Assembly (NCBI GenBank): GCA_017503015.1
Contig: JAFVTX010000070.1
Location: forward strand, 1 to 32,255
Reading direction: 5' to 3'
Length of the DNA: 32,255 bases
Origin: Fibrobacter sp.
Lineage (GTDB): Bacteria > Fibrobacterota > Fibrobacteria > Fibrobacterales > Fibrobacteraceae
The notes beneath the pieces were generated by a model. That model saw nothing but the letters and a program-made list of their open reading frames with translations, searched no databases and was not told the DNA's origin. Of this stretch, positions 1-32,255 are shown in pieces (the first letter of the stretch is position 1; the number at the start of each line of letters is the position of its first letter). A program made the position numbers and the translations under genes.

Positions 1-1
1 T

Positions 2-1021
2 ATCATCTGCGCCCTGAAGGGCTACAGTTTCTGGCGCTCCTTCCCCATTATCGCCGAATACCTTCCGGGAGCCACCGCCTCCAGCCTGAACGAGGCGAGA
101 CTTGCCCGCGAAGAGATGAACAAGCAGGTCCACGTGTTCGCGCCGGTCTATGCCGACGACGAAATCGACCAGATATTGAGCCTTGCTGACCACATCACCT
201 TCAACAGCTTTAGCCAGTGGATGCGGTTCAAGGACAAGACCTTAGCAGCGGGTGTCAGCGCCGGCATCCGGGTGAATCCGGAATTTTCTACCGTAGAAAC
301 CGACATCTACAACCCCTGCGGAAAGTTTTCCAGGCTGGGCGTTACCGAACGTGAATTCAAGCCGGAACTGTTGGACGGTATCGAGGGTCTGCACTTTCAC
401 GCCCTGTGCGAACAGGACGCCGACGCCCTGGATGGAGTGCTGAAGGCTTTTGAAGCGAAGTTCGGAAAGTTCCTGGCCCAGATGAAATGGGTGAACTTCG
501 GAGGCGGCCACCACATTACCCGCAAGGACTACCACCGGGAACAGCTGGTACAGATTCTGAAAGATTTCCGAAGCCGCTACCCCCACCTGCAGGTCATCCT
601 GGAACCGGGAGAGGCCGTAGGTTGGCAGACCGGCGAACTGGTGGCCACGGTAGAAGACATTGTCCACAACGAGATGGACATCGCCGTGCTGAACGTGTCT
701 ATCAGCGCCCACATGCCCGACTGCCTGGAAATGCCCTACCGGCCCACCATTACCGGAGCGGGAATGCCCGGCGAAAAGCAGTTTACATACAAGATAACAG
801 GCGGCACCTGCCTTGCCGGCGACCAGCTTGGGGATTTCTCCTTTGACAAGCCCCTAAAAGTCGGTGACCGGATTATCTTCGAAGACATGATCCACTACAC
901 CATGGTGAAGACCACCTTCTTCAATGGCGTGCGTCACCCGGACATCGGCATGTTCGACAAGGAAGGAAAGTTCCACCTGTTGCACAGGTTTACCTACCAG
1001 CAGTTCAAGGAAAAGCTGTAG
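2..1021 (+). CDS. nspC: Carboxynorspermidine decarboxylase, 5'-truncated by the window
   Basis: PLP-dependent decarboxylase that converts carboxynorspermidine or carboxyspermidine to norspermidine or spermidine in the cytoplasm. The frame stays open to the left edge of the window. The residues read before the first internal ATG (116) include ALKGYSFW and ASSLNEARLAREE, which fit the N-terminal part of the NspC fold, so the true start lies upstream and ATG 116 is internal. Family hallmarks visible are FSRLGV, the glycine-rich NFGGGHH, ILEPGEAVGW, and the C-terminal ITGGTCLAGD and FEDMIHYTMVK segments. It is followed after 8 nt by tsaE and is probably the first or second gene of that unit. Assignment rests on recalled family motifs and is strong; the substrate (carboxyspermidine versus carboxynorspermidine) cannot be read from sequence. 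Confidence 0.93.
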   Translation: MICALKGYSFWRSFPIIAEYLPGATASSLNEARLAREEMNKQVHVFAPVYADDEIDQILSLADHITFNSFSQWMRFKDKTLAAGVSAGIRVNPEFSTVETDIYNPCGKFSRLGVTEREFKPELLDGIEGLHFHALCEQDADALDGVLKAFEAKFGKFLAQMKWVNFGGGHHITRKDYHREQLVQILKDFRSRYPHLQVILEPGEAVGWQTGELVATVEDIVHNEMDIAVLNVSISAHMPDCLEMPYRPTITGAGMPGEKQFTYKITGGTCLAGDQLGDFSFDKPLKVGDRIIFEDMIHYTMVKTTFFNGVRHPDIGMFDKEGKFHLLHRFTYQQFKEKL

Positions 1022-1029
1022 GCGTTAGA

Positions 1030-1449
1030 ATGGTATTCAACAGCGAACAAGAGACATACGACTGGGCGGTCGGTTTCGGGAAAACCCTGAAACCGGGCGA
1101 CATGGTGGCGCTGTATGGCAACCTGGGGGCAGGCAAGACCGTCATCAGCCGGGGCGTGTGCAAGGGGCTTGGCTTTGACGGGAACGTGTGCTCCCCCACC
1201 TACACCCTGCTCCACGAATACCCCAACGACCCGCCCATTTTCCACTACGACCTTTACCGCCTGGAACCGGGCACAGACATCTGCGAAGTGGGCCTGGAAC
1301 CCGACTACCTGGGAAAGGGAATCACCCTTATCGAATGGCCCGAACGCCTGGAAGAGAACACAGCGGGCATTACCCACATCATCAAGATTGAAATTCTCTC
1401 CGAAACAAGCCGCGAAGTCACGCTAGAAAAAATTGGAGCCGAACCATGA
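1030..1449 (+). CDS. tsaE: tRNA t6A biosynthesis ATPase TsaE
   Basis: Small P-loop ATPase that, with TsaB and TsaD, transfers the threonylcarbamoyl group to A37 of ANN-decoding tRNAs. The 139-residue length is typical. The Walker A motif GNLGAGKT lies at about residues 29-36, followed by the family segments CSPTYTLLHEY and IFHYDLYRL and by the C-terminal ITLIEWPERL, which carries the conserved W-P-E. It starts 8 nt after nspC and its TGA overlaps the ATG of the next methyltransferase gene (ATGA at 1446-1449), so the two are translationally coupled. No tsaB or tsaD is in the window. Confidence is high because all family motifs are present in order. Confidence 0.95.
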   Translation: MVFNSEQETYDWAVGFGKTLKPGDMVALYGNLGAGKTVISRGVCKGLGFDGNVCSPTYTLLHEYPNDPPIFHYDLYRLEPGTDICEVGLEPDYLGKGITLIEWPERLEENTAGITHIIKIEILSETSREVTLEKIGAEP

Positions 1450-2639
1450 AAGCCATTACCCTGAAGGCCGGACGCGAAAAGTCCGCTCTCCGTTACCACC
1501 CGTGGATTTTTAGCGGAGCTATCGACGAAGTTATCGGAGACCCTGAACTTGGCGAGACAGTAGAGGTTTATAGCTTCAAGAGCGACTTCTTGGGGCTTGC
1601 AGCGTATTCGCCCAAATCCCAGATCCGTGGGCGTTTCTGGACGTTTGGCGAGAAAGCGAACATCGATCGGGAATTCTTCAGCGATATTCTGGACCGGGCC
1701 ATCGCCGCCCGCAAGAGTCGCGGTTTTGACATCGAAGACAAAGAAAGCGCCTTCCGCCTGATCAACGCCGAAAACGACGGCATTCCGGGCTGCATCATCG
1801 ACAAGTACGCCGACATCTATTCTGTCGAAATCTTGGCCGCCGGTGCCGAAGTCCACCGGGAAACGATTTACGAACTGCTGGCCGAAAAGACCCACTGCAA
1901 GGGCATCTATGAGCGCTGCGATTCCGACGTGCGCAAAAAAGAAGGCCTGCCACTGCGCACAGGTGTAGTCTACGGCGAAGTGAGCGACGAACCTGTAATC
2001 ATCAACGAAAACGGAATCTTCTTCCCCATCGACGTCAAAAACGGACACAAGACCGGTTATTACCTAGACCAGCGGGATGCCCGCCGCCGCATCGGTGAAC
2101 TTTCCAAGGGAAAGAAGGTCCTGAACTGCTTCTGCTATACTGGCGGTTTCGGACTTTACGCTCTCCGCGGCGGTTGCGAAAAAGTTTACCAGGTGGACGT
2201 TTCCAAGGACGCCCTGAAGCTTGCGAAAGAAGGCATCATGCGAAACAAGCTCAGCACCGCACATGCCACCCACGTAGAAGCGGATGTTTTCCAGTACCTG
2301 CGCAAGTGCCGCGACAAGGCCGAAACTTTCGACCTCATCGTGCTGGACCCGCCCAAGTTCGTGGAAAGCAAGGACAACCTGCAGAAGGGCGCCCGGGGCT
2401 ACAAGGACATCAACCTGCTCGCCATGAAACTGTTGGCCGAGGGCGGCATGCTGGCAACGTTTAGCTGTTCGGGCCTTATGGAGATGGACCTGTTCCAGAA
2501 GATTATCGCCGATGCCGCCGCCGATGCACATCGGCGCGTTCAAATCATTGAACGTTTCGGCCAACCCGCCGACCACCCCGTGAATACGGCTTTCCCCGAA
2601 GGGCAGTACCTAAAGGGACTGCTCGTTCAGGTGGTGTAA
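1446..2639 (+). CDS. rlmI: RlmI-type class I SAM-dependent rRNA methyltransferase
   Basis: 397 residues with the RlmI/YccW architecture: an N-terminal PUA-like RNA-binding domain (about residues 1-75, starting KAITLKAGREKSALRYHPWIFSGAI), a central linker domain, and a C-terminal Rossmann methyltransferase. The SAM loop is NCFCYTGGFGLYAL (about residues 219-232). Motif IV is LDPPKF, with the DPPK at 301-304. A cysteine in TFSCSG (C341) matches the nucleophile position used by m5C methyltransferases. The E. coli relative makes m5C1962 in 23S rRNA; the same target is inferred here. The start overlaps the tsaE stop by 4 nt and is preceded by GGAGCC. A hairpin terminator follows the stop. The exact methylated position is not provable from sequence. 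Confidence 0.88.
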   Translation: MKAITLKAGREKSALRYHPWIFSGAIDEVIGDPELGETVEVYSFKSDFLGLAAYSPKSQIRGRFWTFGEKANIDREFFSDILDRAIAARKSRGFDIEDKESAFRLINAENDGIPGCIIDKYADIYSVEILAAGAEVHRETIYELLAEKTHCKGIYERCDSDVRKKEGLPLRTGVVYGEVSDEPVIINENGIFFPIDVKNGHKTGYYLDQRDARRRIGELSKGKKVLNCFCYTGGFGLYALRGGCEKVYQVDVSKDALKLAKEGIMRNKLSTAHATHVEADVFQYLRKCRDKAETFDLIVLDPPKFVESKDNLQKGARGYKDINLLAMKLLAEGGMLATFSCSGLMEMDLFQKIIADAAADAHRRVQIIERFGQPADHPVNTAFPEGQYLKGLLVQVV

Positions 2640-2660
2640 AATCAGTCTATATCATGCTAG

Positions 2661-2700
2661 ATGGCGTGTCTGAGCACGCCATGACGTTTTATTTTCTTGA
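2661..2700 (+). terminator. Intrinsic terminator after the nspC-tsaE-rlmI unit
   Basis: ATGGCGTG (2661-2668) pairs with CACGCCAT (2675-2682) around a 6-nt loop. The stem is followed by a T-rich stretch (TTTTATTTTCTT) on the + strand. It lies 21 nt past the methyltransferase stop, between convergent genes. The reverse direction lacks a clear T run, so it mainly serves the + strand unit. Confidence 0.75.
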
Positions 2701-2715
2701 CAACGTTCGTAACAG

Positions 2716-4221
2716 TTATTTCTTGAACCGCTTTATATCCGTGCGGTTCTTGCCGTCGGAAACCACCACGTGGTAAACGCCCGAGGCAAGGTCCTGTACA
2801 TCTATGGTCGTACTATGCACAACCCGTTGTCGCATCACCTCGCGTCCCCTTAAATTTAAAACGCGGATTTCGGCACCCCTGCTAAAAGCATTGCCCAATT
2901 CTACAGACAGATTGCCATTTGTGTAACGAATAGATGTTCCATAAGAATACGCATTTGGGTCAGATGCTAGAGCCTCCGGTCCATCAGGACTGTCGGGTTC
3001 CTGGGTTTCCTGGGGCAAAATTCTCCACATCTGGTTCCATTCCCAATCGTCGGCCCAACTCTGCACTACCCGTTCGCCATCAGTTGTAGCACGCAGGTAC
3101 ATGTTGCTGTTCTGCATTTTCATGCGCACCACGGTTCCCTCATAGCCCGCCTGCTTTTCCATAATCACCTTCTGATGGGCACCGCCGTTCCACTGGTAGA
3201 GCCCCATGGTGACACCCGCATCTTTCGATTCATTGGGAACATCAATGGAAAGGTCTCCGAAACCGAAACGGAAAGTTGTCGAAGAAAGAGGCGTTACCAC
3301 CACCAAGGCACTGTCGCTATCGCAGTCCCCCAGAGCTAATTTATTTTCTGACGTGCGAACCATGCAGGTGCCAAAGTTCATGGAGAAAATCTTCACCGTA
3401 TCGGGCTTGGCGGGTTTCGCCTGCCACACGCGAATCCAGTCCGCTTCGAAGTAGGCGGGCTTGTCCGCCGTAATTTCGATGTCGTCGCCCGCCCAGCCCC
3501 CAATGGACAAGTTTACAATGATGTACTGCGCCGTAAGCTGGCTGATTTCGGTCGGGCGGTTGTAACTGGCAAACCTCTTGTCATCAAAGTAAAAGCTGAG
3601 GGTAGATTCGTCCCACTCTACGCCGTAATTGTGAAAATCTGCGGAGCGGTCCACATCATCGTCCTTGTGTCCACCAAAGGAGGCCTCGTGATCCCAAGCC
3701 GAACCGTGGCCGCTGTACCAACTGGAATCCGTATAGTGCAGATAGTAATGGTGCTGCTTGCGAGATGCCGGAATTTCCAGAATGTCAATCTCCGGAGGCC
3801 ATCCGTCTTGCAAAGTCCAAAAAGCAGGCCAGGTCCCTTTTTGCGACGGAGCCTTGAAACGGCCCTCGATGTAGCCGTACTTGACCTCGAAATGCCCCCT
3901 GGTGTCGATAGCCCCCGAAGTGTAATCTACCGGGATTTCTTTGTTGTTAAATTTAGCCTTGCGGCCGTTGGCATCGGGATGGGTTTTCTTTTCACCCTTG
4001 AGTTTCAGGGTGCCATCGGAGACAATGACATTTTCTTCGGCACAGTAGGCACGGTGGTTGTGGGTGGGGCCCCAATTGTAGGTCGGGTTCCACTTGCTCT
4101 TGTCGAGAGAAGTCCCGTCGAAGTTATCTTCGAACACCTTTTCCCAACCACCGAAATTAGCAGGTGGCTCTGCAAAGGAAAGGGACACCGCGATGGCAGC
4201 CAGTAGAACTACAAACAACAT
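2716..4221 (-). CDS. Secreted GH16 beta-glucanase with lectin-like domain and C-terminal sorting tail
   Basis: 501 residues. A signal peptide (about 1-17, LFVVLLAAIAVSLSFA) is followed by a GH16 catalytic domain (about 22-272). The active-site strand is EIDILE with E144, D146 and E149; the extra residue before the last Glu is the laminarinase (beta-1,3-glucanase) form, not the lichenase form EIDIE. Residues about 275-405 contain QWNGGAHQK and W-x-W spacing like a ricin-type beta-trefoil carbohydrate-binding module (tentative). The last ~70 residues (IRVLNLRGREV, then LASGVYHVVVSDG, ending KRFKK) resemble a type IX secretion C-terminal sorting domain. It is monocistronic, with its own promoter at 4266-4293. 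Likely role: release of glucose oligomers from beta-glucans outside the cell. GH16 is certain; substrate and module names are inferred. Confidence 0.93.
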   Translation of the reverse strand: MLFVVLLAAIAVSLSFAEPPANFGGWEKVFEDNFDGTSLDKSKWNPTYNWGPTHNHRAYCAEENVIVSDGTLKLKGEKKTHPDANGRKAKFNNKEIPVDYTSGAIDTRGHFEVKYGYIEGRFKAPSQKGTWPAFWTLQDGWPPEIDILEIPASRKQHHYYLHYTDSSWYSGHGSAWDHEASFGGHKDDDVDRSADFHNYGVEWDESTLSFYFDDKRFASYNRPTEISQLTAQYIIVNLSIGGWAGDDIEITADKPAYFEADWIRVWQAKPAKPDTVKIFSMNFGTCMVRTSENKLALGDCDSDSALVVVTPLSSTTFRFGFGDLSIDVPNESKDAGVTMGLYQWNGGAHQKVIMEKQAGYEGTVVRMKMQNSNMYLRATTDGERVVQSWADDWEWNQMWRILPQETQEPDSPDGPEALASDPNAYSYGTSIRYTNGNLSVELGNAFSRGAEIRVLNLRGREVMRQRVVHSTTIDVQDLASGVYHVVVSDGKNRTDIKRFKK

Positions 4222-4254
4222 ACCAGACCTCGTTTACCCAACCCAACAAAGCCC

Positions 4255-4293
4255 TAGGTATGTAAAATATACCTACGAATAAACTTTTTTCAA
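4255..4293 (-). promoter_or_regulatory. GH16 promoter with an inverted repeat over the -10 box
   Basis: On the minus strand TTGAAA (4293-4288) is followed by a 16-nt spacer and TATATT (4271-4266), a good sigma70-type promoter placed about 45 nt before the GH16 start. The arms TAGGTAT (4255-4261) and ATACCTA (4269-4275) form a perfect 7-bp inverted repeat with a 7-nt centre that covers the -10 box and the expected start site. This is where a repressor would bind; no regulator gene is adjacent. Confidence 0.6.
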
Positions 4294-4334
4294 AGAGAAA
4301 AGATTTTTACAAAGCAAAAAAAACAAAAGCAAAA

Positions 4335-5798
4335 CTACCGCTTGCGACGCGGGAGTTCACTCTTGTGGTTCTCAAGCCACACGGCATCTTCCAAAGCGCG
4401 CTGCGCCTCTGTCGCCCAGTCGGAGTCGGGATATTGCTGCACCACTTCGCGGTAGCGGGAAGCGGCACTGTGGAAATCGCGAAGTTCGCGATAAATGTTA
4501 CCCATTTGGAGCAGGGCAAAATAGCGGTCTTCGGGAGAAAGTTCCGTTTCAAGCATTACCTTGTAAACCTGCAGGGCTTCTTCGAAACTGCCCGACTTGA
4601 AAAGGTCGTTGGCTCGGGCGATAGAATAGGCCTTGGCCGGAGCCGGAGCGATTTTCTGGGCCGTAGCTGCAGGTGCCGTTTCCGGCGCTGCAGACACTTC
4701 CTGACCGGCAGGGGCCGTAGAATCAGCAGGAGCATTTTTCATTTCGGCCAAGCGAGCTTCTACGGCCTTGCGGAACTCACCGTTAGGGCCAGCCTTCTTG
4801 ATGTAGGCCGCCAAGGACTTCTTTTCCAAATCCGTCTTGTTCTGGGCCTTGTAAATAAGGGACATATAGTAGTGGACATCGGCAGCACCGTCCTTGTACT
4901 CCTTGCCCTTGTTCAAGTTGAATTCTGCCTTGTCGTATTCTCCCATCTTTAGGCGGGTAACGCCGGCGTAATAGTAGGCACCCACGTGCCCCGGAGTCTT
5001 TTTCAGCACTTCACGCCACATCTTGGCGGCATCTTCGTACTTACCCTGAGCAAGAAAAGCCTTGCCCTTTTCAAAAGGATCGTCGGAATTTGCGGCAGGA
5101 GTCTCGGCAGCAGGAGCCGATGCGGCTGGTTGTGCAGACGCAGCCTGTGCGGCTTCGGGAGCGGCAGTTTGCGTTGCCGGAGTGGCTTGTACAGGAGCCT
5201 GCTGGGCAGGCTCAGCAGCAACGGTCTGTGCGGGAGCAGGTTGAGGTGCAGGAGTTGCCTGTGCGGGCTGTTCAGCAGCAGGAGCGGCCTGGGGAGCAGC
5301 CTCCTGTACCGGTGCAGGGGCTTGTTCAGATGTCTGCGCCGTTGCGGCAGGAGCGGGCTGTTCCGGCGCGGTCGCGGCAGGAGCAGCAGGTGCGGCGGCC
5401 TGTTCTGCAACCGATTCCGTCACTACAGGCTCAGGGGGCCTGTTCTTCGGGTCCTTTGCAAGCTCGGCTTCGGCCTTGGCCTTTTGGCCCAGCTTTTCAT
5501 AAACTTTCGCCGCACCTTCGTAGGCGGCACTCATAGTCGGCGTGAACTTGTAGGCCAGGCGGTAATTGGCCAAAGCCCTGCTGTAGTCGGGCTTGGGCAT
5601 CTTGATATAGACTTCGGCGGCGGCAAAGTAGGCGTCGGAATTCTGAGGCTGTTCAGCGAGGACCGCACGGTATTCACCGAGGGCCTTTTCGTATTCACCC
5701 TGGGCGAGGAATCGGGCACCCTGTTCAAAACGAGGATCGTCAGCAAAAGACGCACCTATCAGGAGCGCCAACGCAATAAAAGGAACGCGGATATTCAT
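4335..5798 (-). CDS. Secreted TPR-repeat protein with long Ala/Pro/Gln linker
   Basis: 487 residues from ATG 5798. An upstream in-frame ATG at 5885 would add 29 residues read through the hairpin repeat and remove the signal peptide from the N-terminus, so it is rejected. The signal peptide NIRVPFIALALLIGASFA is followed by TPR units at about 20-115, an Ala/Pro/Gln/Thr-rich linker at about 121-237, a second TPR block at about 238-340, a further short Ala/Pro stretch, and a final TPR block. The two blocks open with nearly the same sequence (DDPRFEQGARFLAQGEYEKA and DDPFEKGKAFLAQGKYEDAA), so the block was duplicated around the linker. The C-terminus (YREVVQQYPDSDWATEAQRAL) resembles BamD/CpoB-type TPRs. 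It probably acts as a periplasmic scaffold that spans peptidoglycan; partners are unknown. Confidence 0.85.
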   Translation of the reverse strand: MNIRVPFIALALLIGASFADDPRFEQGARFLAQGEYEKALGEYRAVLAEQPQNSDAYFAAAEVYIKMPKPDYSRALANYRLAYKFTPTMSAAYEGAAKVYEKLGQKAKAEAELAKDPKNRPPEPVVTESVAEQAAAPAAPAATAPEQPAPAATAQTSEQAPAPVQEAAPQAAPAAEQPAQATPAPQPAPAQTVAAEPAQQAPVQATPATQTAAPEAAQAASAQPAASAPAAETPAANSDDPFEKGKAFLAQGKYEDAAKMWREVLKKTPGHVGAYYYAGVTRLKMGEYDKAEFNLNKGKEYKDGAADVHYYMSLIYKAQNKTDLEKKSLAAYIKKAGPNGEFRKAVEARLAEMKNAPADSTAPAGQEVSAAPETAPAATAQKIAPAPAKAYSIARANDLFKSGSFEEALQVYKVMLETELSPEDRYFALLQMGNIYRELRDFHSAASRYREVVQQYPDSDWATEAQRALEDAVWLENHKSELPRRKR

Positions 5799-5860
5799 AC
5801 GTAAAAAAGATACAAAAAATCCCCGGCCCACATTTGTGAAGTCGAGGATTTTTATAGGAG

Positions 5861-5884
5861 ATCCCCGCCTACACGGGGATGACA
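5861..5884 (+). repeat. Short intergenic hairpin with GACA tail (family member 1)
   Basis: ATCCCCG (5861-5867) and CGGGGAT (5874-5880) form a 7-bp stem with a 6-nt loop, followed directly by GACA. It lies between argG and the TPR gene. There is no T run on either side, so it is not a normal terminator. It shares its layout with the hairpins at 7221, 13994 and 16590. Confidence 0.7.
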
Positions 5885-5899
5885 ATCGGGACGAACCGA

Positions 5900-7171
5900 C
5901 TACTTCTTCGGGAGCACCACCGGCTTGCCAAAGTCCACGTTGGTCTTCTTGCCGAGCAAGAGAGCACGGGTCTTGAGAGGCAGGCCGAAGCAGCGGATGA
6001 AGCCCGTTGCGTCCTTCTGGTCGTACATGTCAACATCGGTGAATCCGCCGAGGCCCATGTCGTAGAGGCTGTAGGGGCTCTTGATGCCGGCCGGGATGAT
6101 ATTGCCCTTGTAGAGCTTGAGGGTCACGTCACCGGTAACAACCTTGTTCACTTCAGCGAAGAAGGCGTCCATAGCCTGGCGGAGCGGAGTGAACCACTGG
6201 CCATTGTACACGAGGTTCGCGTATGTCATAGACATCTTCTGGGCTTCGAACAAAGTTTCCTTGTCGAGCACGAGCTGTTCAAGGCATTCGTGAGCCTTGT
6301 ACAGGAGCGTGCCACCCGGAGTTTCGTACACGCCGCGGCTCTTGAGGCCAACGAGGCGGTTTTCGACGATGTCCAACAGACCGCAAGCGTTCTTGCCGCC
6401 AATCTTGTTCAGGAACTCGAGAAGTTCCACGGCTCCCATCTTCTTGCCGTTGATAGCAACCGGATTACCCTTTTCGAAGGTAATCGTCACGTGGTCGGCC
6501 TTGTTCGGGGCCTTCTCGTAGGTAGCGGTGTGCTTGAGGAATTCGTACTTGTGTTCCTGTTCCGGGAATTCCAGGACACCACCTTCGTGAGAGAGGTGCC
6601 ACAGGTTGCCGTCTTCGGAGTAAATCTTCTTCTTGCTGATGCCGTTCAGCGGAATCTTGTGGGCGGCGGCGTAGTCGATAGCGTCTTCGCGGCTGTGGAA
6701 GTGCCACTTGGGGTCCTTCCACGGAGCGATGACTTCCAGCTTCGGGTTCAAGGCGGCGTAGGTCAGTTCGAAACGGACCTGGTCGTTACCCTTACCGGTA
6801 GCACCGTGAGCCACAGCGTAGGCGCCTTCCTTTTCGGCAATCTTCACCTGGTACTTGGCGATGAGCGGACGGGCGAAAGAAGTACCCAGGAGGTAGGTGC
6901 TTTCGTACTTTGCACCGGCACGGACGGTGGGCCAAACGTAGTCTTCGAGGAATTCCTTCTTGAGGTCGAGAACGTAGCACTTGCTGGCACCGGTCTTCAA
7001 AGCCTTGTCTTCGAGGGCCTTAGCGTCCGGGAAGTCGTTCTGACCGAGGTCGGCGGCGAAAGCGATCACTTCGCAGTCGTAGTTTTCCTTGAGCCAGGGA
7101 ATGATGATACTCGTATCGAGTCCACCGCTATAGGCGAGGACCACTTTTTTCTTGGATTCTTTCTTAGCCAT
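5900..7171 (-). CDS. argG: Argininosuccinate synthase
   Basis: ATP-dependent ligase that joins citrulline and aspartate to argininosuccinate in the penultimate step of arginine synthesis. 423 residues, within the family range. The PP-loop is VLAYSGGLDTSI (about residues 11-22), followed by DLGQ, the segment YLLGTSFARPLIAKY, and AHGATGKGNDQVRFEL, all diagnostic. Further family residues are KKIYSEDGNLWHLSHEGG and ESRG-like GLKSRGVYETPGG. The start follows AAAGGACAAAAAA, which contains a usable ribosome binding site. No other arginine gene is in the window, so the pathway is scattered. The substrate side chains and length are complete, so the enzyme should be active. Confidence 0.98.
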   Translation of the reverse strand: MAKKESKKKVVLAYSGGLDTSIIIPWLKENYDCEVIAFAADLGQNDFPDAKALEDKALKTGASKCYVLDLKKEFLEDYVWPTVRAGAKYESTYLLGTSFARPLIAKYQVKIAEKEGAYAVAHGATGKGNDQVRFELTYAALNPKLEVIAPWKDPKWHFHSREDAIDYAAAHKIPLNGISKKKIYSEDGNLWHLSHEGGVLEFPEQEHKYEFLKHTATYEKAPNKADHVTITFEKGNPVAINGKKMGAVELLEFLNKIGGKNACGLLDIVENRLVGLKSRGVYETPGGTLLYKAHECLEQLVLDKETLFEAQKMSMTYANLVYNGQWFTPLRQAMDAFFAEVNKVVTGDVTLKLYKGNIIPAGIKSPYSLYDMGLGGFTDVDMYDQKDATGFIRCFGLPLKTRALLLGKKTNVDFGKPVVLPKK

Positions 7172-7220
7172 TTTTTTGTCCTTTTAGGAAAAATTTAGAC
7201 AAGGAAAATATAGAATTTAG

Positions 7221-7246
7221 ATTCCGGCTCGGAGGCCGGAATGACG
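7221..7246 (+). repeat. Short intergenic hairpin with GAC tail (family member 2)
   Basis: ATTCCGGC (7221-7228) and GCCGGAAT (7235-7242) form an 8-bp stem with a 6-nt loop, followed by GACG. It lies about 50 nt upstream of argG and 26 nt downstream of the secreted protein gene. The stem bases differ from member 1 but pair fully. Confidence 0.7.
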
Positions 7247-7271
7247 CTTTTATCCCACATTTTTTATAGAG

Positions 7272-8423
7272 TTATTTCACGTAAATTCGTTGCGGAATGT
7301 CTTTCTCCGCCGGGCGGCCCAGCAGGTCGAAATGCCGGACCGGCACGTTTTCCGGAGATGGGCGGTAAGTCCGCCGGATAGCCGCCGGAGCAGTCTCCCC
7401 GCTAGAACTACTCCATCCAGGATTTGCCGTCGAACTGCTAGGTCCTGAATTTGAAGACGAGCTAACTAGTCCCAGGCTCGAAGACGAACTTCCGCCCACA
7501 TCGGTTTCACCATCAAGGGGTGCCGTCGGGTCAATTTCACGGACGGACACATACTTGTAATACGGGTGGTCGTTGTCGCTACGCATGATAATAGCGTCCC
7601 CGGCCTGCAGGATGGCCGCCTTGGCATCTGTATAACTGCAGCCGTCAATGGTCGCCGTACCGTAAGACGCCCCGGACCAGTCCGCTCCCGAATCTTCGGC
7701 AACGCCCACCAGTTCCCACTTGCCCGGTGGAGTAGCGTTAGTGGTTGAATCGATATAGAGTTCCAGACGCACCGTAGAAGCATCCTTGTTATAGACAACG
7801 TATTTCATGCCTATCCACTTGCCCACCGGCAAGACGGCACTACCCCACAACGGGTCTTGGTGTCCAACTCCGGTTCCGCTCCTGTAGTAGCTTCCCGGAT
7901 GCCTCCATTCCTTCTCGAAATCCCACTTGCCGTCGTTCCTGAACCTTGCGTAATAGGTGTGAGCATCACAATCGTTTCCACCAGTGGAGCCATGCCCCAG
8001 GGCGCCGCTGCGCACTCCCACCACCATGCCACCATAATCTTTTCCACCCAGAGCATCGCGCTTGAAGTAGCCCGTATATTCCACATTCAAGAATTTTTGC
8101 TTGTGGTCTGCCCAACTCTGTTGTCCGTTGATATGGAAACGTGGGCCGCTACCCAGCATTTGCATGGTTCCCTGACCATCTACATAGAAACCTCCCCCAT
8201 CGGAACTGCGGTCATCTGTCCACTGGGTAGGATCCTGAGCATCGCCCGCCCAGTTGGCAAGGGAACGAGCTTTTCCATTGGCCCAATGCCTGGAATCCCA
8301 GGAATAGGAGCCTTCCTTGGTCTTGAAAAATTTCTGGAAACCGAAAACATCGGTAGCCTCTTCGGCCTCTGCACACACGGCAATGGCCCCAGCTACAAGC
8401 AGGACACTCAAACTTTTTCTCAT
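7272..8423 (-). CDS. Secreted protein with Ser-rich linker and sorting-like tail, function unknown
   Basis: 383 residues from ATG 8423, chosen because it follows GGAGG at a spacing of 8 and opens a clean signal peptide (RKSLSVLLVAGAIAVCAEA); an upstream in-frame ATG would bury the signal peptide. The body (about 25-300) is rich in Trp, Gly, Tyr and Asp, with segments such as HINGQQSWADHKQKFLNVE and GGMVVGVRSG, and reads like a beta-sandwich of the concanavalin-like/polysaccharide lyase-like type. No catalytic motif is recognised. A Ser/Gly linker (about 311-341) leads to a short tail containing VRHFDLLGRP and ending RIYVK, the style of cell-envelope and type IX cargo in Fibrobacter. It is possibly a polysaccharide-binding or -cleaving protein; that is inference. 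A strong promoter lies directly upstream. Confidence 0.8.
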   Translation of the reverse strand: MRKSLSVLLVAGAIAVCAEAEEATDVFGFQKFFKTKEGSYSWDSRHWANGKARSLANWAGDAQDPTQWTDDRSSDGGGFYVDGQGTMQMLGSGPRFHINGQQSWADHKQKFLNVEYTGYFKRDALGGKDYGGMVVGVRSGALGHGSTGGNDCDAHTYYARFRNDGKWDFEKEWRHPGSYYRSGTGVGHQDPLWGSAVLPVGKWIGMKYVVYNKDASTVRLELYIDSTTNATPPGKWELVGVAEDSGADWSGASYGTATIDGCSYTDAKAAILQAGDAIIMRSDNDHPYYKYVSVREIDPTAPLDGETDVGGSSSSSLGLVSSSSNSGPSSSTANPGWSSSSGETAPAAIRRTYRPSPENVPVRHFDLLGRPAEKDIPQRIYVK

Positions 8424-8443
8424 TACAAGAACCTCCGCATTCC

Positions 8444-8472
8444 AATATATTTTCAAAACGCTCCAAAGTCAA
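8444..8472 (-). promoter_or_regulatory. Consensus promoter of the Ser-linker protein gene
   Basis: Minus strand TTGACT (8472-8467), 17-nt spacer, TATATT (8449-8444). The expected start site near 8437 leaves a leader of only about 14 nt, so the GGAGG ribosome binding site (8436-8432) sits almost at the 5' end of the mRNA. It overlaps the short upstream region of the divergent mlaD-like gene. Confidence 0.75.
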
Positions 8473-8488
8473 GATTTTTTTCGTTTTC

Positions 8489-8500
8489 TATATTCGGAAC
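8489..8500 (+). promoter_or_regulatory. -10 box 7 nt from the mlaD-like ATG (leaderless candidate)
   Basis: TATATT (8489-8494) ends 7 nt before the A of the ATG at 8501, the same distance as between the rnpB -10 box and the RNase P RNA 5' end. There is no Shine-Dalgarno sequence between them. The -35 match is weak (AAGTCA at a 17-nt spacing). Transcription would begin at the start codon. Confidence 0.5.
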
Positions 8501-9499
8501 ATGCATCTTTCCGACAGGGCCATAGGCTACATTTCCATGCTTGCCATTATAGGCATCATCGGACTTATTGCCCTTGGCATGTTCAGGGCCCACCACAAAG
8601 AGAGCCATTGGGCCATCGTAGATTTCGACGAGCTGGGTTCCCTACAAACCGAAGACGTGGTGGTTGTCCGAGGCTACAGGGTGGGTGTCATCAACCAGGT
8701 CAAGTGGCTTGGGGACCGTGCACGGGTCGTCATCAACTTTGACGAACCCCTGACGATTCGCGAAGGAACCCAGTTCAACAACGTGAACTACGCCCTGATG
8801 GGGCAACGCCGCCTAGAAATCACCCTTTCCCCCACAGGAAAGGTACTCCCCCAGGGACACATCCACCAGGGGCATTTCGAACCGGGTATTGCCGAAGCGC
8901 TTCGGCTCATGGAAAACGTGAACCAGCAACTGGCCAGCGTCCGCATGATGATACGGACTATCACCAAGGGAGACCGCAAGCACCCTTCGGCACAGAAAAT
9001 TTACGAAAAGGTCATGGGCACCCTGGAAGGAATCATCACGAATTCCGAGAACACCCTGAACGCCCTGAACCCGAAGCTGAACCAGCTGTTTGACCAGACC
9101 AACGTGGCCTCCGAATACCTGATCAACCTGACAGGCCAGGCGGATTCCGCCGTGAAATTCGTCACCGCCGTGACCAACGAAAAAATCCAGAAGGCAAACG
9201 AAATCATCTACGCCCTGAACCAGGGCACGGAAAAGGCCAGCCAGGTCATTACCGAAATAGAAAATTCCCCCTCCATGAACGAGCTTCTCACCACCAAGCA
9301 GGCCGTGGACCAGCTGGTAAACATCATCGAAAAGTTCAACGCCCTGGTAGCCGCCATCGACACCAAGGGAATCAAGATGTACGACGAAAACGGCAAGCCC
9401 GTAAAGCTGTTCACCTGGAAAAAGACCAACCTGGTAGGAAAAACCGCACGCCAAAAGGCCAAGGAACGTGCGGAAAAAGGCGAGCGCCTTCCGGATTAG
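8501..9499 (+). CDS. MlaD/MCE-domain lipid transport protein
   Basis: 332 residues. One N-terminal membrane helix (about residues 9-28, YISMLAIIGIIGLIALGMF) is followed by a single MCE/MlaD domain (about 38-115), with the pattern VDFDELGSLQTEDVVVVRGYRVGVINQV that is typical of substrate-binding MCE proteins. A long, mostly helical region follows to the C-terminus. The protein sits in the inner membrane facing the periplasm and would move phospholipids between membranes with an MlaE/MlaF-type permease and ATPase, neither of which is in the window. The tail (TARQKAKERAEKGERLPD) is basic. recG starts 3 nt after the stop, so the two are co-transcribed. The MCE assignment is firm; direction and lipid are not known. 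Confidence 0.87.
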   Translation: MHLSDRAIGYISMLAIIGIIGLIALGMFRAHHKESHWAIVDFDELGSLQTEDVVVVRGYRVGVINQVKWLGDRARVVINFDEPLTIREGTQFNNVNYALMGQRRLEITLSPTGKVLPQGHIHQGHFEPGIAEALRLMENVNQQLASVRMMIRTITKGDRKHPSAQKIYEKVMGTLEGIITNSENTLNALNPKLNQLFDQTNVASEYLINLTGQADSAVKFVTAVTNEKIQKANEIIYALNQGTEKASQVITEIENSPSMNELLTTKQAVDQLVNIIEKFNALVAAIDTKGIKMYDENGKPVKLFTWKKTNLVGKTARQKAKERAEKGERLPD

Positions 9500-9502
9500 C
9501 CC

Positions 9503-11617
<2,115 letters not shown>

Positions 11618-11636
11618 CCGTGCACCTGCGGCTAGC

Positions 11637-11972
11637 CTACCCCAACAACTGGGTCATGGTCCCGAAAACAAGGGCCGTAAGCACCACGTTCAAGAAAAAC
11701 ATGGCCCGGCGCACAATCATAAAGAATAGCGGTTGCCAGTGGAAGATGCCGTCTGTCGGGTCCAGCAGTTCCTTCACCGCCAAAAAAATGTTGATAAGCC
11801 CGGTCATAATGAGCATCAGAGCACCCGGGAAAAATCCTTCGCCCCACACCAGGACCGTAAGGCCTATGCCAAAAATCATGGCGATGACGCCGATGACGAT
11901 TTCCACCCGCAAAATCATGTTCTTGATCTTGCGCACCTTGTTTTCTACAATCTCTTTCGTCTCGTCAGCCAA
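11637..11972 (-). CDS. Small three-helix inner-membrane protein, unknown function
   Basis: 111 residues starting at TTG 11972, which follows GAGAGG at a spacing of 5; the next in-frame ATG would remove the charged N-terminus. It has a charged N-terminal tail (ADETKEIVENKVRKIK) and three predicted membrane segments (about 20-42, 46-66, 86-108). No family is recognised. It starts 24 nt after the stop of the Omp85-like gene on the same strand, so the two are probably one transcript, which suggests a role linked to the envelope. It is not a shadow ORF: the hydrophobic pattern is regular and the flanking frames are disrupted. Confidence 0.75.
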   Translation of the reverse strand: MADETKEIVENKVRKIKNMILRVEIVIGVIAMIFGIGLTVLVWGEGFFPGALMLIMTGLINIFLAVKELLDPTDGIFHWQPLFFMIVRRAMFFLNVVLTALVFGTMTQLLG

Positions 11973-11996
11973 AACAACCTCTCAAAAATCCATCCG

Positions 11997-13892
11997 TCAC
12001 AGGCTGTAACTGGTAGTCACAGAAAAATGGGGCATGCCCTTCCGCTCCCCGTTCATGGGGAAACTCACGTCCAGCTTGTTCACCAGCCTGCTGATGGACT
12101 TGGTCTGGATAAAACGGATACCCGCTCCCAGCACGTAAATCAAGTCCTTGCGGTTGATATCTTCCAGTTCCCAGGCGGTCTCCCCCACAGACGCAAAGGC
12201 CACCACCACAGGCACCAAGGTCGCGATTTCAAAGTCGAAGAAATACCTGGGCTCGATGCTGCCGTAAACCCTGGCCTGACCCGTATAGTAACCCGTAGGG
12301 AACCCAACAAATCCGTCGGAGCCACCCAGCGAAAGCTGGTAACCCAGGCGGGCGTCTTCGTACACATCCACCAAGCCCCGCAAGGCCGTAGAGAAAGAAT
12401 TGCTGGGGTGGAAAATGTATTCACCATCAACACGGCCGTAGAAATCCCTGCGTTCCCCGTGGTCCAGGTAAAAATACATCTGGGTTTTCAGGTTCAGGTG
12501 GTTCCAGCCGCTGCCCAAGTAAAGGTTGGTCCAAAAGTCCAGACGGATATCGTTGTTGTCGGAACCCAGCTGTTCGTAGTTCTTGGAGATTTGCGCCTTC
12601 AGGGAATAGCCCTTGTCCACATCTTCGGTCCACTTGGCATTGTGCAGGTTCTTCACCTTCTCGTAACGCAGGTTGGAATACATCACGTAGGCGCCCAGGC
12701 GGGAATCCTTGCGCCTTGGCAGCCACAAATCCCACGCCGCACCGGAATCGATGACATAGGTCTGGTCGTTATGGGTGAACAGGTAGCGGTACAGGCGCCC
12801 CTCTTCTGCTGTCTCCCGATGGTAATCGTAAGTTGCCCCCAGGTAGAACTTGCGGAGACTCCCCCCAAAGGAACGGCTGAACCTAAAACTCAGGGAATCC
12901 TCGATAAAGTCTTCCACCTTCAAAAGCTTCACCGTCTCCTCGCCGTTGTATTCCAGGGTATCCTTTGTAAGAATTCCCTCCCGATACGTTTTTTCGTTCA
13001 GTGCCACATCCGTGCCGTTTTTCGCAACGGTCTCATCCGCACTGGACTGGACGAAGCCGCCATCGGCCACGCCAAGCTCATACACATATATGTGAGGCGT
13101 GGTAAGCAGATAGGTTGAGAATCTTGCCACAGAGCCCCGAGGCAAGTCCCCGCTTCCATAATAATAGGCAAACCGCTTGTTTTTGAGACCCGCCAAGGTA
13201 TAGGCCCACTGGTTCACGCCCCGACTCAAGAAAGGCACGTACATCTGCCAGCTGGCCAGGTAGCCGTCGGTATTGTAACTGTAGAGCACATCCAGGTGGT
13301 TGTAGCGGAAAAGGAAGTGCGGGTCGGAATACTCCGCCTGCCACATGTCGCGGAATTCGTCATGGCCGTAGTAAAAGCCCACCTTCTGCCCCAGACCGAG
13401 GAAGTTGCTCTCCTGGATGCCGATTCCGTAGTTCAGGTTGTCGTAACTCCATTCGCTGCCCGAAAAACCAATGCTGAAAGGCAGCGTCAGGGTCCAGTTG
13501 TCGCTGGTGTAAACATCCACGAAGGTGGAGTCACCCTGGCCACTCACCTGGATACTGGCGTCCGAAAGGAAGTTCTGGTCCCGCAAGAACCGTTCCGATT
13601 CCAGCATCAGGTTCAGGTCCACCACATCGCCCTCGTTGAACAGCAGTAACTTGCGGACCGTGGCCTCCCGGGTCTCGATATGGATCACGTTCAGCAGGTC
13701 GTAGGCCCACTTGTCGTACTTGGTGTGGTACTTGGAATCGTCGAAGGCGTCACCGATGTGGTAGCGGATTTTATCTACCCTAAAAGGCGCCGTAGAATCA
13801 GCGGCTGCAGCGTTAGCGGCAGGTGCGCCGGACACGCCCTCGGCAAAAACCGAGACCGCGAGGGCACAGACGATAAAGGGCAAAATCCGCAT
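11997..13892 (-). CDS. Omp85/BamA-like outer-membrane protein with one POTRA domain
   Basis: 631 residues. Signal peptide (about 1-20) is followed by an Ala-rich spacer and a POTRA-like domain at about 50-110, with IETREATVRKLLLFNEGDVVD and ESERFLRDQNFLSDASI, the usual beta-alpha-alpha-beta-beta pattern. The remaining ~500 residues alternate Tyr/Trp/Phe-rich strands ending in VTTSYSL, as in 16-strand D15 barrels. A conserved-looking segment is YQLSLGGSDGFVGFPTGYYTGQARVYGSIEPRYF near the C-terminus, equivalent to the GG..-RGF-Y region of Omp85 proteins. With one POTRA it is not BamA itself; a role in lipid or protein export through the outer membrane is inferred. It is followed by a small membrane protein gene. 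Confidence 0.82.
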   Translation of the reverse strand: MRILPFIVCALAVSVFAEGVSGAPAANAAAADSTAPFRVDKIRYHIGDAFDDSKYHTKYDKWAYDLLNVIHIETREATVRKLLLFNEGDVVDLNLMLESERFLRDQNFLSDASIQVSGQGDSTFVDVYTSDNWTLTLPFSIGFSGSEWSYDNLNYGIGIQESNFLGLGQKVGFYYGHDEFRDMWQAEYSDPHFLFRYNHLDVLYSYNTDGYLASWQMYVPFLSRGVNQWAYTLAGLKNKRFAYYYGSGDLPRGSVARFSTYLLTTPHIYVYELGVADGGFVQSSADETVAKNGTDVALNEKTYREGILTKDTLEYNGEETVKLLKVEDFIEDSLSFRFSRSFGGSLRKFYLGATYDYHRETAEEGRLYRYLFTHNDQTYVIDSGAAWDLWLPRRKDSRLGAYVMYSNLRYEKVKNLHNAKWTEDVDKGYSLKAQISKNYEQLGSDNNDIRLDFWTNLYLGSGWNHLNLKTQMYFYLDHGERRDFYGRVDGEYIFHPSNSFSTALRGLVDVYEDARLGYQLSLGGSDGFVGFPTGYYTGQARVYGSIEPRYFFDFEIATLVPVVVAFASVGETAWELEDINRKDLIYVLGAGIRFIQTKSISRLVNKLDVSFPMNGERKGMPHFSVTTSYSL

Positions 13893-13950
13893 GACGGGGA
13901 CAATATAGAAAATAGGGGTTAGGGGATAGGATCTAGGGGATAGGGAAATA

Positions 13951-13982
13951 TGAAATGTGGAATGTGTGGTGTGGAATGTGAT
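13951..13982 (+). repeat. GTGGAATGTG-type simple repeat block
   Basis: A run built from variations of GTGGAATGT, also found at 19029-19054, in reverse at 19071-19096, and at 20814-20836. It is always intergenic and next to another palindrome. Confidence 0.55.
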
Positions 13983-13993
13983 GTTCGAGGAAT

Positions 13994-14016
13994 GTCATCC
14001 TCGCGCAGGCGAGGAT
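13994..14016 (-). repeat. Short intergenic hairpin with GAC tail (family member 3, minus strand)
   Basis: Read on the minus strand, ATCCTCGC (14016-14009) and GCGAGGAT (14004-13997) form an 8-bp stem with a 4-nt loop, followed by GAC (13996-13994) and then A. Layout and tail match members 1, 2 and 4. Confidence 0.7.
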
Positions 14017-14324
14017 CCGCTCGATGTTCTAGACTCGGGCTGATGAGGCAAGAAAACTAATGCGGGATTCGGAATTGTCTTTGCGAGGTCCGCAGGAGCG
14101 AGGCAATCTCTATTCCAAATACAAGGGGGGAAGCCTCCCCCTCGGCGAAGCCTGTAGTCTTCGCCTACCCCCTCGTGCGTCGCGTCTCTTTCCGCACCAC
14201 CTCAAAAAAGTCATTTTCTGTCACTAATTTTAATGTAGATTTAAGGAGTAAAGAAAAGAGAGGTTCGTTATGTCTTTTTGCGCTTTGGTCATCTTGATAA
14301 CCGCCGTCTGTTTCTGCTCCACCG

Positions 14325-14353
14325 GTGACGCAAGGAAATAAAATTCCTATATT
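14325..14353 (+). promoter_or_regulatory. rnpB promoter
   Basis: GTGACG (14325-14330), 17-nt spacer, TATATT (14348-14353). The last base of the -10 box is 7 nt before the P1 helix of the RNase P RNA at 14360, which fixes the start-site distance for this genome and gives a ruler for the other TATAnT boxes. Confidence 0.75.
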
Positions 14354-14358
14354 TACCC

Positions 14359-14739
14359 CGGGTAGCGGATGACCGCCGGCAGCGATGCTGGAGGAAAGTC
14401 CGGGCACCACAGGGCAGGATGCTGGATAACGTCCAGGCGCGGAAACGCGACAGACAGTGCAACAGAAAGCAAACCGCCAGGTTCGGGCGCAAGCTCGGGC
14501 AAGGTAAGGGTGAAAGGGCGAGGTAAGAGCTCACCGCATTCCTGGTGACAGGGATGGCACGGTAAACCTCATCCGGTGCAAGACCAAGCAGGATTCCGTC
14601 CGCAAGGACCGGCTGCGGCCCGCGGCTGTTGGATATCCGGGTAGGTCGCTTGAGGCGGTCGGTAACGATACGTCCAGAGAGATGGTCATCGCCCCGAGAT
14701 TACATCAAAGGGTACAGAACCCGGCTTATAACTACCCTA
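14359..14739 (+). ncRNA. rnpB: RNase P RNA, bacterial type A
   Basis: Catalytic RNA of RNase P, which removes 5' leaders from tRNA precursors. The conserved blocks are all present in order: GAGGAAAGTCCGGGC (14391-14405), the ACAGAAAGCAAACCGCC region, GGTAAGGGTGAAAGG, GGTAAGAGCTCACCGC, GGCACGGTAAAC, and the 3' block CAGAACCCGGCTTAT (14715-14729). The P1 helix pairs GGGTAG (14360-14365) with CTACCC (14732-14737), fixing both ends to within a few bases. The arrangement with CCGGGTAGGTCGCTTGAGGC near 14637-14656 fits the type A fold. It lies between the repeat-rich region and a strong terminator. Confidence 0.96.
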
Positions 14740-14744
14740 AAACG

Positions 14745-14771
14745 AAGGCCCCCGCTTACCGCGGGGGCCTT
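14745..14771. terminator. Bidirectional terminator between rnpB and the lipoprotein gene
   Basis: AAGGCCCCCGC (14745-14755) and GCGGGGGCCTT (14761-14771) form an 11-bp perfect stem with a 5-nt loop. It is followed by a T-rich stretch on the + strand (CTCCTTATACTTTTC) and by CGTTTTAG on the minus strand. It ends rnpB and probably also the convergent lipoprotein gene, whose stop is 24 nt away. Confidence 0.85.
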
Positions 14772-14794
14772 CTCCTTATACTTTTCTCTTCAAA

Positions 14795-16432
14795 CTACAG
14801 AACCGTCCCAGAGCCGCTGTTGCAAGTTCCATATTTTCCGATCTTGTAGATCTTGATGGTATTGGTCGGAGAAGACACATAAAGCGCGCATTCTGAAGGA
14901 GCATAATACTCGTAATCGCATTCAACGTTGGCTTCGTCATTGGTGTACTTGAAATGCAGAGCCTCCACGTTTTTCAGCGCTTCCGCCTTTGTCAAGGATG
15001 TTTTCGCATATTGCGAACGAGTCAAGCTAGTGGGGAAAGCGATATCAACTGTTTTTGGGGAAGTCGCCGAGCTCGCCGGATAATAGTACGCCATCCCACC
15101 ATCGCCTGTGGCTGGCAAAGCAATTTCAAAAGGCTTGGTAGACTGGTAAGTTACGCATATGCCAGTCCAACCGGACAAATCTACAGTTGAACCGTCTTTA
15201 GACCACTTGAATCCAAAACCTGCATAGGGATAGGGGTCCGGCGCATTGTAGTAATAGAGACCATCACTAGCCTTGTGCCAACCGATATATTTCAGAGTGA
15301 TGCTCAGGTCCAGCGAAGAGGAACCAAAAACGCCTACCGCGGTGGAAGCGCCAAAATCTGCATCATCCAAATACTTGAACCACCAGCCGGAACTATCCCC
15401 GGTCACCGCGCTTTCTTCAAAGAAGTTGTATTCATTGACATCACCGAAGAAGGTCTGAGCACGAGACTCGTAAGAAGGTTGCCAAATGATTCCGTCCGCA
15501 AAGGTAACAACCTTCTCTTTATTGCCGGAATTGCTGGAGGTCTTGGTTGTGCTGCCAGAGTCCGAAGAACCGGGCGTGGTGCCTTCGTCGCCGCCATTTG
15601 CGGGGTTGGCGGCGGCCTTCGCTTCGTTGCAAGTCTCTACATTGTCCTCGTAAACTTCGTCCAAGGTCGCCGCTCCAAAAATTTCAACATCTTCAGTAAC
15701 GGTGCATTTGCCCTTGTCGTACTTGGCGGTAGCGCCTCCCTTGGCATAGGCGTTGCAAACCGCTTCGGCCGTAACATCGTCCCCAATGGCCGACAAGTCA
15801 GCCGTAGAAACCACCGAGGTCAGCTCGCCACCGGCAAAGACAAATACGGTTGTGTAGCTTTCGCCCTCTACATTCTCCTTTATCGTAACCGTCGTACCCG
15901 TCTTGGTAACGGAGCAAATGTCGTCTGCACCTGTTCCCCCGTTCCCGCTAGAATTGCTGCTCTTGGCAAAGGGGTTTTTATTTCCAGAATCGGTACTTGC
16001 CGGCTTTACCGCCTCGTTTGCGGCATCGCAGGCCTTCTGCTGGGCCTGTTCCAGCTGGTCGATGGATCCAGGCATAAGCCCAGCCGTCGTCTTCACGGTG
16101 CACTTGCCGCCTTCAAAGCTGGCCTCGGAGACACCTTCCACATTCATGGCATTGCAGGCAGATTCTCCGCCAGCCCCCACGTCGGTAACGGTGGACTGGG
16201 AAGCCATATTGCCGTCGTCACCAAATTCGTAAATGGTGGTAGTAACTACCCCGTTCACATCGTTTTTCACGGTGAGGGTGTTTCCATTCTTGTCAACAGT
16301 GCAGACATCTCCCTGGGCGTTAGGGCCGCTGCCCTTGGAATCACTTCCACAACCAAACAGACCAATGCTGGCGGCACAGACCGCCGAAGCTAACGCAATT
16401 GTATTTTTTCTGTTTACAATTCGGTTTGACAT
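14795..16432 (-). CDS. Lipoprotein with duplicated four-cysteine domain and CBM-like C-terminus
   Basis: 545 residues from ATG 16432, which follows GGAGGT at a spacing of 8; the frame extends 12 codons further upstream but without a ribosome binding site. The lipobox is LFGC with lipidated Cys at 28. Two related units follow: repeat A (about 43-141; Cys 44, 93, 111, 135) and repeat B (about 172-274; Cys 173, 226, 243, 268). Each runs VCTV/ICSV, then an S-A-C-N or A-V-C-N segment, then GKCTV, then C-D/N-E-A. A Ser/Thr/Gly linker leads to a C-terminal domain (about 305-545) with W-rich strands and VDLSGWTGICVTYQS, reminiscent of CBM11-like domains in Fibrobacter lipoproteins. It is likely a surface glycan-binding lipoprotein. 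Function is inferred only. Confidence 0.82.
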   Translation of the reverse strand: MSNRIVNRKNTIALASAVCAASIGLFGCGSDSKGSGPNAQGDVCTVDKNGNTLTVKNDVNGVVTTTIYEFGDDGNMASQSTVTDVGAGGESACNAMNVEGVSEASFEGGKCTVKTTAGLMPGSIDQLEQAQQKACDAANEAVKPASTDSGNKNPFAKSSNSSGNGGTGADDICSVTKTGTTVTIKENVEGESYTTVFVFAGGELTSVVSTADLSAIGDDVTAEAVCNAYAKGGATAKYDKGKCTVTEDVEIFGAATLDEVYEDNVETCNEAKAAANPANGGDEGTTPGSSDSGSTTKTSSNSGNKEKVVTFADGIIWQPSYESRAQTFFGDVNEYNFFEESAVTGDSSGWWFKYLDDADFGASTAVGVFGSSSLDLSITLKYIGWHKASDGLYYYNAPDPYPYAGFGFKWSKDGSTVDLSGWTGICVTYQSTKPFEIALPATGDGGMAYYYPASSATSPKTVDIAFPTSLTRSQYAKTSLTKAEALKNVEALHFKYTNDEANVECDYEYYAPSECALYVSSPTNTIKIYKIGKYGTCNSGSGTVL

Positions 16433-16467
16433 AAAAAAAGACCTCCAAGCGGGTTTTATCTTATACA

Positions 16468-16496
16468 AATATATATTCTGGAGGCCCTGTAGTCAA
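16468..16496 (-). promoter_or_regulatory. Consensus promoter of the lipoprotein gene
   Basis: Minus strand TTGACT (16496-16491), 17-nt spacer, TATATT (16473-16468). Hexamers and spacer equal those of the promoter at 8444-8472. The expected start near 16461 gives a 28-nt leader containing the GGAGGT ribosome binding site. Confidence 0.78.
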
Positions 16497-16589
16497 TACC
16501 ACATAAGCCTTACGTTGTTTTTTTGTTGAGAAAGATTTACAAATGTAGGCTGAATACACATTAGATACAGAGAAAGACCTAAAAAAACG

Positions 16590-16615
16590 ACCCCGGCATC
16601 GTTGCCGGGGTGACA
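16590..16615 (+). repeat. Short intergenic hairpin with GACA tail (family member 4)
   Basis: ACCCCGGC (16590-16597) and GCCGGGGT (16604-16611) form an 8-bp stem with a 6-nt loop, followed by GACAG. It lies downstream of the FadL-type gene (minus strand) without a T run. Confidence 0.7.
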
Positions 16616-16649
16616 GTTGGGGTAAAATCCGGGGGCAAGCCCCAAGAAA

Positions 16650-18149
16650 TTAAATATCCAGGTCGATACCTACGCCCACGCCGCGGCTTTCACGCTTGTA
16701 GGTGTTCTTGCCGTATTCCACGTCTTCTTCCCAGTCCTTATACAGGGAATGGAAATAGCCCAGGTTGAACTTGAGCCAGTCGGTAGCCCTGAAGGCAAGG
16801 CCGAAACCGAAGGTGGTATTGTCCAGAATGATGCTCATCTCGCTCAGGTATTCGTCGGAGAGGTTGTAGCGGGTCACCTGCACGCCACCGCTCAATGTCC
16901 AGCGGGTCAAGAAATCCACTTCCACGCCGTAGAGGAACTCGTCGGTATCGTCAGCATACTTTTCCTGCTTACCGGGGAGGTTCGCCTTGGAGTCGAACCA
17001 ATGGCCATAACCCAGGCTCAAGCGCAGGTTGTCCAGCAGGGAGTAGGTAAGGCCCGCGTAGATGGAGGCGGGAATGTCGTTGTCGCTCTTGACGCCGTCA
17101 TCGTAGCTGTCAATGCCCACCTGGTTCACCTTGGTGTCATTCTCCATCTCGATGGAAGTGTTGTATTCAAAGCGCAGACCAAAGGAGAGGCGCTTGTAGT
17201 TGATGGCGAGGGCCGCGATGGGGGTAATGCCGTAGCCGGTCTGTTCCACGTCCAGTTCCTTGTCGGAAACCTGGGCGGCCACGGCCTCCAAAGTCTTGGA
17301 CTTGATCATGAGTTCTTCGGCCTGGGCGCCGTACTGTTCGGCGGCGGCCTTGCTCTGGGCGGCAGAAGCCTTGTCACCAGCGGCGGCGTACTTTTCGGCG
17401 GCGGCGGCATACTGCTCGGCGGCACCGGCGGCCTCCCCTGCCTTCCCGGCCAGGTAATCCGCAATATTATTGAAAGTAGAGGCGGCCTCCACCATGCTGC
17501 CGTCCAGCCCGAGAATCTCGTTCTTCGGGTTCACCTTGATATTCTTCAGTTCGCCTTCGTAGTGGTTGTAGGCGTAGTTAAAGCGGGCTCCCAAATAGAT
17601 GGAGGCAAAGTCCACGATACGGTAAGAGGCGCCCAGGGCAAAACCGAATATGTAGGAGGTTCCCGTCAAGGAAATGTCCGCCTCGTGATCCGTCGTTTCG
17701 AGACCGTTCTGGGTCAGCATGCCGGGAATCTGGGCCACGGCCACGTCAAAGGAGGGGAATCCGTCCTTGTAGTTCAGGGCGCCACCGCCACCGGTAATCC
17801 CGAAATAGCCCGAAAGGGCCAGGTTGCCGCGATGCCAGGTCACCATGGCGCTGGGCATGGCCGGAATCTGGGCCTTGCCGCGGAACTTTTTCTCCCCACC
17901 AAACAGCGGGGATTCCGTATAGGTGTTACGGCTCTGCCAGAAGGCCTGGGAGTTGAGAGAAATATGGAATCCGTCGGTCATGAAGGCTGTACCGGCGGGG
18001 TTGTAGTAGGGAGCGTCCGCCTCGGTAGTGGCATAGCGGGCCACGTTACGCAGGTAAGCCGCGGACTGGTTGGTGTTGGTATTCAGACCGCTAGCCAGAG
18101 CCAGGGACGAAAATGCGCCCATTAGGCCAACAATTTTGGTGAGTTTCAT
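16650..18149 (-). CDS. FadL/OmpP1-family outer-membrane transporter with helical insert
   Basis: 499 residues. Signal peptide (about 1-19) is followed by the FadL hatch-like N-terminus with the family motif NPAG (50-53, in YYNPAGTAF), then barrel strands to the C-terminus. Such proteins take up hydrophobic compounds such as fatty acids or aromatics across the outer membrane. Residues about 219-297 are an Ala/Glu/Lys/Gln-rich segment of short repeats (EQYAAAAEKYAAAGDKASAA and relatives) that should form a long helix or coiled coil inserted between strands, which is not usual for the family. The last strands (GVGVGIDLDI) end in a charged, hydrophobic pattern rather than a terminal Phe. It lies in its own transcription unit, with a GAC-tail hairpin past the stop. 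Confidence 0.88.
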   Translation of the reverse strand: MKLTKIVGLMGAFSSLALASGLNTNTNQSAAYLRNVARYATTEADAPYYNPAGTAFMTDGFHISLNSQAFWQSRNTYTESPLFGGEKKFRGKAQIPAMPSAMVTWHRGNLALSGYFGITGGGGALNYKDGFPSFDVAVAQIPGMLTQNGLETTDHEADISLTGTSYIFGFALGASYRIVDFASIYLGARFNYAYNHYEGELKNIKVNPKNEILGLDGSMVEAASTFNNIADYLAGKAGEAAGAAEQYAAAAEKYAAAGDKASAAQSKAAAEQYGAQAEELMIKSKTLEAVAAQVSDKELDVEQTGYGITPIAALAINYKRLSFGLRFEYNTSIEMENDTKVNQVGIDSYDDGVKSDNDIPASIYAGLTYSLLDNLRLSLGYGHWFDSKANLPGKQEKYADDTDEFLYGVEVDFLTRWTLSGGVQVTRYNLSDEYLSEMSIILDNTTFGFGLAFRATDWLKFNLGYFHSLYKDWEEDVEYGKNTYKRESRGVGVGIDLDI

Positions 18150-18288
18150 GAGGGGACCTTCTCTGTTTTATGGATTTCGGCCCCAAAGTTAGAAATGAAT
18201 CCCATGAATTTATCTACATTTCGCTTACATTTTTCTAACGCGAAGAAAAATAAAAGCGTTTTGTATGTTTGCCCCGTGTCGTGGGCCC

Positions 18289-18311
18289 GCCCCCGTATTG
18301 GACTCGGGGGC
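18289..18311. repeat. GC-rich hairpin downstream of the permease gene
   Basis: GCCCCCG (18289-18295) and CGGGGGC (18305-18311) form a 7-bp stem with a 9-nt loop within an otherwise gene-free 210-nt interval. On the minus strand it follows the permease stop by about 50 nt and has no clear T run. It is either a terminator of weak form or another dispersed palindrome. Confidence 0.45.
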
Positions 18312-18360
18312 TTCCCTCGGGTCTATTGGCGGGGCCTGCCGCCACGGCGTCTAAACCGCT

Positions 18361-19005
18361 CTAGAGGGACACGAACCGCCGGAGCCCAAAGCTCACGGAA
18401 ACCGCACACAAGACGACGGAAGCCGCCAAGGTCACCGCAGGCAACAACAGTCCCTGCAAGAACACCTCGTGGAACAGCTGCACCAGAAGAAGCAGCGGCA
18501 CAATCAGGAACAGGGAAATGTGGGCCGCTGCCCGCACCGTCTTCACCCGAAGCGAGAGCATCAGGGAAAACGCCGTCGTGAGAAGCACCGCCGAAAGGGC
18601 CCCCAGGATAGAAGCCACCGCGGCCACCGCAGGAATATCCGGATGGGCAAGCCAGTAGGCCGACTGGGCCAAAAGGGAAAACACCACCGGGAAAGGGAGT
18701 ATGGCCAGAAGCTTGCCCCAGAAAAGTGTCGAAGGCTTTATCGGAGAAAGCTGCAACAGTTCCAGGGAATTGCGCTCCCGCTCCCCCGCGAAGGAATCCC
18801 CGGCCAGGGGAGAGCCCATGGGCGCCATGAGGCACCCCAGCAAAAGCATCATGTAGCCTTCCATGCCCTCCATAATCTGCCCGCCATAGCGGGAGACCGC
18901 AATCCCCTGGCTCGCCGCCAGAATCACCGGCGGGATGACGAAGGGAATCCAGAATTTCGGGTCCCGGAATATCAGGCGGATTTCGTGTCTAAAAACGTGA
19001 AGCAT
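18361..19005 (-). CDS. ABC-2 type transporter permease, orphan
   Basis: 214 residues, six predicted membrane helices. The N-terminal amphipathic segment (LHVFRHEIRLIFRDPKFW) and the loop FAGERERNSLELLQLSPIKPSTLFWGKLLA are the ABC-2 permease hallmarks; the E-R-x-x-x-S/T-L-E-x-L-x-x-S-P motif contacts the ATPase. It is shorter than the NatB/GldF proteins it resembles, about the size of CcmB. No ATPase of the transporter type is next to it: the upstream gene encodes EttA, a soluble ABC-F protein that does not pair with permeases. A partner must lie elsewhere. The start ATG at 19005 has no clear ribosome binding site. Substrate unknown. Confidence 0.8.
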   Translation of the reverse strand: MLHVFRHEIRLIFRDPKFWIPFVIPPVILAASQGIAVSRYGGQIMEGMEGYMMLLLGCLMAPMGSPLAGDSFAGERERNSLELLQLSPIKPSTLFWGKLLAILPFPVVFSLLAQSAYWLAHPDIPAVAAVASILGALSAVLLTTAFSLMLSLRVKTVRAAAHISLFLIVPLLLLVQLFHEVFLQGLLLPAVTLAASVVLCAVSVSFGLRRFVSL

Positions 19006-19028
19006 AAAAATGTGAGCGGCAAAGCCGC

Positions 19029-19096
19029 GATGTGTGATGTGAAGTGTGTAATGTAAAATGGGTTATCCCTCATTCCACATTACACATTCCACACTA
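19029..19096. repeat. Imperfect inverted repeat built from GTGTAATGT motifs
   Basis: A GTGAAGTGTGTAATGT segment (about 19039-19054) and its near-complement ACATTACACATTCCAC (about 19077-19092) form an imperfect stem around a short centre. It fills most of the gap between ettA and the permease gene. A small GCGGC/GCCGC hairpin precedes it at about 19016-19028. Confidence 0.55.
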
Positions 19097-19100
19097 TGCA

Positions 19101-20792
19101 TTACCTCTTCAGAGTTTTATATCTAATCGGCTTCGGGTTGTCGGCATCTTCGCCGAGGCGCTTGCGACGGTCCGCTTCGTATTCGCTCCAGTTGCCTTCG
19201 AACCACACCACCTTGGAATCACCTTCGTAAGCGAGGATGTGGGTGGCGATACGGTCAAGGAACCAGCGGTCATGGGAGATAATCACGGCGCAGCCTGCGA
19301 ACTTGAGGATTGCCTGTTCCAGAGCCTGCAACGTTTCGATATCCAAGTCGTTCGTCGGTTCGTCAAGGAACAAGAGGTTGCCCGGTTTCTGCAGGTTCTT
19401 CGCCATGAGCACGCGGTTGCGTTCACCACCCGAAAGGGCCGTCAGCTTTTTCTGCTGGGCAGCACCCGTGAAGTTGAAGAGTCCACAGTAGGCGCGGCCA
19501 TTCATCTTGCGGTCGCCCACCATAATCTCATCGTTCCCGCCAGTGATTTCTTCCCACACGGTCTTGCTGTCATCGAGGCTATCGCGGCCCTGTTCCATGC
19601 TGATGATTTCGACAGTCTCGCCAATCTTGAGCGTACCGCCATCGGGCTTTTCCTGGCCCATGATCATCTTGAACAACGTCGTCTTACCTGCACCGTTCGG
19701 GCCGATAATGCCCACGATGCCGGAACGCGGCAGGTTGAAGTTCAAGTCGTCGAACAGCACCTTGTCGCCAAAGGCCTTCTGCAGGTGTTCCGCCTGAATG
19801 ACGATATCGCCCAAGCGCTTGCCGTTTGCAATGTGGATCTGCGCGACCTTAATTTGTTCCTTGGAATCTTCGGCCAAGAGTTCTTCGTAAGCCTTGAGAC
19901 GGGCCTTGCTCTTGGCCTGGCGTGCCTTCGGGCTCTGCTTGACCCATTCCTGTTCGCGAGCGAGACGTTTCTGACGGTCAGATTCGCCCTTTTCTTCGTT
20001 CTTCATGCGTTCAAGCTTCTGGTCGAGCCACTGGGCGTAATTGCCTTCCCAAGGAATGCCGCGACCGCGGTCGATTTCCAGAATCCAGTTCGTTACGTTA
20101 TCGAGGAAGTAACGGTCGTGGGTCACCAGAATCACGGAGCCCTTGTATTCGCGGAGGTGGCGTTCGAGCCAGGCGACCGTTTCGGCGTCCAGATGGTTCG
20201 TCGGTTCGTCAAGGAGCAGTAAATCCGGTTCTTCAAGGAGCAGGCGGCAGAGAGCAACGCGGCGCTTTTCACCGCCGGAGAGGTTCGTCACCGGCCAGTC
20301 GCCCGGCGGGCAACGGAGAGCGTCCATCGCAATTTCGATATTGCGGTCGAGGCTCCACAAGTCCTGAGCATCGATGATATCCTGAAGTTTCGCCTGTTCG
20401 TCGAGGAGCTTGTTCATCTCGTCGTCTTCCATCGGTTCAGCAAACTTCATGGAAATCTCGTTGAAGCGGTCGAGCACGGCCTGCTTTTTAGCAACAGCCT
20501 GCATCACGTTTTCCTTGACAGTCAAGTTCGGGTCAAGCTGCGGTTCCTGCGGCAAGTAGCCTGCGGTGCGGCCCGGTTCAATCCAGGCTTCTCCCTGGAA
20601 TTCCTTGTCGATGCCCGCCATGATGCGGAGCAAGGTAGACTTACCGGCACCGTTCTGGCCGATAATACCAATCTTTGCGCCATAGTAGAAGCTCAAAGAA
20701 ATGTCCTTCAGCACCTCTTTGTTAGGCGGATAGGACTTGGTCATTTTGTACATGTAGAAAACGAATTTTTCTGCTTTGTTTTGTTCGGCCAT
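19101..20792 (-). CDS. ettA: Energy-dependent translational throttle protein EttA (ABC-F)
   Basis: 563 residues with two ABC domains and no membrane segment. It binds the ribosomal E site and gates the first elongation step according to ATP/ADP. N-terminal Walker A is GQNGAGKST, with signature LSGGEKRR and Walker B LLLLDEPTNHLD; the second domain has GPNGAGKTT, LSGGERNR and LLFLDEPTNDLD. The linker between them carries the charged helical P-site tRNA-interacting arm (KLERMKNEEKGESDRQKRLAREQEW). The opening residues FVFYMYKMTKSYPPNKEVLKDISLSFYYGAKIGI are typical of EttA rather than Uup or YheS. ABC-F proteins of the resistance type have a different arm. It lies upstream of the orphan permease, with a repeat-filled gap of 95 nt. 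Confidence 0.95.
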   Translation of the reverse strand: MAEQNKAEKFVFYMYKMTKSYPPNKEVLKDISLSFYYGAKIGIIGQNGAGKSTLLRIMAGIDKEFQGEAWIEPGRTAGYLPQEPQLDPNLTVKENVMQAVAKKQAVLDRFNEISMKFAEPMEDDEMNKLLDEQAKLQDIIDAQDLWSLDRNIEIAMDALRCPPGDWPVTNLSGGEKRRVALCRLLLEEPDLLLLDEPTNHLDAETVAWLERHLREYKGSVILVTHDRYFLDNVTNWILEIDRGRGIPWEGNYAQWLDQKLERMKNEEKGESDRQKRLAREQEWVKQSPKARQAKSKARLKAYEELLAEDSKEQIKVAQIHIANGKRLGDIVIQAEHLQKAFGDKVLFDDLNFNLPRSGIVGIIGPNGAGKTTLFKMIMGQEKPDGGTLKIGETVEIISMEQGRDSLDDSKTVWEEITGGNDEIMVGDRKMNGRAYCGLFNFTGAAQQKKLTALSGGERNRVLMAKNLQKPGNLLFLDEPTNDLDIETLQALEQAILKFAGCAVIISHDRWFLDRIATHILAYEGDSKVVWFEGNWSEYEADRRKRLGEDADNPKPIRYKTLKR

Positions 20793-20813
20793 ATTTAGCT
20801 CGCTTCGCTTCGT

Positions 20814-20836
20814 AGTGTGAAATGTGAAGTGTGAAA
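20814..20836 (+). repeat. GTGAAATGTG-type simple repeat block
   Basis: Variations of GTGTGAAATGTGAAG just upstream of ettA, related to the blocks at 13951 and 19029. It directly precedes the 101-bp palindrome. Confidence 0.5.
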
Positions 20837-20844
20837 TTACGCTA

Positions 20845-20945
20845 GTGTCATCTTGAGCGAACCCTGGAGCTGCAGGCGACAGGGAGAGTCGAAAGATCTA
20901 GTAGATTCTTCGACTTCGTGCTTCGCACTCCGCTCAGAATGACAC
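20845..20945. repeat. 101-bp imperfect palindrome with GTGTCAT/ATGACAC ends
   Basis: The outer arms GTGTCATCTTGAGCG (20845-20859) and CGCTCAGAATGACAC (20931-20945) are complementary except for two positions. An inner pair, AGTCGAAAGATC and GATTCTTCGACT (about 20887-20916), is also complementary except for two. It resembles widespread intergenic palindromes of the form TCATTCTGAGCG...AGTCGAAGAATC. It sits between divergent ettA and the barrel gene, and its end ATGACA matches the tail of the short hairpins. Confidence 0.7.
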
Positions 20946-20998
20946 GGCACCTGTTTTCTCCCTAAATGTAACAAAATTCTTTTCTATACTTGTGTGGT

Positions 20999-22057
20999 AT
21001 GAAGCTCATCCGTGGCATTATGGTCTGCCTGCTGCTCAGCATTTTTGCTCGAGCGCAAGACGAAAGTGCGCCGGAACATTTCCAGCGGTTCTCGGTCATG
21101 CCTGTAGTCGCCTACTCCGAAGAAACGGAACTGGAATACGGCGGGCTGTTGGTGCTGTTTTTCAAGCCCTTCGAAGGGAGCAGCCATGTTTCCACAATTG
21201 ACCTGGTGGCCCTGGGCACTACCCGCAACCAGTACGGTTTCCGTCTGTCACCTAATTTTTGGCTCTTGGCAGACCAGGTGCACATTCCCTCCATATTCAG
21301 ACTTTACAAATGGGAGTCTTCCCTCTTTGAACGAGGCAGCCGCGGAGACTTTGACGCCATCGGCACCTACGAACGGACCTATTTCAACGGATACGTTCCC
21401 ATTGAACTGAGTTTCGGCATTCCAGACTGGCTGCCCTTCCGCTACGGACCCGTTCTTGATGGCGAAACCCGAAAGAACAAGCTGGGCGAAATCATTCCGG
21501 AAGGGAGCGAAGACGGCTGGTTCTTGGGGGGCGGCTACAGGCTGGTCCTGGACGAACGAGACAACCACAACTGGCCTACAAAAGGCTACTATACGGCCTT
21601 CGAAGAAATCTTTTACGGCGGAAACTTCCGTTTCCATACCGAAGAACTGGACCTTCGGTTCTACACGCCACTGTTCTGGAAAACATCCCTTGCCTTAGGA
21701 GCCTATTTCAAGCAAAGCAGGGGCAGCGACATTCCGGTAAGCTACCTTGCCGGTCCCGACGGTACAGACCGTTTTCGCGGTGTGGATTGCGGGGTCTGGA
21801 ACGACAACCAGGCCATGATTTTCCAGATGGAATTCCGGAGACCCCTGTTCTGGCGGCTTGCGGGAACCATCTTCGGAGAAACATTCCAGTCCGGGCCCTA
21901 TTTTAGCGAAATGCTCAAGCGGAAAATGCACTACTCCGTAGGTTTCGGAGGGCGTCTGGCCCTAAACAGGAGCGAAAAACTCCACGCCCGCGGAGACATT
22001 TCCCTCATCGACGGAAAGCACATCGGACTCACCATAGACCTGCGAGAAGCCTTCTAA
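20999..22057 (+). CDS. D15/Omp85-type barrel protein without POTRA
   Basis: 352 residues from ATG 20999; a TTG 9 nt upstream is in frame but has no support. Signal peptide (about 1-18, ending SIFARA) is followed directly by strands, with no POTRA domain. Barrel features are GGGYRLVLDERDNHNWPTKGYYTAF, which matches the D.R....P..G....... pattern of D15 surface antigens, and the late segment FRGVDCGVWNDNQAMIFQMEFRRPLF. The last residues TIDLREAF end in Phe as in outer-membrane barrels. It is likely an outer-membrane protein of unknown cargo. Its -10 box TATACT (20985-20990) is only 9 nt before the ATG with no ribosome binding site, so the mRNA may have almost no leader. Confidence 0.83.
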   Translation: MKLIRGIMVCLLLSIFARAQDESAPEHFQRFSVMPVVAYSEETELEYGGLLVLFFKPFEGSSHVSTIDLVALGTTRNQYGFRLSPNFWLLADQVHIPSIFRLYKWESSLFERGSRGDFDAIGTYERTYFNGYVPIELSFGIPDWLPFRYGPVLDGETRKNKLGEIIPEGSEDGWFLGGGYRLVLDERDNHNWPTKGYYTAFEEIFYGGNFRFHTEELDLRFYTPLFWKTSLALGAYFKQSRGSDIPVSYLAGPDGTDRFRGVDCGVWNDNQAMIFQMEFRRPLFWRLAGTIFGETFQSGPYFSEMLKRKMHYSVGFGGRLALNRSEKLHARGDISLIDGKHIGLTIDLREAF

Positions 22058-22085
22058 AAAAGCGGCGGTCTCAACGAACAACAAG

Positions 22086-22105
22086 CGCCTGGTATTAACC
22101 AGGCG
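22086..22105. terminator. Hairpin between convergent genes
   Basis: CGCCTGGT (22086-22093) and ACCAGGCG (22098-22105) make an 8-bp perfect stem with a 4-nt loop. It lies between two convergent outer-membrane genes. A terminator is likely by position, but neither side has a long T run (TGTTTACG on +, CTTGTTGTTCG on -). Confidence 0.5.
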
Positions 22106-22167
22106 TGTTTACGAGAGTGAGCACCAGCCCTGCACTTGTGTCCAAAGTCTAGTGCGAACGGTCGTTA

Positions 22168-23046
22168 TTAGAACCAACGCCAGGTGATTCCGAACAGGAC
22201 CATGTTCTTATACTGGACATCCACGTCTTGGTCCTTGTCGTACACCATGTCGTAGCCAACCTGGAGTTCGATGAGCGGGGCGATAATCACGGCCAGAAGA
22301 TTTTCCCACTTGGCGTCAATTTCATCCTTGCCCTTGAAGTTAGTAAAGGTCCACAAGCGAGTCTTGAAGCTCACAATGTCGGAGAGAGCGTACTTGAACT
22401 CGGTGATGGTTTCCATACCGGGTTCGTCCTTGACCTCTTCGATTTCGTCTTCGGTATCCGGATCGTCGGCATAGCCGTAGCCGTGAGAAATGGTCATGCG
22501 GTTTGCAAAGGCCACGCGCTGGCTAAAGTTGTCGTTGGGAATAAAAGCGATACCAACCATCTGAGTCAGATAGGCCGGATCCATGAAGCAAGAAACAGCG
22601 GTCTTAATTTCATCGCCAGTCTCTTCGTCTTCGCTATACGTGTAGCCCTTTAGGAACTGGGTCTCGTAACGGGCGCCAATATAGGGCTTGAGCATTTCCG
22701 TCATGTTGAAGTCCAGGGTGGATTCCCAGAAAATCTTATCTACGGATTTACGCTTACCCAAACCGTCAGTCCAAGTCTGCCCCAACTGCAGGTCAATCAG
22801 GTTACGCCAATTGGCCACGGACCACTTACCCTGCACATCGGCGTAATAGGTCACCAACCAAGTGTACATGGAAGTTCCGTCTTCTTGCCAGTTGCTAAAC
22901 TGCATACGGGTGTACTTGACTCCGGCCACCACGTCGGCGGTCCAGTTTTCGGGCAGGGCGCCTTCGAACATGCCTCCTTCGGCATGGGCGGTAGTTGCAG
23001 AAGCCAAAGCGGCTAGACCAAACAAGATCAAAGATTTCAGTTTCAT
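22168..23046 (-). CDS. DUF3078-like outer-membrane barrel protein
   Basis: 292 residues. Signal peptide (about 1-22, ending TTAHA) is followed by the pattern ENWTADVVAGVKYTRMQFSNWQEDGTSMYTW, which matches the N-terminal W..GG..-Q..F.NW..GG signature of DUF3078 proteins. The rest alternates aromatic strands with short turns and ends in FGITWRWF, a terminal Phe as in beta-barrels. Acidic stretches (EDEETGDEIK and DDPDTEDEIEEVKDE) lie in two predicted outer loops. Function is not known. The start follows GAGAGGAAATACC, a good ribosome binding site. Confidence 0.8.
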   Translation of the reverse strand: MKLKSLILFGLAALASATTAHAEGGMFEGALPENWTADVVAGVKYTRMQFSNWQEDGTSMYTWLVTYYADVQGKWSVANWRNLIDLQLGQTWTDGLGKRKSVDKIFWESTLDFNMTEMLKPYIGARYETQFLKGYTYSEDEETGDEIKTAVSCFMDPAYLTQMVGIAFIPNDNFSQRVAFANRMTISHGYGYADDPDTEDEIEEVKDEPGMETITEFKYALSDIVSFKTRLWTFTNFKGKDEIDAKWENLLAVIIAPLIELQVGYDMVYDKDQDVDVQYKNMVLFGITWRWF

Positions 23047-23118
23047 GGTATTTCCTCTCTATGTATAGAAAGATAGAACTTTTGCACTATTTTGCAATAC
23101 CTTTACTATTATTAGAGT

Positions 23119-23646
23119 ATGCTTTATGGGAGTTCCATTCGGCGGATTGCATTTACGCTAATCCTACTCGCCGGACTTTCTTTCGGGGACATTTCAACCG
23201 AAAATGCCCCCCTGCGCGCTATGGCGGGCGCCTCTATCGGCAGGCAAACGCCAATCATGGCAACTCTCGGCCTCGGGTACCAGAGTGCCATTCTATATGT
23301 AGAAGGCATGGGAGTCCACAAAGGCGACAATGACTTCTGGTGCGGCCTGCGAGGTACCATCGCCTGGACAATTTTTAGGGATACGCCCTTCAACCTGGAC
23401 TTGGGTGTTGCCGGAGGCTACGAATATGCTCGGGCCCCAAACGGAATGCATCAAGCTTTGAATGAAGCCAATGGAAAAACCTTCGTTTTCCCCTACAATT
23501 ACGAGGAATCCCTAGACATTGGCATAGAAATCCGAGCACACCTCTATGGCTTTTATAGTCAGGTGGGCTACCCACTCTACCATTTCCGCAAACACGACGA
23601 ACCCACCCTCACCTGGAGGATGGGTTACATGGTAAGCATTTTTTAG
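23119..23646 (+). CDS. Small secreted beta-barrel protein, unknown function
   Basis: 175 residues. A signal peptide (about 1-23, IRRIAFTLILLAGLSFG) is followed by alternating hydrophobic and aromatic stretches (LGLGYQSAILYVEGMGV, NLDLGVAGGYEYA, LDIGIEIRAHLYGFYSQVGYPL) ending MVSIF with a terminal Phe, as in small outer-membrane barrels. No family is recognised. A TATTAT box (23107-23112) ends exactly 7 nt before the ATG and there is no ribosome binding site, another leaderless candidate. It is divergent from the DUF3078-like gene; the two share a 72-nt upstream region. Confidence 0.72.
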   Translation: MLYGSSIRRIAFTLILLAGLSFGDISTENAPLRAMAGASIGRQTPIMATLGLGYQSAILYVEGMGVHKGDNDFWCGLRGTIAWTIFRDTPFNLDLGVAGGYEYARAPNGMHQALNEANGKTFVFPYNYEESLDIGIEIRAHLYGFYSQVGYPLYHFRKHDEPTLTWRMGYMVSIF

Positions 23647-23708
23647 AAGTCGCAATCTTCATCAAAGCCCAAGCAGTCAAATTCGTCTAGAAACAAGCAA
23701 GACCAAGA

Positions 23709-23750
23709 ACGAGAACCGAAGCTGTAAAATAATACAGCGAGAGTTCTCGT
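23709..23750. other. Two-tier hairpin with 4x4 internal loop between convergent genes
   Basis: Outer stem ACGAGAAC (23709-23716) pairs with GTTCTCGT (23743-23750); inner stem GCTGTA (23721-23726) pairs with TACAGC (23733-23738). Between them lies a symmetric CGAA/GAGA internal loop, and the apex loop is AAATAA. No T run follows on either strand. It lies between the small barrel gene and trpS, and nothing else is seen in that 133-nt gap. Confidence 0.5.
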
Positions 23751-23779
23751 GACGCCGTATTGCGAAGTTTATAGGCGAA

Positions 23780-24775
23780 TTAGTAAGTTCCCAACAGGGA
23801 ACGCACCTTCTCCATCATCGCCTTGGATTTTACGCGAGCTTTTTCCTTACCGTACGCGAGAATCTTGTCAATTTCTTCGGTGTGGTTCAGCAAGTAGAAG
23901 TACTTTTCGCGGGCGGCACCCAGGTGTTCTTCGAGAACATTCTGCAGTTCCTGCTTCGCATGACCCCAACCCATGCCACCTGCGCGGTAGCGAGCAGCCA
24001 AGGCTTCGGTCTGTTCTGGCGTTGCAAACAGCTTGTACAACTTGAACACGTTGCAAGTATCCGGATCCTTGGGTTCTTCGATGCCCTGGGAATTCGTCAC
24101 AATCTTGCCAATTTTCTTCTTCAAGGCCTTGCTTTCCAGGAAGATGTCGATGACGTTGTCGTACGACTTACTCATCTTGCGACCGTCGAGGCCCGGGATA
24201 ATTCCCGTGGTTTCCTGGAACACGGGTTCGGGAATGGTGAACACGTCTTCGCCAAAATGCTTGTTGAACTTGATGGCGATATCGCGGGCAAATTCCACGT
24301 GCTGCTTCTGGTCCTTTCCCACGGGCACGATGTCAGCGCTGAACATCAAAATGTCGGCGTCCATCAGGCACGGGTAGCAGTAAAGGCCCATGTTCACGTT
24401 GGCATCCGGATCTTCACCGGCGGCGTTGTTCGCCTCGACCTTCGCCTTGTAGGCGTGGGCACGGTTCATAAAGCCCTTCGGCGTAAAGCAGCTGAGCGCC
24501 CAGCTGAGTTCAAAAATTTCGGGAATGTCGCTCTGCTTGTAGAACAGGCCCTCTTCGGGGTTCAGGCCAAGGGCAAGCCAGGTTGCCGCAATCTTGTAGA
24601 TGTTCGCACGCATTTCGGCACCGTTCTGCACGGTGGTGAGAGCGTGGTAGTCGGCGATAAAATAGACCGTATCGTAGGTCTTCGAAAGTTCAAGAGCGGG
24701 GCGGATGGCGCCCAGGTAGTTGCCTAAGTGCGGCGTGCCGGTGGGCTTGATGCCCGTGAGAGAAATTTTTTTCAT
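23780..24775 (-). CDS. trpS: Tryptophanyl-tRNA synthetase
   Basis: Class I synthetase that charges tRNA-Trp. About 331 residues from ATG 24775; the GTG at 24781 is in frame but gives no extra support. The HIGH-type motif is TPHLGNYLGA (about residues 12-21), the KMSKS motif is in GLDGRKMSKSYDN, and family segments DYHALTT, FMNRAHAYKAKVEANNAAGEDPDANVN-type insert and GKDQKQHVEFARDIA are present. A 41-nt AT-rich leader contains a TATACT box and no ribosome binding site. The divergent rnd-like gene and trpS are separated by a 160-bp inverted-repeat element. Confidence 0.97.
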   Translation of the reverse strand: MKKISLTGIKPTGTPHLGNYLGAIRPALELSKTYDTVYFIADYHALTTVQNGAEMRANIYKIAATWLALGLNPEEGLFYKQSDIPEIFELSWALSCFTPKGFMNRAHAYKAKVEANNAAGEDPDANVNMGLYCYPCLMDADILMFSADIVPVGKDQKQHVEFARDIAIKFNKHFGEDVFTIPEPVFQETTGIIPGLDGRKMSKSYDNVIDIFLESKALKKKIGKIVTNSQGIEEPKDPDTCNVFKLYKLFATPEQTEALAARYRAGGMGWGHAKQELQNVLEEHLGAAREKYFYLLNHTEEIDKILAYGKEKARVKSKAMMEKVRSLLGTY

Positions 24776-24802
24776 GAGCACAAAGGTAGTATATTTTTAT
24801 TA

Positions 24803-24962
24803 GGCCACCTCTAAAAATTGCTTTGATAAAAAGAATTTGAGCGAAACCGAGCGCAGGCAGGAACGAAAAGTGATGAATACTGGAGGTCTTTGCCACTTTG
24901 AGTGACGAAACTGCGCGATGTGTTGCAGCCAAATTTTTGAAAATGAATTTTTAGAGGTGGTC
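24803..24962. mobile_element. 160-bp terminal-inverted-repeat element, MITE-like, no transposase
   Basis: CCACCTCTAAAAATT (24805-24819) and AATTTTTAGAGGTGG (24946-24960) are perfect 15-bp inverted repeats; the pairing extends two more positions outward (one G-T, one G-C), giving 24803-24962. Outside the arms the flanks are TTTTATTA (24795-24802) and TTTTGTTA (24963-24970), 7 of 8 identical, which may be a target-site duplication but could be chance in AT-rich DNA. The inside has no ORF. It lies between trpS and the divergent rnd-like gene, 22 nt before the latter's ATG, so it may supply or disturb promoters. Confidence 0.6.
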
Positions 24963-24984
24963 TTTTGTTACATTTCACCCTGCA

Positions 24985-26139
24985 ATGCTCAAAGACGAGA
25001 AATACATACTGGTAGATAGCGAAGACAGCCTCGCAAACCTACTGGCCGACCTGGAACTTTACGACATGGCGGCGGTAGATACCGAAGCCGACTCCATGCA
25101 CCATTACGAATCAAAACTCTGTCTGATACAGATTACCATTGGCGATCATCACTATATAGTGGACCCCCTCTGCGGGCTGGATATTTCCCGTCTTTTCAAG
25201 GCCAGGGCCATGCAGACCCTGATTTTTCACGGGGCGGACTACGACCTGCGGCTTTTGTGGCAGACCTTCGGTTTTTCTCCCAAGAAAATTTTTGACACCA
25301 TGCTCGCTTCCAAGTTCCTGGGCGAGGAACACCTAGGACTTGCCGACCTTGTCCGCAAGTACTTTGGCGACGAACTGAAAAAAGAGAACCAGCGGGCGGA
25401 CTGGTCCATACGGCCTCTACCTCTGGAAATGTGCGAATACGCCATCCACGATACCTTTTACCTGCACGAGCTGTGCGCCATCCTGGCCGGAAAACTGCAA
25501 GAGACTGGACGCCTGCAATGGCTTATGGAGCAATGCGACGCTCTAATAGAACATTCCAAAGAACAAGGTCACCCTAAAAAGGACCCCTGGAGGATTCCCG
25601 GTTCCAACGTTTTCCCGCCCTTGGGACTGAATATTTTGAAGCATGTGTGGGAATGGCGCGAAAAACAGGCCGAAGCCATGGACCGTCCTCCATACAAGGT
25701 CATGCCCGCCGAACTCATGCTTTCCATTGTCCGGCACGTGATGCGGGATTACCCAGACCTGAAACAAGAAAGGCTCCCCAGACTTCCCCGGAATTTCAGG
25801 GAAGAACGGCTGGATTCCTTCATGGCCATGCTTCAGCAGGCGATTGACACTCCCGAGGGCGAATGGCCCGAAAAGCTCCCCAGGTCGGCTCCCCCTGCGG
25901 TCATTCCCCATTCGGAACTGCTGGCCGCCCTGAAGCTCTGGCGAGACGAAAAGGCCGAACAGCTGAACCTGGACACATGCCTGGTGGCCAACAAGAACCA
26001 GCTGGTGTGGCTTGCCGTTCCAGGAGACACTCCCTGGGAAGCCCGGTACGAAAACGCCCACCTGCTGGGCTGGCAAAAAAAGGTGTGGAACCAGATTCTG
26101 CAAGAGCACCTGGACAAGGCCGAAAGGATAGGAGAATAA
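24985..26139 (+). CDS. rnd: Ribonuclease D-like 3'-5' exonuclease
   Basis: 384 residues, the normal length for RNase D. The DEDDy exonuclease motifs are complete: Exo I DTEAD (D32, E34), Exo II HGADYDLRLL (D87), Exo III YAIHDTFYL (Y152, D156). The C-terminal half is helical, with an HRDC-like domain at about 210-295 (PPLGLNILKHVWEWREKQAEAMDRPPYKVMPAELMLSI) and a second helical bundle. It trims the 3' ends of tRNA precursors and other small RNAs. It is the first gene of a run of five, and the spacing to the next gene is 3 nt. The leader has no ribosome binding site: TACATT (24969-24974) lies 11 nt before the ATG, next to the inverted-repeat element. Confidence 0.92.
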   Translation: MLKDEKYILVDSEDSLANLLADLELYDMAAVDTEADSMHHYESKLCLIQITIGDHHYIVDPLCGLDISRLFKARAMQTLIFHGADYDLRLLWQTFGFSPKKIFDTMLASKFLGEEHLGLADLVRKYFGDELKKENQRADWSIRPLPLEMCEYAIHDTFYLHELCAILAGKLQETGRLQWLMEQCDALIEHSKEQGHPKKDPWRIPGSNVFPPLGLNILKHVWEWREKQAEAMDRPPYKVMPAELMLSIVRHVMRDYPDLKQERLPRLPRNFREERLDSFMAMLQQAIDTPEGEWPEKLPRSAPPAVIPHSELLAALKLWRDEKAEQLNLDTCLVANKNQLVWLAVPGDTPWEARYENAHLLGWQKKVWNQILQEHLDKAERIGE

Positions 26140-26142
26140 CCA

Positions 26143-26727
26143 ATGGCCGCTTCCATCGCTATTGCAATTCTTGTCATTCTCATATTCAGTTCCAGCGCCA
26201 TCGTGGAACTGATCCAAAAGAAACGCCATGAAAAGACGGGAGAATCCATTATCAAGGAACCCTGGGTAGAAATCCACCAGATTCCTGGCTACCGGGACGC
26301 CCGAAAAGTGGCGGCCTTCTACCCTCTCAAGGGAGAACCCAATATTTTGCCCATCGTGCAGGAACTCTCCATGGAGGGCCGGCTTCTACTGCCCAAGGTG
26401 ACGGGCGAAACCACCATGGAATTCTACCCCATCGAGAACCTGAAAAAAGATTTGGTTCAGGGGCACTTCGGCATCATGGAACCCCGCGAAGGAATCGCCC
26501 CCTGGGAAGGCCCCATCTCCGTATTCCTGGTTCCAGGAACAAAGTTCAACTGGGACGGGAGTAGGCAAGGCCACGGCAAGGGTTACTACGACCGGTACCT
26601 GGCCAAGTTCCCCAGCGCTTACAAGGCAGGTATTGCCACCCCGGCACAGATTTCCGACACACCCCTAGAGCAGAAACCGACGGACATCCAGATGAATTCC
26701 GTTATCGCCTGCAGAGAGAGGTATTGA
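26143..26727 (+). CDS. 5-formyltetrahydrofolate cyclo-ligase-like protein with membrane anchor
   Basis: 194 residues. The C-terminal ~160 residues fit the MTHFS/YgfA family: ARKVAAFYPLKGEPNI, LLLPKVTGETTMEFYPI, and the nucleotide-binding GHGKGYYDRYLAKFP (about 143-157), then TDIQMNSVIA. The enzyme converts 5-formyl-THF to 5,10-methenyl-THF using ATP. The first ~24 residues are a hydrophobic helix (SIAIAILVILIFSSSAIVELI), where normal members have a basic helix with a substrate-contacting Lys/Arg. So it is either membrane-anchored or no longer a standard enzyme. The ATG at 26143 follows GGAGAATAACC and no in-frame ATG removes the helix. It is coupled to rnd (3-nt gap) and its TGA lies 2 nt before the next ATG. 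Confidence 0.8.
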   Translation: MAASIAIAILVILIFSSSAIVELIQKKRHEKTGESIIKEPWVEIHQIPGYRDARKVAAFYPLKGEPNILPIVQELSMEGRLLLPKVTGETTMEFYPIENLKKDLVQGHFGIMEPREGIAPWEGPISVFLVPGTKFNWDGSRQGHGKGYYDRYLAKFPSAYKAGIATPAQISDTPLEQKPTDIQMNSVIACRERY

Positions 26728-26729
26728 TT

Positions 26730-27635
26730 ATGAATTTCGAGAACAACGACAAGAAATTTGAACGACGTAGCTTCGGAGAAGAACGACGTTTTTCTCAGGC
26801 AAATACGGCCCCCCCCCGTTTTGACAAGCCCCGCTTCAACCGCCCGCGCCCAGAAAACGTGGTCCGGGCTATCGGCGACAAGGACGCAGCACCCCAAGTT
26901 GCCGTCGGCGGCATTAAAGAAGTAGAAGCCCTACTCGAGAACGAGCCCCTGAAGGTCCATCGGGTGCTGTTCATGCACCAGTCTAAAAACCCAAAGCTCT
27001 ACAGCCTGCAAAAACTGGCCAAAAAGGCCCACGTGCATGTGCAACAAGTGGATTCTAAAATTTTGGACTCTTACGCGCGGCCGAACCAGGGCGTGGTGGC
27101 CTTGATGAACGAAAAGGAACTGTTGGCCTGGGAAGACGTGCGGGAGGAATTTTTCAACGCCCGTGATACCGGCGAAAGAAAGCTTATCGCCGTAGCCACC
27201 AACATCGAAGACCCGCGAAACCTGGGAGCCTGCATCCGTAGCTGCCTCGCCCTGGGCGTGGACCTGTTCATGATTCCCGCAAAAGGCATGTGCGGAATTA
27301 CGCCAAGCGTAGAGCGGACCTCTGCCGGAGCGCTGCAAAAAATGCGAATTTGCAGGCCCGACAACCTGGAAGGGGCCATCGGGGAGCTGAAACTGGCGGG
27401 TTACCAGATTCTGGGCCTCGATGCCGACACCGAGACGAACCTGGCCGGTTTCGACTTTGCTGACCATGCGGTCATTGCCGTAGGCGGCGAAGACGTGGGC
27501 CTTCCGCCCTTCGTGAAAAAACAGTGCGACGCCGTGCTCCGGATTCCCATGATGCCCGAAGCTCATTCCTACAACGCCTCCGTGGCCCTATCTTTGGGCC
27601 TGTACGAATACGCAAGGCTCCGCATCAAGAATTAA
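26730..27635 (+). CDS. TrmH/SpoU-family RNA 2'-O-methyltransferase (RlmB-like)
   Basis: 302-residue SPOUT enzyme starting at ATG 26730 after GAGAGG; the in-frame TTG at 26724 overlaps the previous stop and is not favoured. An N-terminal Arg/Phe/Pro-rich low-complexity tail (about 1-45) precedes a substrate-binding domain (about 48-125) and the SpoU knot domain with motif 1 IEDPRNLGACIRS, motif 2 AVGGEDVGL, and motif 3 SYNASVALSLGLYEY. These are the TrmH motifs. The order of domains matches RlmB, which makes Gm2251 in 23S rRNA; target is inferred. The basic tail may aid RNA binding. The gene follows the cyclo-ligase-like gene and precedes the primase-like ATPase gene by 41 nt. Confidence 0.86.
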   Translation: MNFENNDKKFERRSFGEERRFSQANTAPPRFDKPRFNRPRPENVVRAIGDKDAAPQVAVGGIKEVEALLENEPLKVHRVLFMHQSKNPKLYSLQKLAKKAHVHVQQVDSKILDSYARPNQGVVALMNEKELLAWEDVREEFFNARDTGERKLIAVATNIEDPRNLGACIRSCLALGVDLFMIPAKGMCGITPSVERTSAGALQKMRICRPDNLEGAIGELKLAGYQILGLDADTETNLAGFDFADHAVIAVGGEDVGLPPFVKKQCDAVLRIPMMPEAHSYNASVALSLGLYEYARLRIKN

Positions 27636-27676
27636 TTATTTATTTTGGAAGGGATTGCAACTAAGAAGGACTCAAT

Positions 27677-29398
27677 ATGGAAAGCGCAAGAAAAATCGTC
27701 AACCAGTTTCTGAAAGGAAAATTCGAGGACAAGGACCTAAAGAGCGAACTGTATAAGGCCGCCGAAGCCGCCATGGAAGACGGCTGGACCTTTATGGACA
27801 CCTCCTTCCAGATTGGAGGCCTTGCCCGTGAACGCGGCATGGCCGACGACGAAGTGGAACAGATTTTGCGCAGGGCCTTCTCCAGCGAAAAACGTTCTTC
27901 TGAACGGGAAGAAGCAAAGCCCGAACCCCACAGGGAAACCACCCAGGCGGCGGCACCGCCACAGACCACCATCATGCCGGCATTCACCACCAGCATGATT
28001 CCCATGGAACAGATGCTGGCCATGGGTCTTGATACCCAGTCCCTGGAACTGTTGCAGAACTTCAAGATTGACCCCGAAGCCCTGTCTATTCCATGGCCTG
28101 CCGCCGACTGGCGTAAGGACCTGGCCAAGCTTCTGGAAGCAACCTTCGAAGAAGACGAAACCATCGACTTCAAGATTTCGGACACTCCTACCGCCACATC
28201 GGAACTGGTGTCCAACATCGTGGGCCAGGACGATGCCATCAAGAAAATCATGAAGAGCTTGGACAGCCCCGAAGGAGCACTTATCTGCATCAACGCCACC
28301 AAGGGTGGCGAAGACGCCTCCGACGAGAGCTGGAAATATCGCTACGTAATGGTGGACAATCCCAAGATGACGCTAGCCAAGCAGCTGGCCTACTTTAAGG
28401 CGTTGAACCTTCCCTGCGCAGCCCTCATCAACACCGGCGCAAACTCCGTGCAGGCCTGGGTAAAGATTGGAGCCGACAACCAAGAGGAATACGACGAACG
28501 GGTCGATTTCCTGTTCAGCACCCTTGCCTCCCAAGGTTTCCAGGTAGATTCCAGCAACAGAAACCCAAGCATGATGGTCCGCATGCCGGGCGTGCTCCGT
28601 GGCGGAAAGCAGCAGTACTTGATCAGCTTGGAACAGGGTGCCAAGAACTTTGCCGAATGGAAACAGTGGGTGGAATACTCCCTAGACGGCAAGCCCCTCA
28701 TCGAGCTTGCCAGCGACAGCGAAGAGGCCCCGAAAAAAGACGAAGTCTTAATCCAGAACATGCTCCAGGCCGGAGAATTCTTCTTGTTCACCGCTCCCCC
28801 GAAATGCGGGAAGTCCATGGCCCTGATGGACCTGGGACTTTCGCTTTGCTACGGTGAGGAATGGTTCGGAAACGCCACCACCATGAGCGATGTGCTGTTC
28901 ATCAACTTCGAGCTTACCAAGTCCGTGTTCCTGAACCGCCTGTACCTGCTGGCCAACAAACGCGGGCTTCCCGCCAGCACCGGGAACTTCGGCTTCTTGA
29001 ATCTGCGAGGAGTCGCCCTTTCTCCGCTGGAGACGGCACAGCTTATCGCAAAGCGCGTAGAAGGCGCGAAGAAGATGGGAAACCACAATTACCGTACCAT
29101 CGTCATCGACCCCATTTCGGCGGTGTTCCACAACCCGAAAGCCATGCGCATTACCGGTGCCCCCCACCAGATTCTGATGCAGATGGTGGACACCATCATC
29201 GCCCTCACGGGCTGTGCCGTAGTGGCCGCCTGCAACAATGACGAATACCCCTACCTGGAATCCCGTGCCGACAGCGTGCTGAAACTCACGCCGGTAGAAG
29301 GCGGCCTGAACCAGTTCCAGATCAACGGCTCCTTCAGGGAATTCCCGAAACTCCTGGCTAGGGACTGCTCCTGGATCTATCCGAGATTCTGGGTGTAA
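27677..29398 (+). CDS. Primase-like domain fused to RepA/RadA-type AAA ATPase, orphan
   Basis: 573 residues. A helical N-terminal domain (about 1-75) resembles primase C-terminal (PriCT-like) bundles. A low-complexity linker follows. Residues about 190-330 align with archaeo-eukaryotic primase (AEP)-like domains found in plasmid and phage replication proteins: YRYVMVDNP (D227), TGANSVQAWVKI (Q259 where the family has His), and D291...RNPSMMVRMPG (302-305). The C-terminal half is a RepA-like hexameric helicase ATPase with Walker A APPKCGKS (373-380), LFINFELTKSVFLNRLY, and Walker B IVIDP (D478). It is embedded in a chromosomal run of RNA-modification genes with good ribosome binding site AGAAGGA, not in a phage or plasmid. 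The primase half looks degenerate; the ATPase looks intact. Confidence 0.75.
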   Translation: MESARKIVNQFLKGKFEDKDLKSELYKAAEAAMEDGWTFMDTSFQIGGLARERGMADDEVEQILRRAFSSEKRSSEREEAKPEPHRETTQAAAPPQTTIMPAFTTSMIPMEQMLAMGLDTQSLELLQNFKIDPEALSIPWPAADWRKDLAKLLEATFEEDETIDFKISDTPTATSELVSNIVGQDDAIKKIMKSLDSPEGALICINATKGGEDASDESWKYRYVMVDNPKMTLAKQLAYFKALNLPCAALINTGANSVQAWVKIGADNQEEYDERVDFLFSTLASQGFQVDSSNRNPSMMVRMPGVLRGGKQQYLISLEQGAKNFAEWKQWVEYSLDGKPLIELASDSEEAPKKDEVLIQNMLQAGEFFLFTAPPKCGKSMALMDLGLSLCYGEEWFGNATTMSDVLFINFELTKSVFLNRLYLLANKRGLPASTGNFGFLNLRGVALSPLETAQLIAKRVEGAKKMGNHNYRTIVIDPISAVFHNPKAMRITGAPHQILMQMVDTIIALTGCAVVAACNNDEYPYLESRADSVLKLTPVEGGLNQFQINGSFREFPKLLARDCSWIYPRFWV

Positions 29399-29400
29399 CA

Positions 29401-29460
29401 GGTGAGAGGTCGCAACTTCGTTGCTTTGAGGTATGAGCTCGGGCCTTCGGCCCTTTGAGT
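29401..29460 (+). repeat. Tandem mini-hairpins between the ATPase and TrmA-like genes
   Basis: GCAAC-TTC-GTTGC and GGGCC-TTC-GGCCC are two 5-bp hairpins with the same TTC loop; each is followed by TTTGAG, and the segments before them (GAGGT and GAGCTC) are similar. They fill most of the 71-nt gap and look like a duplicated short module. Confidence 0.5.
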
Positions 29461-29469
29461 AGGTAAGTG

Positions 29470-30729
29470 ATGAATCGTTTTACAAGAAAAAGTGTATCCA
29501 AAAACCATCAGCAAAAGCAAGAGCCTTCCAAGGTCGAAAAGCCAATTGTCCGCAGGGCGGCAAGTTTTGAAGACATCCAGAAGCAGTTCAGTTCCTGGAC
29601 TAGCGACATGAGAATCCCCGGAAAAGTCCAGGCCTGGTTTACCGCAGAGGCAAAGCCCGAAAATTCCGACTGGAAAATCTACAACAAGCTCATAAACGGT
29701 CACGAAAGCCTGCTGTTGGATGCTCCCGCAAAGGGGATGGACACTCCCGAAGTTGTCACGCAGATTTTTGAACAAATCAAGAAAGAACACCTGCGCAATT
29801 TCCGCAAGGCCATCCGAACCATTTGGTTCAGGGCCTGCGGCAATGGAAACTTCGCCCTAGTAGTGCAGGCAAACCTCCGCGGCAAAAATTCCGCCCACGA
29901 ATGCAAGACCTTCGTTGACTTTCTGGAGCGTTCCTGCCCCGAAATCATCAGCTGCCACCAAATCCAGTGCCAGCCCTTTGTGCCCTTTGACCCCACCGTA
30001 CATCAAAGCACCCGCATCGAGTCCAGGTGCAATTTCGGCAAGGACTTTATGCCTCTAGGCGATTCCGGCTTCTGCATGCACGTGCTGGACTGGGCCCCCC
30101 GCATCAAGGACGCCTGGCTAAAGCTCCCGGAAAAAATAGCAAGCGCCATCCACCCTGCAAAAGGCGACAAGTTCTTTGAATTCTACTCGGGTTCGAGTTT
30201 TGTGGCCGCCTCCCTTTCCCCGCTGTTTGCCCAAGTAGAAAGCCAGGACTGCCGCGAAACATCCATGGAATCCTGCCGCCAGAACAGCCGCCTCGCCCCG
30301 CAAGACAACATGCGGTTCCATAGGGGGTTCTTTGACCCGGGATTTCTCACCAAGTTCTTTTCCAAGTCCGAAAATGACGGGCGGTGGACATTCTATTTCA
30401 ACCTGCCCGAAGGAGAACCCCTGCCGGCAGGTTCCGTCGAAACCATCGCCGGGGTCAGGCCGGAGCGAATCTTGATCGAAACTGCCGACCTGGAACAGGC
30501 CCAAAAAATCATCAAGCAGTTCAGGAACCAGGGGTACGTCCTTCGCAAATCCATTCCTCTCTACCTGGAACCCGGCCGTGGGAAATTCGAAATTTTGGCC
30601 ATTTTTGTGCCGGACCGGGTGGGGCTTCTTGGAGGAAAAAGGCAAAAACCTGCCCAAAATCCCATAAAACCCGCCCATAAAACACTTTTTGTGCAAAAAG
30701 CCCCTACTTTTAGGCAAAGAAAAGATTAA
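29470..30729 (+). CDS. TrmA/RlmD-family paralogue with catalytic motifs missing
   Basis: 419 residues from ATG 29470 (the GTG codon before it is in frame). The layout follows the TrmA/RumA uracil-5-methyltransferases: RNA-binding N-terminal half, then a Rossmann core with SAM loop-like FFEFYSGSSFVAASL (about 233-247) and an acidic strand end QVESQD. The motif FFQ-N is replaced by FCMHVLD, DPPR by NLPEGE (about 311-316), and the catalytic-Cys segment VSCNP.TLARD by LIETADLEQAQK. The C-terminus extends into a basic tail (GGKRQKPAQNPIKPAHK) that could bind RNA. The frame is intact and the codons look normal, so it is a maintained pseudoenzyme candidate rather than a pseudogene. It follows the primase-like ATPase. 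Confidence 0.72.
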   Translation: MNRFTRKSVSKNHQQKQEPSKVEKPIVRRAASFEDIQKQFSSWTSDMRIPGKVQAWFTAEAKPENSDWKIYNKLINGHESLLLDAPAKGMDTPEVVTQIFEQIKKEHLRNFRKAIRTIWFRACGNGNFALVVQANLRGKNSAHECKTFVDFLERSCPEIISCHQIQCQPFVPFDPTVHQSTRIESRCNFGKDFMPLGDSGFCMHVLDWAPRIKDAWLKLPEKIASAIHPAKGDKFFEFYSGSSFVAASLSPLFAQVESQDCRETSMESCRQNSRLAPQDNMRFHRGFFDPGFLTKFFSKSENDGRWTFYFNLPEGEPLPAGSVETIAGVRPERILIETADLEQAQKIIKQFRNQGYVLRKSIPLYLEPGRGKFEILAIFVPDRVGLLGGKRQKPAQNPIKPAHKTLFVQKAPTFRQRKD

Positions 30730-30774
30730 ATTATTACATAACTTGTTCACGTTCAAAGAGTTACAAGGATTACT

Positions 30775-31941
30775 ATGGGATTTTTGAAAACTGCGACTTT
30801 GTGCCTCGGTCTGGGAGTGCTGGTTGCGTCTGCCTATATCGTCAAGGAAGGCGACACCCTCTGGGACCTGAGTGACGAATTCCTGAACGACCCCTTCGCC
30901 TGGCCCGACCTGTGGGAAAACAACAGGCATATCCAGGACCCCCACTGGATTTATCCAGGTGACTCCATCTACTTCGGGGACAGCACCCGAGAAGAACCTG
31001 TAGCGATCCCCACCACCCAGAACCGCTACCCTTGCGGCGGCGCCATCGCCGACACCAACCTCCCTAAGGGCGTTTCCGCCGTAGGTTGCGACCAAGGCGA
31101 TGCACGGAACGGCGACTTCGAAAACATGTTGGGTGACCTGCGCAACCGCGACAAGCGCCCCAAGAAAACAAAAAAAGACGATGTATACTATTACAATAAA
31201 CGTCCCGCACCCAAGATTTTTAATGGTTATTACCAGATTCTCGCCCCAGAGATTTACGATGTTGACGCCCTGAAAAAAGACGAAACATTCTTTTCTATCC
31301 GCTCTGGAGAACGCAAAGAACCGATTCTCCATATTCCTGAAATGGAAGTGGTGGTTGGAGTCGGAAAAAAGACCGACATCAAGGCAAAAAAAGGTGATCT
31401 TGTGGAGATTCTTGACGCCCGGGCCATCGAGGTTCCCGGCACTCACGGAAAGAGTTTTGACACCTACGCCATGCTCAGACTTTCGGGTATTGCAAAAATC
31501 ACAGCCGTTGGCGACACACTGTCCCGCGCCCAAATTGTGCAAAGCTTCAGAGAAATCAAGATCAACCAGTCTAAGGCCCGCATGAAAAAACAGCCCAAGG
31601 TTTTAGATGTAAAAGGTTACGGCAAAGAACAGGAAGCCGACATTGCGGAAATGGCCACCATACGTTACGCCATGGATCCCATGTTGATTATTGGAGCATA
31701 TTCTTATGTACTCATCGACAAGGGTAAAGAAGACAAATTCAAAACCGGCGATGCCATTGCCATCTGGGAAGAAGACAAGTCAGACGAAAGCATTCCGCCT
31801 CGACTCCTAGGACGGGGTATCATTGCCCGAGCTGCAGATCACGAAGCCGCCGTACTAATACGCGAAATCTATTCCAACAACCGCCGTGTGGAAATGGGAC
31901 ACAAAGTTTCCGTCACCCATAGAGCACAATTAGCCAAGTGA
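30775..31941 (+). CDS. Secreted LysM-domain protein
   Basis: 388 residues. Signal peptide (about 1-19, ending LVASA) is followed at once by one LysM peptidoglycan-binding domain (about 20-67: YIVKEGDTLWDLSDEFLNDPFAWPDLWENNRHIQDPHWIYPGDSIYF). A basic linker (KRPKKTKKDD) and a large mixed domain (about 140-388) of unknown type follow, similar in layout to LysM proteins that are fused to OmpA-like or beta-rich domains in FCB bacteria. It probably anchors to peptidoglycan in the periplasm. The start follows CAAGGATTACT (ribosome binding site AAGGA, spacing 7). A small membrane peptide gene overlaps its stop. Confidence 0.85.
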   Translation: MGFLKTATLCLGLGVLVASAYIVKEGDTLWDLSDEFLNDPFAWPDLWENNRHIQDPHWIYPGDSIYFGDSTREEPVAIPTTQNRYPCGGAIADTNLPKGVSAVGCDQGDARNGDFENMLGDLRNRDKRPKKTKKDDVYYYNKRPAPKIFNGYYQILAPEIYDVDALKKDETFFSIRSGERKEPILHIPEMEVVVGVGKKTDIKAKKGDLVEILDARAIEVPGTHGKSFDTYAMLRLSGIAKITAVGDTLSRAQIVQSFREIKINQSKARMKKQPKVLDVKGYGKEQEADIAEMATIRYAMDPMLIIGAYSYVLIDKGKEDKFKTGDAIAIWEEDKSDESIPPRLLGRGIIARAADHEAAVLIREIYSNNRRVEMGHKVSVTHRAQLAK

Positions 31942-32054
31942 CAAAGACTCTAATAGCGATATCGGCCCTGGCCTTTTCATTGGTCACCTTACTAATGGGG
32001 ACCAGCGTTCTCATATTGTTGTTCCCCAGCATTTCGTCGCACCTCCCCTTCTAG
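31938..32054 (+). CDS. 38-residue single-helix membrane peptide, GTG start
   Basis: The GTG at 31938 overlaps the LysM stop (GTGA). The product begins VTKTLIAISALAF and is one long hydrophobic helix (about 5-32) ending in a short polar tail (SSHLPF). It has no homologue I recognise. The overlap with the LysM frame and the hydrophobic pattern support translation by coupling, but a chance ORF of this size cannot be ruled out. The next frame opens 16 nt downstream after a strong ribosome binding site. Confidence 0.5.
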   Translation: MTKTLIAISALAFSLVTLLMGTSVLILLFPSISSHLPF

Positions 32055-32058
32055 ATTT

Positions 32059-32067
32059 AGGAGGTGA
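32059..32067 (+). promoter_or_regulatory. Strong ribosome binding site that selects a CTG start
   Basis: AGGAGGTGA is a near-perfect anti-16S match with 6 nt from GGAGG to CTG 32071. No ATG, GTG or TTG in the correct frame lies at a usable distance. GTG at 32064 overlaps the site itself and opens a short unrelated frame. Confidence 0.6.
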
Positions 32068-32070
32068 CGG

Positions 32071-32255
32071 CTGAGAATCTCACGCAACAACCTCCTGTTC
32101 TTCGGCTTTTTTGCTGGAGCCATCGTTTTGCCGATGGCAATTCTTTCGTATTTGAGTTTTCGTAACATTCAAAACGAAAATTACCTTATCCAAAAGAACT
32201 TTGACGAAAACAGAATCTCGCTGCAAAAAGAACTGGAAGACGCTCTTGAAAAGGA
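32071..32255 (+). CDS. Membrane/coiled-coil protein, probable CTG start, 3'-truncated
   Basis: Open to the right edge. An in-frame TGA at 32065-32067 means the start must be at or after 32068. A strong ribosome binding site AGGAGGTGA (32059-32067) is 6 nt before CTG 32071. The codons read LRISRNNLLFFGFFAGAIVLP, a charged tail then a membrane helix (about 7-29), then a helical coiled-coil-like region (FDENRISLQKELEDALEK). There is no ATG, GTG or TTG that keeps the helix. The best start is therefore CTG. It looks like the N-terminus of a sensor-type or envelope protein; too little is visible to name it. Confidence 0.6.
   Translation, partial: MRISRNNLLFFGFFAGAIVLPMAILSYLSFRNIQNENYLIQKNFDENRISLQKELEDALEK

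Follow-up and report, generated by a model that had tools for sequence, protein, structure and literature searches.

We describe here a gene, PRIM, from a stretch of 32,255 nucleotides of Fibrobacter DNA (‘the window’), and argue that it is a phage gene that a gut-dwelling order of bacteria has taken over. PRIM belongs to the PHROG_2597 lineage of phage primase–helicases, judging from a profile match that spans both of its domains, and very likely was domesticated from a phage-type protein and fixed in the ancestor of the Fibrobacterales. Judging from its altered active site, it very probably no longer primes. On balance, we favor the view that it is now a non-priming, ATP-binding and nucleic-acid-binding factor, working on a logic like that of Twinkle. 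The features of the gene and of its neighbors are listed in Table 1.

Table 1. Features of PRIM and of the genes that follow it (window positions; residues are those of PRIM)
Feature	Position	Strand	Evidence
RBS-like AAGAAGGA, before ATG at 27677	27663..27670	+	sequence
PRIM, AEP-like/RepA-type fusion, 573 aa	27677..29398	+	PHROG_2597, AAA_25, hhalign with phage homologues
N-terminal four-helix region, residues 1-76	27677..27904	+	structure model
AEP-like domain, residues 136-345	28082..28711	+	phrog_2597 match of the domain by itself, E 9e-46; motif spacing as in S-2L PrimPol (6ZP9)
Motif I, VDNPKM; D227 retained as first acid, P229 in place of the second (Asp in phages)	28352..28369	+	alignments
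Motif II, TGANSVQ; N256 in place of phage K, Q259 in place of phage H	28433..28453	+	alignments
Motif III, D291 to R302, 11 residues, as D146-R157 in 6ZP9	28547..28582	+	alignments
RepA-type RecA-fold ATPase, residues 346-573	28712..29395	+	model match to RSF1010 RepA (1g8y): Z 20.8, 219 residues, 3.1 Å
Walker A, APPKCGKS, residues 373-380	28793..28816	+	K379 invariant in orthologues and phages
Motif-1a catalytic Glu, E412	28910..28912	+	27 E, 4 D, 1 N of 32
Walker B, D478	29108..29110	+	alignments
Site without the phage/RepA motif-3 His and HHxSKG block, residues 517-530, AACNNDEYPYLESR	29225..29266	+	alignments
TrmA/RlmCD-fold protein that has lost DPPR and the catalytic Cys	29467..30729	+	profile match 5xj1, E 1e-12; structure match 5zq0, Z 29.6, 341 residues, 3.1 Å
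LysM-domain protein, third gene of block	30775..31941	+	Pfam LysM, 6e-8; conserved order
Start of membrane histidine kinase, cut by window/contig end	32068..32255	+	frame resembles kinase N-terminus of a related locus (L060)

The PRIM gene and its relatives

Ahead of PRIM lies an RBS-like sequence, in line with the ribosome-binding site proposed in a preliminary description of the window, and the GC content of the gene is near that of its surroundings (0.559 versus 0.541). The residues singled out in that description (D227, Q259, D291, RMPG at 302-305, APPKCGKS at 373-380 and D478) all lie where it placed them. In PHROGs, the protein falls in family 2597, ‘DNA primase’ (E 8e-72, residues 173-485); its sole Pfam match is AAA_25 (residues 345-517, E 5e-19). 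NCBIfam yielded no match, phmmer against PDB sequences yielded chance matches only, and a literature search found no paper joining Fibrobacter with a primase of this type. When 13 Fibrobacterales proteins were compared with 7 phage-type proteins by hhalign, the match ran from residue 145 to 517 (E 3.5e-60). The phage homologues are ~30–34% identical to PRIM over residues 114-521. They come from Faecalibacterium phage FP_Lugh (AUV56592), Streptococcus Javan phages, Enterococcus EFC-1, Bacillus BCJA1c, and phages of Paenibacillus and Flavonifractor, and their genes sit among replication and recombination genes (e.g. helicase, SSB and RusA). Residues 1-76 of PRIM occupy the position of the phage PriCT-2 domain, for which domain searches of PRIM detected no match; PriCT_2 was matched in 31 members of the joint alignment, the number of its phage members. 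The structure model of the whole protein has a pLDDT of 81 and a pTM of 0.44, with the arrangement of the domains uncertain.

Among 168 Fibrobacterota genomes searched, PRIM is present in all 80 of its genus, in 15 further genomes of its family (f1) and in 2 of a sister family (f2). It occurs in most of its family, and the PHROG search agrees. A scan of 84,980 species genomes found 72 loci, all from Fibrobacterota (their titles read Fibrobacter, Fibrobacterales, Fibrobacteraceae, Fibrobacteria or Fibrobacteres), and none in other phyla; viral_contigs, scanned with the chromosomal alignment, held no relative. PRIM was not found in 12 g10 genomes and one g8 genome. Since g10 and g8 nest within the family in a neighbor-gene tree, with moderate support (88/77), they have likely lost it. 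In an unrooted tree, a single, fully supported branch parts the Fibrobacterales proteins from 23 phage-type proteins. The gene is single-copy and keeps one stable locus. It had been called chromosomal, without mobile neighbors, and its vertical, order-wide conservation agrees with this; its homologues are not restricted to prophages. That the transfer went from phage to host we infer because the host range is confined and the motifs are broken.

Two kinds of related frame occur apart from the PRIM locus. An intact, 744-aa phage-type primase–helicase is encoded, beside a helicase-like gene, on a contig (G106:C64; L079, 1482-3716) that was binned with one of the genomes of this genus; the contig may be a Fibrobacter phage or contamination. 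Genomes G082 and G160 have ATPase-only, RepA-like ORFs of ~360 aa (L080, 7666-8739; L081, 2742-3842) that are kin to the ATPase half only.

Neighboring genes and host replication genes

The genes 5′ of PRIM vary. The conserved block lies downstream, with PRIM first, and the order PRIM, TrmA-like, LysM, histidine kinase, response regulator recurs in 65 of the 72 loci; the remainder are at contig ends, on short contigs or in f2. The upstream run of RNA-modification genes in which PRIM had been placed forms no conserved neighborhood. No shared regulatory motif was evident by eye in the upstream sequences inspected.

The second gene of the block encodes a pseudoenzyme. At its catalytic Cys position, f1 proteins have S, G, A, T, R or P, and never Cys. 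Homologues from f3, another family of the class (open frames of 523-736 aa; L246-L249), keep both DPPR and the catalytic Cys, and the loss of activity can be placed on the tree: it occurred in the Fibrobacterales. The TrmA-like proteins of g10 and g8, where no PRIM was found, also lack the Cys, so the loss is not tied to PRIM. In four genomes (G113, G159, G160 and G161), the match contains in-frame stops, through assembly error, frameshift or real loss. Without PRIM, the LysM and kinase genes adjoin each other in g10, as they do in f2 and one f3 genome, there joined by the response regulator (L245, L248, L242 and L243). Conserved beyond the order, this pair is older than its association with PRIM.

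Could PRIM and the TrmA-like pseudoenzyme together sense RNA or nucleic acid as a single complex, one that perhaps feeds the LysM and two-component genes? The constancy of the five-gene block suggests so, as does the finding that both proteins have shed catalytic residues and retained their folds. Yet the pseudo-TrmA occurs without PRIM in g10 and g8, the two genes are unlinked in f2, and the gap between them, never closed by a fusion, ranges from -34 to 153 bp. We judge such a complex unlikely. Of the partnership suggested at the outset, then, the pseudoenzyme stands, and so does its linkage, seen in every f1 locus with enough flank; an obligatory bond is not supported.

DnaG, DnaB and RadA are all encoded in the same genome as PRIM, which is thus not the replicative primase or helicase. 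Replacement of RadA by PRIM was considered and rejected, RadA being present with and without it. A 634-aa frame elsewhere in this genome (G000:C52, 10204-11739) has weak DnaG and DnaB matches and looks like a fused DnaG-like/DnaB-like protein.

The AEP-like domain and its altered active site

We call residues 136-345 AEP-like on the strength of motif spacing, phage homology and weak profile matches. The only PDB chain matched by the phage AEP profile is 6ZP9, the AEP domain of S-2L PrimPol, at an E of 1.6 that is not significant alone. The alignment pairs FDTTNRNPSRVMRLAG with D..NRNPS...RMPG of the PRIM family, and the spacing within each motif is identical in the two. DNA_primase_S matched 10 of 32 phage AEP pieces, weakly; hhalign found no match between the AEP part and Prim-Pol sequences of Fibrobacterota, of which eight were used, few enough to make this a weak test; and a PDB fold search with the whole model returned a list filled by RecA-fold (ATPase) entries. 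The functional residues of S-2L PrimPol are E85, D87, T112, K115, H118, D146 and R157 (PMC8065100), which, mapped by hand, correspond to PRIM positions 227, 229, 253, 256, 259, 291 and 302.

At positions 227, 229, 256, 259, 291 and 302, the phage homologues (n = 31) have, invariantly, E, D, K, H, D and R. The f1 proteins (n = 32) have D (1 E), P (1 N), N, Q, D (6 N/S/E) and an invariant R, and the f2 proteins (n = 2) have E, R/K, D/A, Q, E and A. The second motif-I metal ligand and the motif-II Lys are gone from every Fibrobacterales copy examined, and the fixed losses come to one metal ligand and two triphosphate contacts. In a wider set, Q259 is found in 64 of 64 orthologues (62 + 2), so that the His-to-Gln change noticed earlier is fixed in the order; the phage relatives keep His.

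The change had been read as the mark of a dead primase, for which there is better evidence. Gln is the usual motif-II residue of the active PolpTN2 family (PMC5862659), and so its presence alone is no proof of inactivity. The lost motif-I acid is the stronger sign. An active AEP requires three metal-binding acids (motif I hhhDxD/E and motif III D), and PRIM lacks the second of motif I. All three are described as crucial if an AEP is to polymerize or prime (PMC8065100), and in another AEP an AxA catalytic mutation abolishes activity (PMC8211822). Loss of the ligand very probably marks the PRIM site as inactive. If PRIM were still a primase–polymerase, with Gln serving as in PolpTN2, some other residue would have to replace the missing ligand. 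S257, present in 31 of the 32 f1 proteins, is a conceivable one: in S-2L PrimPol, a Ser beside the motif-II Lys has been proposed as a stand-in for the shifted D87 (PMC8065100). The strong conservation of the AEP core and the retention of R302 and, mostly, of D291 point the same way. But the second acid is Pro in 31 of 32 f1 proteins, the motif-II Lys is Asn in all 32, and even the motif-III Asp gives way to N, E or S in some orthologues and to Glu in f2. Continued activity is, we think, quite unlikely.

The RepA-type ATPase domain

The ATPase had been described as intact, and this needs correction. All orthologues have K379 and D478, and most have E412. The motif-3 His and the HHxSKG next to it, which do not vary among 31 phage homologues, have been replaced or deleted; the phage HHH-S-K positions read C/N/N-D-E in PRIM proteins. 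Of the features of a RepA-type helicase, the Walker A Lys, motif-1a Glu and Walker B Asp are thus present, and the motif-3 His—its role is described in PMC8965321—and the DNA loop are absent. Because the Walker motifs are kept and the motif-3 segment is not, PRIM likely binds ATP, and RepA-style DNA unwinding has very probably been lost. The arginine finger might be R530 (53/62) or R554, the alignment being ambiguous at the deletion. The idea of a non-catalytic primase coupled to a helicase survives in its first half, a pseudo-primase joined to a RepA-type ATPase; the second half is weakened by the missing motif-3 segment.

Selection

Compared with close relatives, PRIM has a dN/dS of 0.026-0.040, with both domains constrained. 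The AEP core (residues 216-320) is the most conserved large region, with 37% of its positions invariant versus 15% in the ATPase. ‘Degenerate’, the earlier term for the primase half, is misleading. Seven sites in the core are constant within the Fibrobacterales and within the phages, and differ between them; four of the seven are motif residues 227, 229, 256 and 259. This looks like re-specification rather than decay.

An inactive copy might also serve as an anti-phage decoy, poisoning the replisome of phages with the intact protein, of which the 744-aa homologue in one same-genus genome is an example. The interaction surfaces of a decoy should diverge, however, and PRIM is universal in the genus and single-copy, with a dN/dS of ~0.03, at one stable locus. 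A PADLOC defense search gave marginal matches only, none of them convincing. We regard the decoy as highly improbable. Phage-type ancestry and lost motifs notwithstanding, a prophage remnant or decaying pseudogene can be rejected with near certainty on order-wide conservation and dN/dS, the frame being intact in nearly all genomes, under strong purifying selection, without mobile neighbors and confined to a single clade.

Proposed function and significance

Domestication, as we picture it, would have begun with the fixation of a phage-type primase–helicase in the ancestor of the Fibrobacterales. Priming would then have been lost and, very probably, RepA-type unwinding with it. What is left may be an ATP-binding switch, probably oligomeric, in the form of a RecA-fold ring, to which the ex-primase domain would be coupled as a module that binds nucleic acid or a nucleotide. 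We offer this mechanism tentatively. The likeliest task would be an accessory one, in the handling of chromosomal nucleic acid. A bolder version, which we think rather unlikely, takes the near-fixed D227, P229, N256 and Q259 as a re-specified primase pocket: an order-specific nucleotide or nucleic-acid sensor that would drive the ATP-dependent ring, and act with the TrmA-like pseudoenzyme, within a block of five genes, among them those of an envelope two-component system.

Where AEPs of the PrimPol-PV1 group occur on bacterial chromosomes, integrated mobile elements have been identified as their source (PMC5862659). PRIM would be a phage-type primase–helicase that a whole bacterial order has fixed among its core genes, at the cost of priming, and so a bacterial counterpart of the loss of priming in Twinkle, with a non-homologous primase fold. 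Because its altered pocket is so tightly conserved, the idea of a new ligand or role can be put directly to the test.

Comparison with known systems

The closest relatives of PRIM are the phage ‘DNA primases’ of PHROG_2597 (e.g. FP_Lugh AUV56592, EFC-1 primase2 and BCJA1c gp22), in which, as in PRIM, an AEP-like domain is followed by an AAA_25/RepA ATPase. In addition to PriCT-2, E-x-D, K-S-x-H and HHxSKG, the phage proteins have an extension at the C-terminus that gives HTH-like matches; in PRIM, all of these are absent or changed. With the AEP domain of S-2L PrimPol (6ZP9), PRIM shares motif order, spacing and the NRNPS motif, but the equivalents of D87, K115 and H118 are replaced. With RSF1010 RepA (1g8y), it shares the fold, Walker A and B, and motif 1a, but not the motif-3 His and SKG loop. 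The product of the neighboring gene stands in a similar relation to the RlmCD/RumA/TrmA m5U methyltransferases, having their fold (Z 25-30) without their catalytic Cys and DPPR. Vertebrate mitochondrial Twinkle, finally, is likewise a phage-like primase–helicase with a non-catalytic primase domain, and this N-terminal domain helps to stabilize the hexamer and probably to capture DNA (PMC9723800). Its primase part is not homologous to that of PRIM, being TOPRIM rather than AEP, and its helicase is active and serves as the replicative helicase of the organelle.

Follow-up and report, generated by a model that had tools for sequence, protein, structure and literature searches.

CTG makes up 0.024% of annotated bacterial start codons, and CUG gives 0.86% of the output of AUG (both figures as quoted in PMC11497404). 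Only two AUG-to-CUG switches are reported among 61,358 ancestral AUG starts by Belinky et al. (PMC5622118). The nearest documented case found to the locus described here is the rep gene of RepFIB in F-like plasmids, in which, as here, a CTG is combined with a good ribosome binding site (PMC11983097). The CTG start of RepFIB rep is thought to set low expression; a standard codon downstream misleads annotation, and effects of hairpins at the start are noted (PMC11983097). The dnaA gene of Caulobacter has a CUG, accompanied by a Shine-Dalgarno sequence, that binds the 30S subunit in vitro and is unused in vivo (PMC8443254). Translational coupling of neighbouring genes is described by RNA-unfolding and reinitiation models, both reviewed in PMC12548453.

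The locus lies at the end of a 32,255-nucleotide stretch of DNA (the window), which is one entire Fibrobacter contig. The original prediction placed the start of an open reading frame at CTG 32071, six nucleotides after AGGAGG and behind an in-frame stop at 32065, and each of these elements was confirmed in the sequence of the window, in which positions 32059-32073 of the + strand read AGGAGGTGACGGCTG (AGGAGG, TGACGG, CTG). The features referred to below are as follows.

30775..31941, + strand: LysM-domain protein gene; its stop TGA and the small ORF's GTG share bases (GTGA)
31938..32054, + strand: small ORF of 38 amino acids, GTG to TAG, between the LysM gene and the kinase
32036..32046, + strand: upstream arm, GTCG+CACCTCC, complementary to CGGC 32068-32071 and GGAGGTG 32060-32066
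32059..32067, + strand: Shine-Dalgarno element AGGAGGTGA, as read from the sequence, with AGGAGG at 32059-32064
32065-32067, + strand: in-frame TGA, part of the Shine-Dalgarno element, two codons 5' of the CTG
32071..32073, + strand: CTG, proposed start codon of the histidine kinase, six bases after AGGAGG
32071..32255, + strand: sensor histidine kinase, first 61 codons, frame open to the contig end at 32255
32090..32096, + strand: downstream arm ACCTCCT, codons 7-9, complementary to AGGAGGT 32059-32065

The predicted absence of ATG, GTG and TTG before the membrane helix was also borne out: the earliest in-frame standard starts after the CTG are TTG 32128 (codon 20) and ATG 32134 (codon 22), both within the first hydrophobic stretch of the kinase. 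For comparison, AGGAGG stands 5-16 bases 5' of about 0.1% of 1603 internal ATG codons in 404 kb of the window's genome.

The kinase gene is cut at codon 61, and its remainder is found at the beginning of another contig from this genome (G000:C52; L146:2-1843). This remainder encodes HisKA and HATPase_c domains and is directly followed by a Response_reg/Trans_reg_C regulator; the full-length orthologue P0001 (680 aa) likewise contains HisKA and HATPase_c. On the basis of these two domains and the adjoining response regulator, the gene was classed as a two-component sensor histidine kinase. PnpS/PhoR-like sensor kinases share all three characters with it, but its orthologue reached neither the PnpS nor the PhoR equivalog cut-off of NCBIfam (211.4 bits against 400, and 200 against 334.2), and the equivalogs matched the catalytic half of P0001 alone, leaving the sensor part without assignment.

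The kinase gene was found in 79 of the 80 genus genomes, the exception being G017 (62% complete), and 80 loci were read from these 79 genomes because G050 has two. The codon at the position of the CTG is ATG in 55 of the 80 loci, CTG in 13, GTG in 4, ATT, ATC or ATA in 6 and ACG in 2, and all six ATT/ATC/ATA loci have an ATG two codons 5'. In 65 of the 80 loci a standard start (ATG or GTG) occupies either this codon or a position one or two codons 5' of it. This comparison of N-termini, which had been put forward as a check on the original prediction, supports CTG 32071 as the start: homologues begin at or just above the CTG codon and not further downstream. With ATG or GTG starts of homologues at the same place, and no standard start between the upstream in-frame stop and the conserved coding sequence, the kinase gene very probably starts at CTG 32071; on sequence evidence the start is well supported, and CTG would be the codon used.

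A TGA at -6 and GGAGGTGAC are present in 13 of 13 CTG loci. The whole AGGAGG is present in 12 of them, with GGGAGG in G084, and the first standard codon lies at 20, 22 or 28. A set of 55 named relatives, all Fibrobacter except three assigned to Fibrobacterales, Fibrobacteria or Fibrobacteraceae, overlaps the 80 loci; CTG was found in 12 of the 55, and these are the same assemblies and were not added to the 13. Six relatives (L102, L103, L105, L106, L111 and L115, each near base 300) have an in-frame GTG two codons 5' of the ATG, the pair reading GTGACGATG or GTGGCGATG, and either codon could be the start. Assembly RGIG6669 (G050) has two kinase loci, L043 and L075; one is of CTG type and the other, of ATG type, belongs to a distant branch, reflecting either a mixed bin or a second copy.

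The 12 CTG rows group as a single clade (gut Fibrobacter group; support 100/100) in the tree built from 55 kinases. The window copy, being partial, was omitted from the tree and from the 11-gene counts given here, as was L040 (461 codons) from the latter. The 11 full-length CTG genes are 72-99% identical to each other and differ at fourfold sites by a median of 0.54 (55 pairs); of their 64 always-leucine columns 3, codon 1 among them, show an unchanged codon. TTG, one transition from CTG and a better start, is absent at codon 1 from the 13 CTG loci, as is ATG. Mean differences at codon positions 1, 2 and 3 in these 11 genes are 0.118, 0.066 and 0.461, and the kinase protein is therefore under selection. 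The CTG loci have one origin, so that 13 loci are not 13 independent events. Eleven of the 12 named CTG-clade copies have 680 codons. The CTG-clade frame of L040 (G074) closes with TGA after 461 codons, before the catalytic half ends, which represents decay or an assembly error.

Sister to the CTG clade (99/94) are the two ACG rows, L074 and L078 (near base 3000; also listed as L134 and L139, near base 300), which are 96% identical and were counted as one lineage. Neither has ATG, GTG or TTG between an in-frame TAG at -21 and a GTG at codon 19. In both, GGAGGG stands four bases 5' of the in-frame ACG, and a CTG lies four codons 5' of the ACG.

Shine-Dalgarno energies were calculated with an assumed anti-Shine-Dalgarno sequence, because the 16S 3' end was sought in three genomes and matched in none. 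The 15 loci without a standard start (13 CTG and the sister pair) have the strongest Shine-Dalgarno sites of the 80, at -9.8 to -10.2 kcal/mol; the 65 other loci have a median of -5.3 and a best value of -8.4 kcal/mol. This association reflects one or two evolutionary events, not fifteen. A very strong Shine-Dalgarno sequence, associated as it is with the missing standard start, would make up for the weak CTG codon. The same trend, a weaker start codon with a stronger Shine-Dalgarno sequence, is described for GUG and UUG starts (PMC5622118).

The 38-aa ORF upstream is hydrophobic, as judged by eye, and has a homologue in 60 of the 80 genus loci (47 contain SVLI, and 13 more were accepted as variants on inspection by eye); the 61st ORF, from G047, belongs to the LysM gene and was not counted. 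No Pfam or NCBIfam model matched the 38-aa ORF. Within the CTG clade it varies mainly at synonymous sites, and its protein may be a partner of the neighbouring kinase. In the 13 CTG loci, 16 bases lie between its stop (TAG 32052-32054 in the window) and the CTG, and this closeness of an upstream stop to a downstream start is that of a coupled gene pair.

Both arms that could pair with the Shine-Dalgarno sequence are in coding sequence. CACCTCC 32040-32046 lies within the tail of the 38-aa ORF, whose TAG falls in the loop of the predicted upstream-arm hairpin. All 13 CTG loci carry the downstream ACCTCCT, with CTC as codon 8, and it occurs in 1 of the 67 remaining loci. The 37-base fold of the window was predicted at -16.8 kcal/mol (z -3.55), and longer folds gave z -2.38 (66 bases) and -2.44 (141 bases); for an 85-base fold, 32 of 300 shuffles were as low. 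Each of the two seven-pair stems was paired in 91 of 91 cells, against 27 to 67 for slid controls. The outer four stem pairs hold in 50 of 52 cells and break in 2, and changes in the stems are one-sided, with no compensatory pairs. Blocking the upstream arm did not free the window's Shine-Dalgarno sequence in the predicted folds.

When synonymous codons in the tail of the small ORF were reshuffled, no genus-wide signal was seen of codon choice hiding the Shine-Dalgarno sequence (6 of 60 at p<=0.1, median 0.52). In 12 CTG loci the values were 0.04-0.43, that of G087 not being comparable since the TGA at -6 was taken as the small ORF's stop. The mean unpaired Shine-Dalgarno value was 0.00-0.01 in 12 of 13 CTG loci, against 0.06-0.07 after synonymous reshuffling. 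Codons 33-38 of the small ORF, which form the arm, include 2 of 6 that vary, against 25 of 31 in codons 2-32 (by simple count). Kinase codons 1-10 are conserved, 4 of 9 being unchanged, and are not the most conserved stretch of the kinase, 13 of 439 windows along it being as good or better. As predictors of coupling, the folding statistics are mixed.

We propose that CTG 32071 would be read as methionine by the ordinary initiator tRNA, and that the Shine-Dalgarno sequence would be folded away, its partner being the small ORF tail in one fold and codons 7-9 in another, so that free 30S subunits would seldom reach it. A ribosome ending the small ORF at TAG 32052-32054 would cover the Shine-Dalgarno sequence, hold both locks open and, having terminated, restart at the CTG 16 bases on. 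Synthesis of the kinase would then be tied to translation of the small ORF, and the poor codon would keep the kinase scarce relative to the small protein. Coupling of the CTG start to translation of the 38-aa ORF appears likely, and for the CTG start and the coupling taken together our confidence is moderate. The conserved CTG and the strong binding site that is probably folded away suggest that low kinase output is deliberate. A further reading, a non-AUG switch of long standing, is more speculative, and as a whole we consider it improbable. The common ancestor of the CTG clade and the sister pair might have lost its ATG, the kinase since being made only by ribosomes arriving from the small membrane protein, and a double lock (small ORF or codons 7-9) would fix a high ratio of small protein to kinase.

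Initiation at the CTG could also take place independently of the small ORF, the strong Shine-Dalgarno sequence recruiting free 30S subunits and the complementary stretches following from the encoded peptides. Reshuffled synonymous codons do hide the Shine-Dalgarno sequence nearly as well (0.06-0.07 against 0.00-0.01), and the protein motif Asn-Asn-Leu-Leu constrains codons 6-9. An uncoupled start fits less well, however, with CTC at codon 8 in every CTG locus and ACCTCCT in only 1 of 67 others, with the low variation of the small ORF arm (2 of 6 codons against 25 of 31 elsewhere), or with predicted folds that keep the Shine-Dalgarno sequence paired when the upstream arm is blocked. We regard an uncoupled CTG start as possible, if rather unlikely.

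The remaining explanations do without the CTG as a genuine start. TTG 32128 and ATG 32134 are standard codons in frame, and the kinase might begin at either, inside the helix, with the CTG an untranslated leftover. Yet the TTG at codon 20 is shared by 8 of the 13 CTG loci and the ATG at codon 22 by 12, and in G084 the first standard codon comes no earlier than 28. Codons 2-19 change mostly at synonymous sites, preserving the amino acids, and 65 of 80 homologues begin at codon 1 or above; an internal start was rejected as very unlikely. Initiation at the out-of-frame GTG 32064, with a subsequent +1 frameshift to reach the kinase frame, would account for the presence of that GTG, within GGAGGTGAC, in 13 of 13 CTG loci, and recalls the six relatives with an in-frame GTG at -6. 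GTG 32064 nevertheless overlaps the Shine-Dalgarno sequence, which leaves no spacing, and no slippery site was apparent by eye, so that this route was rejected as highly improbable. That the CTG genomes are metagenome assemblies, and that the frame of L040 ends early, could point to a sequencing error or a decayed gene, but the 11 full genes are divergent (72-99% identical), 11 of the 12 named CTG-clade copies keep 680 codons and purifying selection is evident. The same CTG recurs in 13 loci, those of the window and of 12 further assemblies made in several projects, despite a fourfold divergence of about 0.54, and a sequencing error, which would have undone the original prediction, is therefore excluded; error or decay as an explanation is barely credible.

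A rough survey for further CTG starts, taking the first standard codon as the start and missing ORFs cut by contig ends, covered 239 long ORFs in 404 kb of the window's genome, window included. A single CTG with a Shine-Dalgarno sequence before the first standard codon was found; its protein, presumably RecF, matches Pfam SMC_N (RecF/RecN/SMC) from residue 28, and the candidate was rejected since its GTG at codon 26 would serve as an ordinary start. No second CTG-start case was found among these ORFs. A relaxed initiator tRNA was also rejected: a search of 7 genomes found the initiator-type GGG/CCC anticodon stem in 6, the miss being G058 (71% complete), and ARAGORN reported tRNA-Met at 3 of 3 of the stem places checked. 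A literature search on a Fibrobacter kinase start found nothing relevant.

That a regulatory gene has retained CTG across 13 genomes suggests that selection can favour a poor start codon for its own sake. With ATG, GTG, CTG and possibly ACG starts occurring naturally, the locus is suited to testing trade-offs among start codon, Shine-Dalgarno sequence and upstream ORF. Gene finders restricted to three start codons would mis-start this Fibrobacter kinase.

This is an ordinary kinase gene with a rare start that is unusually well conserved, CTG starts being already known as a rare kind. The locus is like those in which Belinky et al. (PMC5622118) describe compensation, in that a weak start is joined to a strong Shine-Dalgarno sequence; whereas CUG switches are rare in their set, one CTG is kept here across a 13-genome clade. 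In Caulobacter dnaA a standard AUG is at hand (PMC8443254), whereas the window's kinase has none, and dnaA is a caution for the CTG reading. The coupled gene pairs reviewed in PMC12548453 have, as here, an upstream stop near the next start; folding at their downstream start is opened or avoided by the upstream gene's ribosome, as would be the case here, but in the Fibrobacter locus a CTG would be the coupled start, and complements flank the Shine-Dalgarno sequence on both sides. RepFIB rep is a plasmid replication gene in which the CTG was proved by mutation and N-terminal analysis (PMC11983097), whereas the Fibrobacter gene is a chromosomal-type kinase, known from sequence, with a clade-wide CTG and a small ORF ending just 5' of it.
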